Notes under the pieces: generated by a model
Seen by the model: only the letters and a program-made list of their open reading frames with translations
What the model was told of the DNA's origin: nothing
Databases searched by the model: none
Assembly (NCBI GenBank): GCA_016873805.1
Contig: VGVZ01000019.1
Location: forward strand, 1 to 61,376
Length of the DNA stretch: 61,376 bases
Direction: 5' to 3'
DNA from: Ignavibacteria bacterium
GTDB lineage: Bacteria > Bacteroidota > Ignavibacteria > UBA10030
Translations under genes and position numbers: made by a program
Part shown: positions 1 to 61,376 of the stretch, one piece after another
Position numbering within the stretch: the stretch's first letter is position 1
Layout: the number at the start of each line of letters is the position of its first letter

Positions 1-44
1 CTCTTGCCTTCGGCGATTTTCAAAGAACGAACATACACGGCCAT
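1..44 (-). CDS. 5' end of a gene cut by the window edge
   Basis: An ATG on the minus strand at 44 opens a frame reading MAVYVRSLKIAEGK before the window ends. An AAAGGA ribosome-binding-like sequence lies about 8 bases upstream of the ATG. Only 14 codons are visible, so the product cannot be named. The call rests on the start codon, the Shine-Dalgarno-like sequence and the position downstream of the redoxin gene on the same strand. Confidence 0.35.
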   Translation of the reverse strand, partial: MAVYVRSLKIAEGK

Positions 45-99
45 CGAGAAGTCCTTTCGTCTGTGACTTCCCGATAATAGGTACTCTTTGTAAAAAGTA

Positions 100-126
100 C
101 AAGATTATTTTTTTGAAACGGCACTA
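100..126. repeat. 27-bp 3'-end repeat supplying a stop codon (copy 1)
   Basis: This T-rich 27-bp stretch ends in CGGCACTA and contains the TAG stop codon (read on the minus strand) of the redoxin gene. The stretch 54876-54902, at the 3' end of a metallophosphoesterase gene, matches it at about 21 of 27 positions in the same orientation and also supplies that gene's TAG. An imperfect hairpin (81-100) lies next to it. The function is unknown; it may be a small dispersed repeat or a processing or termination signal. Confidence 0.35.
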
Positions 127-732
127 GTACTTCACCGAGCACCCGTACGGTGTCGTCACATTTTGCGCAACCTTGCCGCCTTTCATCGCCTCAGCCAATG
201 ACTCACGAACGTACTGCACTCGTGCTTCTTTGCTCCCGCGCGGATCGTCGTCGATGGCACCCTGGTAGAGCAGTTTCCCGTCTTTCCCGATCAGATACAT
301 ATGGGGTGTGGTTTTCGCATCGTATTTCTTGCCGACGGTCCCGTCGCTGTCCATGAGGAGCGCAGATGCATGAGCTTTCCACTTCGCATAGATCTCCGAG
401 AGACGCTCTGGTTTCTCAAAATCTTTATGACTGGTGCTCGTTGAGTTAATGGTCAACCACACCGCGCCTTTCTCGACACACTCCTTCTGGAGTGCTCCCA
501 TTCCTGCCTGTTCGTAGTGACGAACCACGAACGGACAATTGGGATTGGTCCATTCGAGGACAACGAATTTTCCCTTGAAGTCCGCGAGCTTCACCACGTT
601 CCCACTGACATCCTTGAGTTCAAACGCGGGGACGGGTTCGCCGATCTTGAGGGGCTCTGAACCCATGAGGGCAACGACACCCAGCGCAAGAGCGAGTACG
701 AGGATTGAGGCGGTTCTCAGTCCTTTAGGCAT
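124..732 (-). CDS. Secreted or membrane-anchored thioredoxin-fold (AhpC/TSA redoxin) protein
   Basis: This is a 202-residue protein with an N-terminal hydrophobic signal or anchor (about residues 6-24), so it probably acts in the periplasm. The rest is a redoxin fold of the AhpC/TSA-TlpA type. The active-site strand carries W-T-N-P-N-C66-P-F, with a single cysteine where thioredoxins have CxxC. Further cysteines are C85 and one in the C-terminal YGCSVKY. The family acts as thiol peroxidases or thiol-disulfide reductases; the single active-site cysteine favours a peroxiredoxin-like role, which is inference. The start is well supported: a perfect AAGGAGGT precedes the ATG. It lies about 39 bp downstream of the DsbD-alpha-like gene, which suggests an operon in which the two exchange reducing equivalents. 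Confidence 0.85.
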   Translation of the reverse strand: MPKGLRTASILVLALALGVVALMGSEPLKIGEPVPAFELKDVSGNVVKLADFKGKFVVLEWTNPNCPFVVRHYEQAGMGALQKECVEKGAVWLTINSTSTSHKDFEKPERLSEIYAKWKAHASALLMDSDGTVGKKYDAKTTPHMYLIGKDGKLLYQGAIDDDPRGSKEARVQYVRESLAEAMKGGKVAQNVTTPYGCSVKY

Positions 733-771
733 GACACGACCTCCTTTGTGAAGAATTGATGGTGAATGATA

Positions 772-1605
772 CTATTCAACAACCGGTATATCAAGTTGAT
801 AGGCGTCTCCCTCAGTGATCAGCAATCCACGGATCCTCTTGAGGGTGGAGTGCTGGGTCTGAGCCATCAGAGGGATCGTCACCTGATTATTGGACACGGA
901 AATACTGGAGTGCTCGATTGTGTAATCGTCGATCGGCTCTGGGTAGAAATCCTTGATTCTGATTCGCTCGTTTCCAGAAAATCGAAGCGTGACCCTTTCC
1001 ATTTGGCCGTCACGAACGATTTCGGGTATGTCAACCGTACCGTGAAGGGACGAGGAGCTTCGAGGAAGCCGTGCCTTCGCGCGCCGGAGAAGATCTTCAG
1101 TCATCTCCTGCGAGGGAGAGAGCCGGTTCAGATCAAGAATCACCTCCGTACTTCCGCGGAGACAGCTCTCTTTGCATACGAGCCAATCGAGAGAAACTTT
1201 GATCGAGGGGGTTCCGACGATTCTCGATCTCCCCGTTGGTCGAATCTCACATAGAAGGAGAAGTTGACGCTTGAATCCATAGGCGATCGATTCACTGGAG
1301 CCATATTTTTGAGGAACCGGATAGAGGATTGGACCTGCCTCGTATCCCTCGGGCAACTCCCAGGTCACTTCGATGGGCAGGCCTGAATCGCCGGGATTGA
1401 TCCAGTAGAGATACCACCCGGATGAGAGGTCGAACTGAATGCCGACATAGAATGGTTTCGAGTAGTCCCGGCGCTCAGCAAGCATCGACGCCTTGACAAT
1501 CCTCTCGCCGTCAACGACCTGAGCGGGGGCTGTCGCCGAGCCCAGCATCAGGAGCACGGTGAGGAGCATTGCGGTCGGAGTCGTATGGGCTGATTTTTTT
1601 TTCAT
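772..1605 (-). CDS. Stand-alone DsbD alpha-domain-like periplasmic protein
   Basis: The protein is 277 residues from the ATG at 1605. An upstream TTG at 1632 is less likely, because the first nine residues are arginine-rich and the signal peptide begins naturally at MKKKSAHTT. A signal peptide is followed by an immunoglobulin-like domain resembling the N-terminal domain of the thiol:disulfide interchange protein DsbD. Recognisable features are the W-Y-L-Y-W-I-N-P-G-D-S-G-L-P segment and the cysteine pair in DWLVCKESCLRG. Full-length DsbD continues into eight membrane helices and a thioredoxin domain; this protein stops after the N-terminal module. It could therefore pass electrons onward but needs another membrane protein as its source. 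The downstream redoxin is the obvious partner. Confidence 0.75.
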   Translation of the reverse strand: MKKKSAHTTPTAMLLTVLLMLGSATAPAQVVDGERIVKASMLAERRDYSKPFYVGIQFDLSSGWYLYWINPGDSGLPIEVTWELPEGYEAGPILYPVPQKYGSSESIAYGFKRQLLLLCEIRPTGRSRIVGTPSIKVSLDWLVCKESCLRGSTEVILDLNRLSPSQEMTEDLLRRAKARLPRSSSSLHGTVDIPEIVRDGQMERVTLRFSGNERIRIKDFYPEPIDDYTIEHSSISVSNNQVTIPLMAQTQHSTLKRIRGLLITEGDAYQLDIPVVE

Positions 1606-1669
1606 CGGACGCCTTGGGTGGCATCGATACAAACGCCGGAAGGGGAAAAAAGTTCCACAGGAGGGGGGG

Positions 1670-4456
1670 CTAGGTCTTCTTGATATTGTCGTGGATCATT
1701 CCGAGCAGTTTTTCCGTCGAAAATGGCTTCTGGAGGAAGGCGCAGATACCCAGACGGCTGTAGTCCCCGATCTTGTCGACCGCTGCGAACCCGCTGGTTG
1801 CGATGATTTTGACCTCCGGTTTGATGCGCTGGAGCGCTTTGATTGTGGAATACCCATCCATGTACGGCATCATGATATCGGTCAGGACCAACGCGACGGC
1901 ATCAACATTCTGGGCATAACAGGCGACCGCCTCCGTTCCATCCGAAGCGGTGATCACCCGATACCCATACGCCTCGAGAGTATCTCGCGTGATTTCGCGA
2001 ATCAGCTGTTCGTCGTCGACCACAAGAATTGTTTCGCCGGAACCGGCGGGCAAGGGCGAGGCAGCGGCCGCGAGCGGGATTTCCAGGTCGCTTGGGCAGG
2101 CGGGGAGATAGACCTTGAAACTGGTTCCCCGATCCGGCTCGCTGTAGACGTTAATGAATCCATGATGGCTCTTCACCAGCGATCGGGCGGTTGAGAGTCC
2201 CAATCCACTCCCCCGTCCTTGTTCTTTAGTGGTGAAGAACGGTTCGAAAATCTTATCGAGCACTTCCGGAGGCATCCCGACGCCGCTATCCTCGACTTCA
2301 AAGACCACGTACTTGCCCGGTTCTCCCTCCGCCCGCATGCGCGCATAGTTTTCATCCAGTTCAATATTTTCGACCCGAAGTGTGAGCGTTCCACCCAGGG
2401 GCATTGCATCCCTCGCATTCACGCAGAGATTCATCAGCACCTGGTGGAGGTGGGTATGATCTCCCGCAATCGGCCATGCATCGGGAGCCACCGATCGCAC
2501 GAGACGGATATTTTTCGGAAAGGTCTCTTCGATGAGAGAAGCCATTTCCCGGACGAGGGTTCGAGGGAGCAGTTGGACGCGTTCACCTTTCACTCCTGCG
2601 GCGAAGCTGAGCACTTGCTTCACCACGCTTGCTCCGCGCCGGGCGCTCGTATCAATGGTTCGGATATACCGCAGGAGATGCTCCGGCGCGCCGTGTTGCT
2701 GCATCATCTGGACGCCAAGAAGGATGGGAGCGAGAACGTTGTTCAGATCGTGGGCGATCCCGCTCGCCAACGTACCGATGCTCTCGAGTCGCTGAGAGCG
2801 AAAGAACTGGGCCTCCAGCGATTTTCGTTCCGTGACATCATTGAAGATTTTCAGAATGGACTTCGGCACCCCCTCGGCATCACGGAGGAGGGTCCATCGA
2901 CTTTCGACGAGAATTGCGACACCGTCCTTTCGCCGTGCGGACATTTCGCCTTCCCAGAAACCATGCTCGAGCACGAGTTCGAGGGCCTTCCGAATCGATT
3001 CATATCCTTCAGGATAGAATATCTCTCCCCTTGTCCCGATGATTTCCTCCGCTTTGTAGCCGATCATGTCGAGGCCGGCCAGATTCATAAAGAGAAGCGT
3101 GCCATCGAGCGACCGCACACTGATTCCGTCGCCGGCTTGGTTGATGAGTTCCGCCTGTTCGCGGATCTTTTCTTCCGCCCGTTTGCGATCAATCGCCTTG
3201 GCGATTTGGGTGGAGACGTATTCGAGGAACAACTGGTCTTTTTCGTCGTAGGCTTTCGGATTTACGTAGTCCTGTACGGCCATCACGCCGATAGCTTTCT
3301 TCTCTGCAACGAGAGGAACACCCAACCAGATCAACGGTGGAGGTCCGATCTGTTTAATCTTCTTCGTCGCAAGCAGCCCTTCGTATTGACCCCTCGAGCA
3401 GAGCAACGATCGTTCAGCATTGAAAACATACTCCGTGAGACCCCTCCCGAGAGGTTCTTTCGGGATGGGCTCGGTTCCTTCCAGTTCATCCACGAGATAC
3501 GGAAATTCTTTGGTCGCGGTGGTCGCGTCGCACAACGCGATGTAGAAGTTCCGGGCATTAATTGCCGAATCAATGACCCGGTGGACGCGCCCGTAGAGCT
3601 CCGCAAGACTTCGCGACGATTCTGTCGCTTCAGAGATTTCGTAGATCGCCTGCTGGACGCGTTCGTTCCTTCGCTTCTCTGTCACGTCATTCGCGAGAAT
3701 GAGTCTTGCCGCTTTTCCACGCCATTCGATGAGGTCTGATTCGATCTCCACATCGATGAGTGTCCCATCTTTTTTTCGATGCTTCCAGACTCCCCAATGC
3801 TTCGTATCCGTTTCTCGACCGGCGAGTTCTTGGAGAAGCCGGGGAACCTCTTCCGGCGGCCTGATATCTGCGATACTCATCGACAGGAATTCTTCTTCGG
3901 TGTATCCGTAGTACGCGATTGCTTTTTCATTGACCGCGAGGAAGCGGAGCGTTTGCAGATCGAAGACCCACATGGGATGAGGATTCTTCTCAAAGAGCAT
4001 GCGGTAACGTTGTTCCGAATCGCGAATAGCCGCCTCGCGTTCCTCGAGAATTGCGCGGGCCTGCTTCTGTTCCTTCAGGTGTTCCTTGGTGCGAAGAGCG
4101 TTCATCACAGCAGGGACGAGCCAGACGAGATTTTCCTTGATCACATATCCCGCAGCCCCCTCCCGAAAGCATGCCGAAGCGACATCCTGACTGATGCGAC
4201 CGGAGACGACGATCACGGGCGTCTCGGGACTCGATTCCCGAACGCACCGCAATGCGTCAATCGCGCTGAACTGAGGCAACTCATAATCCGCAAGGACAAC
4301 ATGGGGGGAAAACTCGTTGAGAGCTTGTCTGAAGTGTTCTCTTGTCTTGGTATGAAGAAACGAGGGGTGAAGCTCTGAATTGGAAAGCTCCCGCTTGATG
4401 AGGGCAGCATCTGAATCAGTATCTTCGAGGAGGAGTATGCGGGTTTCTGTTTTCAT
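1670..4456 (-). CDS. Hybrid sensor histidine kinase, REC-PAS-GAF-PAS-HisKA-HATPase-REC
   Basis: This is a 928-residue soluble kinase from the ATG at 4456; the upstream extension to 4537 has no family resemblance. The domains in order are a receiver at about 5-125 (phospho-acceptor Asp57 in VVLADYELP), a PAS at about 150-260 and a GAF at about 270-425. These are followed by a second PAS (about 430-550), a HisKA dimerisation/phospho-acceptor domain (SGIAHDLNNVL H-box), a HATPase (GVGMPPEVLDKIFEPFFTT and GSGLGLS boxes) and a C-terminal receiver (VLTDIMMPYMDG). There are no membrane segments, so it senses a cytoplasmic signal. The receiver at the N-terminus suggests it also takes input from another kinase. 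It follows the gene for a single-receiver protein on the same strand, a likely partner. Confidence 0.93.
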   Translation of the reverse strand: MKTETRILLLEDTDSDAALIKRELSNSELHPSFLHTKTREHFRQALNEFSPHVVLADYELPQFSAIDALRCVRESSPETPVIVVSGRISQDVASACFREGAAGYVIKENLVWLVPAVMNALRTKEHLKEQKQARAILEEREAAIRDSEQRYRMLFEKNPHPMWVFDLQTLRFLAVNEKAIAYYGYTEEEFLSMSIADIRPPEEVPRLLQELAGRETDTKHWGVWKHRKKDGTLIDVEIESDLIEWRGKAARLILANDVTEKRRNERVQQAIYEISEATESSRSLAELYGRVHRVIDSAINARNFYIALCDATTATKEFPYLVDELEGTEPIPKEPLGRGLTEYVFNAERSLLCSRGQYEGLLATKKIKQIGPPPLIWLGVPLVAEKKAIGVMAVQDYVNPKAYDEKDQLFLEYVSTQIAKAIDRKRAEEKIREQAELINQAGDGISVRSLDGTLLFMNLAGLDMIGYKAEEIIGTRGEIFYPEGYESIRKALELVLEHGFWEGEMSARRKDGVAILVESRWTLLRDAEGVPKSILKIFNDVTERKSLEAQFFRSQRLESIGTLASGIAHDLNNVLAPILLGVQMMQQHGAPEHLLRYIRTIDTSARRGASVVKQVLSFAAGVKGERVQLLPRTLVREMASLIEETFPKNIRLVRSVAPDAWPIAGDHTHLHQVLMNLCVNARDAMPLGGTLTLRVENIELDENYARMRAEGEPGKYVVFEVEDSGVGMPPEVLDKIFEPFFTTKEQGRGSGLGLSTARSLVKSHHGFINVYSEPDRGTSFKVYLPACPSDLEIPLAAAASPLPAGSGETILVVDDEQLIREITRDTLEAYGYRVITASDGTEAVACYAQNVDAVALVLTDIMMPYMDGYSTIKALQRIKPEVKIIATSGFAAVDKIGDYSRLGICAFLQKPFSTEKLLGMIHDNIKKT

Positions 4457-4600
4457 GCGCTGCTCGCAAAATCCAACGTCCTCCCTCTGCAAACATCGGC
4501 CGGGAGCCGGCACAGGAGGCCCGAAACGCTGCTGCACAGCCGAGACACCATGACATCAAGGGAGGTGGTTTGTACCCGGGAGGAGGAAATCGGCGGACAG

Positions 4601-5404
4601 CTATGGATTCCGTGACGGTTGAGGCCGATCAGAAAGATCATTGTTCGCAGACGCGCCGGGAGCCCCTTCCAGCCCAGCCGCATCGTGCAGCACATTCGTA
4701 TTGAGCGGCACGTCGGGATTGACCTGGACTTTGTTCGCCAGGGAGGTTGAGAGATTCGTAATCGACCGAGAGCCGGCAGCGACGACGGCAAATTCCTGTT
4801 TCATCCTGGCAAGAATTTCTTCGAGTTTTTCCAGACCCTCTGCATCCAGGTGCCTTTTGAGTTCCCGGGAAGCCGAATCAAGCTCCGACGAAATCGATTG
4901 CAGGGAATTCCCAACAAGCTCTCCGAGCAAATCCGTGGTCCGGTTCAAGAGCGCAAGAGAAGACTCCACGGCCCGAAGAACCTCCCGTTCGCGTTTCCAT
5001 TGCTCCTTTTCTAGTCGAAAGAGATGACGCTCATGCACCGAGCGCACAGCAAGTGGAACATGATCGATGTCGATGATATCTTTGCTGAAATAGTCGTACG
5101 CTCCCAGTTTCATCGCCTCAACGGCGATTGTCTCCGATCCGGCGGCCGTGATCATGATGACCGGGACATCCATCTTTTGCTCGTGGATCCATTGCAGGAC
5201 ATTCAGCCCCGAGATCCCGGTCATCTTGTGATCGAGAAGCACAACATCAAACGGTTTCGAGGTAAGTTCCTCGATTGCCGACTCCCCACTGTCACTCAGC
5301 GTGACGTCAAAATCCCCTTTCGACCGCAGCACACCTCCCACCACGAGGCGGAACGCGTCATCATCGTCGACAACCAGGACACTTATTCTTGTTGGGATGT
5401 CCAT
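4601..5404 (-). CDS. Response regulator with C-terminal coiled-coil output region
   Basis: This 267-residue protein has an N-terminal receiver domain (residues 8-125). It shows the acidic pocket VVDDDD, phospho-acceptor Asp58 in DVVLLDHKMTG, and the switch residues T/A and K in MITAAG and YFSKD. After residue 130 comes a helical, probably coiled-coil segment rich in Glu, Lys and Leu, with no DNA-binding domain. Its output is therefore probably protein-protein, for example feeding or localising the hybrid kinase encoded immediately downstream (144 bp gap). The C-terminal tail (about 235-267) is Asn/Pro-rich and looks unstructured. Confidence 0.85.
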   Translation of the reverse strand: MDIPTRISVLVVDDDDAFRLVVGGVLRSKGDFDVTLSDSGESAIEELTSKPFDVVLLDHKMTGISGLNVLQWIHEQKMDVPVIMITAAGSETIAVEAMKLGAYDYFSKDIIDIDHVPLAVRSVHERHLFRLEKEQWKREREVLRAVESSLALLNRTTDLLGELVGNSLQSISSELDSASRELKRHLDAEGLEKLEEILARMKQEFAVVAAGSRSITNLSTSLANKVQVNPDVPLNTNVLHDAAGLEGAPGASANNDLSDRPQPSRNP

Positions 5405-5658
5405 AGATGATTACCCCCATTTGTGCCAATGCTATGAAATTGTCCCTTTGAAAGCAAGCTGATTCCGCTTCCGGCGATACCCGAAGATCATTCTACGCCC
5501 GTGATGAAAGCCCCCTTTCGAGGCACAGCGCAGCCACAACTCCGGATTGTGGAACGCTCTCTCCTCTGCTCACATCGCACATGTGACGGGTGTCACAACT
5601 CGTTTGTCTTTCGCGTGCAACCTCAGGAAAACTCTTTGAGGGCATCGAAGACAAAGCG

Positions 5659-5860
5659 CTACGGCATCGAGCGCGGAAGTGTGAAATAGAAGGTCGCCCC
5701 CACGCATATCGGTTTCAGCGACCTCGAGCGGACGTGTCCCAAGCCGCGAAAACTCGAGGATATCATTGATCAGCTGGTTCATTCGCTGGACGCTCTCAAC
5801 GCGATGCCGCAAAGCAGATAGATCCTCGACACCGGGCTGCGGGGCGTCAGCCATCGTCAT
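5659..5860 (-). pseudogene. Histidine kinase relic with internal deletion
   Basis: Minus-strand frames here spell the end of a HisKA helix pair (RMNQLINDILEFSRLGTRPL, about 5821-5704). A one-base frame change then leads directly into GATFYFTLPRSMP-stop (5700-5659), the typical last strand of a HATPase_c domain. About 100 residues of catalytic domain, including all the nucleotide-binding boxes, are missing between the two. The relic lies upstream of the response regulator on the same strand, so a second kinase of this cluster has decayed. The N-terminal limit is uncertain; the open frame runs up to 6001 but has no family features there. Confidence 0.6.
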
Positions 5861-6001
5861 CTCCTTATCCCGAAGAGATTCATTCGCTGCTGTCATGCAA
5901 CTCCGGCAAGTGACTCCGTCCGCCGTGCTCGCAGCGGGCGTCTCGTGCATGCCGCTTGATGGGTCATACCGTTGAATCCGAATAATCTCTCCCTTCCTCA
6001 C

Positions 6002-6474
6002 GAACTGATCCAGAGCTCCACGTTTCGTCCAAAATCAGTCCGAATTGGCCTGCCGTTGAATCTTTGTGGAAAATTCTTATACTGTAGAAAGCAGGACGAT
6101 ACACTGTATCACCAGATCCGCAATGGTCCGCCCCTTCCGCAGGCGGAAGCACGAATGCTTCGCCAATTCACCAAGTCGACAACGCTGTGAAACTCCCGCT
6201 TCATGCAACGCATTCGCGTGGAAGCGTTCTGAATTTCGACAGGCGGAGCAGTTCGGCGGCCGATGACGACCAAACGAAATAGTCCCTATGCCCAAACATC
6301 AGAGGATCCTCCGCTTTTTGGAATCCGAGCACGACGGTCTCTCTCCTCTTCTTATCCTTCTGTGCACAAGCTTCGCGCGACTGATTTCAGAAATCATGCG
6401 GCCGTTGCGCTGGTCGGCACCCCGGCCGTTGACCATTCCCCTTGGAGGGATCAGGCAATTGATGGAGGATTGAT
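6002..6474. other. Intergenic region with no recognised feature
   Basis: These 473 bases separate the kinase relic from glgB. Short open frames exist on both strands but none shows a domain, a good ribosome-binding site or family resemblance. The only clear element is the GGAGG at the 3' edge that serves as the ribosome-binding site for glgB. Confidence 0.5.
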
Positions 6475-8430
6475 ATGTCCCGCACACCTCACCCGCAATC
6501 GAAAACGAAGACGCGGACCCCTCGGAAACGCGAGTTGAGTGATTTCGACGTTCACTTGTTCAAGGAGGGGAATCACTTCAAGCTGTATGAAAAACTCGGC
6601 GCCCATATCATGACACACGACGGGGTTGATGGCACATCGTTCGCCGTCTGGGCTCCGAACGCCGATCGCGTGTCCGTCATCGGGAACTTCAACGGCTGGA
6701 ACCGCGAATCGCATCCGCTCCACGTCCGGTGGGATGGATCAGGAATCTGGGAGTGCTTTGTCCCCGCTGTCGGCAAGGGGGAGATCTACAAATTCCATCT
6801 ATGGTCGAAGCACAATCGATATTCGGTGGAAAAAGGAGACCCGTTCGCGTTCCACTGGGAGACTCCGCCAAAGACCGGTGCCATCGTCTGGGACCTCGGC
6901 TACGAATGGAACGACGGAGACTGGATGGCGAAGCGTCATGCGCACAACTCGCTGGATGGACCGATGTCCGTCTACGAGGTCCATCTCGGATCGTGGCGCC
7001 GCGTTCCGGAGGACAACAATCGTCCTCTCTCCTACCGCGAACTCGCCGACCAGCTCCCTCAGTACGTCGCTGACATGGGGTATACGCACGTTGAACTCCT
7101 CCCCGTCACCGAACACCCTTTCTACGGTTCATGGGGATATCAGACGGTCGGATACTTCGCACCGACGAGCCGATACGGCACACCGCAGGATTTTATGAAT
7201 CTCATCGACCGTTTTCATCAGCACGGAATCGGCGTCATTCTCGATTGGGTGCCGTCCCATTTTCCGGCGGACGAACATGGCCTGGTGTATTTTGACGGCA
7301 CTCATCTCTTCGAACACCTGGATGTGCGTCAGGGATTTCATCCGGACTGGAACAGTTACATCTTCAATTACGGACGAAACGAGGTAAAGGGATTTCTGAT
7401 CAGCAGCGCGCTCTTCTGGCTTGATCAGTATCATATCGATGGACTTCGTGTCGACGCCGTTGCCTCCATGCTCTATCTCGACTACTCCCGCAGGGAAGGG
7501 GAATGGATACCGAACAAGCATGGTGGACGAGAAAATCTGGACGCCATCAACTTCCTGAGGCAGTTCAATCATGCGGTCTATTCAACCCATCCCGATGTGC
7601 AGACCATTGCCGAGGAATCGACGGCATGGCCGATGGTGTCGCGGCCGACATATCTTGGGGGGCTTGGCTTCGGACTAAAATGGAACATGGGATGGATGCA
7701 CGACACGCTCAAGTTCTTCTCCACCGATCCTCTGTTCCGCAAGTACCATCACAATCAGTTGACATTCAGTATCTGGTATGCGTTCCACGAAAACTTCGTC
7801 CTCTCAATCTCCCACGACGAAGTTGTCCATGGAAAAGGATCGTTGTTCGGAAAAATGCCGGGCGATGAATGGCAAAAGCACGCGAACCTGCGCGCGCTTA
7901 TCGGATATATGTACGCCCACCCGGGCAAGAAGCTCCTCTTCATGGGGAGCGAGTTCGGCGTCTGGAAAGAATGGGATCACGAGACCAGCCTCGAATGGCA
8001 TATCCTCCAGTATCCGTTCCATTCCGGCATTCAGCGTTGGGTGAAGGATCTCAACCACCTCTATCGATCGGAACCGACCCTCTTCGAACTCGATTTTTCC
8101 AATGAAGGATTCGAATGGCTCGACTTCCATGACTGGGAAAACAGTATCGTCAGCTTTCTTCGCCGTGGCAAGGATCCCAAGGCGTTCGTCGTAGCCGTGC
8201 TCAATCTTACCCCCGTTCCGCGTCAAAACTACCGGATCGGCGTACCGACCGGCGGATTCTGGAAAGAGATCCTCAACAGCGATGCGACGTTGTACGGAGG
8301 AAGCGGAGCAGGAAATCTTGGTGGACTGGAGGCCGCACCGACTCCGGCGCATGGACGATACGAATCTCTCTCCGTAACACTTCCTCCGCTCTCTCTTGTC
8401 CTATTCAAGAACACACAAAAGGCATCATGA
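6475..8430 (+). CDS. glgB: 1,4-alpha-glucan branching enzyme (GH13)
   Basis: GlgB cleaves alpha-1,4-glucan chains and re-attaches them as alpha-1,6 branches during glycogen synthesis in the cytoplasm. The protein is 651 residues. A CBM48 domain (about 45-140, including [12 protein letters not shown]) precedes the GH13 barrel. Catalytic residues are visible: the nucleophile Asp327 in [12 protein letters not shown], the acid/base Glu380/381 in IAEESTAWP, and the stabilising Asp448 in SISHDEVVH. It is shorter than E. coli GlgB because the extra N-terminal domain is absent. The start is supported by GGAGG 8 bases upstream. Relics of treZ and treY follow immediately on the same strand, so glgB once headed a glycogen/trehalose operon. 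Confidence 0.96.
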
Positions 8431-8433
8431 GGC

Positions 8434-8580
8434 CTGGCGATAAATCTCGATGACCCTCACAATCACCACGTTCGCGACTTCTTCATCGAAAACGCTATTC
8501 ACTGGTTCGAGCGCTATCAGATCAACGGACTCCGGCTCGATGCGGTACACGCGAGTGTTGATGTGAGCGCACGGCGCTGA
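8434..8580 (+). pseudogene. treZ: treZ relic (maltooligosyltrehalose trehalohydrolase)
   Basis: Directly after the glgB stop codon, one frame reads AINLDDPHNHHVRDFFIENA and continues through GLRLDAVHA to a stop at 8578-8580. This is the GH13 nucleophile region of TreZ, the enzyme that releases trehalose from maltooligosyltrehalose. Only about 48 of the usual ~600 residues survive, with no start codon and no N- or C-terminal domains. The identification is from conserved family motifs read by eye. Confidence 0.7.
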
Positions 8581-8582
8581 GC

Positions 8583-9022
8583 TATGAATTTGACTTCATC
8601 AGGCGCTTTCCGGTTCTGGAATTTCCCGAATACCTGGACGAGCAATATGTTATCAGATGGATTGGATTCGTACGAAGCTCTTAGCAGCTCACAGGTTCCT
8701 TGATGGCGAAGGGCTTCGAGGACACGGCGCTTTACCTGCACGGTAAGTTGATTTCCCTCAACGAAGTCGGGGGAAATCCTTCAAGATTCGGTGTCTCCCC
8801 CCTCGAGTGTCATCAGTTCAACAAGAAGCGATCACGCTGATGGCGAAAGAGTCTGGCAGGATACGGCAATCGAACTTCCCCCCTATGCTCCCGCCGCCTG
8901 GAGAAATTCGATTACGGATGAGGATCTTGATTGCGATTCCGCGGTTCCGGTCGGCCAATTCTTTAACCTTCTCCCCGTCGGTTTACTCACCCATCAGAGC
9001 CAGCGCTCCACCGCGTCGCACT
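8583..9022 (+). pseudogene. treY: treY relic (maltooligosyltrehalose synthase)
   Basis: Fragments of the C-terminal third of TreY are preserved in order. A frame from 8583 is interrupted by a TAG at 8682-8684 and continues in frame as QLTGSLMAKGFEDTALY and LISLNEVGGNPSRFGVS. After a stop at 8838 and a frame change comes VWQDTAIELP with AAWRNSIT (about 8842-8920), then FFNLLPVGLL (about 8960-8990). TreY isomerises the reducing end of maltodextrins into trehalose; this copy cannot make a working enzyme. The 3' end runs into the convergent mobA gene. Confidence 0.75.
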
Positions 9023-9637
9023 TCAGTTGAGATGTTCACGCGTGATCAAATCAAGGCACGCTTGGTACGTCTCGGGCGTATTCAGGTTAGTAAGAACGGC
9101 AGGGGAAATCGAAGGACAATCAGAGAGGTCGATCGTGACAGTGTTGATCGTACGAAGGAAGGATTGGACAGAACGCTCTTCGCGACGGAGAGCTGTATCG
9201 ATGATGTTCAGAGATCTTTTGCGATAGATGCCGCACAGCGGATGGATTCTTCCCCGATCTGAGAGGACCAGTGCATCACATTCGCCTGTCCAACCGATCA
9301 GGTGCAGTAACACATCTGACGACACAAAGGGGAGATCGCAGGAGAGTACGACAACCCGGTCAGTTTTGGCGTGAGAAAGGGCCGAGTGGATTCCGGTAAG
9401 TGGTCCTGAGTTCTTGTAGATATCGGGGTAGACTGGAAGCCCGAGGAACCTGTACTCTTCTTCGAAATCTGCAACGAGGAAGAGCGGGTCGCAGAGCGGC
9501 CGGACGGTGCCGATAATCCGCTCGATAACAGTGGAGTTACCCAACGGGAGAAGGGCCTTGTTCTTTCCCATCCGACTGCTTCTTCCGCCGGCAAGGATGG
9601 CAGCCGGGAGTCTCTCCAACTCTTGTGCTTTTGGCAT
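9023..9637 (-). CDS. mobA: Molybdenum cofactor guanylyltransferase
   Basis: MobA attaches GMP to molybdopterin to make the bis-guanine dinucleotide cofactor used by DMSO-reductase-family enzymes such as NarG. The protein is 204 residues from the ATG at 9637; an extension to 9676 lacks resemblance. It shows the nucleotidyltransferase signature AAILAGGRSSRMGKNKALLP at the N-terminus, SGPLTGIHSAL, and the metal-binding VVVLSCDLPFV. It lies at the distal end of the nitrate-respiration block next to moaA, which fits supply of cofactor to the nitrate reductase encoded about 18 kb upstream on the same strand. Confidence 0.9.
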   Translation of the reverse strand: MPKAQELERLPAAILAGGRSSRMGKNKALLPLGNSTVIERIIGTVRPLCDPLFLVADFEEEYRFLGLPVYPDIYKNSGPLTGIHSALSHAKTDRVVVLSCDLPFVSSDVLLHLIGWTGECDALVLSDRGRIHPLCGIYRKRSLNIIDTALRREERSVQSFLRTINTVTIDLSDCPSISPAVLTNLNTPETYQACLDLITREHLN

Positions 9638-9702
9638 TGCTGTTTCAATTGTTGTTCTCGCTGACCGGCATCTCAAACGTGAGGGTCAGCTGTCACAAAA
9701 AC

Positions 9703-9797
9703 TCAACGCGGAGACGCGGAGTGCGCAGAGAATCGCAGAGTGAATGTTATAGCACATCATCCTCTGCGAGCCTCCGCGTTCTCCGCGCCTCCGCGAT
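9703..9797. repeat. Palindromic CGCGGAG-type intergenic repeat
   Basis: The left arm contains GCGGAGACGCGGAGTGCGCA and a CGCAGAG; about 35 bases later the right arm has CTCTGCGAGCCTCCGCG and TCCGCGCCTCCGCG. The arms can pair to form a long imperfect hairpin between the mobA and moaA genes. The CGCGGA vocabulary resembles the longer repeats at 43316, 45190 and 61055, though the sequence is not the same unit. Confidence 0.6.
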
Positions 9798-9865
9798 TTT
9801 GCTTCCTACGTGTCCGTCGCCACCGACCCCTACGCACACTACGACTCTACTCAATCGACGGGTTT

Positions 9866-10849
9866 TCAACCTCCTATGCCGATCATGTGACCGTGGGTTT
9901 TCTTTTCCAATTCCTCCTCACCCGGGTGTTTTTCCCATTTGTCCGCGAGAGCACCCAGGATCAAGGCCTGCAGCTCCTGAGCTGATGCGCCGTTCCTCAG
10001 AGGAGTCTTAAGATCGATTCCCTCCTGCGCGAAAAGACAGACGCGCAATCGGCCGTCCGATGAGAGACGGAGCCGGTTACAACCGTAGCAGAAAGGCGCG
10101 CTCATCGTCGAAATGAAGCCGATCGTTGCATTCGTCCCGATCACCCGAAAATCAGCCGCCGGGCCGTGGACACTCTCTTCCTGCTGTTTCGCCTCGAGAG
10201 AGTATTTCGTTTCGATGATCGAACGGATTTCATTCGATGGGACGTATCTCTCTTTCCTCCAATCGTTCCCCGGAAAAGGCATATACTCGATGAACCGCGC
10301 ATTCACGTCGAGAGAGACGGCGAGTCGAACAAAATCCAGGATCTCATCATCGTTGAATCCCCGTATGACAACCGTGTTGATCTTCAACGACGTAAATTCT
10401 TCGCTCACCGCCGCTTCGATTCCTCTCATCACATCGGAAAAACGATCTCGGCGAGTGATTGATTGAAACCGCTCGGGTCTGAGTGTATCGAGACTGACAT
10501 TGACGTGTGAGACTCCGGCACGACGCAGAGCCGCCGCTTTGTCGCTCAGATTTGCCCCGTTCGTCGAAAGAGCCAGGGTTTGGAGTCTGCGAATCTGCGC
10601 GAGCCGACCACAGAGGTTCTCCACTTCTTTTCTGACCAACGGCTCTCCCCCCGTAATCCGGATCTTCCGAATTCCGAATTCCACCAGCATCTCGGAAATC
10701 TGGACAATCTCATCAAATGTCAGAATCGCGTCCTTTGCACGGAGGTTAATCCCATCGGCAGGCATACAGTACGTACACCGCAAATTGCAGCGATCGGTCA
10801 CGGAAATCCGAAGATACGTATGACTCCTGCCGTATTGATCGACCAGCAT
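9866..10849 (-). CDS. moaA: GTP 3',8-cyclase (molybdenum cofactor step 1)
   Basis: MoaA is a radical-SAM enzyme that rearranges GTP to 3',8-cyclo-7,8-dihydro-GTP, the first step of molybdopterin synthesis. The protein is 327 residues, the usual length. The SAM cluster cysteines are C21, C25 and C28 in DRCNLRCTYCMP. The second [4Fe-4S] cluster is in FCYGCNRLRLSSDGRLRVC (around residues 255-275), and the protein ends with the typical M-I-G-I-G-G tail. The GGEP motif is in RITGGEPLVR. It follows the porin gene with only 15 bp between, so it probably belongs to the same transcript as the nitrite-reductase region. moaC, moaE, moeA and others are not in this window. Confidence 0.95.
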   Translation of the reverse strand: MLVDQYGRSHTYLRISVTDRCNLRCTYCMPADGINLRAKDAILTFDEIVQISEMLVEFGIRKIRITGGEPLVRKEVENLCGRLAQIRRLQTLALSTNGANLSDKAAALRRAGVSHVNVSLDTLRPERFQSITRRDRFSDVMRGIEAAVSEEFTSLKINTVVIRGFNDDEILDFVRLAVSLDVNARFIEYMPFPGNDWRKERYVPSNEIRSIIETKYSLEAKQQEESVHGPAADFRVIGTNATIGFISTMSAPFCYGCNRLRLSSDGRLRVCLFAQEGIDLKTPLRNGASAQELQALILGALADKWEKHPGEEELEKKTHGHMIGIGG

Positions 10850-10864
10850 CGTGTCATCCTTGTG

Positions 10865-12130
10865 CTAGAACGTCACCATCAGGCTCAGGTAACCCCACAG
10901 CGCCGCGTCGGCTCCACCAAATCGGACGCGCATGTTGTGCGCAGGAATAAATGTGGACGCGCCGAGCTCGAACGCAACCTTCGCATTATAGCGATAGGAG
11001 GCGACAATATCCACTTCCTGTCCGAGGGCCGATTCTCCGCCGACAGGTTGCCCGTATGAGAAATTGTGCAGCCAGAGATTGGCACTCAGGTTGTCGCCGA
11101 GCGCAAATGTTGCGCGGGCAACGAAATCTTCCAGCCCCCGGTCGCCGGTGTTCGCCGGAATGGCGATGAAATAATCCATGAAGCCGTAGAACTTGTGATT
11201 CGTGGCATACAGGGGATCGAACGTTTTGTACTTCGTCTCGCCGACCGGTGTTCCGGAGAGAAGCTCGTAACCGAGCGACACTCGTGAAAGCCTGGAGCCG
11301 GGGAACGAGTACCCAAACGCTCCTGTCAACAGATACGCTGAGACGTCCGCTCCTCTTCGGTCACCCCCTTGATACGCCACTTCTGCCTCGTAGTCGATCG
11401 ACCCCTGCTTTCCTTTCACGTACGATCCGACGGTGTAGCGTTTCAAATCCGATTTTCCGAGGACGGTCTGGTTGCGATCCCACTGATACAGCAGATAGGC
11501 GTCCAGCTTCGTGTCTGTGATCTTTTTGAGAGTTGCATAGAGGCCGTAGAAATCGAAGCCGACATCGCGAACGTACCTGACCGACGTCGGCGTAGCTACG
11601 GGAACGTACGGTTGCACCTCCCCTACGTTGGTTGCAAAGAGATCGAAGGAGGCGCAATCGAGATTGACGTTGACGAGGGCACCATCGAACACGCGGCCCA
11701 CGTTGTGCCAGCCGACCGTCCCGATGATTCGTTCGTTGGCGTAACTCATCTCCATCCGTCCTGCGCGAAGCGACAGTTCGTCGGCGAAGAGCTTGTTGAT
11801 TTCCACGTATCCCTGGTGCAGATCGAGATTGCGGGAGTCGGAAAGCGTGTTGAATGATCCTCCGGCATCGCGTTCTTGTCCGAAGACGCGCGAGTCTCTG
11901 GCCTGCACGATAACTCGAACGTTCTCAATCGGGATTGCTTCCAGTCCGAGCCGCGTCCTCAGCAACGTCACGGTATTGGCGGCTGTCACCTGATTGAAAT
12001 CCCGCATATCAACTTCGCCCCGGATGCGCACATCCCCAAACCAACGATACGTGGGACGGAACTCCTGGGCAAATGCTGCGGAAACGGAAATGAACAACAT
12101 CATCATGGATGGAACAATTTTGATTTTCAT
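10865..12130 (-). CDS. Outer-membrane beta-barrel porin, alginate-export-like
   Basis: The protein is 421 residues with a cleavable signal peptide (about 1-21, ending SAAFAQ). The rest alternates hydrophobic and polar residues in a beta-barrel pattern and ends in a Phe (LSLMVTF), the usual signal for barrel insertion. It resembles the alginate-export family of 16-18-stranded barrels, for example in RGEVDMRDFNQ, LRTRLGLEA and VIVQARDSR. Substrate specificity cannot be read from sequence. Lying between the nitrite reductase and moaA, it could let nitrate, nitrite or ammonium cross the outer membrane; this is inferred from position only. Confidence 0.8.
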   Translation of the reverse strand: MKIKIVPSMMMLFISVSAAFAQEFRPTYRWFGDVRIRGEVDMRDFNQVTAANTVTLLRTRLGLEAIPIENVRVIVQARDSRVFGQERDAGGSFNTLSDSRNLDLHQGYVEINKLFADELSLRAGRMEMSYANERIIGTVGWHNVGRVFDGALVNVNLDCASFDLFATNVGEVQPYVPVATPTSVRYVRDVGFDFYGLYATLKKITDTKLDAYLLYQWDRNQTVLGKSDLKRYTVGSYVKGKQGSIDYEAEVAYQGGDRRGADVSAYLLTGAFGYSFPGSRLSRVSLGYELLSGTPVGETKYKTFDPLYATNHKFYGFMDYFIAIPANTGDRGLEDFVARATFALGDNLSANLWLHNFSYGQPVGGESALGQEVDIVASYRYNAKVAFELGASTFIPAHNMRVRFGGADAALWGYLSLMVTF

Positions 12131-12193
12131 GTCAACCCTCTGAATACGCTTGGTGGCAGAGCTATGTCCCTGCGCGATCCATTCGGCATCGCG

Positions 12194-13846
12194 CTATTTG
12201 GTCCCCTTCTTCTGGGCAATGAGATTCTCCAGAAACTTGGTTCCTTCTTGTGCCGCGTCGACAGATTTTGTCAGCGATTCCCTGGCCTGGGCCGGATTAT
12301 GGAAGCCGTCGGAGTTTTCCGCCGTCCACCACTCCCACAGGGTGTGCGCCTGATCGTGATACGTGCGCGCATTCGCGAGTTGTGCATCATCCACCCCCAG
12401 ATCTTTCGCACGCTGATATGTGTCGATAAACTCGGCGAGCCAGAATTCCGCCTTTCTCATCTTTCCCCGTATGTAGTTCTGGATCGCATCGATTTGGTAT
12501 ACGGCCTCCTTCTCCGTCCAGTACGTGTGACATGAGATGCAGGTCTCCTTGGTCATGTACCGCGCACTCTTCTGGCCGTGCCAGGTGTAGCTCTTCGCAC
12601 CCTTCTTCACGACCGGCATGTGGCAATGCTTGCATTCAACGCCCGCCCGCTCATGTTTGCTTCCCCAAAAGACCTCTGTTTCCGGATGCTGGATCTTCGA
12701 GAGCGATGCGCCCGTGACGGCATGTTTGAAGTCTTTGAATGAGAACTGCTCCATCTTCTTATTGTAGTCCAGCACATTTGTCCAGGGGAAGATGTTCGTG
12801 CGCGGATCTGCTTTTGTGACTGCGGCGCCGGACTTCGGGTCATGTCCCGGATTGCAGTTGTATTCGACGTGGCATTGCGCGCACATCAGATTGGAATCCT
12901 TCTTGTTGAGAATCCCGATCGCCCGAAAATCGCGAAATGTGATCTTTGTCATCGTCACGTCCGCACTTTTCTTCTTGTCGTACGGATAGGTCCCTTCGCC
13001 TCGATCGACCACTGCTTCGATCAACGCATCACGCACGACGCGAGGATTGGTTCCGTGCGGATCGTGACAGTGAATGCATCCGACCGGTTGCTGGAGATCG
13101 CGTGCCATCTGAACGACGTCGGAAGTTCTGGACCACACAGCGTCCGGCGACGGATCCCCCTTATACTTCCACTTCAGAATTTGATCCGAGCTTTTGCAGC
13201 TGAGACATGTCGGATTGGCTGCGATCGCAGTCTGCGACATGAATACTTTTTGACCATTGGACGACGGTTCTTTGTCGAGCAACAAATCCCACGCCTTCCC
13301 GGTCTTCGTGATATTCTTGAGATCCTTGTATTGGAAGCGTCCGCCATACGCACGATCGACGATGTAGTGATCGACGAGCATAAATGCGTGACTGCGGGGT
13401 TCTCCATGTTCCTTGGTGAAGGCATGGGGCATCATGAGTTTGTCGAAGGTCGGCGATCGGCTTGTCGTGGTCGCTTTTTCCACGCGCGCTCGCGATTCGA
13501 GGTTGACATGAAAGAACGAATCATACTGTTCTTTGTGACAGTTGCCGCAGGTCTTGATTTCGAGATTCGTGATCGGCTTGGTCGACGGATCTTCTTGGTG
13601 CAGATCAAGATTGGAGTGACAGGTCACGCAGTTGAGCCGTTGATGTTTGCTCCCCGTGTGAAGTGATTGAACCTCTTCATGGCAGGTGAAACATGTTTTC
13701 GGGTCGACGGCCTTCTTCTGCGTCTGGATCGCGCGGGTGGGAGATCCGTCATCGGCGGCACTTCTCTTCACCGCGTTGGACATCGTAAAACCGTAGATGG
13801 TGGCCCCCAGGATACAAAAGACAAGAAGTGCAATCAATCTGTTCAT
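12194..13846 (-). CDS. Octahaem cytochrome c nitrite reductase (ammonia-forming)
   Basis: This 550-residue periplasmic cytochrome reduces nitrite to ammonium with six electrons. It is anchored or exported by an N-terminal hydrophobic helix (about 3-22). Eight haem-attachment motifs are visible: CFTCH (52-56), CVTCH (73-77), CGNCH (100-104), the lysine-ligated catalytic CLSCK (214-218), CIHCH (257-261), CAQCH, CKHCH and CISCH. Five of these match the NrfA core, in which CxxCK marks the catalytic haem. The three extra N-terminal haems with CxxCK as haem 4 are the arrangement known from the Thioalkalivibrio octahaem enzyme. The start at 13846 is set by GGAGGA 7 bases upstream; the longer frame to 13879 is unlikely. 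No nrfH or nrfBCD accompanies it; the actA-F genes lie just upstream on the same strand. Confidence 0.93.
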   Translation of the reverse strand: MNRLIALLVFCILGATIYGFTMSNAVKRSAADDGSPTRAIQTQKKAVDPKTCFTCHEEVQSLHTGSKHQRLNCVTCHSNLDLHQEDPSTKPITNLEIKTCGNCHKEQYDSFFHVNLESRARVEKATTTSRSPTFDKLMMPHAFTKEHGEPRSHAFMLVDHYIVDRAYGGRFQYKDLKNITKTGKAWDLLLDKEPSSNGQKVFMSQTAIAANPTCLSCKSSDQILKWKYKGDPSPDAVWSRTSDVVQMARDLQQPVGCIHCHDPHGTNPRVVRDALIEAVVDRGEGTYPYDKKKSADVTMTKITFRDFRAIGILNKKDSNLMCAQCHVEYNCNPGHDPKSGAAVTKADPRTNIFPWTNVLDYNKKMEQFSFKDFKHAVTGASLSKIQHPETEVFWGSKHERAGVECKHCHMPVVKKGAKSYTWHGQKSARYMTKETCISCHTYWTEKEAVYQIDAIQNYIRGKMRKAEFWLAEFIDTYQRAKDLGVDDAQLANARTYHDQAHTLWEWWTAENSDGFHNPAQARESLTKSVDAAQEGTKFLENLIAQKKGTK

Positions 13847-14065
13847 AAGAGTCCTCCGTGGTTGATCTCGCAATTTCACCCGGCAGTGGATCGAAGATTC
13901 CGAATGATGTGGAGAAGCCGTTCGTGTTGTGAGGATCGTTGCCCTTGGCGTGAACGGCCGGAATCAGGCAATCGTTCCGTACGATTCGATTTCTTTGGTG
14001 GAACATATGGGAAGATTCGCTGGAAGACAAGTCCTCCGGAGGAGGAATGTCCGCTGGGACCCGAA

Positions 14066-14620
14066 CTACGACGGGAATTGAGTCTCGAGTCTGGTGAGGA
14101 GCGCAATCAGCTCATGCTTCAGAGAACACGACTCACTGGAAGATTCCACTTCTGCGAATTCTTTTTCCAGTCGCTCGAGATCACTGCGATCGAGATGATG
14201 TTCTGCCATCGGGAACAAAACGTGGTCTTCCTTCTGGATATGCTGACGCAAAAGCCCCACAAACCCCAACGCGTGATTGTGAATATCACCGATCGCCCCA
14301 CGGTCTCCCTGAGCATACCGCTCAACGGCTTCACCCATGGATCGAATGTGCGCTCTTCCCTGGTCATGCTCGAACAACATCACGGCGATCGGGCCGGCCT
14401 CGCGCGGAAAACCGCGCTGCTCCATTGCGCTGAAGAGGAGATCCTCTTCTTTTCCATGGTGGCAGCGATCGGCATACAACTGAATGAATCGAATCGCGTC
14501 GCGGAAGACCTGGGGTTGAACCTCTTCTCCACTCTGTGCGCGCGTGACAGATCGTTCCAGCACGTCCAGCATTCGTTCGATGTTGCGATGTTCTTGTTTG
14601 AGGATGTCAGTCGGTTTCAT
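14066..14620 (-). CDS. Hemerythrin-domain protein
   Basis: This is a 184-residue cytoplasmic, all-helical protein of the hemerythrin/HHE family, which binds a di-iron site. The expected histidine and carboxylate ligands are present in ILKQEHRNIERML, ADRCHHGKEEDLLF, MLFEHDQGRAHI and LRQHIQKEDHVLFPMAEHH. Such proteins bind O2 or NO or help repair iron-sulfur centres (YtfE/RIC). Its position between the act operon and the nitrite reductase suggests protection against nitric oxide produced during nitrite turnover. That role is inference. Confidence 0.87.
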   Translation of the reverse strand: MKPTDILKQEHRNIERMLDVLERSVTRAQSGEEVQPQVFRDAIRFIQLYADRCHHGKEEDLLFSAMEQRGFPREAGPIAVMLFEHDQGRAHIRSMGEAVERYAQGDRGAIGDIHNHALGFVGLLRQHIQKEDHVLFPMAEHHLDRSDLERLEKEFAEVESSSESCSLKHELIALLTRLETQFPS

Positions 14621-14648
14621 CGGAGATTTCTCGGAATGGAAGAATGAA

Positions 14649-15833
14649 TCATGAGTGATAGTTCAGACTTTCGACAATCAGGGGATCGTTTTTGGGAATT
14701 GGATTTGCTTTTGCAAACGATCGGAGCGTCAGGTATGCCGCCGCGGCAACCGCCCCCGCCACCGGTCCGATTTCCCAAAGTCCGACCTGTGGACCATTCC
14801 GCATAAACGGTGGCAGGATCATCCAGAAGAGATCGATCCAGTGGCCGATGAGAAGGATGATCCCGACCTTCAGTAACACCCCCTCATTCCGCTTCGTCCA
14901 CTTCGGCAGCAAGACCACGAAGGGGATCACCCAGTTGAAGACGACGTTCAGGACGGTGAAGATGGCCCAGCTTCCCTCCTGACGGTGAACAAGATATGAC
15001 GCTTCTTCCGGGATGTTGGAATACCAGATCAGGAGATACTGACTGAACCAGATGTACATCCAGAATGTGCTGAACGCAACAATCAGTTTGCCCAGATCGT
15101 GGAGGTGCTCTGATGTGAGAATGCCCTCCAACGGTCCTGCGCGACGCAAAACAATCGCCAGAATGGCGATCGCCGCGAGGCCGCTCTGAAAGAGCCCTGC
15201 AAAATTGTAGATTCCAAAGATGGTGCTGTACCAGTGGGGTTCAATGGACATGATCCAGTCCATGCTGGCGAGCGTGAGGCTAAGCGCAACGACGACGAGG
15301 AACAGAGCCGAATATCGTTTCGCACGGTTGAAGTATTCGAGACCATCGTGTTCATCCTGACGGCGTGAAAGACGAACCAACGCGAAGGCAAAGAACAGCC
15401 ACATGCCGAGAAAGAACACCATCCGTCCTGCGAACCAGGGGATGTTGAGCCACCAGCGTTTGGCCTGGAGGATCTTGTCGACCGCCAGGATATCGAGATG
15501 ACTCCATTCATACAGGTCGTGGATCCCGAACAGCAGCACCAGCATGGCGATCGACGCAACCGGCAGCGATGCGATCATCGCCTCCGGGACTCTCCGAATG
15601 GCAACGCTCCATCCCGCGTTGGAAACGTACTGGATCGCGAGGAAGATCGCTCCGGCCAGTCCGATTCCCAACAGATAGTATGCAGCCAATAGGAGGTTCG
15701 GCCACGCACGCAATGGAACCGCGATGACTCCGACGACCGCGATCAGCGCGCCGAGTATGGACACGGTGCGGAGCGGTCCGAGCCAACGCGATTGCGGAGA
15801 AGTTTCCGGAACAGGTAATCGAGGGATACTCAT
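14649..15833 (-). CDS. actF: Alternative complex III subunit F (membrane)
   Basis: This is a 394-residue integral membrane protein with about ten hydrophobic helices. It resembles NrfD/PsrC-like ActF, one of the two large quinol-site membrane subunits of alternative complex III, which oxidises menaquinol and passes electrons to cytochrome c. The ATG at 15833 overlaps the stop of actE (ATGA), which favours it over the longer frame starting at 16070 that overlaps actE out of frame. It is the last act gene; the hemerythrin gene follows 28 bp later. Confidence 0.88.
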   Translation of the reverse strand: MSIPRLPVPETSPQSRWLGPLRTVSILGALIAVVGVIAVPLRAWPNLLLAAYYLLGIGLAGAIFLAIQYVSNAGWSVAIRRVPEAMIASLPVASIAMLVLLFGIHDLYEWSHLDILAVDKILQAKRWWLNIPWFAGRMVFFLGMWLFFAFALVRLSRRQDEHDGLEYFNRAKRYSALFLVVVALSLTLASMDWIMSIEPHWYSTIFGIYNFAGLFQSGLAAIAILAIVLRRAGPLEGILTSEHLHDLGKLIVAFSTFWMYIWFSQYLLIWYSNIPEEASYLVHRQEGSWAIFTVLNVVFNWVIPFVVLLPKWTKRNEGVLLKVGIILLIGHWIDLFWMILPPFMRNGPQVGLWEIGPVAGAVAAAAYLTLRSFAKANPIPKNDPLIVESLNYHS

Positions 15834-16420
15834 TTTCCCGATGTGATTCCTTTCGGTGCTTGAAGCGAACGGATGTACACAATGGCTCTCCAGCGATCCC
15901 TCGCTTCCACTTGCGACGCCAGGGAGGGCATATTCCCCTGGCCGTACGTCATGACGTGAAACATTTGTCCATCCTTCATTCGTACGGCTCGATCGGCCAA
16001 CAGTGATGGGGGCGGAGGGAATCCATGCTGCACAATCTTTCCATCGCCCATCCCTCCACTCCCATGACACGGTTGACAGAACGTTATAAACACAAAGGCG
16101 CCTCGCTCACGTTCTTCCACACTATCCGGCCTCACGGGATTGGAAAGCTCCACCCCGGCGCGAAGCGCCTCTTCCGGTGTACGGCGATAATGAACCGGCT
16201 GAAATTCCATCGGTATTGAGCCTCGAGCCGGCTCATGCAATGCGCGATGATCCGGAAACGCAGGCAATGGTGCTTGCGCCTCAGCCGGGACCGAATGAAC
16301 CATGCCCGGAAGAATTTCCGCATTGCGCGCAAGATAGTCGCGCCGGAGAAACAGCGTCAAGCCGGCAAGGACCAGAAGAAGCGCAAGAAGCATGTAGTTA
16401 GGATGAACGCGCTTCGTCAT
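15830..16420 (-). CDS. actE: Alternative complex III subunit E (monohaem cytochrome c)
   Basis: The protein is 196 residues: an N-terminal hydrophobic anchor (about 9-25), then a periplasmic cytochrome c domain. It has one haem motif, CQPCHGSGGMGDG, and a probable axial Met in GNMPSLAS. ActE is the exit cytochrome of the complex. Many homologues are lipoproteins; here no lipobox cysteine is seen, so anchoring is through the uncleaved helix. It overlaps actD by four bases upstream and actF by four bases downstream. Confidence 0.88.
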   Translation of the reverse strand: MTKRVHPNYMLLALLLVLAGLTLFLRRDYLARNAEILPGMVHSVPAEAQAPLPAFPDHRALHEPARGSIPMEFQPVHYRRTPEEALRAGVELSNPVRPDSVEERERGAFVFITFCQPCHGSGGMGDGKIVQHGFPPPPSLLADRAVRMKDGQMFHVMTYGQGNMPSLASQVEARDRWRAIVYIRSLQAPKGITSGK

Positions 16421-16947
16421 CGGCCTGCCTCCGTCAGTCGCTCTTCGATACGCTCTACGTGAAATCGTTCGAGGAGTGCTCTCACGTTCGAAACATCGAA
16501 TGCCGCATCGTTCTGAAGAAGGACGAGCACAAACTTGTCGTTTGTGACTCTTTCATAGAGAACCTTCGGGTGTTTGCCCGGACGGAGCCTGCTGACGAAG
16601 AAAAAGGCAAGGACCGTTCCCACGCCGGCAAACAGCACCATGATCTCAAACGTGACGGGAACAAACGCCGGGACGGAACTCAGCGGCTTTCCGCCGACAT
16701 TCACGGGCCAACTCGTGGCCGACGTCCATATTTGATACCACAGCTTGGCAATTGCCCCCGTCAATCCGAGACCAAAGCAGATCCATGGGAGTCTCGAGGG
16801 GCGAAGCCCCATCGCTTTGTCGAGACCGTGAATCGCGTAGGGAGCGTACACATCGACGATGTGATATCCGGCGTCCTTCGCGGCGCGTGTTGCGTCGACA
16901 ATATCACGTTCGCCACCGAAGGTCGCGACCAGGAGACGTTCCGTCAT
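16417..16947 (-). CDS. actD: Alternative complex III subunit D (DUF3341)
   Basis: The protein is 176 residues from the ATG at 16947, which overlaps the actC stop codon (ATGA) and is preceded by AAGGAGA; the longer frame to 17112 is rejected. ActD has two membrane helices (about 50-68 and 95-118) with cytoplasmic ends and belongs to the DUF3341 family found only with this complex. It shows DVYAPYAIHGLDKAMGL and SVPAFVPVTFEIMVLFAG. Its role is structural; a direct catalytic role is not known. Confidence 0.88.
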   Translation of the reverse strand: MTERLLVATFGGERDIVDATRAAKDAGYHIVDVYAPYAIHGLDKAMGLRPSRLPWICFGLGLTGAIAKLWYQIWTSATSWPVNVGGKPLSSVPAFVPVTFEIMVLFAGVGTVLAFFFVSRLRPGKHPKVLYERVTNDKFVLVLLQNDAAFDVSNVRALLERFHVERIEERLTEAGR

Positions 16948-18317
16948 GAATGGTCTCCTTTCTGTCTGTGGCCGTAGCTGAGCACGCCTTTGACCTCGCC
17001 GATTGCGATCATCGGAAGAAATCGGGCGAAGAGGAGAAAGAGCGTGAAGAAGAGTCCGAAACTCCCGATCAGAGTCGCAATCTCGATGGAAGTGGGAGCG
17101 TAACTCGCCCAACTCGCGGGGAGATAGTCACGCGTGAGGGAGATCGTAATAATCACAAATCGCTCGAACCACATCCCGACGTTGATAAGAATCGCGATAA
17201 AGAACACTGCCGTCGGATTGGTACGGATCTTCTTCCACCAGAGAAGCTGTGGAATCAGGACGTTGCATACGGCCATAATCCAATACGCCCAGGCGTAGGG
17301 CCCAAGCGCCCGGTTCACAAATGCGAAGCGTTCGTATTCGTTCCCGGAATACGCGGCGACAAAAAACTCCGTCATGTATGCGAGTCCGACCATTCCCGCC
17401 GTTGCGATAATCACCTTGCACATTGCTTCGATGTGGTGAAGGGTGATGTAGTCTTCGAAATGGAGAACTTTCCGGACAATCAACATGAGGGTCATGACCA
17501 TGGCAAAGCCGGAAAAAATTGCGCCTGCCACAAAATAGGGGGGAAAGATCGTCGCGTGCCACCCGGGGATGATCGATGTGGCGAAGTCCCAGCTCACGAT
17601 TGTATGCACCGAGACCACAAGAGGCGTTGCGAGACCGGCAAGGAGGAGATAGACGGTTTCGTATCGGAGCCAGGTCTTGTTCGAACCGTTCCATCCGAGA
17701 CTGAAGAATCCGGTGATCGCTCGTTTGATCTTGGAGGTCGTTCGATCCCGAATTGTCGCGAGATCAGGGATCAGTCCCACGTACCAAAACACCAGCGAGA
17801 TGGTGAAGTAGACACTGATTGCGAACATGTCCCACACAAGCGGCGAACGGAAGTTAACCCACAGCGGGCCTCGGAAATTCGGATACGGAATGACCCAGAA
17901 TGCCAGCCACGGCCTCCCCATGTGGATGATGGGAAAGATCCCGGCGCAGATCACTGCGAAGATCGTCATCGCTTCTGCAGATCGATTCACCGACGTGCGC
18001 CAGCGCTGGCGGAAGAGGAAGAGGATCGCCGAGATCAGCGTTCCGGCGTGTCCGATGCCGATCCAGAAAACAAAATTCGTGATATCGAATGCCCAGCCGA
18101 CGGTGTTGTTCAGCCCCCACGTGCCAATCCCGGTTTCGATCTGATACGTGACGGCGACCATACCCAATCCCATCATGGCCATCGCGACGAGAAACGTCAT
18201 CCACCACGCCTTCGACGATTTCTGATCGAGAGGGTGACAAACATCGCGCGTCACAGCCTCATACGTCTTGTTGCCGAGAATAAGGGGCTTCCGGAGGTTC
18301 GAGACGTGATCAGCCAT
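16944..18317 (-). CDS. actC: Alternative complex III subunit C (NrfD-like quinol site)
   Basis: This is a 457-residue polytopic membrane protein of the NrfD/PsrC family with about ten helices. Characteristic stretches are FVFWIGIGHAGTLISAILFL and IIHMGRPW near the quinol site. ActC binds menaquinol and contacts ActB. It overlaps actB by eight bases and actD by four bases, showing tight translational coupling. Confidence 0.92.
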   Translation of the reverse strand: MADHVSNLRKPLILGNKTYEAVTRDVCHPLDQKSSKAWWMTFLVAMAMMGLGMVAVTYQIETGIGTWGLNNTVGWAFDITNFVFWIGIGHAGTLISAILFLFRQRWRTSVNRSAEAMTIFAVICAGIFPIIHMGRPWLAFWVIPYPNFRGPLWVNFRSPLVWDMFAISVYFTISLVFWYVGLIPDLATIRDRTTSKIKRAITGFFSLGWNGSNKTWLRYETVYLLLAGLATPLVVSVHTIVSWDFATSIIPGWHATIFPPYFVAGAIFSGFAMVMTLMLIVRKVLHFEDYITLHHIEAMCKVIIATAGMVGLAYMTEFFVAAYSGNEYERFAFVNRALGPYAWAYWIMAVCNVLIPQLLWWKKIRTNPTAVFFIAILINVGMWFERFVIITISLTRDYLPASWASYAPTSIEIATLIGSFGLFFTLFLLFARFLPMIAIGEVKGVLSYGHRQKGDHS

Positions 18318-21300
18318 TCGCCGGTCCTCCCTCGCCCTCTTCCCTGTTGGTTACCAGGGTCAAATATCCCACGGATGGTCTGACGCCAAGTTCCTCCAGC
18401 ACGCGATAGTGTCTCGGATCATTCATGCGCTTCGTCAACTCACTCTGGGGATCGTTCATATCGCCGAAGACGATTGCCCTCGTCGGGCACGATTGCTCAC
18501 ACGCGGTCTTGATATCCCCGTCCCGGATACTCCTCCCCTCCGATTTCGCGACGATACGGGCTTCCTGGATTCGCTGGATACAGAAGGTGCATTTCTCCAT
18601 GATCCCCCGTTCGCGCACCGTCACATCGGGATTGAGAACCATCTTGTGCAGGTCGTCGCCATGTTCGTAATCGAACCAGTTGAACCGCCGAATTTTGTAC
18701 GGACAATTATTGGCACAGTATCGCGTTCCCACGCAACGGTTGTACACTTGCTGATTCAATCCCTCCTCGCTATGGACCGTCGCGAGGACCGGACACACCG
18801 TCTCACACGGCGCGTTATCACAGTGATGACACATCATCGGCTGGTGGGCGACCGTCGTTTCTCCGTTTTCCTCCGTGTAGTAGCGGTCAACGCGGATCCA
18901 GGTCATTTCCCGATTGCGCCTGACTTCGTCTTTTCCGACCGAGGGAATATTGTTTTCCGCCTGGCATCCGATGACGCACGCAGAGCATCCCGTGCATGCC
19001 GTGAGATCGATAGCCATTCCCCAATGATGCCCTTTGTACTCATGGGCATCGGGCCACATGCTTACAAGTTTGTGCTTGGGGAAGCTCCCGCTCGACGGCT
19101 CTCTGACATACGCCCGATAGGTCGTCTCCTGAATGATCGGTCGGCGCTCCCCGTCTCCGGTCCGAAGATGCTCAGGAACATGGAGAGAGTGGTGCTCCTG
19201 GGTGGAGGCAAGCTCGTGTCGTTTCCCGGTTTTCTGAATGCTCACGCCGCGGCGGTAGTCAACATGTTGTCCGTCATACTGAATGAACGGAGCGGCATTA
19301 GTTCCAACGAGATCACCCGGCAGAACGGTGGGTTTCGCTTCAAGCCACTCAGGTCCAATTGATGTAAAGCGATCGGTTCCCATTCTTCCATATCCGAGAG
19401 CAACCGCGACCACCCCATCGTGGTGACCCGGTTGAATATGGACCGGGATCTTGATCGAGACGTCTCCACTGCGAATCTCGACGACATCCCCCTCTTTCAC
19501 TCCCAACGAACGTGCTGCGGCCTGCGAAATCGACGCGTAGTTGTCCCACACAATCTTTGTGACCGGATCGGGAAGTTCCTGGAGCCACGGATTGTGCGCG
19601 TTGCGGCCATCCAGCATTGATGCGTTCGCGTAGAGAACCAAATCATAGATGCCATCTGCGGAACGTGGAGAATCCGCAGAGTGCGCGAGCGCCTGTTGCA
19701 CCCCCGGGGTGTTGAATGTGAACGTCCGTTCGTCGGCAGGAACCGATATGCTTCCTTCGCGCACGACATCATCCCAAAAACGGTCGAACGGTTTTGAACC
19801 CCCCGCTCTCCGGTGAATTCGTTCCAACCAGTGTGATCGAATCTGATCGTAGGACGATCGGTATTGCCCCGACCATGCAGAGAGAGTTTCTACCAGCTCA
19901 CGCGTCTGGCCGATCGGCGAAATTGTCGGCTGTCTGAGCGCGAACATCCCCTCGATCGGTTGCGCATCGCTCCATCCCTCGAGCGGATGATGAATCGGAC
20001 AAACGAACTCGGCACGCGAACTGGTTTCATCCCGCCGGTCGCCGAGAACGACGGTGAGCGGAACATTCTGGAGGAGATCACCGAATCGCCACGATCCGGG
20101 GGCATCATACACCGGGTTTACACCGACGACAATCAACGCATCGATCTTGCCGTTCCTCATCTCTTCGGCAAGAGCTCCGAAGTCACGATCACTCCCTCTC
20201 TTCTGCAACGATCCGGGCGAGAGCGTGAGTGTGTTCCCATAATTGCCGAGGGCATGGTTGATGATGTTCACGAGAAGCTGAGACTCGAGATGGTTCGTTC
20301 CACACACGACCAGCCCTCTTCCGCGCGCTGCAAGCAGACGCTCGGCCAGTTCCCGGGCCACCTCCTCATGACCCTGCGAGGCATCGTGTACCGTAATCGA
20401 CCGTCCGGTTCGTTTTGACACCACCGATGCCAGGGAACGAAGAATGCCTAGTGCCTCACCCGGCGAGGCACTGATTCTCATGTCCGCATTACTTCCGGTG
20501 AGGGAGAGGTGCGATTCGATCTGGGTATGATGCGAGAAGGTCTTCTTTCCTCCCGTGAGTGTGCGTCCTCTGCTGTACGCCGAAGAGAATTCAACCGGAG
20601 AAATCCACGATCCGAGGAAATCGGCGTCGACACCAACGATCACCTCTGCTCGATCGAGTCGATATTGAGGCAGAATGCGTTTTCCGAATGTGATCTCCTG
20701 CGCATCAAGTATTGCCGACGCGGAGAGTCCGTCATACATGACATGCGTAGCGTTCCGGAAGCTTTGGATGAACCTATTCACTGCGCTGAGTGAGGAGGGA
20801 CTTGTCATCGTCCCCGTCAGAAGCCGGACCGATCCGTTCTGACGCCTGATTTCTTCAAGCGTCGCGGCAATTGTTTTGTCTTGCGCTTCCCACGTCGTCT
20901 CCTCTCCGCCGGAAAGTGGCTTCAGCAGTCTCGTTGAGTCGTACAGCGGAAGCAGATACGCCTGGCCGGTGGGACACAGTCCTCCTTGGGAGAGAGGATG
21001 GTCCGGATTCCCTTCAATTTTGATCGGCCGGCCATCCCGGTTCTTCACCAGCACGCCGCACCCTGCGGAGCAACCGCCGCACGTCGACGCATACCACGTT
21101 GCGACGCCGGGAGTCATTTCTTCCGGCTTCACCAAGAACGGAATTGCCTTTTCTATCCTTCCCCTCTCGCACCCTGCAAGCAATCCGCCGGCAAACGTGA
21201 ATCCGGCAGCTTTGAGAAATGTTCGGCGGCTGAACGGTATGTTCGGTGACAAATCGCCTCTCTCGTTCCCCATTTCGGCTTCGCGAAAATGATCCGGCGT

Positions 21301-21318
21301 TGAAATCCTCGTCGTCAT
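18310..21318 (-). CDS. actB: Alternative complex III subunit B (molybdopterin-fold/Fe-S)
   Basis: This 1002-residue protein is a natural fusion. The N-terminal two thirds resemble molybdopterin oxidoreductases and the C-terminal third (after about 740) is a four-cluster ferredoxin of the PsrB/HybA type. A twin-arginine signal (SRRTFLKAAGFTFAGGLLAGC, about 30-50) directs it to the periplasmic face. Fe-S motifs include CTGCSACVIGCQAENN, CHHCDNAPCETVCPV, CVGTRYCANNCPY and CTFCIQRI. In characterised complexes ActB holds one [3Fe-4S] and three [4Fe-4S] clusters and no molybdenum. It relays electrons from quinol to the haems of ActA and ActE. It follows actA with 13 bp between. Confidence 0.95.
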   Translation of the reverse strand: MTTRISTPDHFREAEMGNERGDLSPNIPFSRRTFLKAAGFTFAGGLLAGCERGRIEKAIPFLVKPEEMTPGVATWYASTCGGCSAGCGVLVKNRDGRPIKIEGNPDHPLSQGGLCPTGQAYLLPLYDSTRLLKPLSGGEETTWEAQDKTIAATLEEIRRQNGSVRLLTGTMTSPSSLSAVNRFIQSFRNATHVMYDGLSASAILDAQEITFGKRILPQYRLDRAEVIVGVDADFLGSWISPVEFSSAYSRGRTLTGGKKTFSHHTQIESHLSLTGSNADMRISASPGEALGILRSLASVVSKRTGRSITVHDASQGHEEVARELAERLLAARGRGLVVCGTNHLESQLLVNIINHALGNYGNTLTLSPGSLQKRGSDRDFGALAEEMRNGKIDALIVVGVNPVYDAPGSWRFGDLLQNVPLTVVLGDRRDETSSRAEFVCPIHHPLEGWSDAQPIEGMFALRQPTISPIGQTRELVETLSAWSGQYRSSYDQIRSHWLERIHRRAGGSKPFDRFWDDVVREGSISVPADERTFTFNTPGVQQALAHSADSPRSADGIYDLVLYANASMLDGRNAHNPWLQELPDPVTKIVWDNYASISQAAARSLGVKEGDVVEIRSGDVSIKIPVHIQPGHHDGVVAVALGYGRMGTDRFTSIGPEWLEAKPTVLPGDLVGTNAAPFIQYDGQHVDYRRGVSIQKTGKRHELASTQEHHSLHVPEHLRTGDGERRPIIQETTYRAYVREPSSGSFPKHKLVSMWPDAHEYKGHHWGMAIDLTACTGCSACVIGCQAENNIPSVGKDEVRRNREMTWIRVDRYYTEENGETTVAHQPMMCHHCDNAPCETVCPVLATVHSEEGLNQQVYNRCVGTRYCANNCPYKIRRFNWFDYEHGDDLHKMVLNPDVTVRERGIMEKCTFCIQRIQEARIVAKSEGRSIRDGDIKTACEQSCPTRAIVFGDMNDPQSELTKRMNDPRHYRVLEELGVRPSVGYLTLVTNREEGEGGPANG

Positions 21319-21331
21319 CGAATTTGCTGTC

Positions 21332-21991
21332 CTAGTAGTGACATGCCGTACAGTCTGTGGATGCCTTGACTTTCTTGCCTTTTACACCATCACGATTGGC
21401 ATCACGGTGGCAATTCACGCACCATCCCATCGAGAGATCAGATACCTGACGCACGCGCTCCATCGTCTCGACGGCACCGTGGCACGTTTGACATTCGACA
21501 CCGACTGTGACGTGCGCTCGATGATCGAAGTACACGAAATCGGGGACCTTGTGAACCCTGATCCATTCGACCGACCGCGATGGACGATGTGGATCCGATT
21601 TCAATTGCTCGTCGAGTCCGACGGCATCATAAATTTTTCTGAGTTCGGGTGAAACGATCACGCGCGGCTTTCGATTCTCTTCTGTCGCCCGATCGTCCTC
21701 CGCTTTCACCTCGAGCAATGGAGCAGTCACGTATTGGTGGCAATTCATGCAGATGTTCATCGAAGGAATTCCCGCATGACGACTCCGCTCGGCTCCCGCA
21801 TGGCAGTGAAGACATGCAATGCCCAGTTCCCCCGCATGCAGCCGGTGCGAATAACTGATCGGCTGGATCGGCTCGTAGCCTTCGTTGTTCCCCGGGTACC
21901 GGAAATTCCGATTGTATGAATTCACAAAGACGAACGCGCTGAGGAACACACCTATCAAAAGGATGATCGAAACGATGCGGTTCTTCATCAT
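21332..21991 (-). CDS. actA: Alternative complex III subunit A (pentahaem cytochrome c)
   Basis: The protein is 219 residues. An N-terminal membrane anchor (about 5-24) is followed by a periplasmic cytochrome with five CxxCH motifs: CLHCH, CMNCH, CQTCH, CVNCH and CTACH. This is the usual haem count of ActA. The ATG at 21991 is preferred over a TTG at 21997 because GAGGAA lies at the right distance. The gene begins 72 bp after the second narK gene, so the act genes probably continue the nar transcript. Confidence 0.92.
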   Translation of the reverse strand: MMKNRIVSIILLIGVFLSAFVFVNSYNRNFRYPGNNEGYEPIQPISYSHRLHAGELGIACLHCHAGAERSRHAGIPSMNICMNCHQYVTAPLLEVKAEDDRATEENRKPRVIVSPELRKIYDAVGLDEQLKSDPHRPSRSVEWIRVHKVPDFVYFDHRAHVTVGVECQTCHGAVETMERVRQVSDLSMGWCVNCHRDANRDGVKGKKVKASTDCTACHY

Positions 21992-22063
21992 GCTCAATTC
22001 CTCATTCGATCACGATCCCGGGAATCGACCAGCAGGGTGAACCAACCGTTCCGGACGCAATTC

Positions 22064-23431
22064 CTAACTCGGTTTTTCGCATCCCTTCCTCGTGTAGTAG
22101 TACCAATTGATGATTGTGGCGACAACATAGTATCCGCCGATGCCGTAGAAGAACGGCTCTGCTGAACCCGCGCTGGTGATGGAGAATCCGATCAGCGTCG
22201 AGAAGAAGAACGGACCGTACGCGGCGACGGCCGCCGTCCATCCGATCACTCCCGCCCCTTGACGCGCAGAGTGCTCGAAGATGATCGGATACTGTCTGAA
22301 GGTGGATGCATTACCTACGCCCGACAAGAAAAACATCACCAGCATGAGTCCGACGAAGTACGGAAACTGATCAAGAGAACTCGGCGTCAGCAATCCCCCG
22401 GTGGCCATCAGAGCCGCGGATAGAATCAAGCCGATACCGACGATGTGCGTGAGAATCGCGCCACCGGTCTTGTCGGAGATCGGGCCTGCGACGACTCGAA
22501 TGGTGGAACCAATGAGCGGACCAAGAAAAGCGTATGTAAGCGGATCGGGCGCTTCCGGAAAATGACCGTAAACCGTCTTGATCAGAAGCGGAAATGCTGC
22601 CGACAATCCGGAAAACGAACCGAAGGTCATGACGTATGTGATCGTGCAAAACCATGTATGCTTGTTGCCAAAGATATCGAGCTGTTCTCTCAAGGAAGCT
22701 TTCACTGGAACACTTCGCAGATACTTCCACGCCAGCAATCCAAGAATGAGGAGCAGCGGTACGTACCAGAAAGCGGCATTCTGGAGCCAGACGTCGGAAG
22801 TTGTTCCTCCCTTCGTGAGAATCTGGGAGCTCCCAACCAGAGAACCAAAGATCGAAATCCCAATGATCCAAGGAGTGACGAATTGCGCGAGACTCACCCC
22901 GAAGTTCCCGATGCCTGCCTGGATGCCCAGTGCCGTTCCCTGAAGCCGCTTTGGAAAGAAAATGCTCGTGCTCGGCATGTATGAAGAGAAATCCCCCCCG
23001 CCGAATCCCGCAGAGAACGCGAGGACAAGGAACAACCAAAACGGAGTCTCAGGATTCATCACGGCCAGTCCGATTCCGATACACGGAATCATCTTCAGGA
23101 GTGTCGCAACTGTGATGACATGGCGGGTACCGAAGATGGGGATGAGAAACGCGTGGAGAATGCGGAGCGTCCCGCCGGCAAGTCCGGGCATCGCCGCGAG
23201 CCAGAACAATTGCATCGTATCGAATTGGAATCCGATCCCGGGAAGTCTCACAACCACCGCACTCATCATGAACCAAGTCGCGAACGACAACACCAGTGTG
23301 ATGGTCGTAATCGTGAGAGTCCGCCACGCGATCCTCGATCCGGTTTCCTTCCAGAACCGGTCGTTCTCCGGTTCCCAGCGTTCAAGGAACGTACGCGACG
23401 GGGGCGAGTCAGCGGTCGTCTGATTCTTCAT
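22064..23431 (-). CDS. narK2: Nitrate/nitrite antiporter, NarK2/E. coli NarK type (MFS)
   Basis: This is a 455-residue twelve-helix major-facilitator transporter. The N-terminal WEPENDRFW segment and the GIGNFGVSLAQ nitrate-signature motif place it with the E. coli NarK branch, which exchanges cytoplasmic nitrite for nitrate. Its start overlaps the stop of the other narK gene (ATGA). In some denitrifiers the two transporter types are fused into one polypeptide; here they are separate but translationally coupled. The symbol is assigned by motif type, not by alignment. Confidence 0.9.
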   Translation of the reverse strand: MKNQTTADSPPSRTFLERWEPENDRFWKETGSRIAWRTLTITTITLVLSFATWFMMSAVVVRLPGIGFQFDTMQLFWLAAMPGLAGGTLRILHAFLIPIFGTRHVITVATLLKMIPCIGIGLAVMNPETPFWLFLVLAFSAGFGGGDFSSYMPSTSIFFPKRLQGTALGIQAGIGNFGVSLAQFVTPWIIGISIFGSLVGSSQILTKGGTTSDVWLQNAAFWYVPLLLILGLLAWKYLRSVPVKASLREQLDIFGNKHTWFCTITYVMTFGSFSGLSAAFPLLIKTVYGHFPEAPDPLTYAFLGPLIGSTIRVVAGPISDKTGGAILTHIVGIGLILSAALMATGGLLTPSSLDQFPYFVGLMLVMFFLSGVGNASTFRQYPIIFEHSARQGAGVIGWTAAVAAYGPFFFSTLIGFSITSAGSAEPFFYGIGGYYVVATIINWYYYTRKGCEKPS

Positions 23432-25029
23432 TCGTTCTCCCCTCCGTTCTTCTTGATTTGGGCAGGTTGGAGGGCAATCCCGATGCTCCCCTCACCGCGT
23501 GCCGCGGCAACTTGGTCTGCAATCGATCCGACTGCGATCGAAGGGAGAGCAATGTCTTCGGCGAACGCGTCCTTCGGTTCTTTCAAAAAGATAAGGCAAT
23601 ACAGAAAACTCGCTGCGGCTCCCCCGGCCAGGATGAAGAAGAATGTTTCGGCATCCACGAGCGAGAAGACAACGAGATACACCACGGCACCAACATTCCC
23701 GAACGCCCCGGCCATCCCCGCAATCTGCCCAGTCATTCTCCTCTTGATCAGCGGGATGATGGCAAACGTGGCGCCTTCCGCGCCCTGAACGAACACAGAG
23801 CAGAGCACCGTGACCGCGACCGCTATCCAAATGGGCCACGCGGAATTGATCCATCCCATCCCGACAAATCCCAGCGCGATCCCGCACATGTAGATGCTCA
23901 TGACAAGCTTTCTGTTCTTCATCGTGTCCGATATCAATCCGCCCAACGGACGTGCGACAAGATTGACAAATGCAAACGATGAAGCGATGAGACCCGCGAC
24001 CTCGGGACCGATTTGATAGACGCTTTCGAAAAAGGCGGGCAGCATGGAGACAACTGCAAGCTCCGCCCCGAAATTCGCTACGTACGTCGTGTTCAGCGCG
24101 GCAACACTGCTGAAGGGATATTTCTCCTCATCCGGAACTCCTCGGCGGAGCAGCGGCAGGTTCACCTGCAGAGACTTCACCACGTGTCCGATGTACACAA
24201 GCAACAGTACACCATAGATGACGTAGAGCAAGGAGTCCGGAATGAGACTGTATGTCTCCCCGATATCGTTCGTCAATTGGATCTTGCTGATGCGCCAGGC
24301 GAGCAATCCCAGCGCCCCAACGAGGGGAAATGACCAGATGAGGTATTGCACCAGATCTCCGTATGAGGTCACCTCCAGGGGCTGTGTTTTCTTCACCCCG
24401 ACGAAGGGCCGATCGGAGGGTGTGTCGCGGACAAGGAAATAATAGGCAAAACCATAGACAAGCGAAACGATTCCATTCACAAACAACGCCCATCTCCATC
24501 CGTCGGTGCCCAGTCCAAACCATTCTTCAAAAAACGTCAAAGCAATCCACGGCAACGTCATCGCGGCCCACGCCGATCCGAAATTCCCCCAGCCCGCGTA
24601 GAAGCCCTCGGCGCGGCCGATCATCTTCGGCGGGAACCATTGCGACACCATGCGTATCCCGATGACGAAGCTCGCACCCACCATTCCAAGGAAGAGCCGT
24701 GACACCAGCAACTGAAGAAACGAGTTGCCGAATGCGAACATGAATGTCGGAATCGACATCACGACAAGCAGACCGGAAAAGACCACTCGGGGACCGTACT
24801 TGTCAATGAGCGCGCCCACAACGATCCGTGCTGGGATCGTCAGTGCCACGTTGCAGATCGCGAGGATTTTGATGTGTTCTTTTGTCAGCCAGTTCGCTTC
24901 TCGCAACATGGTCGTTGCCAACGGGGCCATATTGAACCAGACATAGAACGAGATGAAGAACGCGATCCACGTGTAGTGAAGCACGCGTATCCGTTCCTGA
25001 CTGAAATCGATGAGCTCGGGTCTTTTCAT
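23428..25029 (-). CDS. narK1: Nitrate transporter, NarK1-like (MFS)
   Basis: This is a 533-residue major-facilitator transporter. Its N-terminus (HYTWIAFFISFYVWFNMAPL) and the nitrate signature GWGNFGSAW resemble NarK1-type proton-nitrate symporters. It is about 60-80 residues longer than many relatives, with a central loop extension (about 230-310). It would bring nitrate in to start respiration before nitrite accumulates. It is the first of two adjacent transporter genes and follows narI with 36 bp between. Confidence 0.9.
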   Translation of the reverse strand: MKRPELIDFSQERIRVLHYTWIAFFISFYVWFNMAPLATTMLREANWLTKEHIKILAICNVALTIPARIVVGALIDKYGPRVVFSGLLVVMSIPTFMFAFGNSFLQLLVSRLFLGMVGASFVIGIRMVSQWFPPKMIGRAEGFYAGWGNFGSAWAAMTLPWIALTFFEEWFGLGTDGWRWALFVNGIVSLVYGFAYYFLVRDTPSDRPFVGVKKTQPLEVTSYGDLVQYLIWSFPLVGALGLLAWRISKIQLTNDIGETYSLIPDSLLYVIYGVLLLVYIGHVVKSLQVNLPLLRRGVPDEEKYPFSSVAALNTTYVANFGAELAVVSMLPAFFESVYQIGPEVAGLIASSFAFVNLVARPLGGLISDTMKNRKLVMSIYMCGIALGFVGMGWINSAWPIWIAVAVTVLCSVFVQGAEGATFAIIPLIKRRMTGQIAGMAGAFGNVGAVVYLVVFSLVDAETFFFILAGGAAASFLYCLIFLKEPKDAFAEDIALPSIAVGSIADQVAAARGEGSIGIALQPAQIKKNGGENE

Positions 25030-25065
25030 GCAGCTCTCATAGAAATTGAGATCACCAACGATGAG

Positions 25066-25773
25066 TTATCGACTCCGGAGGAGCCGTTTAATTCCATACC
25101 ATCTCACAACCTGAGGTTTGCGCCAGAGATACGGATTCGGGACGACCAGGACATGCACCAGCCGGGTGAAGGGAAAGAATGCAAACATGATGTACGCACC
25201 GATGATGTGGAGCTTCACCATCCAGGGCATCGCAACAATGGGCGTGATGTCGGGATTCAATGTGAAGAGCGACCAAAGATATGGCGTGACCGATGCGGCG
25301 AACCACGATGAGCCCCAGCCGTGAAAGACGGCTGTGTACAGCCCCGTAAAGATCTGAACTCCGAACATCGCCAGGATGACCCAGTCTGCCGGACTCGTGA
25401 CCAGCTTCACTTTCGGATCGCTAAACCGACGAACGACGATACTCACAAGTCCGACGAACGTCAGAACCCCAAAGACAAAGGCAGCAGCTTCGAGGATATA
25501 GAGCCGGAGGGGAACGCTATTCCATGCAAGAACCGTTCGCGGAACCAAGAACGCTGCCAGATGTCCGACGAAGAGAAGAATGATGCCATAGTGGAATGGC
25601 ACCACAGCCCAGAAGTGCTGCTGGTTTTCGAGAAACTGGGAGGAGAGACTTGAATAGGTAAACGTTTGACGGAAATATCGCCTGATAGAGACGAAGAGAA
25701 AGCTTATCAGCGACAGGTACGGCAACACGATGAACAAGATCTGATCCGCAAAAAAGGCACTTTCGATTGCCAT
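25066..25773 (-). CDS. narI: Respiratory nitrate reductase gamma subunit (cytochrome b)
   Basis: The protein is 235 residues from the ATG at 25773; the longer frame overlaps narJ and is rejected. NarI is the five-helix dihaem b membrane subunit that oxidises quinol and passes electrons to NarH. Likely haem-ligating histidines lie in VVPFHYGIILLFVGHLAAF (helix 2) and MVKLHIIGAYIMFAFFPFTRLVHVL (helix 5, paired histidines at its two ends). It begins four bases after the narJ stop. Confidence 0.93.
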   Translation of the reverse strand: MAIESAFFADQILFIVLPYLSLISFLFVSIRRYFRQTFTYSSLSSQFLENQQHFWAVVPFHYGIILLFVGHLAAFLVPRTVLAWNSVPLRLYILEAAAFVFGVLTFVGLVSIVVRRFSDPKVKLVTSPADWVILAMFGVQIFTGLYTAVFHGWGSSWFAASVTPYLWSLFTLNPDITPIVAMPWMVKLHIIGAYIMFAFFPFTRLVHVLVVPNPYLWRKPQVVRWYGIKRLLRSR

Positions 25774-25777
25774 GACG

Positions 25778-26326
25778 TTACGCTCCCATGAAAGACGCAT
25801 GGTGATGGTGCAAAACAATCTCAATCGTTTCGAGAAGATGACGGTAGGGATTTGCCTCGTCTTTGAAACCGGCAAGCATCTTCTCGACCGCCGGGATGAG
25901 ATATGTTTGTACAATCCTCGTTGCGCTCTCTGCCTCAAGACGTTCCACAGCACACAGGAGATAGGAGAGATGATCCGGCAGTTCGGTGGCTTCCTGGATT
26001 CCGACGGATCGAAGTAATTCCCGCATCCTCACCAGAAAAGCTCCCCGCTCGTACGCTTCACCGTAGAGATGCCAGCCGACTTCCAGACTCGCCACCGGAC
26101 TGATATCAAACGTTCGCGTATAGAGTTCCTGGGCTTCTTCGGTGCTCAGGGAACTCACCGCACGTTCAAAAGGCGTGAAACTCTTGCGGCAATCACTCAT
26201 CATCGCGCGGTCATCCCCAAGCGCCCGATCTATCATGGCGACACAAGCCGAGAGTCGCTCCCTGAAATCCTCCGTCGGATATTCAAGAAGCCGTGCAAGT
26301 GAGGTGTAGAAACCGGATCCGTTCAT
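25778..26326 (-). CDS. narJ: Nitrate reductase assembly chaperone
   Basis: This is a 182-residue all-helical protein of the TorD/NarJ family, which holds apo-NarGH while the molybdenum cofactor and Fe-S clusters are inserted. Recognisable features are LARLLEYPTEDFRERL near the N-terminus and the YTRTFDISPVASLEVGWHLYGE motif. Its ATG shares a base with the end of narH, indicating coupled translation. Confidence 0.92.
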   Translation of the reverse strand: MNGSGFYTSLARLLEYPTEDFRERLSACVAMIDRALGDDRAMMSDCRKSFTPFERAVSSLSTEEAQELYTRTFDISPVASLEVGWHLYGEAYERGAFLVRMRELLRSVGIQEATELPDHLSYLLCAVERLEAESATRIVQTYLIPAVEKMLAGFKDEANPYRHLLETIEIVLHHHHASFMGA

Positions 26327-27816
26327 TACAGTCCCCGTTTCGGTGCGTCAACGAAGCCAAATCCCGTTGACGCTCGATGTTCATGCGGGTCAAGCATCAT
26401 CTCGATCGCCTCTTCACGGTGAGCCGGTGGAATAACAAACCGGTCATCGAATGTGCAAAGGGATGTGAGGTTGTAGATCGCTTCCGCCTCTTCCGGAGAA
26501 CAATCGGCCTCAGTCAGCATCCGCCTGGCGACGTCCATCGAGATGTCGCCGACTGTCAACGCACGGCGATACGTGCGAATCGCCTTTTGTTTCTTCAGCG
26601 CATAGACCACCTTGGCCTGATGACCGGCACCGAAGAGATTTCCCAAGAATTGGAGCGGCACGCGCGCTTGTTCGATGTCGTGGAAAAAGTCGTCAGACAC
26701 GCTTTTCACCATCCCCTCCTCCGATGATGCCATTACGGGGGACATTGGCGGGACATAGAAGAGCATCGGGAGTGTTCGAAATTCGATATGGGGAGGAAGG
26801 GCGATCTTCCATTCCTTGACGAACTTGTAGACGGGTGACTGTTGGGCAGACTGGATTACCGCATCGTGTATGCCGTTTTGTCGCGCTGCCTCAACCACTG
26901 CCGGATCGTGCGGATTCAAAATCATCGATCGGTGGGCATCGATCAACCCGGCATCCTCGCTCCTCGCGACGTCTTCGATGCGGTCAGCATCGTAGAGAAG
27001 AACGCCGAGGTATCGGATCCGGCCGACACATGAATGGAAACATGCCGGGGCCTGACCCGTCTCGACGCGTGGGAAGCACAAAATGCATTTCTCCGATTTG
27101 CCCGTTGACCAGTTGTAGAAGGTTTTTTTGTACGGACACGCCGCCACGCATGCGCGCCATCCGCGGCATCGCTTCTGGTCGATCAGGACGATACCATCTT
27201 CACCTCTCTTGTAGAGAGCCCCGGAAGGACATGCCGCCACACATCCGGGGTTCAGACAGTGATTACAGATTCTCGGGAAGTAGAAGAACACGAGGCGCTC
27301 GATCGCGAAGAGCTGCTGACGCTGAACTTCGGTGAGTCCCTCCAGATTCGGATCGTTTGCCGCGTAGACCGGCGATCCGCCCAGGTCGTCGTCCCAGTTC
27401 GGTCCGGCTTCCACATTGATATACTCTCCCGTGACCATTGAGATCGGCATTGCGGTCGGCTGGTCGGATCCCTCCGGCGCGTTGAAGAGATCGGCGTATT
27501 TGTACGTCCACGGTTCGTAGTAGTCGTCCATGCTCGCCCCGGAGGGATTGTGGAAGATATCGGTGACGGTGCGGAACTTCGTGGTCGATTTCAGCCGAAG
27601 CCGGTCATCCTGTTTCTCCCATCCCCCGCGATACTTCTCCTGATCTTCCCACTTGGTCGGATAGCCGGTCCCCGGCTTTGTCTCGACATTGTTCCACCAC
27701 ATGTATTCGGTCCCGCGCCGATCGGTCCAGACATTCTTGCACGCGATGGAACAGGTGTGGCAGCCGATGCATTTGTCGAGATGAAACACCATTGAAATTT
27801 GGGATCTGACGTTCAT
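26326..27816 (-). CDS. narH: Respiratory nitrate reductase beta subunit (Fe-S)
   Basis: NarH carries electrons from NarI haems to NarG through three [4Fe-4S] and one [3Fe-4S] clusters. The protein is 496 residues. Cysteine groups are CIGCHTCSIACKNVW at the N-terminus, CNHCLNPGCVAACPSGAL, RCRGWRACVAACPYKK and CILCFPRVETG. The Trp in RCRGWRAC replaces a cysteine, as expected for the [3Fe-4S] site of this family. There is no signal peptide, in keeping with a cytoplasm-facing enzyme. It follows narG with 10 bp between. Confidence 0.96.
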   Translation of the reverse strand: MNVRSQISMVFHLDKCIGCHTCSIACKNVWTDRRGTEYMWWNNVETKPGTGYPTKWEDQEKYRGGWEKQDDRLRLKSTTKFRTVTDIFHNPSGASMDDYYEPWTYKYADLFNAPEGSDQPTAMPISMVTGEYINVEAGPNWDDDLGGSPVYAANDPNLEGLTEVQRQQLFAIERLVFFYFPRICNHCLNPGCVAACPSGALYKRGEDGIVLIDQKRCRGWRACVAACPYKKTFYNWSTGKSEKCILCFPRVETGQAPACFHSCVGRIRYLGVLLYDADRIEDVARSEDAGLIDAHRSMILNPHDPAVVEAARQNGIHDAVIQSAQQSPVYKFVKEWKIALPPHIEFRTLPMLFYVPPMSPVMASSEEGMVKSVSDDFFHDIEQARVPLQFLGNLFGAGHQAKVVYALKKQKAIRTYRRALTVGDISMDVARRMLTEADCSPEEAEAIYNLTSLCTFDDRFVIPPAHREEAIEMMLDPHEHRASTGFGFVDAPKRGL

Positions 27817-27826
27817 AGTCTTTCTC

Positions 27827-30800
27827 CTACCAGATCAACTCGGGCAGTTTGCGGACGAGGATGTGGGTGTCGCGATTGCATCCGATCGGCCCCCAGTAAT
27901 TGAAATGATATGTGAATTGTCCGTATCCGCCGATCATGAGATTCGGTTTGAGGCGCGTGCGTGTGAGACTGTTATGTCCGCCGGCGCGCCGATTGTTTCG
28001 CAGCGGTGATTTTGGAACTGAATAGGTACGCTCGGGGGAATGGTAGATGATGCAGATGCCGCGGGGGATACGGGCACTGACCGCCGCACGCGTGACGACG
28101 ACGCCGTGATCGTTGAACACTTCAACCCAATCGTTGTCGTTGACGCCGATGTCCGCCGCATCTTTGTCGTTGATCCAGAACGGCTCGATTCCCCGGGAAA
28201 GCGTCGTCATCCGCTGGTTGTCGCCGTACGTGGAGTGAATATGCCATTTGCCATGCGGCGTGAGGTAGTTCAACATCTTCACATTGCCGTTGCCGTTGGT
28301 GAACCGCAAATCGGCGTACATCGTCGGGAGCGGTTTCGGTTTGTACGTCGGAAGGTGTTCGCCGAATTGCAGATAACCCGGATGATCGAGATAGAAGTGC
28401 TGGCGTCCTGTGAGCGTCCGCCACGGCACAAGTGCTTCCACGTTGTAGGTGAAGGGGGAGTATGCCCGGCCGTTTGCGATCAATCCGGACCACATGGGAC
28501 TGTTGAGGAGCCGCGCCGGCTTACTCTGAAGCTCCTTGTACGTCATGCGGACGCCTCGATCGGCCTCCACCAATTGTGCCAGGGGCAACCCGACCTTTTC
28601 TTCCATGTTCTTGTATGACCGATACGAGAGTTCTCCGTTGGTGACGGTGGCCAGCCGGAGGATCGCATCACACACGTCGTGACCTTCCTTCAATGAGGGA
28701 TACCTGTTTCCGTCAAACGTCACAGAATTCCCATTCTGCGCCATCTCGTCATAGAAATCGGTGATCGAATACTTCGTCCCGTGCGCGCCGATGCCGTTTG
28801 CACGAACCAACGGTCCAAAGGAGATAAACTGATTGTAGAGATTTCTGTAGTCGCGATTCATGACCGCGATCGACGGCATCGTTTTGCCGGGGATCGCATC
28901 GGTCTCCCCTTTCGTCCAGTCTTTGATTGACGGTTGTGCAATCTCTGCGGCGGAGTCATGCGCAAGTGGAGTGACAACGACATCGCGAACCGGTTCGGGG
29001 AAATGCGGAGGGACAAGCTCGGAGAATTTCTTCGCAATCGCCTTGAAGATGTCCCAATCGCTCTTCGATTCCCAGCACGGAGGAACCGCGGCCGAGAGGG
29101 GATGGATGAAGCTGTGCATGTCGGTCGAGTTGAGATCTGCTTTCTCATACCATGTTGCAGCCGGCAGAACGATGTCGGAATAGAGGGCCGACGTGTCCAT
29201 TCGGAAGTTCAGATCGACAACGAGATCCATCTTCCCATGAGGCGCGATCTCATGCCATACGACCTCACGCACCGAATCTTTTGCCATGTCCTCGGCAACA
29301 GCGTTGTCGTGCGTCCCCAGATAATGCCGGAGAAAGTACTCATGCCCCTTGCTGCTGGACATCAACGCATTGCCGCGCCAGATGTACCACACTCTCGGCC
29401 AATTCTCCGGAGCATCGGGATCTTCGACGGAGAACTTCATCTTGCGGGATTTGAGTTGATCGACCGTATATGCGACGATCTCTTCGTTCGATGTGGCGCC
29501 GCCGGCGACTGCTTCTCGCGCGAGATCAAGAGAGTTCTTTGAGAATTGAGGATAGAACGGAAGCCAGCCGTTGCGGACTGCTTTGACCTGCACATCCATC
29601 GCGTGGCCGCTCGCAAGAGAACCGTTCTGCTGTTTGGCCGGCACCGTGTGATAATCGGTGAACTCTTTCTCATATCGCCACTGATCGGTGTGCACGTAAT
29701 GCCAGCTTGGCGCATTCTGATGACGCGTCGCACCGTACCAATCCTTCGCAAACGCAATGGCCCCCCACGGCTCTCCGGGCGCGAGTTTTTCCTGACCGAC
29801 GTAATGCGCAAGCCCGCCGCCGTTGACGCCGATGCAACCGCAGAACATCAACGCATGGATCCCCGCCCGATACATCAGGTTGGCATGATACCAGTGGTTG
29901 ATGCCGGCACCGATGATAATCGTGCATTTCCCTTTCGTCAGCTCTGCGGTTGTTCCCCATTCGCGCGCAAACCGGATAACGTCTTCCCGTCCGATCCCCG
30001 TATACTTCTCCGCCCAGGCGGGTGTGTACGGGGCATGTGCGTCATCGTAGCTCGCCGGGTAGCTCCCCTCCAATCCTCTGGGAACTCCGTACTGCGCCAT
30101 AAGGAGGTCGTACACGGTCGCGACGACGACGGAACGTCCGTCGACAGTCGTCACGTTCTTCACTGGGACGGACCGGAAGCACGATGACCCCGCACCAAAG
30201 TCATCGAACCGGACCGAGACAGCGGCATCGCTGTTATTCAGAAACGTGAGAATGGGATCGATCGCACTTCCATCTTTTCCATCCTTCAGTTCAAGATTCC
30301 ATTTTCCTTTTTCCGTTCCCCAGCGAAATCCCGAGCTCCCCATCGGCATTTTTGGTTTCTTCGATTCTGCATCCCACATGAGGAACTTCCAATCTCCGTG
30401 TTCGACATCCGCATATCCCTGCAGTCGATTTGCCCGGAGCAATTGACCCGCTTCATATGTCTTTCCCTCCTCGTGCAGTTCGACGAGATATGGGGCGTCG
30501 GTATACTTCTTCGTGTAGTCGAGGAAATAGGGGACTTGTTTTTCGTGGTGAAACTCTCGGAGGAGAAGGTGATTGACCGCCATCCACCACGCGCCGTCCT
30601 GGCCGGCGTTAATCGAAACCCAATGATCGGCGTACTTCGCCACCTGGTTGAAATCGGGAGAGAAGACGTACATCTTCGTCCCGTTATGGCGGGCTTCGGC
30701 AGCAAAGTGACAATCTGGAGTACGCGTCATGTTCAAGTTGGACCCCGTCACGGCGAGGAGTTTCGCGTTGTACCAGTCGGCCGATTCCTGAACGTCGGTT

Positions 30801-31471
30801 TGTTCTCCCCATGTTTCCGGGGATGCGGACGGAAGGTCACAATACCAATCATAGAATGAGAGCGAGATGCCCCCCATCAACTGCATCAACCGCGCACCCG
30901 ACGCATAGCTCACCATCGACATGGCGGGGATGGGAGAGAATCCCGCTATCCGATCCGGTCCGTGGGACTTGATGGTGTGGATGTTCGCCGCAGCCATGAT
31001 TTCGAGCACTTCGTCCCACGTTGCGCGACGGAACCCCCCTTTTCCTCTTGCCCGCTGCCAGCGCGTGCGCGATTCCGGATTCGTGACCAGCGATTTCCAC
31101 GCATCCACCGGATCGTCGTACTCCAGGCGAGCTTTCTTCCAAAGATCGAGCAATGCTCCCCGGATGTACGGATACTTCACGCGCAACGGGCTATAGAGAT
31201 ACCATGAGAACGAAATCCCGCGCTGACACCCTCTCGGCTCATACGGCGGAAGTCCATGCTCCAGCGACGGATAGTCGAGCCCCTGCATCTCCCACGTGAC
31301 GATACCGTCCTTCACGTGAATCATCCATGTACAGCTCCCGGTGCAGTTGACCCCGTGGGTACTCCGCACCACCTTGTCATGCTGCCATCGATTCCGATAG
31401 AACTCTTCCCAGGAGCGGGACTTTGCAGAAATCTCATCGTCGATCCAAGAAATCCTCTTGTTCTCACTCAT
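27827..31471 (-). CDS. narG: Respiratory nitrate reductase alpha subunit (molybdenum)
   Basis: NarG is the catalytic subunit that reduces nitrate to nitrite at a molybdo-bis(pyranopterin guanine dinucleotide) centre. The protein is 1214 residues, the usual size. The FS0 cluster ligands are H39, C43, C47 and C82 ([10 protein letters not shown] and PRGCQRG). The molybdenum-ligating Asp is in [13 protein letters not shown] (probably D212). No twin-arginine signal is present, so the active site faces the cytoplasm, which explains the two NarK transporters downstream. It overlaps the narC-like gene by eight bases. Confidence 0.97.
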
Positions 31472-32333
31472 GGGTCTTCTCCAGTTTGCTGGCGTGAATC
31501 AGCGGACGGCGGACGGCGCGGAAGCGTTTGTTCCAGAAGACATCGAACAGCCCGAGCAACAGAACAGCGCCGCCGAGCCCGATCAGCACAAAGTTGAGTC
31601 TCGCCGTCGATGCATCCTCCGGATTTCGTTGGAGTGTGTGCTGGAAGTAGGCGACCATGGCGAGGACCTCATCCGGATCCAGCGGTTTCGACTTGTAAAC
31701 CGACTGCATGGTCGGCGTCGCAGGAGCGCTCAACCACGTCGCGAGCGTCTTTCGGCCTTCGTAGCGTTCGAAGACGGTCGTAAGGTCCGGGGCGAGTGTT
31801 CCACCGCCGAAACCTCCAAGTCCAGGAACGGTATGGCACGAGATGCATGATGGCCCGGCGTTTGTCAGAGACGTTGTCCCGACAAAAATCTCTTTCCCCA
31901 GATCGATATCGCGTTGTGTGAAGGGACGGTCGCTGATTGTGATTCCGACGAACTGCGACTTGTCGAGCAGCGATTCTGCGTCGATGAGATCGAGGAGGGA
32001 TTCCGCGCGTTGCCTCGACATTCCCGCAACGAGAGGCATCACCGTGCCCCGTGCATCACGCAGAAGCTCTGCGGCGTACGGGTCGCCGGTTTCGATCATT
32101 CCTTTTGGATCGAGCATGAACTTCACGAGCCAGGCGCGATCCTTGCGAGAGGAGACGTTCTTCAAATCGGGACCGCTGAGTCGTCCTCCGCCGATTGTGT
32201 GGCAACTCAGGCAGTTCTGTCGAAAGTAGTCTGCTGCTTCCTGTGCACGTGCGTGTGCGGTCGCAAGAACGACGGCCGCGACATAGACGACGCGCCGAAG
32301 AATGTTGGGGGCACTGCGGCTCGCTCTCCTCAT
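31464..32333 (-). CDS. narC: Membrane-anchored dihaem cytochrome c at the head of the nar operon (NarC-like)
   Basis: The protein is 289 residues: a signal sequence (cleavage near AHARAQ), two cytochrome c domains with motifs [11 protein letters not shown] and [11 protein letters not shown], and a C-terminal membrane helix (about 248-266). It therefore sits on the periplasmic side held by its C-terminal helix. A dihaem cytochrome encoded directly upstream of narGHJI is the arrangement of the Thermus nar operon, where NarC links the nitrate reductase to electron transport. The two proteins are compared by order and haem count, not alignment. It overlaps narG by eight bases. Confidence 0.85.
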
Positions 32334-32388
32334 GGAGTCACTCTGTCATATGGTAGTGGAGGAACTGGTCGCAAGATCGGTTTCATGA

Positions 32389-32826
32389 TCATGATTCGGA
32401 TTCCCGTCGCGTGAGGTCGAAGCGGGTGGTGAGTTCGTCGATCGTTCGTCTCGTCAGAATTCCGTGAATGAGAGAGCGCGCGCGGATCCACTCTGGGTGA
32501 ACGGGACACGGATTCGAATCGCGGCAGGAAAGGAAGCCAAGCACACACCGCTCATGGATTGAGGATCCCTCAACCGAACGGAGAATTTCTTCGAGGCGAA
32601 TGGTGTTCGATGCTCTGGCGAGTGAGAAGCCCCCGCGCGTACCTTTGTGTGACGCGACGATCCCGTCGCGAATCAGGCCTTGGAGCAGCTTGCTGAGGTA
32701 CGGACGAGGGATCTTGAGCGAATCGGAGATCTCTTTGAGAAGGACAGGATGCGACGCCGAATACTTTGCCAGGTAGAGAACGGCTTGCATTGCATATTCC
32801 CCGCTCTTACTGAAGATCGTCGGCAT
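32389..32826 (-). CDS. Rrf2-family transcriptional regulator with three Fe-S cysteines
   Basis: This is a 145-residue protein with an N-terminal winged helix-turn-helix (MPTIFSKSGEYAMQAVLYLA, ISDSLKIPRPYLSKLLQGL). It also has the cysteine cluster CVLGFLSCRDSNPCP (CX6CX5C), where IscR and NsrR bind an iron-sulfur cluster. Such regulators sense NO, oxygen or Fe-S status. It lies 55 bp upstream of narC on the same strand and behind a strong promoter, so it probably regulates the nitrate block and itself. Whether NO is the signal (NsrR-like) cannot be read from sequence. Confidence 0.9.
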   Translation of the reverse strand: MPTIFSKSGEYAMQAVLYLAKYSASHPVLLKEISDSLKIPRPYLSKLLQGLIRDGIVASHKGTRGGFSLARASNTIRLEEILRSVEGSSIHERCVLGFLSCRDSNPCPVHPEWIRARSLIHGILTRRTIDELTTRFDLTRRESES

Positions 32827-32845
32827 AAGATTGATAGAGATAATC

Positions 32846-32859
32846 AGACCTGTTTGTCT
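32846..32859 (-). promoter_or_regulatory. Candidate operator over the transcription start of the Rrf2 gene
   Basis: A 4-bp perfect inverted repeat, AGAC-N6-GTCT, lies 3-16 bases downstream of the predicted -10 box. A second palindrome, AGAATTCT, lies in the -35/-10 spacer. Either could be the autoregulatory site of the adjacent Rrf2 protein; both are short and may be chance. Confidence 0.35.
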
Positions 32860-32861
32860 TA

Positions 32862-32890
32862 AATATAGAGACTGAGAATTCTTCTGTCAA
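32862..32890 (-). promoter_or_regulatory. Sigma-70-type promoter of the Rrf2/nar block
   Basis: On the minus strand a consensus TTGACA (32890-32885) is followed after exactly 17 bases by TATATT (32867-32862). The predicted start of transcription is near 32855, giving a leader of about 30 bases before the Rrf2 ATG. It is the clearest promoter in the respiratory block. Note that some members of the Bacteroidota use a different -7/-33 consensus, so its use needs testing. Confidence 0.6.
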
Positions 32891-32916
32891 GTATATTCTT
32901 CAGTTTTTTCATCTTC

Positions 32917-33711
32917 TCAGGAGAGGTAGAAGCCGGCAACAAACCCCACTCCCCAGCCGCTCAAGAGAATAAGTTCGATAGGATCTTTCCAACGGATAAG
33001 AAAGCCGACAGGAAGAAACCATCTTTGCACGACGGATAGGAGGAGGAATGCGAGCGTTGCGGCGACAGAGAAGGCCGGGTGTGATCCAATGCCGAGAATC
33101 GCAGCCGTCACGACCACCATGACTGCGATCTGTCCGAGCGAATCCGCGAATCTCCTGCCGGCTACCTGACCACCCCGATCCTTTGCTTGCTGTTTGAACG
33201 CAAGGTTCGCGATACTCACCAGAAAGACGAAAAAGACGGTGAGCCAGACAAGAATCGTCGAATTCGCGATTTCACCGGTGGTCACATACGGAATAAGCAC
33301 AACATTCGCCGTCAGGACCAGGACTCCAAGGCTTTGCCGCAGTGCATTCTTGTTTTTGCCCGATCGGACCTCCCCCACATTGCGTACCATCGCCCACCCA
33401 GCCAATATCCCTGCGGGGAGGAGAATCGGCAGATTCGAGACCACCACAAGCCAGGATGCGCACACAATAATCCCGAGCCCCAACACGCCCATCGAGATCA
33501 ACGTTTCCCTGGAGATCTTTTCATGCGAGCGACGAATCAGAATCGATCGCACACAGACCAGAAGCAATCCAACAACAACAAAGAGTAGAGTCCGTATCCC
33601 GGCCTCCGTTGAGACGGCTAGGCCGATGACGATCGGAATCCAAAAACTCATCCAGATTCCCGGATCAGGGGGAAGAACATCCCGAAATACTTTTTTGGAG
33701 AGGTATTTCAT
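32917..33711 (-). CDS. Polytopic membrane protein, probably YwiC-like
   Basis: The protein is 264 residues with about eight hydrophobic helices. The N-terminal stretch DPGIWMSFWIPIVIGLAVS resembles the PxxHGAWxM segment of YwiC-like proteins, a family of unknown function often encoded next to nitrate-reductase genes in Bacillus. The position immediately upstream of the Rrf2/nar block supports this. The ATG at 33711 is preferred; a GTG at 33762 would add 17 residues without resemblance. The family assignment is tentative. Confidence 0.55.
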   Translation of the reverse strand: MKYLSKKVFRDVLPPDPGIWMSFWIPIVIGLAVSTEAGIRTLLFVVVGLLLVCVRSILIRRSHEKISRETLISMGVLGLGIIVCASWLVVVSNLPILLPAGILAGWAMVRNVGEVRSGKNKNALRQSLGVLVLTANVVLIPYVTTGEIANSTILVWLTVFFVFLVSIANLAFKQQAKDRGGQVAGRRFADSLGQIAVMVVVTAAILGIGSHPAFSVAATLAFLLLSVVQRWFLPVGFLIRWKDPIELILLSGWGVGFVAGFYLS

Positions 33712-33868
33712 GGTCGTACAGGCATCATGTCGACAACCCGGCGAATATGGAGACTTTTTCACGGGAAAGCAAAAAGCCCATCAGCGACGATCTTGACTCC
33801 GTCTCTGCCTCTTGACTAATGCATCGTCAAACAACAACCCGTAGCCAACGTTCAGGAGGGGACCTCTC

Positions 33869-34804
33869 ATGAGCGAATTATCGAAAGTAGATACTCCAGG
33901 ACATCGTCCGAGCACACCGTATCTCTCGAGGGCACTCTTTCTCCTCCTTGTTACCGTTCTCGCCTGGAGTTGCTCCAAGACACCGATACCGGAACCATCG
34001 CCGGTTACGCGCGTCTTCGCCTCATTCAACGCACTTCATCTCGGATGGGACAACGGGAAAGATCTTCATGCCCTGGCCCGAGTCATCGCCCAGTTCGAGG
34101 TCATTGCCCTTCTGGAGGTCATGAATCTCGATACGCTTCAACGCCTGAATGCCATGCTCGACGATCTCACGGGATCCCGTTGGCGCTTCGTCACCTCTCC
34201 TGAGAAGCTCGGCCGCACGACGTACAAAGAGTACTATGCCATCGGATACCAGACGGAGCGGACAACGTTTATAGAACACTCTGCTTTCGTCTGGCCCGAT
34301 ACGCTCGATGAATTCGAACGCGAGCCGTTCACCGCGTCGTTCTGCACCGACAATTTTGACTACACTATGATTGTCATGCATAGCGACTTCGACCGAAGAA
34401 AAGAGGTCATGCGGAAAGAAGCCCGTGCGCTCGCGAAAGTTTTTCGGGCGATTCAGGATCGGGATCCACAAGAAAACGATATCATTCTCATGGGCGATTT
34501 CAACCTGTGTGCCGATGACACCGGCTGGGTCCCACTGAGATCGATCCCGACGATGACGCATTTCATTGCCTGTTCAACACTCACAGCGATAAACGCGCGT
34601 GACGAGCTCGTCAGTTCGTATGATAATATCTGGATTCAAACCACCTACAGCGGACGGGAATACGCCGGGACATCGGGCGTCAACTTCTACTACTCACTGG
34701 CAATGAGAGATGAGCCAAATCCCGCCTTGACGTTCCGGCAGAAGATTTCTGATCATCTCCCCGTTTATGCCGTGTTCGTGACCAACATGGAGGATGACGA
34801 CTAG
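33869..34804 (+). CDS. Secreted endonuclease/exonuclease/phosphatase-fold lipoprotein
   Basis: The protein is 311 residues. A hydrophobic signal (about 21-34) ends at a cysteine in LAWSCSKT, a weak lipobox that suggests lipid anchoring. The rest is the DNase I-like endonuclease/exonuclease/phosphatase fold. It has the conserved FNALHLG, the catalytic Glu in ALLEVMN, MGDFNLCADD and the C-terminal SDHLPVYA with the Asp-His pair. The family includes nucleases, phosphodiesterases and lipid phosphatases; specificity cannot be assigned. The ATG is preceded by AGGAGG. It is transcribed away from the YwiC-like gene. Confidence 0.85.
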   Translation: MSELSKVDTPGHRPSTPYLSRALFLLLVTVLAWSCSKTPIPEPSPVTRVFASFNALHLGWDNGKDLHALARVIAQFEVIALLEVMNLDTLQRLNAMLDDLTGSRWRFVTSPEKLGRTTYKEYYAIGYQTERTTFIEHSAFVWPDTLDEFEREPFTASFCTDNFDYTMIVMHSDFDRRKEVMRKEARALAKVFRAIQDRDPQENDIILMGDFNLCADDTGWVPLRSIPTMTHFIACSTLTAINARDELVSSYDNIWIQTTYSGREYAGTSGVNFYYSLAMRDEPNPALTFRQKISDHLPVYAVFVTNMEDDD

Positions 34805-34839
34805 GCGCTTCGGAAGGGGATCGCCGGGAACCCAAGATC

Positions 34840-35808
34840 TCAGGAGATTTCCAGCATCCGGTCAATTGCCTTCTTCGCTTTTGAGGCGGTGACTGGATCC
34901 ACTCTCACGAGAAAGATATCGTGGCGGAGGGATGCCAGGACTTTCTCAAGGGTGATCATCTTCATGTACATACAGCTCGCATGTGGATTTGTGGGATAAA
35001 ACGTCTTGGTAGGATTCTCTTTGTGGAGCCGGTGAAGGATGCCGATCTCAGTCGCAATCACAAATTCGTCCGCGCCTGAGTTTCGCACGAATCGCGTCAT
35101 CCCCTCTGTGGACAAGATGTGGGTGTGTTCTTTCTGCTGTGGCTGTTCCGTCGAATAGTACATCGTCTGCGAGACGCATCCGCATTCCGGATGGATCAAC
35201 ACTTCTGCTTCCGGCTTATTCTTTCGCATTGTCTCCACATCCTGCGGCGAAATCCCGACATGGACATGACACTCCCCCGGCCAAATGTGTAAATCGCGGC
35301 CTGTTTCCCGCGCGACGAACGCGCCCAGAAACATATCGGGAAGAAAGAGAATTTCCCGGTCACGAGGGATGGAATTGACGACCTTTACCGCATTGCCCGA
35401 TGTGCAGCAGTAGTCACTCTCCGCCTTCACCGCCGCCGTGGTATTGACGTATGAAACAACGACGGCCTCCGGGTGTTTCTTCTTCCAGGTTCGAAGCGAT
35501 TCGACATCCACCGTTGCCGCAAGGGAGCAGCCCGCTTCGAGATCCGGGATCAGGACCTTCTTCTCCGGCGCGATGATCGAAGCGGTCTCTGCCATGAAGT
35601 GGACACCGCAGAAGATGATCGTGTCAGCTTCCACATTCGCCGCTCTGTGTGATAGCCCGAGCGAATCTCCGACAAAATCCGCGATGTCTTGAACCTCCGG
35701 AAGCTGATAGTTGTGAGCCAGGAGGAGAGCGTTCTTCTTCCGCTTCAGTTCCTTAATCTCTTCAGCTATCTTCGTCACGTCGCGTGCGTTCATAAGGATA
35801 TCATCCAA
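34840..35808 (-). CDS. nadA: Quinolinate synthase
   Basis: NadA condenses iminoaspartate with dihydroxyacetone phosphate to make quinolinate for NAD synthesis. The protein is 322 residues. It shows HNYQLPEVQDIADFVGDSLG at the N-terminus and the three [4Fe-4S] cysteines at the usual positions: C94 (EAGCSLA), C180 (WPGECHVHVG) and C279 (ASCMYMK). nadC lies immediately upstream, 48 bp apart. nadB, which supplies iminoaspartate, is not in the window. Confidence 0.96.
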   Translation of the reverse strand: MDDILMNARDVTKIAEEIKELKRKKNALLLAHNYQLPEVQDIADFVGDSLGLSHRAANVEADTIIFCGVHFMAETASIIAPEKKVLIPDLEAGCSLAATVDVESLRTWKKKHPEAVVVSYVNTTAAVKAESDYCCTSGNAVKVVNSIPRDREILFLPDMFLGAFVARETGRDLHIWPGECHVHVGISPQDVETMRKNKPEAEVLIHPECGCVSQTMYYSTEQPQQKEHTHILSTEGMTRFVRNSGADEFVIATEIGILHRLHKENPTKTFYPTNPHASCMYMKMITLEKVLASLRHDIFLVRVDPVTASKAKKAIDRMLEIS

Positions 35809-35856
35809 TCGCTCCGTCCATCCCCCCTTTCACTATAGTCCCACCTCCCCTGCCGT

Positions 35857-36702
35857 TCATACAATAGAGAGAGCAATATCCAAGGCCGGGGCTGAATGGG
35901 TAATCGATCCAATCGAGACAAAGTCTACACCTGTATCCGCAATCTCTCTCACCGACTCGAATGTGACACCTCCGGAGGCCTCGAGTTTTGCTTTCCCGCC
36001 GACAATTGCTACTGCTTCGCGCAGTTCGTCAATCTTCATATTGTCGAGCATAATGATATCCGCTCTGGCCTCGAGCGCCTCGCGAACGTCGTCCAGATTT
36101 GCTGCCTCCAGCTCAATCGCCGTGTTCGCCGGTGCTGTCTTCCGGACGCGTTCGACCGCCTCACGGATTCCACCGGCTGCTGCAATGTGATTGTCCTTAA
36201 TCAACACGGCATCGTACAGTCCCATCCGGTGATTCACACCACCCCCCATCCGGACCGCATATTTCTCCAATGCCCGAAGACCCGGCATGGTCTTGCGCGT
36301 ATCCAGAACGGCCGTCTTGGTCCCATCGAGTGCGCTGACAAACCGTCCCGCCACCGTGGCGATCCCCGAAAGATGCTGGAGGAAGTTCAACGCGACTCGT
36401 TCGCCCGCAAGGATTGCACGAAGAGATCCTGAGAGTTCAGCCAGAACTTCCCCGCGTGAGATCTTCATGCCGTCTGACACGTTGGTTTGGAATTCCATAT
36501 GGGCGTCGAGTTTCTTGAAGACCAATTCCGCTATCGGAATGCCTGCCAGGATACCGGAAGCTTTGGAGCGAATGACGGCCCGCCCCCGGGTAGATTCGTC
36601 GAACAACGAATTTGTCGTGATATCCCCCGCACCGACATCTTCGCGGAGGGCAGTTTCAATGAGTTGATCTATCTCTGAGGAGAAGGGGAATGACTTCTGC
36701 AT
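35857..36702 (-). CDS. nadC: Nicotinate-nucleotide pyrophosphorylase (carboxylating)
   Basis: NadC converts quinolinate and PRPP to nicotinate mononucleotide and CO2. The protein is 281 residues, with EDVGAGDITT near the N-terminus, LNFLQHLSGIAT, DTRKTMPGLRALEKYAV, GGGVNHRMGLYDAVLIKDNH and the C-terminal EASGGV barrel strand. It pairs with nadA downstream in a two-gene NAD operon. Confidence 0.96.
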   Translation of the reverse strand: MQKSFPFSSEIDQLIETALREDVGAGDITTNSLFDESTRGRAVIRSKASGILAGIPIAELVFKKLDAHMEFQTNVSDGMKISRGEVLAELSGSLRAILAGERVALNFLQHLSGIATVAGRFVSALDGTKTAVLDTRKTMPGLRALEKYAVRMGGGVNHRMGLYDAVLIKDNHIAAAGGIREAVERVRKTAPANTAIELEAANLDDVREALEARADIIMLDNMKIDELREAVAIVGGKAKLEASGGVTFESVREIADTGVDFVSIGSITHSAPALDIALSIV

Positions 36703-36877
36703 GGAGATTCTGGAGTGCTTGACGGCAGTAGTATAGAGAAGATTCGGTTGAAATGCTAATAACGAAAGAGGGATTACCTGTAGGAAGATCCAAACTGAAT
36801 CGAATGATGTTTCAATCAGCGTTCAGCAACAACGGACTGTGAACGGAGAGCGGTGCAAACGGATATGTCCTTTGCGA
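36703..36877. other. Intergenic region upstream of nadC
   Basis: This 175-base stretch must hold the nadAC promoter, but no convincing -35/-10 pair was found on the minus strand. Nothing else is recognised. Confidence 0.4.
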
Positions 36878-37018
36878 TCAAGGGACCGATTCCTTAACTC
36901 GCGCCTGCAACCATTCGTAGATCGTAATGCTCATGAGAAGCATGAGCATGCCGCAGAAGAGATCCTCGATTGGAATGGTCCCGATGCGAATGGAGAGGTT
37001 TTCTGATAGATGAGCCGA
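36878..37018 (-). pseudogene. Lycopene cyclase-domain relic (C-terminal fragment)
   Basis: A minus-strand frame of 46 codons reads NLSIRIGTIPIEDLFCGMLM and on to a stop at 36878-36880. The IGTIPIEDLF segment followed by a hydrophobic helix and ITIYEWL is typical of the last helix of the small membrane lycopene cyclases (CrtYcd/CarR type) of carotenoid synthesis. No start codon or earlier domain is present upstream, so this is the tail of a lost gene. Identification is from a short motif only. Confidence 0.5.
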
Positions 37019-37169
37019 ATGCTTCCGTTGCGCTCCCGTGCCACAGGCACGACCAGGGAACGGAGGGGGTCCCGGAGATCGGTCTCTTGCTCGTTCCTCT
37101 TTTTTCCCGTATCATGTTCGACATCGTTCGCTCTCAACACCCTTCATCTCACGCTGGAGAAGAAAAGCG

Positions 37170-37898
37170 ATGCTCTCGCTCTCCAATGTCCACAAACGTT
37201 TTCGCGGTGTCCATGCCACGAATGGCATTTCTTTCGAGGTTCGGAGCGGGGAGATCGTCGGCCTTCTCGGCCCAAACGGGGCGGGAAAGACGACCACGCT
37301 CAGATGCGTCTGCGGGATTCTCAGACATGATGAAGGATCAATTCACATCGACGGGCTGGATGTGGTGACACAGGAGGTGGAGGCAAAACGGCTGATGGCG
37401 TACATCCCGGAGATTCCGAATCCCTATGAGGTCCTGACGGTGCGAGAGCACATCAAGTTTGTGGCGATGTGTTACGGTACGGTCGACACATTCAACGCCC
37501 GTATCGATGAGTTGCTCTCACGATTTGAATTGAAAGAGAAAGAACATGAGCTCGTCGCGACGCTCTCCAAGGGAATGAAACAAAAACTTGCGATCGCATG
37601 CGCCTTCGTCCATGATGCGAGAGTTTTTCTCTGTGACGAGCCGATGATCGGGCTCGACCCGCAGGGTCAACATGAACTTCAATCTGAATTGCTTCGTCTT
37701 CGCTCGGAGGGATGTGCCATCCTTGTCAGCACGCACCTCCTCGACACGGCCGAGAAGCTGTGCGATCGCGTGGTCATCATGCAGAAAGGACGGAAGCTCT
37801 CGGAAGGAACGCTCAAGGAACTCCAGGCCCACGCGCGGATGGACAATTCGAGTCTGATGGATGTTTTTCTCCACCTCACGAGGGAGGCCGAAGCGTGA
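37170..37898 (+). CDS. ABC transporter ATP-binding protein
   Basis: The protein is 242 residues from the ATG at 37170; the longer frame from 37038 has no resemblance. It has Walker A (GLLGPNGAGKTTTLR), the signature loop LSKGMKQKL, Walker B with VFLCDEPMIGLDP, and the H-loop STHLLD. It is the exporter type of the CcmA/NatA group. Its stop overlaps the GTG of the permease gene, so the two are made together. The exported substrate is unknown. Confidence 0.94.
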   Translation: MLSLSNVHKRFRGVHATNGISFEVRSGEIVGLLGPNGAGKTTTLRCVCGILRHDEGSIHIDGLDVVTQEVEAKRLMAYIPEIPNPYEVLTVREHIKFVAMCYGTVDTFNARIDELLSRFELKEKEHELVATLSKGMKQKLAIACAFVHDARVFLCDEPMIGLDPQGQHELQSELLRLRSEGCAILVSTHLLDTAEKLCDRVVIMQKGRKLSEGTLKELQAHARMDNSSLMDVFLHLTREAEA

Positions 37899-39589
37899 AG
37901 CCCTTCTGGGTCCTGAACGCATGGATTTTGAAAAACAGCCTGCGCCGCGGCTTGAGGAATCCATTGCGAGGGATTCTCGTCGTCGTCGTCCTCATGTTTC
38001 TGCTCGGGTATCTCGTCGGGGTTCCCCTCGCGACGATATTCGGTTCATCGGATCAACCGGCACCGCCTCTCCCTGCGGCTGGGATCCGGGGATTCCTGTT
38101 TATACTCATCCTGTTCCACGTCGCACTCCTCTCACTCCCTGCGTCGGCTATGATCGGCAAGAACGCCGTCGTTCGCGAGTCAGACGTTAACTTCCTATTC
38201 CCGTCTCCCATCCCGCGCGTTCAACTGTTTCGAACCATCATACTGTTTCGCGCGACGATTTCGAGCATCGTCTCGTTCATGGCGGTCATATTCTATTCGC
38301 TCCTTTTTGGAACCAAGTACGTGCGCGCGATCCCGGAGTTTTCGCTTGTTCTTCCCCCATGGTTCTCAGTCCTGTATCCTGTGACGTTCTTCTGTGCGGC
38401 GTTCGGGCTCGCGTTCGCCGGAACAGTGACAGGGGCAAACATCGTGAGGGGAAAATGGAGCAAGCGCCCCTTCATTCACGGCACAACCGGTCTTGCCGCG
38501 ATATCGCTTGTTCTCCTCGTTCATCACGGGCTCGAATCGCTTCAGTCGGGTGAGTCATTCTTCGGAGGAATCCTTGCAGGACTCAATCATCCCGTTCTCT
38601 ACGTGATTCTTTTTCCCCTCCGCTCGATGGCCGAAATTGCACTGATTGCCTTCATGGGTTGGACGCCGAGTGTTGTGGGCGGATTGATATTCTGGCCGCT
38701 CTTTCTCGCTTTGTCCTATTTCGTCCTTGTCAAAAATCAGGAATGGCTGTACGATCTGGGTGTCCATATCGCGCAGCGACGCACGGCCGCGCGCGAGCAG
38801 CTCGGCAATCCTGCTGAGGTGATCAAACGATGGGTCCAAAAGGGAGTCGCAAAGGGTTCGTTCCGACCGAGACAGGTGTGGCTCGCCGAACACTGGACGC
38901 CTCAGGGCGTCTGGGCATTGTTGTGGCGGAACCATCTGATCTACTGGCGCCTGAACCGGTCGACCATTATGATCCTCGATGTCATCGTTCTGCTTAGTCT
39001 GTTTGTCCTGTGGTATGTGCATTCCGTGCTCGGGATTGAGATCCAGGAGCGACTCATCGTTGGCATCCTCATTGGCGTTCAGGCGATCTTTGTTGCTCTG
39101 ACTCTCGGCAACGGATTTATCACGTCGATGGACATCGTCAAGCGGATGGATATGCAGAAACCGTTTCCATTTTCCCCGCGTCTGGTCATCTTCGTGGAAG
39201 TGCTCCATCTCGTTGGTATCTATGCGCTCTCAACCTTGTTGCTCGTCGCCGCAACCCTTCTCACGTTCCCGGATTTCGCACAGGTTCTCACGATCGCGTA
39301 CCTGGTGGGTGTCTCATGTCTCTTTCCAGCGAGCTTAAGCATCCTCTTCCTCCTCTTCATCAATCCGGACATGAGCGATCCTGTTCAGCGCATCATCGTG
39401 GGATTACTCCAACTTCCGGTCATTGCGCTCAGCGTGATGCCCGGTCTCATCCCGGCAGCTCTCGGCGTTCTTCTGAAGCTCCCGCTCTTCGTCAGCGGTC
39501 TATCCGCAATCGTCGCGAATATCGTTTGGACATTCATACTGATAGAGCTCATCTCGCGGAAGTATCGGCATTTCAATCCTGCCGAGTAA
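37895..39589 (+). CDS. ABC exporter permease
   Basis: This is a 564-residue integral membrane protein starting at a GTG that overlaps the ATPase stop (GTGA), with GGGAGG upstream. The frame upstream to 37712 lies within the ATPase gene and is rejected. About 12 hydrophobic segments are seen, with a long soluble loop around residues 275-320. It belongs to no transporter subgroup that can be named from the sequence; it resembles the large putative ABC-exporter permeases of the Bacteroidota. Confidence 0.85.
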   Translation: MKPFWVLNAWILKNSLRRGLRNPLRGILVVVVLMFLLGYLVGVPLATIFGSSDQPAPPLPAAGIRGFLFILILFHVALLSLPASAMIGKNAVVRESDVNFLFPSPIPRVQLFRTIILFRATISSIVSFMAVIFYSLLFGTKYVRAIPEFSLVLPPWFSVLYPVTFFCAAFGLAFAGTVTGANIVRGKWSKRPFIHGTTGLAAISLVLLVHHGLESLQSGESFFGGILAGLNHPVLYVILFPLRSMAEIALIAFMGWTPSVVGGLIFWPLFLALSYFVLVKNQEWLYDLGVHIAQRRTAAREQLGNPAEVIKRWVQKGVAKGSFRPRQVWLAEHWTPQGVWALLWRNHLIYWRLNRSTIMILDVIVLLSLFVLWYVHSVLGIEIQERLIVGILIGVQAIFVALTLGNGFITSMDIVKRMDMQKPFPFSPRLVIFVEVLHLVGIYALSTLLLVAATLLTFPDFAQVLTIAYLVGVSCLFPASLSILFLLFINPDMSDPVQRIIVGLLQLPVIALSVMPGLIPAALGVLLKLPLFVSGLSAIVANIVWTFILIELISRKYRHFNPAE

Positions 39590-39609
39590 TCGGCCTTTCC
39601 CTCCACTAA

Positions 39610-39757
39610 CCACATGCCCCGGAGACGGCGACGGATCCACCGGTCGAGTGCGCGGAAGATTCCTGGTGTCTCCGCCAGCCGGAAGTGGTATGCTCAGTTC
39701 CCCTGGACGCTGCGTGATCTCTCTGACTCGGTCTTTTGTGGGCGTGGTGCACTTCAC
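39610..39757 (-). pseudogene. Group II intron reverse transcriptase/maturase relic
   Basis: Minus-strand frames give TKDRVREITQR (about 39733-39701). After a frame change and an in-frame TGA comes AYHFRLAETPGIFRALDRWI followed by RRRLRGMW (about 39690-39610). The VREITxR helix and the YFRLAxTPxxFxxLDxWIRRRLR segment are conserved in the maturase region of group II intron reverse transcriptases. Everything else of the intron protein is missing and no intron RNA domains are recognised. It lies between the convergent permease and beta-propeller genes. Confidence 0.5.
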
Positions 39758-39828
39758 GTCACTCGCGATGATCAGCTTTTGAGAGGACTTCCACCTCTGA
39801 GATTGTTGTTATGCGGGGCATACAAAGA

Positions 39829-39846
39829 ACAGAGGTCGACCTCTGT
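39829..39846. repeat. Perfect 18-bp palindrome between convergent genes
   Basis: ACAGAGGTCGACCTCTGT reads the same on both strands and lies 22 bp from the 3' end of the beta-propeller gene. It could act as a bidirectional stop signal although no T-run follows; a protein-binding site is the alternative. Confidence 0.4.
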
Positions 39847-39868
39847 CCCTCTCCCTTCGTCCCAATCG

Positions 39869-42800
39869 TTATTGATCTTTCCATTCTGGCAGGCGTCCCG
39901 GAGTCCATGGAACCCCCGCCGCATTGAGATCCCGCTCCAGTTCTTTCAGGTCGGTCTCGGTCAGCACCTTCAATTGATCCAGAACCGGCTTGAACTCCTC
40001 CGAGGCAATCCTGAACGCATCGAGGTGGGTCTGTGTGGGACGCGAGGTGGACATGCGCTGATCCCCGACGATCTGGTTGACACGCTGGCTGATTGCTGGC
40101 GCTGTGTTCTCGTTGCGTTGTCGGGCAGTCTGATCTCCTCTGAGCGCCATCAGAATAGCGTTCAACCGCGCCTCAAGCTGTGCTGCGGTATCGCGCATGT
40201 GATCGACGGCCGCTGGCGTTTCCTGGAGCGCTCGCTTGATTTGTCCCAATCTGCTTCGCGTTTCGTTGGCCGTTTGGAGCGCGCCCGCGACTGCTCCCTG
40301 CAGGGTTGATACCTTCCGCTGGAATTCCACAAGCATTACCCGATCCTCCGGCTTCATCTCGGCCACTCCATCAACTCTGACAACAAATCCCTGACGCTCA
40401 CCAAGAGGCATTCCAGCGCCCTCGATGCGCTTCAAGAGCGAGACGGTGTACTCGCCGGGCATGACCAACGAACCCGAAGGTCCCCTGCGGTCTTCGTCAT
40501 CGTCGTCTCCACGTTGCGGAGCAAGCGTAGAGGCCGGGTATCGCAGATCCCACGCCACGCGATGCGTTCCGGCACGAGCGGGACCGATCAACCTCCGAAC
40601 GACATTACCGGCCGCGTCGGTGACGATCAGGATGATTGCCGGGGACTCCTCCTCATCCTCTGCGCGAAGCTGTTCGATTGTCGGATACGGCACAGGTGTC
40701 CCCTTCTTCTCCGCCTCTCGTTCCGTCTCCTGTCTTTTCTCCCGCTTTGTCTTGTACGTGTTCTTCAGATGGTACGTGAACGTCGCGCCGAACGGCGGAT
40801 TATCTGCCGTGTAGAAACTCTCACCGAGCATTCCCTTCCCCCGACCCCCGAGAGGCTGAGCCTCAATGTACAACGAGGCATCGCGTACTCCGAAGAGATG
40901 TGCTTCCTTGGCTAAGTTCTGTTGACCGAGCGTCCTGAGCGGAGAATAGTCATCCAAGACATAGAAACCCCGACCGAACGTACCGAGGACGAGATCGTTC
41001 TCTCGTTTCTGAATGGCGATGTCCCGGACTGCGATGGTCGGGAGTCCGGATTTCATCTGGGTCCAGCTCTCCCCGCCGTTGACCGTGACAAAGAGTCCGA
41101 ATTCGGTTCCGACAAAGAGAAGGTTCGGGTTGATATGGTCTTCCGCGATCGTCCACACGGGGCCATTCGCCGGCAAATCGCTCTTGATTGAAATCCACGA
41201 CCGGCCTGCATCGGTGCTTTTCAGGATGTACGGAGTGAAGTCCGCGTTCTTCTGATTGTTGAATGTCGCGTAGACGGTCGATGCCGCATGCTGGGATGGG
41301 AGGACAGAGCTGACAAACGTCATTTCAGGAACTCCGGGAAACTTCTCCACACGACGCCAGTTCACTCCTCCATCTTCCGAAATATTGATGAGACCGTCGT
41401 CGGTTCCCACAAAGAGGAATCCTTCCTTTAGAGGCGATTCAGCGGCAAAGGTGCAATTTCCATAGAACGATGTCGATGCGCTTTTCGCGACCGCATCAGG
41501 CCCCCACAATTTACCCATCACCGGCAGCGTGTTGCGATCGATCTTGCGTGTCAGATCGCCGCTCACCGCTCTCCAGGTATCCCCACGATCGTCGCTTCTG
41601 AACAGAATGTTCGCCGCGAAGTAGAGGCGTGTATGCGAATGGGGACTAACAAGAAGGGGTGAATCCCAATTCCAGCGGAAGGGCTCTTCCCCTTTTCCGG
41701 GCTGAGGTTGAATCCCGACACGCTCTCCCGTTCTCCGATCGAAGCGCACCAGGCCGCCATACTGGGACTGGGAGTACACGATGTTCGGATCGACCGGATC
41801 GATGGCCGATTCGAATCCGTCGCCTCCATTCGTCACAAACCAATCAGCGTTGGTGATGCCGGATGCATTTCGCGTGCGAGACGGTCCGCCGAGAGAAAAA
41901 TTGTCTTGCGTGCCTCCGTAGACATAATAGTGAGGGGAGGAGTTGTCTACCGCGACTCTATAGAACTGGGTGATTGGCAGATTCGGCTTGAAGTTCCAGT
42001 TGTCCCCGCGATCGAAACTTTCGTAGAGACCTCCGTCGCAGCCGACGAGGTAGTGACGCGTGTTCGTTGGATTGATCCACATCGCGTGGTTGTCGACATG
42101 TTTCCAGCGGTCGCCGAGCGATCGCAACGTCTTTCCTCCGTCATCCGAAACCTGGATGCGAACGTTCATCACGTACACCCGTTCGGGATCTTTGGGATCG
42201 GCAAAGACTTTTCCGTAGTACATTGCCGTCTGATCGTATTCGTTCCTTCGCTCCCACGTTGCGCCGAAGTCGGTTGACCTGAAGATTCCCCCTTTCCCCT
42301 GAGATGCCTCCACGGTGGCGTAGATGATGTTCGGCGCAGTCGGCGGAATCGCCAGTCCAATCCTCCCCATGTTGACATTCGGAAGTCCGGAGCTCAGCTT
42401 GACCCACGTGTTCCCCGCATCTGTAGATTTGTAGATGGCGGATTCGGGACCTCCGTTGATAAGCGTCCAGACATGTCGTCGGCGCTGATAGCTTGCGGCG
42501 TAGAGCACGTCTGGATTCCTCGGATCCATCACAAGATCCGTGACGCCGGTGTTCTCGCTGATCGTCAGAATCGCTTTCCAGGTACTCCCTCCGTCGAGAG
42601 ATTTGTAGAGCCCGCGATCGCCACCGGGTCCCCACAATGGACCCTGCGCGGCGACATAGACGATGTTCGGGTTCCGCGGATCAAAGAGAATACGGGCAAT
42701 GTGTTCCGATCGCTTGAGTCCCATATTCTTCCACGATTTTCCTCCGTCGGTGGTCTTATACACGCCATCTCCATACCCCACACTGCGCTGACTGTTATTT

Positions 42801-43156
42801 TCGCCGGTGCCAACCCACACGACATACGGATTGGTCGGATCGATGGCAACTGCGCCGATCGAATACGATCCCTCGCCATCGAAGACGGGCGTGAAGGTTG
42901 TACCGGAATTCGTGGTCTTCCAGGCATTTCCCGATGCGACCGCGAGCCAGTAGTGCGAGAAGTCGTTGGGATCGACTGCGATAGCCGCGATCCGGCCGGA
43001 CGTGACAGCCGGACCAATAGAGCGGAATTTCAATCCGGCAATTGAAGAGGCAGGGAGCTTTTCTGCTCCACGCTGAGCAGATAGCTCGCCGGAAGGTGTG
43101 ATCAAAAAAAGCGCACATACAATCGCAATAGGTTTGAGACAATGGCGCGGGTTCAT
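39869..43156 (-). CDS. Large secreted BNR/VPS10-type beta-propeller protein
   Basis: The protein is 1095 residues with a signal peptide (about 1-27). Residues 40-730 contain repeated BNR/Asp-box units such as YKTTDGGKSW, YKSTDAGNTW and FRSTDFGATW, interleaved with DPxNPxxVY strands. This is the pattern of sortilin/VPS10-like ten-bladed propellers often labelled glycosyl hydrolase in genomes. After about 780 there is a charged helical region (KTKREKRQETEREAEKK) and a C-terminal beta domain plus helices. No catalytic residues can be pointed to. It has no type IX sorting tail. A GGAGG precedes the ATG. Confidence 0.85.
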   Translation of the reverse strand: MNPRHCLKPIAIVCALFLITPSGELSAQRGAEKLPASSIAGLKFRSIGPAVTSGRIAAIAVDPNDFSHYWLAVASGNAWKTTNSGTTFTPVFDGEGSYSIGAVAIDPTNPYVVWVGTGENNSQRSVGYGDGVYKTTDGGKSWKNMGLKRSEHIARILFDPRNPNIVYVAAQGPLWGPGGDRGLYKSLDGGSTWKAILTISENTGVTDLVMDPRNPDVLYAASYQRRRHVWTLINGGPESAIYKSTDAGNTWVKLSSGLPNVNMGRIGLAIPPTAPNIIYATVEASQGKGGIFRSTDFGATWERRNEYDQTAMYYGKVFADPKDPERVYVMNVRIQVSDDGGKTLRSLGDRWKHVDNHAMWINPTNTRHYLVGCDGGLYESFDRGDNWNFKPNLPITQFYRVAVDNSSPHYYVYGGTQDNFSLGGPSRTRNASGITNADWFVTNGGDGFESAIDPVDPNIVYSQSQYGGLVRFDRRTGERVGIQPQPGKGEEPFRWNWDSPLLVSPHSHTRLYFAANILFRSDDRGDTWRAVSGDLTRKIDRNTLPVMGKLWGPDAVAKSASTSFYGNCTFAAESPLKEGFLFVGTDDGLINISEDGGVNWRRVEKFPGVPEMTFVSSVLPSQHAASTVYATFNNQKNADFTPYILKSTDAGRSWISIKSDLPANGPVWTIAEDHINPNLLFVGTEFGLFVTVNGGESWTQMKSGLPTIAVRDIAIQKRENDLVLGTFGRGFYVLDDYSPLRTLGQQNLAKEAHLFGVRDASLYIEAQPLGGRGKGMLGESFYTADNPPFGATFTYHLKNTYKTKREKRQETEREAEKKGTPVPYPTIEQLRAEDEEESPAIILIVTDAAGNVVRRLIGPARAGTHRVAWDLRYPASTLAPQRGDDDDEDRRGPSGSLVMPGEYTVSLLKRIEGAGMPLGERQGFVVRVDGVAEMKPEDRVMLVEFQRKVSTLQGAVAGALQTANETRSRLGQIKRALQETPAAVDHMRDTAAQLEARLNAILMALRGDQTARQRNENTAPAISQRVNQIVGDQRMSTSRPTQTHLDAFRIASEEFKPVLDQLKVLTETDLKELERDLNAAGVPWTPGRLPEWKDQ

Positions 43157-43315
43157 GACAACCTCCGTGGAAATATTCGGATGGTGAAGAAGAGGGAATG
43201 AAAGTCGGTGGGAATATAGAAAAATGTTGAAACAAAAAAGAGTCGGCGATTTCCAAATTTCTTCTTGATGGGCGCGAGTTTTTCAACTACTTTCAGCGCA
43301 ATACTCAATCACATT
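43157..43315. other. Intergenic region upstream of the beta-propeller gene
   Basis: This region is AT-rich compared with its surroundings and probably holds the promoter of the minus-strand beta-propeller gene. No clear -10/-35 pair or other element was recognised. Confidence 0.4.
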
Positions 43316-43571
43316 GACCTGCTGGAAGCGCGGGTCTGAGCAAAAAGAAACCGCGGAAAAACACAGAAGAAAACGGATTGACGCGAATTGAGGGCCTTAA
43401 TCCGTGTACATCCGCGTAGTTTCCGCGTGAATTCGCGTCCTATGACCTGCTGGAAGCGCGGGTCTGAGCAAAAAGAAACCGCGGAAAAACACAGAAGAAA
43501 ACGGATTGACGCGGATTGAGGGCCTTAATCCGTGTACATCCGCGTAGTTTCCGCGTGAATTCGCGTCCTAT
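43316..43571. repeat. Tandem 2 x 128-bp repeat with internal palindromes
   Basis: Copies at 43316-43443 and 43444-43571 differ at one base (GCGAATTG against GCGGATTG). Each contains AACCGCGGAAA pairing with TTTCCGCG, and ACGGATT pairing with AATCCGT, so each can fold into a long hairpin. Each ends in CGCGTCCTAT. The second half matches the ends of the repeats at 45190 and 61055 (AATCCGTGT..ATCCGCGT..CGCGTCCTAT). The tandem array ends 22 bp upstream of the next gene's start codon. Confidence 0.85.
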
Positions 43572-43593
43572 TCCATGATTGGAGCGAGATTCC

Positions 43594-44835
43594 ATGAACC
43601 GTGACATGTCGCGTTATTCAAACATTCTGAATCGCCGGAGGGATTTTCCATCACTCCGCCGCACGCATAATGGTCAGCCGATTGCCTATCTCGATGGTCC
43701 GGCCGGGACGCAAATGCCTCAGCAGGTCATCGATGCAATCTCCGGATACTACGCGGCCAGCAATGCCAATACACACGGACTGTTCGTGACGTCGCAAGAA
43801 ACCGATGCACTGATCGATGAAACGAGAGACATCGTTGCGCAATTCCTCGGCGCATCAAGTGGAGAGACGATTTCGTTCGGTGCAAACATGACGACCCTCA
43901 CTTTTTCTCTCAGCAAGGCGATTGCCAGGACGCTGCGGGAAGGAGATGAGATTCTCATCACTCAGCTTGATCATGAAGCGAATCGGGGACCGTGGCTGAC
44001 GCTCCGTGAACGCGGGATCGCCATCAACGAGGTCGCGCTCAAACCGAATGGCATGCTGGATTATGACGACCTGCGCGCGAAGATTGGTAAGAGGACGCGA
44101 CTCCTTGCGATCGGCCTTGCATCCAATCTTCTCGGAACGGTCAACAATGTTGCGCTTGCGCGACAGCTGACTTCGAAAGTCGGCGCGCTACTCTTGTGTG
44201 ATGCGGTTCACTATGCTCCACATTTTCCGATCGACGTCAAAGCACTTGATCCCGATTTTCTCCTCTGCTCTGCATACAAATTCTATGGACCGCACGTCGG
44301 CATCCTGTACTCAAAAGAGGGGCTTCTGGACAGACTCGAAACCGATCGACTGAGAACACAGGATCACGAGGCACCGTACAAGATTGAAACGGGTACGCTG
44401 AATCATGCGGCCATTGCCGGAGTGAACGCTTCAATCGAGTACATCGCTTCGTTCGGCACCGGCACAAACATTCGGGATAAGATCGTCAACGCGATGCAGT
44501 TGATTGCCGAGTATGAGCACGCCGTCGGCTGTCGGCTCTATGACGGGCTCCGTGCAATTCCCGGTGTGACGATGTATGGCATGAACTTCGATCGACCCGA
44601 CCGCGCACCGACGATCTCATTCACGCTTGAAGGAAAGAATGCGGGAGAGGTAAGCGGCATACTTGGGAACAAGGGAATCTGTACCTGGAACGGCCACTTC
44701 TATGCGATTCGGGCCATCGAAGTGCTGGGCTTGCTGGATCGGGGAGGCGTGACACGGGCGGGCATTTCTCTTTATAACACGATTGAAGAGATCGAACGCC
44801 TTCTCGCGGAGCTCAGGTTGATCTCGATGAGTTGA
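43594..44835 (+). CDS. Cysteine desulfurase-like class V aminotransferase
   Basis: The protein is 413 residues from the ATG at 43594; a TTG at 43579 is the alternative. It is a PLP fold-type I enzyme with the cofactor lysine K229 in LLCSAYKFYGPHVG, the aspartate/histidine pair in LLLCDAVHYAPH, and the N-terminal YLDGPAGTQMPQQV. It matches the cysteine desulfurase-like subfamily related to SufS/CsdA. The usual catalytic cysteine loop is not obvious, so sulfur transfer is uncertain. The gene starts directly after the tandem repeat, and its promoter probably lies in or before that repeat. Confidence 0.85.
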   Translation: MNRDMSRYSNILNRRRDFPSLRRTHNGQPIAYLDGPAGTQMPQQVIDAISGYYAASNANTHGLFVTSQETDALIDETRDIVAQFLGASSGETISFGANMTTLTFSLSKAIARTLREGDEILITQLDHEANRGPWLTLRERGIAINEVALKPNGMLDYDDLRAKIGKRTRLLAIGLASNLLGTVNNVALARQLTSKVGALLLCDAVHYAPHFPIDVKALDPDFLLCSAYKFYGPHVGILYSKEGLLDRLETDRLRTQDHEAPYKIETGTLNHAAIAGVNASIEYIASFGTGTNIRDKIVNAMQLIAEYEHAVGCRLYDGLRAIPGVTMYGMNFDRPDRAPTISFTLEGKNAGEVSGILGNKGICTWNGHFYAIRAIEVLGLLDRGGVTRAGISLYNTIEEIERLLAELRLISMS

Positions 44836-45129
44836 ACCAAATTCGAAGAGGGCGTCTCCATACCTCCAGTCACCTCATGATCTTAGGAAGAACTCACAGA
44901 TCAGATCCATTATTGTGACTGGGCTAACCTCCTGAGTATTTCTTCAGATTTTTCCCCAGATCTTTATTCAACCTTCCCGAATGAGTTTTTGTCTAATTTT
45001 CACGCAATATTCTCAGCACGCACGGGCAACACGAATGCAGGCGAGCTGCCCTCAGACAGTCATTGCACGGTCTCTCTCGGGATGGCTAAATCACGATGAT
45101 CTTTCATAAGTACCGTTATCACACTCGCG
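44836..45129. other. Intergenic region with no recognised feature
   Basis: About 290 bases follow the desulfurase-like gene. No gene, terminator hairpin or promoter could be supported; it leads into the inverted repeat at 45130. Confidence 0.45.
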
Positions 45130-45321
45130 ATGGAGTTTGGTTTTCTTTTCAACTTCGGCCCAAAGGCGCAGTTCATTCGAAGAGTCTTCGCAAACGATCG
45201 TAAAACAATAGGACGCGGATAGACACGGATTTCATATCGGCGTGCATCCGCGTTGTTTCCGCGCAATCCGCGGTTCATCTTTCCAGGAGCACATGTGTCG
45301 AAGATCATTAAGCAACTTCAT
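45130..45321. repeat. Inverted repeat, left copy (GxxExxY tail + palindrome + 5' end of PLP gene)
   Basis: This stretch matches the reverse complement of 61019-61209 with only a few base differences. It has three parts. The first (45131-45222, plus strand) codes the end of a GxxExxY-family protein, FLFNFGPKAQFIRRVFANDR followed by KTIGRG-stop. The second is the palindromic CGCGGAT repeat. The third is AGGAG and a GTG with the first ten codons of the PLP-enzyme gene (SKIIKQLHP). Similarity ends at 45321, where a DUF4956-type gene fragment begins. Confidence 0.85.
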
Positions 45322-45323
45322 CC

Positions 45324-45587
45324 CCGAGGAAGGAAGAGTACTTGCTCCGGTTTTCGAACGTCGCCGATGGCAACGAAATGCCCCCCTTCCTGTCTGTTCT
45401 CAAGGACTATTGTGCGCACCACAAGGTCATCAACACCCGGTCCGTTGGAGCCGATGGAGAGACTCTTGAGATCTCGAACTACGTGAAACTCAGAGACAAG
45501 GGAAAGAACAGTGAGTTTGTCCGGGATTTGCAGAACGTCAAAGGCGTGCAACACGTTAACCTCTATTCTGATGAAGAACATATTTGA
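45324..45587 (+). pseudogene. DUF4956-type protein, C-terminal fragment
   Basis: One frame from the repeat junction reads KEEYLLRFSNVADGNEMPPF, then SVGADGETLEISNYVKLRD and GVQHVNLYSDEEH before the stop. This is the soluble C-terminal domain of DUF4956 membrane proteins, which are commonly encoded with CotH proteins and VTC-type polyphosphate polymerases. The membrane part is gone: it was cut exactly where the inverted repeat begins. A TTG at 45342 could still serve as a start but the product would be a fragment. It overlaps the CotH gene by 17 bases. Confidence 0.65.
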
Positions 45588-47928
45588 TTCACCACGCGTT
45601 GAAATGTCTCCCCTCATCGGGAATCCGAGTCATCCTCACCGGCTCTTGCTGTCGGCGGTCTGCCTCCTCGCCATCTCCTCGAGTGTATCCGTAGTGTTGC
45701 TCGGCCAGGATTTCTATAATCCCACCTCAGTCAACACCATCCACATCACCTTCGCCCAATCGAACTGGAACGATATTCTCCACAATTACTATGCTGCCGG
45801 GAAAGAAGAGCGGCTGACAGGAAATGCCCTTATCAACGGTGTGCCGTTCGACAGCATCGGCGTGCGGTATAAAGGGAACAGCTCGTATAACCGGAACAAT
45901 GCCAAGAATCCTTTCAGCATCAAGCTCAATCACGTCTATTCGAATCAAAAGCTGGACGGATATGGCACCCTGAGACTCTCAAACGCCTTCAAGGATCCCA
46001 CCTTCGTCCGAGAAGTCCTTGGGTACGAGATCGCACGAAAGTATCTCCCCTCGGTTCAGGCGAATTACATCACCGTCACCATTAACGGAATGCTGATAGG
46101 CCTGTACGTCAATGTCCAGGATGTCGATGGGCTGTTCCTGAGATCCTATTTTGGGAGCAGCAAGAATGCTTTTTTCAAGGGGGAGCTCTCCAAAGCACCG
46201 GGACCGGTTACCGTCTGGGGATATCTCGGACGAGACTCCCTCCTCTATCGTTCCTACTACGAGATCGAATCCGATTACGGCTGGACCCAACTGATCAATT
46301 TCCTCGACACGCTCAACAACTATCCCTCCTCGGTTGAAGAAGTTCTCAACGTTGATCGCCATCTGTGGATGATCGCTCTCGATTTCCTCATGGTCAATCT
46401 CGACGCCCCCGTCAACTTCGGACACAACTACTACCTCTACCGGGACGACAGCGGTCAGTTCAATCCGATCATGTGGGATCTCAACGAGAATTTCGGCGCC
46501 TTCAGCCGATTGTTGACCGGCTCGCAGAACCTGACCATTCCGCAAATGCAGCAACTCGATCCGTTTACGCATTCGACACACGCGCAATATCCGATTATCA
46601 GACAGGTCCTCTCAAATCCGACGTACAAGCGAATGTACGTGGCACACATGAAGACGATCATCGAAGAGAATTTCTCGAACGGTTGGTATTCTTCACGAGC
46701 ACTGGCCCTTCAAGCGCCGATTGATTCGTACGTGCAGTCGGATCCCAACAAGTTCTATTCGTACAGCAACTTCCTGAACAACATCAATACCCAAGTCGGA
46801 ACGACTCAGCCTCTTGTGGGAATTACGCAGCTCATGAACGGGAGGGTTTCGTACCTGCATGCGCATTCCTGGTTCACGGCTTCAGCTCCCGTCATCTCCA
46901 ATATTTCGATGCCGACGAACGCATCCCCCGGCTCGAGCATCTGGATCACCGCACGTGCAATCAATGCCACGTCCGTCATTCTTGGATATCGCACACGGGG
47001 CGGGGGACGATTCTGGAAGACAAAGATGTATGACGACGGAGCACACGGCGATGGAGCGGCCGGTGACGGCATGTTCGGAGCATCTGTGACGGTCGGATCG
47101 GGCAACCTTGAATACTATATATATGCGGAGAACAACAACGCGGGGAGCTTCTCACCAAAGCGGGCGGAGTATGAATACTATACGCTTCAGGTGTCACCGG
47201 GAGATGTGGTGATCAATGAGTTCATGGCCGACAACAGATTGACAGTTGCCGACCAGAACGGAGAATACGACGACTGGATTGAATTGTACAACAATAGCTC
47301 TGCCCCCTTCTCCCTGAAAGAGTACTATCTTTCAGATAACGGTTCGAACCTGACGAAATGGAAATTTCCCGATGTGACCATTGCGGCTCATGGTTATCTG
47401 ATCGTCTGGGCCGACAACCAGGCAAGTCAGGCAGGCCTGTACGCCAACTTCGCACTGGCGAAAGCGGGAGAGGCGATCTACCTTGTTCATCCAGACGGGA
47501 AGTCGATTGTCGATCAAGTAGTATTCGGCCCACAGGAAACAGATATCTCGATGGGTCGATTCCCCGACGGGACGGGGAATTTCGTTTTTATGCTTCCCTC
47601 ATTCGGGAGGTCAAACAACGGTCCATTGGCAACTGCGGAACAAGACGAGACATCGAGTCTCCCTGCCCAATTTCAACTGATGCAGAATTATCCAAATCCA
47701 TTCAATCCGAGTACAACCATTCAATTTGTCCTTCCTCGGACCGAAAAGGTTTCCATGACCATATCAAACGCTCTTGGTCAAATTGTCGCGACGATGGTGG
47801 ACAATATACTGCCTGCCGGAGAGCATAGCTATCGATGGGATGCCGGTGGATGCCCCGCAGGAGTTTATTTGTTGAGGATGAAGGCGGGCGAGTACAGCAA
47901 GAGCAGAAAGATGGTACTGCTGAAGTAG
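45571..47928 (+). CDS. Secreted CotH-family protein with lamin-tail and type IX sorting domains
   Basis: The protein is 785 residues from the ATG at 45571; 45604 is the alternative start. A signal segment (about 28-46) leads into a CotH domain (about 55-400). It shows VRYKGNSSYNRNNAKNPFSI, SNAFKDPTFVREVLGYEIAR, and the acidic metal-site MWDLNENFG. A beta domain of the cell-surface type follows (about 435-540), then a lamin-tail domain starting VVINEFMADNRLTVADQNGE. The C-terminus (about 705-785) is a type IX secretion sorting domain (QNYPNPFNPSTTIQF). CotH proteins are atypical protein kinases in spore coats and occur widely in bacteria. The sorting tail predicts export and surface attachment. 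Confidence 0.9.
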   Translation: MKNIFDSPRVEMSPLIGNPSHPHRLLLSAVCLLAISSSVSVVLLGQDFYNPTSVNTIHITFAQSNWNDILHNYYAAGKEERLTGNALINGVPFDSIGVRYKGNSSYNRNNAKNPFSIKLNHVYSNQKLDGYGTLRLSNAFKDPTFVREVLGYEIARKYLPSVQANYITVTINGMLIGLYVNVQDVDGLFLRSYFGSSKNAFFKGELSKAPGPVTVWGYLGRDSLLYRSYYEIESDYGWTQLINFLDTLNNYPSSVEEVLNVDRHLWMIALDFLMVNLDAPVNFGHNYYLYRDDSGQFNPIMWDLNENFGAFSRLLTGSQNLTIPQMQQLDPFTHSTHAQYPIIRQVLSNPTYKRMYVAHMKTIIEENFSNGWYSSRALALQAPIDSYVQSDPNKFYSYSNFLNNINTQVGTTQPLVGITQLMNGRVSYLHAHSWFTASAPVISNISMPTNASPGSSIWITARAINATSVILGYRTRGGGRFWKTKMYDDGAHGDGAAGDGMFGASVTVGSGNLEYYIYAENNNAGSFSPKRAEYEYYTLQVSPGDVVINEFMADNRLTVADQNGEYDDWIELYNNSSAPFSLKEYYLSDNGSNLTKWKFPDVTIAAHGYLIVWADNQASQAGLYANFALAKAGEAIYLVHPDGKSIVDQVVFGPQETDISMGRFPDGTGNFVFMLPSFGRSNNGPLATAEQDETSSLPAQFQLMQNYPNPFNPSTTIQFVLPRTEKVSMTISNALGQIVATMVDNILPAGEHSYRWDAGGCPAGVYLLRMKAGEYSKSRKMVLLK

Positions 47929-47980
47929 TATCAGGTGATACCAGGTGTGGGTGGGGTGTTAAGAGAGTTTCTATCCTCGA

Positions 47981-48165
47981 ATCAGTGCCATAGTTGCCAA
48001 TATCCTCGGACAGATTGTTGAAACACTCGCAGAGGAGATACTTCCTGCGGGTGAGCACGGCGAACAGTGAAATACAGAAGATAGACCTGCGGGAATCAAT
48101 CAAGCAGGATACCTACTGACGTACGAGTTTAGTACAGGCGCACAATACCGTTTTCTTCTGAATTC
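47981..48165 (+). pseudogene. Relic of a second type IX sorting domain
   Basis: Shortly after the CotH stop, one frame reads ISAIVANILGQIVETLAEEI then LPAGEHGEQ-stop (47981-48070). A second frame then reads PAGINQAGYLLTYEF (about 48092-48136). These match in order the end of the CotH sorting domain (ALGQIVATMVDNILPAGEH, PAGVYLL). It is the tail of a lost or duplicated secreted protein. Confidence 0.65.
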
Positions 48166-48284
48166 AAAACTCTCCAGCGATCCGCCTGTTCAATCTCCTT
48201 CTTGATCCCGGTGAACTGCTGCTGCATTCCGCAGAGCGTCTTCCCGATTTTGAGATCAGACCACCGGTGCGTACAGTCGGTCAT
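48129..48284 (-). CDS. Possible small protein (51 residues)
   Basis: A minus-strand frame from an ATG at 48284, with AAGG nine bases upstream, encodes 51 residues: MTDCTHRWSDLKIGKTLCGM, then a helical charged stretch. Two cysteines and a histidine near the N-terminus could bind a metal. It lies in the gap before the divergent gdh gene. No family was recognised. It overlaps the sorting-domain relic on the other strand by about 36 bases, which reduces confidence. Confidence 0.35.
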   Translation of the reverse strand: MTDCTHRWSDLKIGKTLCGMQQQFTGIKKEIEQADRWRVLNSEENGIVRLY

Positions 48285-48412
48285 CGCGCCTTTCAGGAAC
48301 CGGCAACTTGCTTCTCGTGGAATCTCCAGCTAAATTTTTTTTGCGGTCTCCGCAGTGTCAATGGCGGCCAGCAACTTTCTACGAAAATTCGTCGATACCG
48401 AAAGGCAAAGCT

Positions 48413-49699
<1,287 letters not shown>

Positions 49700-49770
49700 C
49701 CACAGTCGCACCGGCGTAACGCTCATCCATTCAGAACGCCAAAGCCACTCGCGGAGAGGATGAAGAGTCC

Positions 49771-51540
49771 ATGAAGAGGCTCTCTGATACCGTCACGACT
49801 GATGCTATGAGACAGTTCGATCGCGAGTTTGCCGACCCCGAACATCGCTTCAAGTTTGTCGGATCGGGTGCTCTCGGCGGCAAGGCGCAAGGGTTGGCAT
49901 TCATCCAAAACACTCTCTCCTCCGCGTTTCCGTCGGATCGCTTTCCGCAGATCGAAGTCAGCATCCCCAGCCTTGCAGTTCTCCGCACCGACGTATTTGA
50001 CGCGTTCATCGAACGGAACAAGCTCCTCGAGGTCGCAATGTCTGACGCTTCCGATAGCTTTATCGCTTACCGGTTTCAACAAGCAGAGCTGCCTGCGGAG
50101 ATCCTTGGGGATTTGCGAGCCATCGTCGAGCGTGTCCGCACCCCTCTTGCGGTTCGATCCTCAAGCGTATTGGAGGACGCGCTGTATGAGCCGTTTGCGG
50201 GAGTGTACGCAACAAAGATGATTCCGAACAATCAACACAGTGCCGATGAGCGTTTTCGCAAACTCGCGGAAGCCATCAAATTCGTCTATGCCTCTACCTA
50301 CTTCAAAACGGCCAAGGAATACGTTGACGCGACGCGGAATACGATCGAGGAAGAGAAGATGGGAGTAATTATTCAGGAGGTCGTAGGTGGGCGCTTCAAT
50401 GATCGCTTCTATCCCCCCATCTCGGGCGTCGCAAGGTCGTTCAGTTACTATCGCTCCGGCCGATCACGCCCCGAGGAGGGGATGGCAAGTCTCGCGCTTG
50501 GACTCGGTAAGACCATCGTCAATGGCGAGCCATGTTGGACGTACTCCCTCGCTCACCCGCGTGTCCCCCCCCCTGCAGCCTCGCCGGCAGAACTGGTGGA
50601 GCAAACGCAATCAACCTTCTGGGCGGTGAATATGGGGAAACCCCCCGCATACGATCCGATCGCAGAAACAGAATATCTCGTGAACGCAAGCCTCACCGAG
50701 GCGGAACAGGACGGAACGCTTCGATATGCTGCTTCCACCTATGACGCGCACTCTGATCGGATATCCCTGGGACTGGGTACTCAAGGTCCGCGCGTCCTTA
50801 CATTTGACCCGCTCCTTGTCATCAATGAAGTCCCCGTGAATGATCTTATCAAGTTCCTTTTGGCTCTGTGCGAACAAGCTACCGGTTCACCCGTCGAAAT
50901 CGAGTTCGCGATGACATTTGATCCGCACAGATTGGGTTTCCTGCAGGTGAGACCCATGGTTGTCGCGACTGAGTACGTACAGATCAGCCCCGGCGAGATG
51001 CAGGGAGGGCGAGTCCTCGTTGCCTCAGAGACCGTACAGGGCAACGGCGTGTATGATTCGATTCGAGATATCGTCTTTGTCAAACCTGATGCATTCCAAG
51101 CGAAGCACTCGGTACGAATCGCAGAGGAACTTGAAAGCGTAAACAGGAACATCGTGACAGAAGGAAACACATTTGTGTTGATTGGATTTGGCCGATGGGG
51201 AAGCCAAGACCCATGGTTGGGAGTTCCCGTGCGGTGGGGACAAATTGCCGGTGCGCGGGTAATTGTCGAAGCAACGCTTCCCGCGATGGTTGTAGAGCTG
51301 AGCCAAGGTTCACATTTCTTTCACAACTTGATGAGTTTCCGGGTAAGTTACTTTTCTGTGCCGCACACAGGCGAGTTCCAGATTGACTGGCCATGGCTCG
51401 ACCGGCAGGAGATACGACAGGAGACACAATTCATTAAACATGTCAGGGCGCGAAAACCATTGATCGTGAAGGTCGACGGCCGGACCGGTCGGGGTGTGAT
51501 CCTGACAGCCGAACGACGGAAAGAAGAACACTGTGAATGA
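49771..51540 (+). CDS. PEP/pyruvate-binding ATP-grasp protein lacking the phosphohistidine domain
   Basis: The protein is 589 residues. The N-terminal two thirds form the ATP-binding domain of PEP synthase/pyruvate phosphate dikinase: GALGGKAQGLAF near residue 32, TPLAVRSSSVLEDALYEPFA near residue 126, and GVIIQEVVGGRF. The swivelling phosphohistidine domain (TxGGxTSHAAI) and the C-terminal PEP barrel are missing. Instead there is a conserved block with GFGRWGSQDPWLGVPV (G474-S478) and ELSQGSHFFHNLMSF (H515). A canonical PEP synthase is about 800 residues. It therefore probably phosphorylates something other than its own histidine, or acts with its partner. It overlaps the next gene by 8 bp. 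Confidence 0.8.
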   Translation: MKRLSDTVTTDAMRQFDREFADPEHRFKFVGSGALGGKAQGLAFIQNTLSSAFPSDRFPQIEVSIPSLAVLRTDVFDAFIERNKLLEVAMSDASDSFIAYRFQQAELPAEILGDLRAIVERVRTPLAVRSSSVLEDALYEPFAGVYATKMIPNNQHSADERFRKLAEAIKFVYASTYFKTAKEYVDATRNTIEEEKMGVIIQEVVGGRFNDRFYPPISGVARSFSYYRSGRSRPEEGMASLALGLGKTIVNGEPCWTYSLAHPRVPPPAASPAELVEQTQSTFWAVNMGKPPAYDPIAETEYLVNASLTEAEQDGTLRYAASTYDAHSDRISLGLGTQGPRVLTFDPLLVINEVPVNDLIKFLLALCEQATGSPVEIEFAMTFDPHRLGFLQVRPMVVATEYVQISPGEMQGGRVLVASETVQGNGVYDSIRDIVFVKPDAFQAKHSVRIAEELESVNRNIVTEGNTFVLIGFGRWGSQDPWLGVPVRWGQIAGARVIVEATLPAMVVELSQGSHFFHNLMSFRVSYFSVPHTGEFQIDWPWLDRQEIRQETQFIKHVRARKPLIVKVDGRTGRGVILTAERRKEEHCE

Positions 51541-54500
51541 AAATCAACAATCAGTCGACAAGCTCCTTCTGGAACTCAAAGAGCGCGCCAAGGAACTGAA
51601 TTGTATCTACAGGGTCGAAGAGCTTTTCAGTGTCGCCGATATCACGCTCGAAGAAATTATCCGCGGGATCGTCCGGGTGATTCCGGCTGGCTGGCAGTAC
51701 CCCGATGTGTGTGAAGCGCGCATCACCTATGCCGGCGCGATATACCAAACGCCTGGCTTCTCGACTGCACCATGGGAGCTGTCGGTTAATCTCATCGTGC
51801 AGGAAGAGGTTGTCGGGCAGATCACAGTGTGCTATACCGAAGAGCGACCTCCCGCCGATGTCGGACCATTCTTGAAGGAAGAACATAAGCTTATCAATAC
51901 GATCGCGGATCGTCTCGAGCGACGGATTCTTCACGAAACACTGAGGACGGTCTTCGAGAGTCAATCACAGTCGAGTCGAGTAGAAACCGATTGGCAGGTG
52001 ATCCTTGATCTGCTACGAAGAACGGATCCCAAGCTGCTCACCCGCATATCAAGGAAGATGCTCCATCTTCTTTCGTGGGCCGGAGTGGAAGATGCGGATC
52101 GAATGTTGGAACGGTGTGGTCCCCCTTCGTGGAACGATCTAGGCGGTGCAGGCGAAGAAGTCAACCGACCCTCTCGGGTGAACGTGACGCAAGATCTTCA
52201 AGCGGCCAGCCAGGAGATATTCGAGCTGGCAAGCAGGCATCTCGGCGAAAAGGAGATCCTCTCCAAGATTCGAGCATGGATAAAAGAAGATCGCTCAGGG
52301 TTTTTGGTGAAGATCCTCGAAAATCCGGCCGCCTCGCTAGCCGAGATCATCGGCGCGATTGAACGCTTCCATCATCTAGGTCCTGAGGATATTGAGCTCT
52401 CCGCCCCTCGAGAACTGACCTTCCGGGTCTCCCTCATTCGTCGGATCTTGAGTGACGACCCCCAGTTTGTGCAAATGGCAAAGCGCTTCCTTGACGTAAA
52501 CAACTTCTTCGAGCTTCTGCATCGCATTATCTATCCAGCGGGAAGCCACGGCAGGTTAGGGGGGAAGAGCTCCGGTCTCGCCCTCGCCTGGCACATCCTG
52601 CAGAAATTGGGAGTGGATGTCCCCCTCCTCGGTCAATTCAAGATGCCGAAGACGTGGTATCTCACTTCGGACGGCATCCTCCGTTTCATCGATTACAACG
52701 ACCTCGAGGAAATTGTAGAGCACAAATATGAGAGCGTGGCTCAGGTGCGCCAGGAGTACCCATACATCGTTCACATCTTCAAGAATTCCGCCCTCCCGCC
52801 AGAGATCATGAACGGTCTTTCCGTCGCCCTCGACGATGTCGGTGAAACGCCTCTTATTGTCCGGAGCTCCAGCCTGCTGGAGGACCGTATGGGCACGTCC
52901 TTCGCAGGAAAATACAAGAGCCTCTTCATTGCAAATCAAGGGCCAAAGCAGCAGCGTCTTTCGGCGTTGAAGGACGCCATCACTGAAGTGTACGCCTCCA
53001 CCTTCGGGCCCGATCCGATCGAATACCGCGCGGAGCGCGGATTGGTCGATTTCCATGAAGAGATGGGAATCATGATCCAAGAGGTGGTCGGAACGCGCAT
53101 CGGCCGCTACTACCTTCCTGCTCTGGCAGGGGTGGCATTCAGCCAGAACGAATTTCGATGGTCCCGCCGAATTCGGCGGGAGGACGGCCTTCTCCGGATG
53201 GTCCCGGGGCTCGGTACGCGAGCCGTCGATCGGATGGCTGACGACTACCCGATCCTGATCGCTCCCGGTCAACCGGCGCTTCGAGTTAACATTACGTTAG
53301 ACGAAAAGATTCATTACTCCCCAAAAAAGATTGACCTCATCAACTTGGAGAAGAACCGTTTCGAGACTGTTGAGATCAAGCATCTGCTCAGTGAATTCGG
53401 GGATGAATACCCGATGCTGAACCAACTCGTTTCGATCCTTCGCGATGATCGCTTGGAGCAACCCACAGGACTTGGAATCGAACGGGAAAGCGATCATCTC
53501 GTTGTAACCTTTGAAGGGTTGATCACGAGGACGCCGTTCATTGACCAAGTGCGCACGGCTCTGAAGGTGCTGCAGAAGGAATTCGGAAGGCCGGTGGATC
53601 TTGAATTTGCTCACGATGGGCGAGATTTGTACCTTCTGCAATGCCGCGCCCAGAGTTATGGGGAGGCTACTCAACCGGCGGTTCTTCCGAGAGAGATCCC
53701 TCAAGAGCGCATCCTTTTTTCGGCGCGACGCTACGTTTCGAACGGCGTCGTCTCGGGCATCACGCACATCGTCTACGTTGATCCACAAAAATACGCCGAA
53801 TTGACACACCGATCTGATTTGCTCGCTGTCGGCCGGGCTGTCGGCAAACTGAATCAGATCCTCCCCAAACGACAATTCATTCTGATGGGGCCCGGCCGCT
53901 GGGGAAGCCGCGGCGATATCAGGTTGGGGGTAAGTGTTTCCTACTCCGACATCAATAACTCAGCCATGCTCATCGAGATCGCCCGACGTCAGCGGGAATA
54001 TGTTCCTGAGCTTTCGTTTGGAACGCATTTCTTCCAGGATCTCGTTGAGGCCTCCATTCGATACCTCCCTCTCTATCCCGATGACGCGAACATCCTATTC
54101 AACGAACAGTTCCTCTTGACCACGAACAACACCTTGAACAGCCTCCTGCCCGAGTTCGCACACCTTTCCGACACGATTCGTGTCATTGATGTTCCTTATG
54201 CGACTGGAGGATTGGTTGTGCAAATCCTTATGGATGCCGAAATTGACGAGGCTGTGGCAATTCTTACGGATCCGTCCCTTGACCTTTCCGATCCCCGCCC
54301 TGAACGAATCGGAACCGAGAGGTACTCGCACCAGAACGATGATCACTGGCGATGGCGACAGCAGAGCGTTGAACAATTGGCTCAATCGTTGGATCCGGAT
54401 CGCTTCGGCGTGAAAGCACTCTATCTTATTGGAAGCACGAAGAACGCCACCGCAGGGCCGGAGAGTGACATTGATCTTCTTGTCCATGTTTGCGGTTCAG

Positions 54501-54718
54501 CGGAGCAGCGGATCAGCTTGATGAGCTGGTTGGATGGTTGGAGCATTTGTTTGAGTCACCAGAACTACGTGAGGACCGGGACCAAGACCAACGGCTTGCT
54601 CGACGTTCACATCATCACCGATGAAGACATTCAGAAACGGAGAAGTTTCGCGGCAAAAATCGGTGCCACGACCGATCCTGCCCGGTTCATTCCACTGGGG
54701 AAACACACCTCCCACTAA
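51533..54718 (+). CDS. Sensor / PEP-synthase-like ATP-grasp / nucleotidyltransferase fusion
   Basis: This is a 1061-residue protein. Residues about 20-135 resemble a GAF-like sensory module known from histidine kinases (LNCIYRVEELFS, RVIPAGWQYPDVCEARITYA, LKEEHKLINTIADRLERRI). A helical linker follows. The PEP-synthase ATP-binding domain spans about 335-720 (GGKSSGLALA at 343; LIVRSSSLLEDRMGTSFAGK, R444; GIMIQEVVGTRIG). The block shared with the upstream protein is at about 770-850 (GPGRWGS at 787-792; ELSFGTHFFQDL, H832). The C-terminus (about 950-1061) is a complete nucleotidyltransferase: G967-S968, D979-I-D981 and a third acid D1024 (LLDVHII). There is no phosphohistidine domain. It ends the gdh operon. 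I know of no named protein with this layout. Confidence 0.8.
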   Translation: MNENQQSVDKLLLELKERAKELNCIYRVEELFSVADITLEEIIRGIVRVIPAGWQYPDVCEARITYAGAIYQTPGFSTAPWELSVNLIVQEEVVGQITVCYTEERPPADVGPFLKEEHKLINTIADRLERRILHETLRTVFESQSQSSRVETDWQVILDLLRRTDPKLLTRISRKMLHLLSWAGVEDADRMLERCGPPSWNDLGGAGEEVNRPSRVNVTQDLQAASQEIFELASRHLGEKEILSKIRAWIKEDRSGFLVKILENPAASLAEIIGAIERFHHLGPEDIELSAPRELTFRVSLIRRILSDDPQFVQMAKRFLDVNNFFELLHRIIYPAGSHGRLGGKSSGLALAWHILQKLGVDVPLLGQFKMPKTWYLTSDGILRFIDYNDLEEIVEHKYESVAQVRQEYPYIVHIFKNSALPPEIMNGLSVALDDVGETPLIVRSSSLLEDRMGTSFAGKYKSLFIANQGPKQQRLSALKDAITEVYASTFGPDPIEYRAERGLVDFHEEMGIMIQEVVGTRIGRYYLPALAGVAFSQNEFRWSRRIRREDGLLRMVPGLGTRAVDRMADDYPILIAPGQPALRVNITLDEKIHYSPKKIDLINLEKNRFETVEIKHLLSEFGDEYPMLNQLVSILRDDRLEQPTGLGIERESDHLVVTFEGLITRTPFIDQVRTALKVLQKEFGRPVDLEFAHDGRDLYLLQCRAQSYGEATQPAVLPREIPQERILFSARRYVSNGVVSGITHIVYVDPQKYAELTHRSDLLAVGRAVGKLNQILPKRQFILMGPGRWGSRGDIRLGVSVSYSDINNSAMLIEIARRQREYVPELSFGTHFFQDLVEASIRYLPLYPDDANILFNEQFLLTTNNTLNSLLPEFAHLSDTIRVIDVPYATGGLVVQILMDAEIDEAVAILTDPSLDLSDPRPERIGTERYSHQNDDHWRWRQQSVEQLAQSLDPDRFGVKALYLIGSTKNATAGPESDIDLLVHVCGSAEQRISLMSWLDGWSICLSHQNYVRTGTKTNGLLDVHIITDEDIQKRRSFAAKIGATTDPARFIPLGKHTSH

Positions 54719-54823
54719 TCTGCCCGCTCTGCTCTGATATCGCCAGTCTCCTGGGCCGATCGTCTGATCTCGAACCAGTGCCGTTCCAACAAAGTAATCT
54801 TGTGTCCCATCATCGAGCATCAA

Positions 54824-54853
54824 GTGGGAACGAGCACTAGTGCTCGCTCCCAC
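54824..54853. terminator. Hairpin between convergent genes
   Basis: GTGGGAACGAGCA and TGCTCGCTCCCAC are complementary over 13 pairs with one G-T wobble and a four-base CTAG loop. It lies between the ends of the gdh operon (plus) and the metallophosphoesterase gene (minus), where a bidirectional terminator is expected. No T-run follows directly, so termination would not be of the simplest intrinsic type. Confidence 0.45.
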
Positions 54854-54875
54854 TAACCGATCCCGCATCACAACA

Positions 54876-54902
54876 CAATATTTATTTTTGGGAGCGGCAC
54901 TA
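54876..54902. repeat. 27-bp 3'-end repeat supplying a stop codon (copy 2)
   Basis: This stretch matches 100-126 at about 21 of 27 positions, has the same orientation, and its final CTA is the stop codon (TAG, minus strand) of the metallophosphoesterase gene. It also shares part of the GCTCCC sequence with the neighbouring hairpin. Confidence 0.35.
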
Positions 54903-55772
54903 GAGCAGCACACGACTCGCTCGATCCAGATAGTCCAAGTCAAATCGGATCAGCGCTAACTCCGGGCCATCATGCGCGGCGGAAAACGCATAGGTTCTCC
55001 CAATGCACTCCTTCCAACTTCCTGTGATTCTGGGTGACTCATGAACGTGTCCGTGCAGCGTCAGGAGTGGTTGGCGTGCTTCGATGAATCGCTTGATAGC
55101 GATGCTCCCAACATGCACATCCAGAGGTGCGTGGTCGAATGCCTTCCCATCGAGTGCGGCCCGATCGAGCGCTGTGCGGTAGGGGGGAGCATGAAAGAGA
55201 AAGATTGAGCGGGAGAGGTCTTCCTTCCCAACCAGTCGGTCAAGATCGTCCTGAATGGTGGTTCGCTGCGCCTCAGTCTTCAGTTCCTCAATGGAATGCC
55301 ATCCTTCCTCCGGCGGAATGCAACCGGGATCCACAAACTTCGACACATCGTATCGCTCCCAATCTTTCAAGAAAAAAGGAGTCGGTGGGACGTACGTATA
55401 CCCGTACACCCGGTAGTCATTGAGCGGAACGTGCTTGGCGTGAACATAGTCCCAAAGTCTTTCCCGCTCACCTGCTTCGAGCTCGGCTTCGCGCATCCTG
55501 CCATCGTCATTTCCGAGGATAACAAAAACGCGAGGATAGCCGACTCCCAGATCGCGCTTAAGCCTCTTGAAACCGGGATTGATAACATCTTGGAGCGTAT
55601 CGCGCCCCGCTTTCTTCACATCAGCCAGAGATTGTAACGGGGACACGAACAGATCGCCGCCAAGGAAGACCGCGATTGGTCGTTCACGCCTGATCGCAGC
55701 AAACAGCCTTCTGAAGCGAGCTACCTTGCCGTGAAGATCTGAGACAAAGAAACAGTGTTTGCACTGGATCAT
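54900..55772 (-). CDS. Cytoplasmic metallophosphoesterase
   Basis: This 290-residue calcineurin-like phosphoesterase has no signal peptide. The metal-binding motifs are FFVSDLHGK (DxH), FLGGDLF (GGD), VILGNDDGR (GNxD/E) and LTLHGHVHESPR (GHxH). The GNDD variant in place of GNHD is found in several YfcE- or Icc-like groups. The substrate cannot be predicted. Its stop codon is provided by the 27-bp repeat. Confidence 0.88.
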   Translation of the reverse strand: MIQCKHCFFVSDLHGKVARFRRLFAAIRRERPIAVFLGGDLFVSPLQSLADVKKAGRDTLQDVINPGFKRLKRDLGVGYPRVFVILGNDDGRMREAELEAGERERLWDYVHAKHVPLNDYRVYGYTYVPPTPFFLKDWERYDVSKFVDPGCIPPEEGWHSIEELKTEAQRTTIQDDLDRLVGKEDLSRSIFLFHAPPYRTALDRAALDGKAFDHAPLDVHVGSIAIKRFIEARQPLLTLHGHVHESPRITGSWKECIGRTYAFSAAHDGPELALIRFDLDYLDRASRVLL

Positions 55773-55924
55773 GGTTGATCAGGATCGTCGTTATGTCATT
55801 TGCAGACTCGGTGCGCGAAGCGAAGTCAGTAAATGAACTCCCGTTCTTATCGAACGTTAGTTCAAGGTCGGTTGAGTGAGCAACCAATGGATCGATGATT
55901 GTCTATGTTCCGCCCGCGCCACTC
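55773..55924. other. Gap between the two metallophosphoesterase genes
   Basis: This 152-base stretch separates the secreted and the cytoplasmic phosphoesterase genes, both on the minus strand. It probably holds the promoter of the latter; no specific element was recognised. Confidence 0.35.
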
Positions 55925-56998
55925 CTATGGACGTCGATGCAATCCCCCCAAACGGGTCATCTTTATTTCATGGGCTATGGCACTCATATCCGACTTCACC
56001 CTCGGCCTACTTTCCTTGTCGCCGCAATTGAACTGGCGAGCTGGCCTCTCCGGAACAATTCCACCGCGTTGCCCTTTCCTGATGTGCTGTTTTGGATTGG
56101 CCGTCACTGTCAGCGAGTCGAATATTGTTCCATCCGCGAGGACATGTCTCAGTACGAGTTTGTGGCCACTAATCATGCACTCAGTATATCCGCGGCTGGA
56201 GGTGTATTTCTCGACCATGTAGGCGTTGTTGTCTTCGTTGGGATTCACAGCGTACGGAGGCGCACCGCCGTTCCCCGTCACAATCTGCATTATCCCTCTC
56301 ACGTCATCGACTGGGGGATTTATCTCTCCGTTGAGTTTGAGTTTCTTTGAACGGACGTAGTAATGCGCATGTCCCATGAACATGATGTCCGCGCCATGTT
56401 CGTAGAGCGGTACCCCCCACTCACGGTGAAGCTTTTCCTCGTATTTCTTCGGACCGAAATCAAAGATCGGGTGATGCCAGATGGTGAGGAGCCACTGTTT
56501 GGGATTGTTTTGGATGGCATCCATCAGCATATCCCGCTGGGGACCATCAGGCGGTTCCATTGAATTCAAAACGAGGAACCGCACGTTTTCGTAATCGAGA
56601 ACGAAGTACCGTCCTCCGTTTCCGAAACGCTGTTGGCCCGGCAAGTACTCTGCCCAGTTTGAATCCCCATCGCCCGGAACTCGATCGTGATTACCCGGAG
56701 CGGCCATGTATTTCGGAGGATTTTCATTCTGGCCAATTCCTCCCAATTCCTCATCGACCGCGGCCTGCCACGTTCTCCAGTCCTTCGATTCAGATCCCCG
56801 GTTCACCACGTCGCCGACATTGATGATGAATCTATAGTCGGGAGAATTTTTCATCATCGACTGCAGAACCGAACGGTGTGCATTGTCATGTGTGCGTGTG
56901 TCACCATAGATGATGAATTTCCACGACTGGCTGTGCAGAGAGAGGGGAAGGAATACGGCGAGGAGACAGAGAACAAAAAGTCGCGTTACGTTCTTCAT
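55925..56998 (-). CDS. Secreted calcineurin-like phosphoesterase
   Basis: The protein is 357 residues from the ATG at 56998, chosen because AAAGGA lies six bases upstream; the ATG at 57004 directly abuts that sequence. A signal peptide (about 1-23, ending LHSQS) is followed by a purple-acid-phosphatase-like fold. Metal ligands appear in IYGDTRTHDN, NVGDVVNRG, AAPGNHDRVPG, WHHPIFDFG and MFMGHAHYYVR. It has a C-terminal beta extension of basic character (PKQHIRKGQRGG). It would hydrolyse phosphate esters outside the cytoplasm. A hairpin-forming repeat lies upstream. Confidence 0.88.
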   Translation of the reverse strand: MKNVTRLFVLCLLAVFLPLSLHSQSWKFIIYGDTRTHDNAHRSVLQSMMKNSPDYRFIINVGDVVNRGSESKDWRTWQAAVDEELGGIGQNENPPKYMAAPGNHDRVPGDGDSNWAEYLPGQQRFGNGGRYFVLDYENVRFLVLNSMEPPDGPQRDMLMDAIQNNPKQWLLTIWHHPIFDFGPKKYEEKLHREWGVPLYEHGADIMFMGHAHYYVRSKKLKLNGEINPPVDDVRGIMQIVTGNGGAPPYAVNPNEDNNAYMVEKYTSSRGYTECMISGHKLVLRHVLADGTIFDSLTVTANPKQHIRKGQRGGIVPERPARQFNCGDKESRPRVKSDMSAIAHEIKMTRLGGLHRRP

Positions 56999-57044
56999 AT
57001 TCATTCCTTTCTCGATTTCCGTCGGCGCCGGTTAAAATCCCTGC

Positions 57045-57113
57045 CCCCGCCTGCCTCGGAGAATTCATGGAGGTGGGCAGGCGCCTCACCGGACACCATT
57101 GAGGCAGGCGGGG
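57045..57113. repeat. Inverted repeat CCCCGCCTGCCTC ... GAGGCAGGCGGGG
   Basis: Two perfect 13-bp arms (57045-57057 and 57101-57113) are separated by 43 bases upstream of the phosphoesterase gene. The inner sequence also contains CAGGCGCCT. It looks like a small palindromic intergenic element or the terminator of the xdhC operon, which ends at 57227 on the same strand. Confidence 0.5.
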
Positions 57114-57226
57114 ACGCCTATTCTTCCTCGGCCAAATCCGAAGGGTTTATGATTCGCAACACATCCAGCCGTCCCCGCCAGACAGCGCAGCGGGCTGGGG
57201 ATTCTTCCGATGGCGTGTGCGGAAAC

Positions 57227-58357
57227 TCAATATGTGCCCGAACCCCCACCCTGCTTATTGAACCACGGTTTCACACTCTCCGACATCGGTACGGATGGTT
57301 TCTCCATCCCGCGCCTGACGCGAATGAGTTCGGCCACGATGCTGACTGCGATCTCCTCTGCCGTCACCGCGCCGATATCCAAACCGATGGGAGCGTGAAC
57401 GCGTTTGAGTGCATCGAGCGAGACTCCATCTTGCAGGAGTCGCTCGTACGTGGCTATCACCTTCCGCTTGCTTCCGATCATGCCGATGTAGCGCGCTGAG
57501 GTCTTGATCGCCCGGGCAAGCACCTCGCCGTCTAACTGATGCCCGCGCGTCACAATAACCACAGAAGTGGAGTCTTTGATTTCGAAGTGATCAAAGGCAA
57601 CATCAATGGGCATGAGAATGATCCGGACTGCGTCGGGAAACCGGCGGGGGTTTGCATATTCTTCACGGTCATCGACAATCGTCACACGAAATCCTGCCGC
57701 GGACGCGATTTGCGAGACAGCGCGAGCGATGTGTCCGCCGCCGAACACAATCAGCGGCTGGAGGCCGGCGATCGGCTGGAGGAGGAGCTCTCCGGACTTT
57801 CCCGGGATCCGAACCGGCACTTCCTGACGATGAGTTCTTTCGATCGCCTTCGAGAAGTCATCGGGGGAGATCTGAAGCTTGCCGCGAAGGGGGGCCGACT
57901 GCTCAAGCAGATGAGTACCAGTGGAGAGATTTTCCAGCACCATTCTGTCTATCACCGTTTGTCGTTCATCCAACATCCGGAGCAGCGCGCAGTCCTGTCC
58001 CTCGTGTCGAGCAGAGTGAAGTTTCGAGAAGATGAGCCGATCGGAATCCTCGATCACTTCAAAAAGAACGTCTACACTCCCCCCGCAAATCATCCCCCCT
58101 TCACTCTTCGTGTCGCTCAGCTCAAATGTCAGAACGAACGAGGCACCACGTTGCGACACCATGGCCTTTACCTGATCGATCACCCGAGCTTCGAGGATTC
58201 CTCCCCCGACGGTACCGATCACGATTTCACCAACCGGTTTGAACACAAGCACCGCTCCGGAGGGGAGGGGCGTGGATCCGGACGAGGTAATCGTCGTCGC
58301 GATCACAACCCGTTCGAGATTATCAAGCGCGGTCTTGATTTCGCTGAGAATATCCAT
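57227..58357 (-). CDS. xdhC: XdhC/CoxI-family molybdenum hydroxylase maturation protein
   Basis: The protein is 376 residues. The N-terminal XdhC domain has IATTITSSGSTPLPSGAVLV, GTVGGGILEARV and MICGGSVDVLFE. The C-terminal Rossmann domain shows IVFGGGHIARAVSQIA, VTIVDDREEYANPRRFPDA, VIVTRGHQLDGEVL, YIGMIGSKRK and APIGLDIGAVTAEEIAVSI. XdhC proteins sulfurate or insert the molybdenum cofactor of xanthine-dehydrogenase-type enzymes. No such enzyme is encoded in the window. It ends an operon with ygeY and the PLP enzyme. Confidence 0.93.
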   Translation of the reverse strand: MDILSEIKTALDNLERVVIATTITSSGSTPLPSGAVLVFKPVGEIVIGTVGGGILEARVIDQVKAMVSQRGASFVLTFELSDTKSEGGMICGGSVDVLFEVIEDSDRLIFSKLHSARHEGQDCALLRMLDERQTVIDRMVLENLSTGTHLLEQSAPLRGKLQISPDDFSKAIERTHRQEVPVRIPGKSGELLLQPIAGLQPLIVFGGGHIARAVSQIASAAGFRVTIVDDREEYANPRRFPDAVRIILMPIDVAFDHFEIKDSTSVVIVTRGHQLDGEVLARAIKTSARYIGMIGSKRKVIATYERLLQDGVSLDALKRVHAPIGLDIGAVTAEEIAVSIVAELIRVRRGMEKPSVPMSESVKPWFNKQGGGSGTY

Positions 58358-58372
58358 ACGATCGCAGAAATG

Positions 58373-59578
58373 TTATCGCAACTTCGATGAGCTTGTGAAT
58401 ACGAGAGGAAACATCGCGTACCACGCCATGGCTTTCACAAGATGCTCAACGGGAATCTGCTCTGTCGCCATGTGCGCATAGATCTCGTTTCCGGGTCCGA
58501 ATCCGATACAGGGGATCCCGTGCATTCCCATCACGGCCACGCCGTTGGTGCTGAAGACCCAGCGGCCAACGTACGGCTTCTCTCCAAATAGCGATTCAAA
58601 GCTCTCGATTCCCGACATGAGGACCGGATGGTCTTCGGGGAGGAGCCATGTGGGATAGTGTTTCTTGGTGGGATAGGTGAGCCCCCGCCAGCTTGGCACC
58701 GCATAGTCGAGCACAACGACCTCTGCCTCAGCCTTCTTCACACTCGGCAATTCTTCGATTTCCCTCACGGCGGATTCCATTGTATCGGTGGCAGCCAACC
58801 GTCGATCCAGATGAATCGTCGATGAATCCGCAACTGCGCAAAGAGAGGGAGAGGTGGAACGGATTTCTGCGATTGCTACGGTCCCTTTGCCAAGGAAGGG
58901 CTCACCGCCGAGTCGGTCGTTGAGCTTTTCGATATCCTGGACGATCGGTGCCATTTTGTATACCGCGTTCACCCCACGCTCGGGGGCCGAGCCATGACAC
59001 GATATTCCCTTTGTGCGGACTTCGATTTCCATCCGGCCCCGATGACCGCGGTAGATGCCGAGATTCGTTGGTTCCGCAATGACTACTACCTCGGGTCGAA
59101 TCTTATCTTCCTGAATAATGTACTGCCAGCACAATCCGTCGCAATCTTCCTCCTGCACGCTTCCAACGACATAGAGCGTGTAGTCATCCTCAAGACCCAG
59201 CTCCTTGATCAGTCGACCCCCGTAGACAATCGAGGCCACGGCTCCTTTCATGTCGCACGCGCCGCGTCCGTAGATGATTCCATCTTTCATATCCCCTTTG
59301 AACGGATCGACGGTCCAATTTGCCGGATTCCCCACATCAACCGTATCGACGTGCGCATCGAGGGCGATGATCTTCTTTCCTTTCCCGATCCGACCGAGGA
59401 TATTCCCCATTGGATCGATCGTGATTTCATCATACCCCAGCTTTTTCATCTCCTCTTCAATCCGATGAATCACCTGCTCCTCCTGCGAGCTGAGTGATTT
59501 GATGGAGATCAGATCGCGGAGGAATTTGATGACGTTTTGTTCGTTCTTCTTTGCCGCATTCAAGATTTCGTTGTGCAT
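58373..59578 (-). CDS. ygeY: YgeY-type M20 peptidase-fold hydrolase
   Basis: This is a 401-residue metallohydrolase of the M20/ArgE/DapE fold. It has the zinc ligands in ALDAHVDTVDVG (HxD), GRGACDMKGAVAS and VQEEDCDG (EE), and C-terminal HMATEQIPVEHL. It closely resembles the YgeY family that travels with xdhC and selenium-dependent molybdenum hydroxylases in purine-degrading bacteria. Its natural substrate is unsettled. It sits 15 bp before xdhC and 14 bp after the PLP-enzyme gene, so the three are co-transcribed. Confidence 0.9.
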   Translation of the reverse strand: MHNEILNAAKKNEQNVIKFLRDLISIKSLSSQEEQVIHRIEEEMKKLGYDEITIDPMGNILGRIGKGKKIIALDAHVDTVDVGNPANWTVDPFKGDMKDGIIYGRGACDMKGAVASIVYGGRLIKELGLEDDYTLYVVGSVQEEDCDGLCWQYIIQEDKIRPEVVVIAEPTNLGIYRGHRGRMEIEVRTKGISCHGSAPERGVNAVYKMAPIVQDIEKLNDRLGGEPFLGKGTVAIAEIRSTSPSLCAVADSSTIHLDRRLAATDTMESAVREIEELPSVKKAEAEVVVLDYAVPSWRGLTYPTKKHYPTWLLPEDHPVLMSGIESFESLFGEKPYVGRWVFSTNGVAVMGMHGIPCIGFGPGNEIYAHMATEQIPVEHLVKAMAWYAMFPLVFTSSSKLR

Positions 59579-59592
59579 GATCGTATTCCGTT

Positions 59593-61044
59593 TCAGCGTG
59601 CCATTGTGTTGAAGTCATTGATCAATCGATCGAAGTATTCAACTTCGTCTTCGAAGAGTGTTCGCCAGTACTCCGGATTCCATTGTTCCGTGATCTCCTC
59701 GTAGGTCTTCCCTTGCTGTTCAACCCAGGTGAAATACTTCAAGTTATGGATCGCCTTCCGCTCGTGGAACGTGAGTTCTTTGAACCAATCAATCGACTGG
59801 TGCGCAAGCGGACCAGCCATATCTTTGGCCGCCTCAATGGTCGAATATTTGCCCCGTTCGCCGCGCAGTTCTTCAAGCCGCGATTGATAGAGATCGACGG
59901 AATCGGTGAAGACCGTGAAGACGACATCGTTCTCTGTCAGTTCGAAATACTTTGCCGTCTTCACAGCGGCCAGCATGTTCGCGATGGCGGAGATGCCGAG
60001 CAGGGAGAGAGAAGTGATTTCCGATTCCGACATTCCAAGAGATGAAAGGTATTTCTTTCCTTCCGCCTCGTTGAAGAGTCTGAGAATGCGCATGCAGTCT
60101 TCATCATCGATCGCGGCAATAGCGTCCGTGCTCCGCACATTGTGGACCCAGGGGACATGCTTGTCGCCGATTCCCTCGATCCTGTGACCGCCGAATCCAT
60201 TCATGAGCAATGTGGGACACTGCAGGGCTTCCGTGGCAACGATTCTGAGTTGAGGGAATCGTTTCTTCAAGAAGTCTCCGGCGGCGAGGGTGCCGGCCGA
60301 TCCGGTTGCCGAGATGAACGCTGCGGCGCTCAGTCCAGACGGCTTCAGAGCATCAAACACCTCTTCGATTGCCGGTCCCGTTACGTTATAGTGCCAGATC
60401 GGATTGCCGAATTCTTCGAACTGATTGAAAATGATGTTGATCGGATCTTTCTTGAGTTCCCAGCACTTGTCGTAGATTTCCTTGACGTTCGATTCGCATC
60501 CGGGAGTCGCGATCACCTCTGCTCCGATTTCCCCCAGCCACTGGAAGCGCTCCTTGGACATCTCTTCCGGCAGGATAGCGATCGGCGTGCATCCCAGGAG
60601 GGCGCAATCGAATGCGCCGCCGCGACAGAAGTTTCCTGTCGAGGGCCAGACGGCCTTGTGCCGCTCCGGATCGAACTCGCCGCTGACAAGTCGCGGGACC
60701 AGGCAGCCAAACGCAGCTCCGACCTTATGCGCACCCGTCGGAAAGTACTTGCCGATCAGGCCAATCACGCGCGCCCGCACTCCGGTTATTGCCGACGGAA
60801 TCTCGACACAGTTCACGCCGCCGAAGAGGCCGGTCGTGATGTCGTTCTTCCATGTGATGCGGAAGAGATTGAGAGGTTCGAGATCCCACAGCCCGACGTT
60901 TTTCAGTTTGGAGGTAATCGACGAGGGGATTGATATCGGATCTCTCAATTGCGCGAAGGTGGGAATGAGGATGCCCCGTTCCTTGCACCGCGTAGCGGTT
61001 TTCTTGATGACGTCAGGGTGAAGTTGCTTAATGATATTCGACAC
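59593..61044 (-). CDS. PLP-dependent enzyme, fold type II
   Basis: The protein is 483 residues. The start is taken as the GTG at 61044 because AGGAG lies 7 bases upstream; the frame continues open to 61086 through a repeat. Fold-type II features are the cofactor lysine K107 in PTGAHKVGAA, the phosphate/substrate loop WPSTGNFCRGGAFDCALLG, and FISATGSAGTLAAGDFLKKR. It is related to threonine synthase, cysteine synthase and diaminopropionate ammonia-lyase but longer than most. With ygeY and xdhC it probably acts in breakdown of an amino acid or purine product; the reaction is unknown. Its first ten codons are duplicated at 45.3 kb. Confidence 0.85.
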   Translation of the reverse strand: MSNIIKQLHPDVIKKTATRCKERGILIPTFAQLRDPISIPSSITSKLKNVGLWDLEPLNLFRITWKNDITTGLFGGVNCVEIPSAITGVRARVIGLIGKYFPTGAHKVGAAFGCLVPRLVSGEFDPERHKAVWPSTGNFCRGGAFDCALLGCTPIAILPEEMSKERFQWLGEIGAEVIATPGCESNVKEIYDKCWELKKDPINIIFNQFEEFGNPIWHYNVTGPAIEEVFDALKPSGLSAAAFISATGSAGTLAAGDFLKKRFPQLRIVATEALQCPTLLMNGFGGHRIEGIGDKHVPWVHNVRSTDAIAAIDDEDCMRILRLFNEAEGKKYLSSLGMSESEITSLSLLGISAIANMLAAVKTAKYFELTENDVVFTVFTDSVDLYQSRLEELRGERGKYSTIEAAKDMAGPLAHQSIDWFKELTFHERKAIHNLKYFTWVEQQGKTYEEITEQWNPEYWRTLFEDEVEYFDRLINDFNTMAR

Positions 61045-61209
61045 ATCTGCTCCTGGAAAGATGAACCGCGGATTGCGCGGAAACAACGCGGATGCACGCC
61101 GATATGAAATCCGTGTCTATCCGCGTCCTATTGTTTTACGATCGTTTGCGAAGACTCTTCGAATGAACTGCGCCTTTGGGCCGAAGTTGAAAAGAAAACC
61201 CAACTCCAT
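61019..61209. repeat. Inverted repeat, right copy
   Basis: This is the reverse complement of 45130-45321 with few differences. It covers the first codons and ribosome-binding site of the PLP-enzyme gene, the palindromic CGCGGAT element with TCTATCCGCGTCCTATT, and the 3' end of a GxxExxY gene. The PLP-enzyme promoter must lie in or beyond it. Confidence 0.85.
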
Positions 61210-61252
61210 TTCAGTGGCTTTGAGATAGTTGAGAAGTTGAGCTTCATGTGGT
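61117..61252 (-). pseudogene. GxxExxY-family protein, C-terminal relic
   Basis: The minus strand codes ILPHEAQLLNYLKATEMELG, FLFNFGPKAQFI and RRVFANDRKTIGRG-stop. HEAQLLNYLKATxxxxGxLxNFG is the hallmark C-terminal half of GxxExxY proteins, a small PD-(D/E)XK-related family of unknown role. The GxxExxY N-terminal part is missing: beyond about 61252 the reading continues into AT-rich sequence without resemblance. The last codons (GGA CGC GGA TAG) belong to the palindromic repeat. Confidence 0.7.
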
Positions 61253-61338
61253 AATATCTTAGGTTGTGTGTAAAAAGAAAATCGGGTGATCTTCCAGTAT
61301 ATTAGGTTTGCCAACACTAATAACGGAGGAACCACCCG
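61253..61338 (+). other. AT-rich leader, possibly the left end of an inserted element
   Basis: The GxxExxY relic stops abruptly near 61252 and an AT-rich 86-base stretch follows, leading to a strong GGAGG and a new gene on the plus strand. An insertion-sequence end is plausible but no terminal inverted repeat can be confirmed within the window. Confidence 0.3.
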
Positions 61339-61376
61339 ATGAAACAGCACAAGCAACGTAGGAAGAATCTTGGGCA
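61339..61376 (+). CDS. 5' end of a gene cut by the right window edge
   Basis: An ATG at 61339 with GGAGG nine bases upstream opens a basic frame, MKQHKQRRKNLG, that runs off the window. The Lys/Arg-rich N-terminus and the context (interrupted GxxExxY gene) would suit a transposase, but twelve residues are too few to decide. Confidence 0.5.
   Translation, partial: MKQHKQRRKNLG

Follow-up and report, generated by a model that had tools for sequence, protein, structure and literature searches.

A GAF-fold, ATP-grasp and nucleotidyltransferase protein encoded beside glutamate dehydrogenase: a candidate signal-responsive phosphotransferase

Why should a ligand sensor, an ATP-grasp of the PEP synthase type and a nucleotidyltransferase (NTase) be joined in a single chain, and on what does such a protein act? 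The question is raised by a gene, here named BIG, in a stretch of 61,376 nucleotides from an Ignavibacteria bacterium (contig VGVZ01000019.1; hereafter the window). The original prediction regarded BIG as an unusual fusion and a self-contained signalling enzyme, analogous in logic to the adenylyltransferase that controls glutamine synthetase. The answer that we favour, with a probability of about 45%, is that BIG works as an ATP-dependent phosphotransferase that responds to a signal and acts through its output on the adjacent glutamate dehydrogenase (GDH).

BIG is a real open reading frame with a GTG start, and its 5' end overlaps by 8 bases the upstream frame, SMALL, which has neither sensor nor NTase. 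The gene order is GDH, SMALL, BIG, and a metallophosphoesterase (MPE) faces these genes (Table 1). The operon GDH matches ELFV_dehydrog (1.4e-67) and ELFV_dehydrog_N (1e-53) in Pfam and the Pyrococcus-type GDH 1gtm (3.3e-122); because its homology is conserved only from about residue 38, translation probably begins at the ATG near 48413.

Table 1. Coordinates in the window of the genes, domains and candidate site discussed in the text
Feature	Position	Strand	Extent or basis
Glutamate dehydrogenase (GDH)	48308..49699	+	463 aa from listed TTG
SMALL	49771..51540	+	589 aa; PPDK_N ATP-grasp (residues 34-401, 1.5e-31) and GRWGS/GSHFF domain
BIG, reported fusion protein	51533..54718	+	1061 aa
BIG GAF-fold sensor domain, residues 8-145	51554..51967	+	VIA-align 3cit_A Z 13.6
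BIG helical connector, residues 150-333	51980..52531	+	DSSP of AlphaFold model
BIG PPDK-type ATP-grasp, residues 338-714	52544..53674	+	Pfam; alignment; structure comparison
BIG GRWGS/GTHFF domain, residues 715-912, predicted swivel-like fold	53675..54268	+	alignment; model
His832 codon, candidate phosphoryl-carrying histidine	54026..54028	+	conservation across family
BIG minimal nucleotidyltransferase (NTase), residues 938-1055	54344..54697	+	PF01909; conservation; Foldseek
MPE, calcineurin-like metallophosphoesterase, convergent neighbour	54900..55772	-	PF00149 2.6e-10

Relatives of BIG were collected by a scan of bacterial and archaeal genomes, from which the best 80 loci of at least 584 confirmed candidate stretches were kept (their best segments are 51-63% identical to BIG). 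In this family such a fusion is nothing unusual: 78 of these best 80 loci match nearly the full length, from residue 11 or before to residue 1029 or beyond. Their record titles name Acidobacteriota, Calditrichota, Bacteroidota, Ignavibacteria, Zixibacteria, Delongbacteria, Krumholzibacteria, Eisenbacteria, Aminicenantes, Planctomycetes, Spirochaetes and others; since metagenome assemblies make up most of the records, an individual taxon name may be in error. Matches to BIG above 900 bits occur in 35 of the 395 genomes of the window's phylum. A third class besides BIG and SMALL, here named RRP, has about 1000 residues, with two receiver-like regions, the ATP-grasp and the C-domain shared by all three; over the core that the two have in common, its identity to BIG is about 27%. 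In a tree with midpoint root BIG forms one branch, and SMALL and RRP together form another; the signal-input domains are a GAF fold in BIG and receiver-like domains in RRP. The RRP of the window's genome carries an in-frame TGA, at which selenocysteine is unlikely, a relative having Ala there. We take BIG, SMALL and RRP to form a family, apparently not described before, of putative signal-responsive phosphotransferases that are linked to GDH and most likely control it; in the open-access literature that was searched, no paper was found on PPDK_N proteins paired with GDH.

The three modules that had been named for BIG do exist. A Pfam scan places PPDK_N (PF01326) at 341-714 (E 5.4e-55) and NTP_transf_2 (PF01909) at 956-991 (E 5.4e-5, 24 bits, above the cut-off of 21). 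For the sensor the sequence profile and the fold disagree: the scan detected no GAF family in BIG at E<=1, whereas residues 10-145 of an AlphaFold model (75-sequence alignment, mean pLDDT 82, pTM 0.66; one BIG alignment took 75 of 83 sequences) match the GAF domain 3cit_A over 126 residues with an rmsd of 2.3. The N-terminus is thus GAF-folded as modelled, in agreement with the ligand sensor of histidine-kinase type that had been suggested. The same kind of domain is also N-terminal in histidine kinases near some BIG homologues (loci L064 and L092).

Mean identity to BIG is 40.5% in the connector, 61.8% in the ATP-grasp and 63.8% in the GRWGS/GTHFF domain. The ATP-grasp residues K345, R444, D689, E691, Q703 and R705 are invariant across 93 BIG rows. 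Moreover, K345, R444, E691, Q703, R705, R789, E815, S828 and H832 are identical in 93 BIG, 58 SMALL and 47 RRP rows, with one SMALL row gapped in most of these columns and the R444 column free of gaps; at position 689 BIG has Asp, and almost every SMALL and RRP row has Glu. Lys, Arg, Asp/Glu, Glu, Gln and Arg together are what we take to be the PPDK catalytic set. A passage of one study describes Lys22 of rifampin phosphotransferase as essential and gives Lys22 also for PPDK (PMC4844700). Whole-model alignments of BIG to PEP synthase, PPDK and rifampin phosphotransferase run past the ATP-grasp, in PEP synthase and PPDK on into the swivel, and they place BIG 302-913 on residues 13-467 of PEP synthase and BIG 302-925 on residues 12-523 of PPDK. 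The C-terminal PEP/pyruvate-binding domain is absent from BIG in the Pfam scan, and BIG scores 50.9 bits against the NCBIfam model TIGR01418, whose cut-off is 739.75.

A fourth module, overlooked by the original prediction, lies between the ATP-grasp and the NTase and bears the motifs GPGRWGSxGD (786-795) and SFGTHFF (828-834). It is the module common to all relatives, following the ATP-grasp in BIG, SMALL and RRP alike. An alignment of this C-domain took 77 sequences, picked by hand from about 170. The three architectures together comprise 198 relatives, of which all but the gapped SMALL row carry His832 (197 rows), and Arg789, Gly791, Glu815, Ser828 and Asn774 are kept in the same rows with the same exception. 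Modelled alone, the domain reaches pLDDT 91.8 and pTM 0.87 and has a strand-loop-helix order with the histidine at the start of the helix. Comparison by VIA aligns it weakly to RPH residues 756-867 (Z 5.2) and PPDK 373-519 (Z 4.9), all Z-scores being below 6, which according to the tool may mean merely a common arrangement; 36 of the 50 rows of the list belong, presumably, to the swivelling beta/beta/alpha fold of SCOP. Its location also speaks for a swivel, since it directly succeeds the ATP-grasp, the position that the swivel takes in PEP synthase and PPDK. Sequence comparisons gave no such relationship: the Pfam scan (E<=1) did not find the swivel domain PF00391 in BIG; a profile comparison of the C-domain against 29 bona fide swivel domains returned a probability of homology of 0.2%, and one with four swivel sequences from a stricter regular expression showed no similarity either. 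Foldseek of the domain alone against the PDB gave no match at E<=0.001, the top row being unrelated. The family motif S-x-G-[ST]-H differs from, and is shorter than, the swivel motif T/SxxGGxxxH given in a portion of PMC12167813. We regard the domain as a likely candidate for a phosphohistidine domain, whether divergent from the swivels or analogous to them.

The NTase looks active in the window protein and in most relatives, as judged from its residues. These lie where they had been placed: among 82 aligned sequences, the window included, G967 is found in 81, S968 in 80, D979 in 80, D981 in 76 and D1024 in 79 (alignments of 82 and 81 rows, limited to homologues that match 900 or more query residues in a single frame). 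Foldseek finds 2rff (E 0.017) and the HEPN-MNT structure 8xeh (E 0.06). Neither Foldseek nor VIA named further families for parts of the BIG model, to which we attach no weight. Mean identity to BIG is 58.6% in the NTase region (79 rows) and 14.1% in the linker that precedes it (80 rows), so the conservation of the NTase is not due to chance. These observations would fit an improbable reading in which the NTase is the true output, BIG nucleotidylating GDH or SMALL in the manner of GlnE/GlnD while the ATP-grasp has merely an allosteric or docking role; indeed the identity of the NTase is near that of the ATP-grasp. However, a catalytic Asp is changed in six of the 79-80 rows having the region: D981N in four, including one at 66% identity from the same family (L004), D979N and D981K in the degenerate site of L110, and D1024S in L074; S968 is Arg in L039, and L086 and L111 are truncated. 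Moreover, SMALL and RRP, in which domain scans gave no NTase match, are still paired with GDH, and one BIG homologue without NTase (L135) adjoins GDH and SMALL in a genome that also has a full-length copy with GDH (L136). The NTase-less homologues and the changed Asp residues make the NTase an unlikely core of the machine, and the invariance of the ATP-grasp residues argues that the ATP-grasp is not a dead scaffold. In the phosphotransferase reading the NTase would be a second output, dispensable to the pairing with GDH.

That pairing, at which the original prediction had hinted, is strong and widely conserved. At least 3.5 kb of sequence precedes BIG in 59 loci. In 56 of these an operon-type GDH, encoded on the strand of BIG, lies within a covered stretch of up to 8 kb, and SMALL intervenes in 42 and not in 14; the other three have a divergent GDH (L048), SMALL and a 45% identical GDH downstream (L096) or SMALL only (L087). 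For the 20 best-scoring loci of the phylum, GDH is upstream in 18 of 19 testable cases (12 with SMALL), the nineteenth reading GDH2-RRP-SMALL-BIG (L191) and the twentieth locus reaching the contig end. Among 11 divergent BIG homologues picked for short or outlying matches (L133-L143), GDH adjoins in only six; L133, L134, L141, L142 and L143 have none in the fetched region. RRP was followed in a fetched subset of the listed RRP-type matches (L113-L132, L144-L152 and L203-L222), picked blind to their neighbours: it lies within 1 kb of a GDH-family frame in 50 of 56 cases (22/23, 7/9, 21/24) and not in six. RRP is often flanked by two GDHs that differ from each other, and at four loci (L144, L145, L147, L148) RRP and GDH are encoded on opposite strands. 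In the window's genome a PF00208 search finds two GDH-family genes, each adjoining a member of the BIG/SMALL/RRP family. All these loci are related by descent, so the counts are not independent, and many come from metagenome assemblies; an artefact or an accident of neighbourhood is nevertheless very improbable, given that the pairing recurs in two deep branches, in several gene orders, in many deposited phyla and in independent assemblies. SMALL is not essential: only one (G046) of 16 genomes with SMALL-less loci, whose completeness is not given, has a SMALL-sized homologue elsewhere.

The paired dehydrogenases are of differing types, namely the operon GDH, GDH2 and a third type 45-52% identical to the operon GDH. 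Lys106, Lys130 and Asp182, presumably the catalytic motifs, are kept in operon GDHs, and as a clade (n=70) these carry Trp279 in 97% of sequences. An insert of six residues also follows the second strand of their cofactor domain, at a place where the rows shown for other GDHs contain a short Ser-Asp- or Pro-Asp-Gly-type loop. The signature may be an element for docking or cofactor choice. As a plausible docking or specificity element it would suit a non-covalent role, in which ATP-driven binding of BIG, SMALL or RRP changes the oligomer or the cofactor use of GDH; we consider this quite improbable, because the near-universal His832 and the metal- and phosphate-binding residues point to chemistry.

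The phosphotransferase reading can be laid out in four steps: (i) the GAF domain would read a metabolite of carbon/nitrogen status; (ii) the ATP-grasp would use ATP to phosphorylate His832 of the GRWGS/GTHFF domain, in the way that PEP synthase and PPDK load their swivelling histidine domain; (iii) the phosphoryl would be passed to an acceptor, the simplest candidate being GDH itself or a ligand bound to it, and so alter GDH activity; (iv) the NTase may provide a further modification, nucleotidylating GDH, SMALL or another partner. The acceptor is placed outside the protein because no small-molecule acceptor domain, whether pyruvate- or drug-binding, was found in BIG or SMALL; for the same reason, and because GDH and often SMALL accompany BIG, the notion of a self-contained enzyme is doubtful. 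The convergent MPE is a candidate reversing enzyme that may undo the phosphoryl transfer. Of 66 loci with 0.9 kb or more of room, 44 have an MPE homologue within 1.5 kb of the end of BIG and 22 have none in this interval; in the phylum the count is 15 of 20 loci. Compared with PDB sequences, MPE gave chance matches only. The domain order, the ATP-grasp residues, the near-invariant His832, the intact NTase residues of this protein and the array with GDH are read directly; whatever goes further, namely each reaction, the ligand, the acceptor and the part played by MPE, is inferred.

The same machinery could instead serve a metabolic enzyme, whose ATP-grasp and C-domain phosphorylate or nucleotidylate a compound derived from GDH-supplied glutamate or 2-oxoglutarate, with the GAF and receiver domains tuning the flux. 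The well-characterised PPDK_N enzymes PEPS, PPDK, RPH and HpeHI act on small molecules, as stated in parts of PMC4844700 and PMC12167813, and the invariant polar residues N774, R789, E815, S828 and H832 of the C-domain seem excessive for a pure phosphohistidine carrier. We nevertheless hold it rather unlikely, since sensor or receiver domains occur in both deep branches, the GDH partners clearly differ in type, and no constant third pathway enzyme was noticed among the neighbours, which were annotated in part. The BIG family is most economically read as a signal-controlled dikinase with GDH in the acceptor role.

GDH holds a central place where carbon and nitrogen metabolism meet, and to our knowledge its post-translational control in bacteria has been described in few cases; in actinobacteria GarA-type binding proteins control it. 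Many bacteria keep a multi-part protein of the BIG type beside the GDH gene, where it is probably a switch acting on GDH. More tentatively, and on balance doubtfully, the family may represent a dedicated and widespread covalent control of GDH, in which sensor-driven PPDK-type phosphotransferases with a new phosphohistidine domain target GDH or a GDH-bound ligand and exist in two deep versions, the GAF/NTase-bearing BIG and the receiver-type RRP. If true, many lineages would have a general means of controlling GDH in a conserved sensor-phosphotransferase encoded next to it, PEP-synthase chemistry would extend from the making of metabolites to signalling, and BIG and RRP would stand to GDH as GlnE and GlnD stand to glutamine synthetase. 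A hypothesis of function is hereby offered for a family that NCBIfam models match merely as weak relatives of PEP synthase.

Among known systems, GlnE and GlnD resemble BIG in logic, each placing a module of the NTase superfamily on a signal-reading protein of nitrogen metabolism, and to this extent the analogy originally drawn with them stands; it does not extend to sequence, BIG having a single minimal NTase and no GlnE or GlnD match in Pfam (E<=1). The window's genome has separate GlnE-, GlnD- and PII-family genes, so a replacement of GlnE by the BIG system was rejected, and their presence suggests that the system is an added layer. MNT/MntA of the HEPN-MNT systems shares the small NTase core (MntA model E 7.5e-4), but BIG reaches 19.3 bits against a cut-off of 60, its NTase is fused to a sensor-dikinase, and no HEPN partner caught the eye in the array. 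PEP synthase, PPDK, RPH and HpeHI have the same PPDK-type ATP-grasp with its lysine, arginine, Glu and Gln-x-Arg set; in the first two the His domain follows the ATP-grasp, as in BIG, and in RPH and the split HpeHI it works with it. BIG differs from these dikinases in lacking PF00391 by sequence and a PEP/pyruvate- or substrate-binding domain, and in having the additional GAF and NTase modules and a fixed GDH partner. The enzyme I of the nitrogen PTS, EI-Ntr (PtsP), uses PEP and not an ATP-grasp, has no NTase and gives its output via HPr/EIIA-Ntr, and BIG shows in Pfam neither PF00391 nor a PEP-binding domain, as a PEP-dependent enzyme I would. The likeness between the GAF folds of the two proteins is generic (3trc, Z 11.5). 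As a GAF-controlled His phosphotransferase that reads nitrogen status, EI-Ntr is nonetheless the nearest working parallel to what we propose for BIG: in Caulobacter, according to a section of PMC4848567, glutamine inhibits its autophosphorylation.

One genome (G384) carries two copies of the locus (L135 and L136), one arranged as GDH, SMALL (the ATP-grasp protein without sensor or NTase) and BIG (the sensor/ATP-grasp fusion) without its NTase, the other as GDH and BIG with the NTase, and this pair is a natural test case for the role of BIG's NTase. In another genome, a SMALL-like fragment of 37 residues with two stops lies immediately upstream of BIG (G032:C152:20493-20603) and is apparently a decayed SMALL.

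The N-terminal sensor domain of BIG is also present in histidine kinases encoded near BIG at four loci; the two signalling types may therefore share sensors. The cofactor-binding loop of the operon-type GDHs (window 48308-49699 and 70 homologues) has a shared signature, a Trp plus an insert of six residues, that may influence the choice of NAD(P) or serve partner docking. The receiver-type paralogue in the window's genome is interrupted by a single in-frame TGA, where a relative has Ala, and is either a pseudogene or the product of an assembly error.

Features near BIG homologues, in the window and elsewhere in its genome
Feature	Location	Strand	Remark
Histidine kinase near BIG	L064 1571-2785		clear Pfam matches
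Histidine kinase near BIG	L092 683-2773		clear Pfam matches
Histidine kinase near BIG	L104 2536-3747		called by eye
Histidine kinase near BIG	L110 8911-10365		weak HisKA match
Receiver-type paralogue (RRP)	L113 7933-10947 (G000:C3)		outside window; adjoins genome's second GDH
CotH kinase-like protein bearing a Lamin Tail Domain and, at its C-terminus, a secretion sorting domain	window 45511-47928		
Second metallophosphoesterase-like ORF	window 55925-57004	minus	apparently secreted; judged by eye only
XdhC-family aldehyde oxidoreductase maturation factor, YgeY-family selenium-linked hydrolase, cysteine synthase-type PLP enzyme	window 57227-61086	minus	YgeY-family match above cut-off

The last three genes, grouped together, resemble a selenium/purine-linked cluster.
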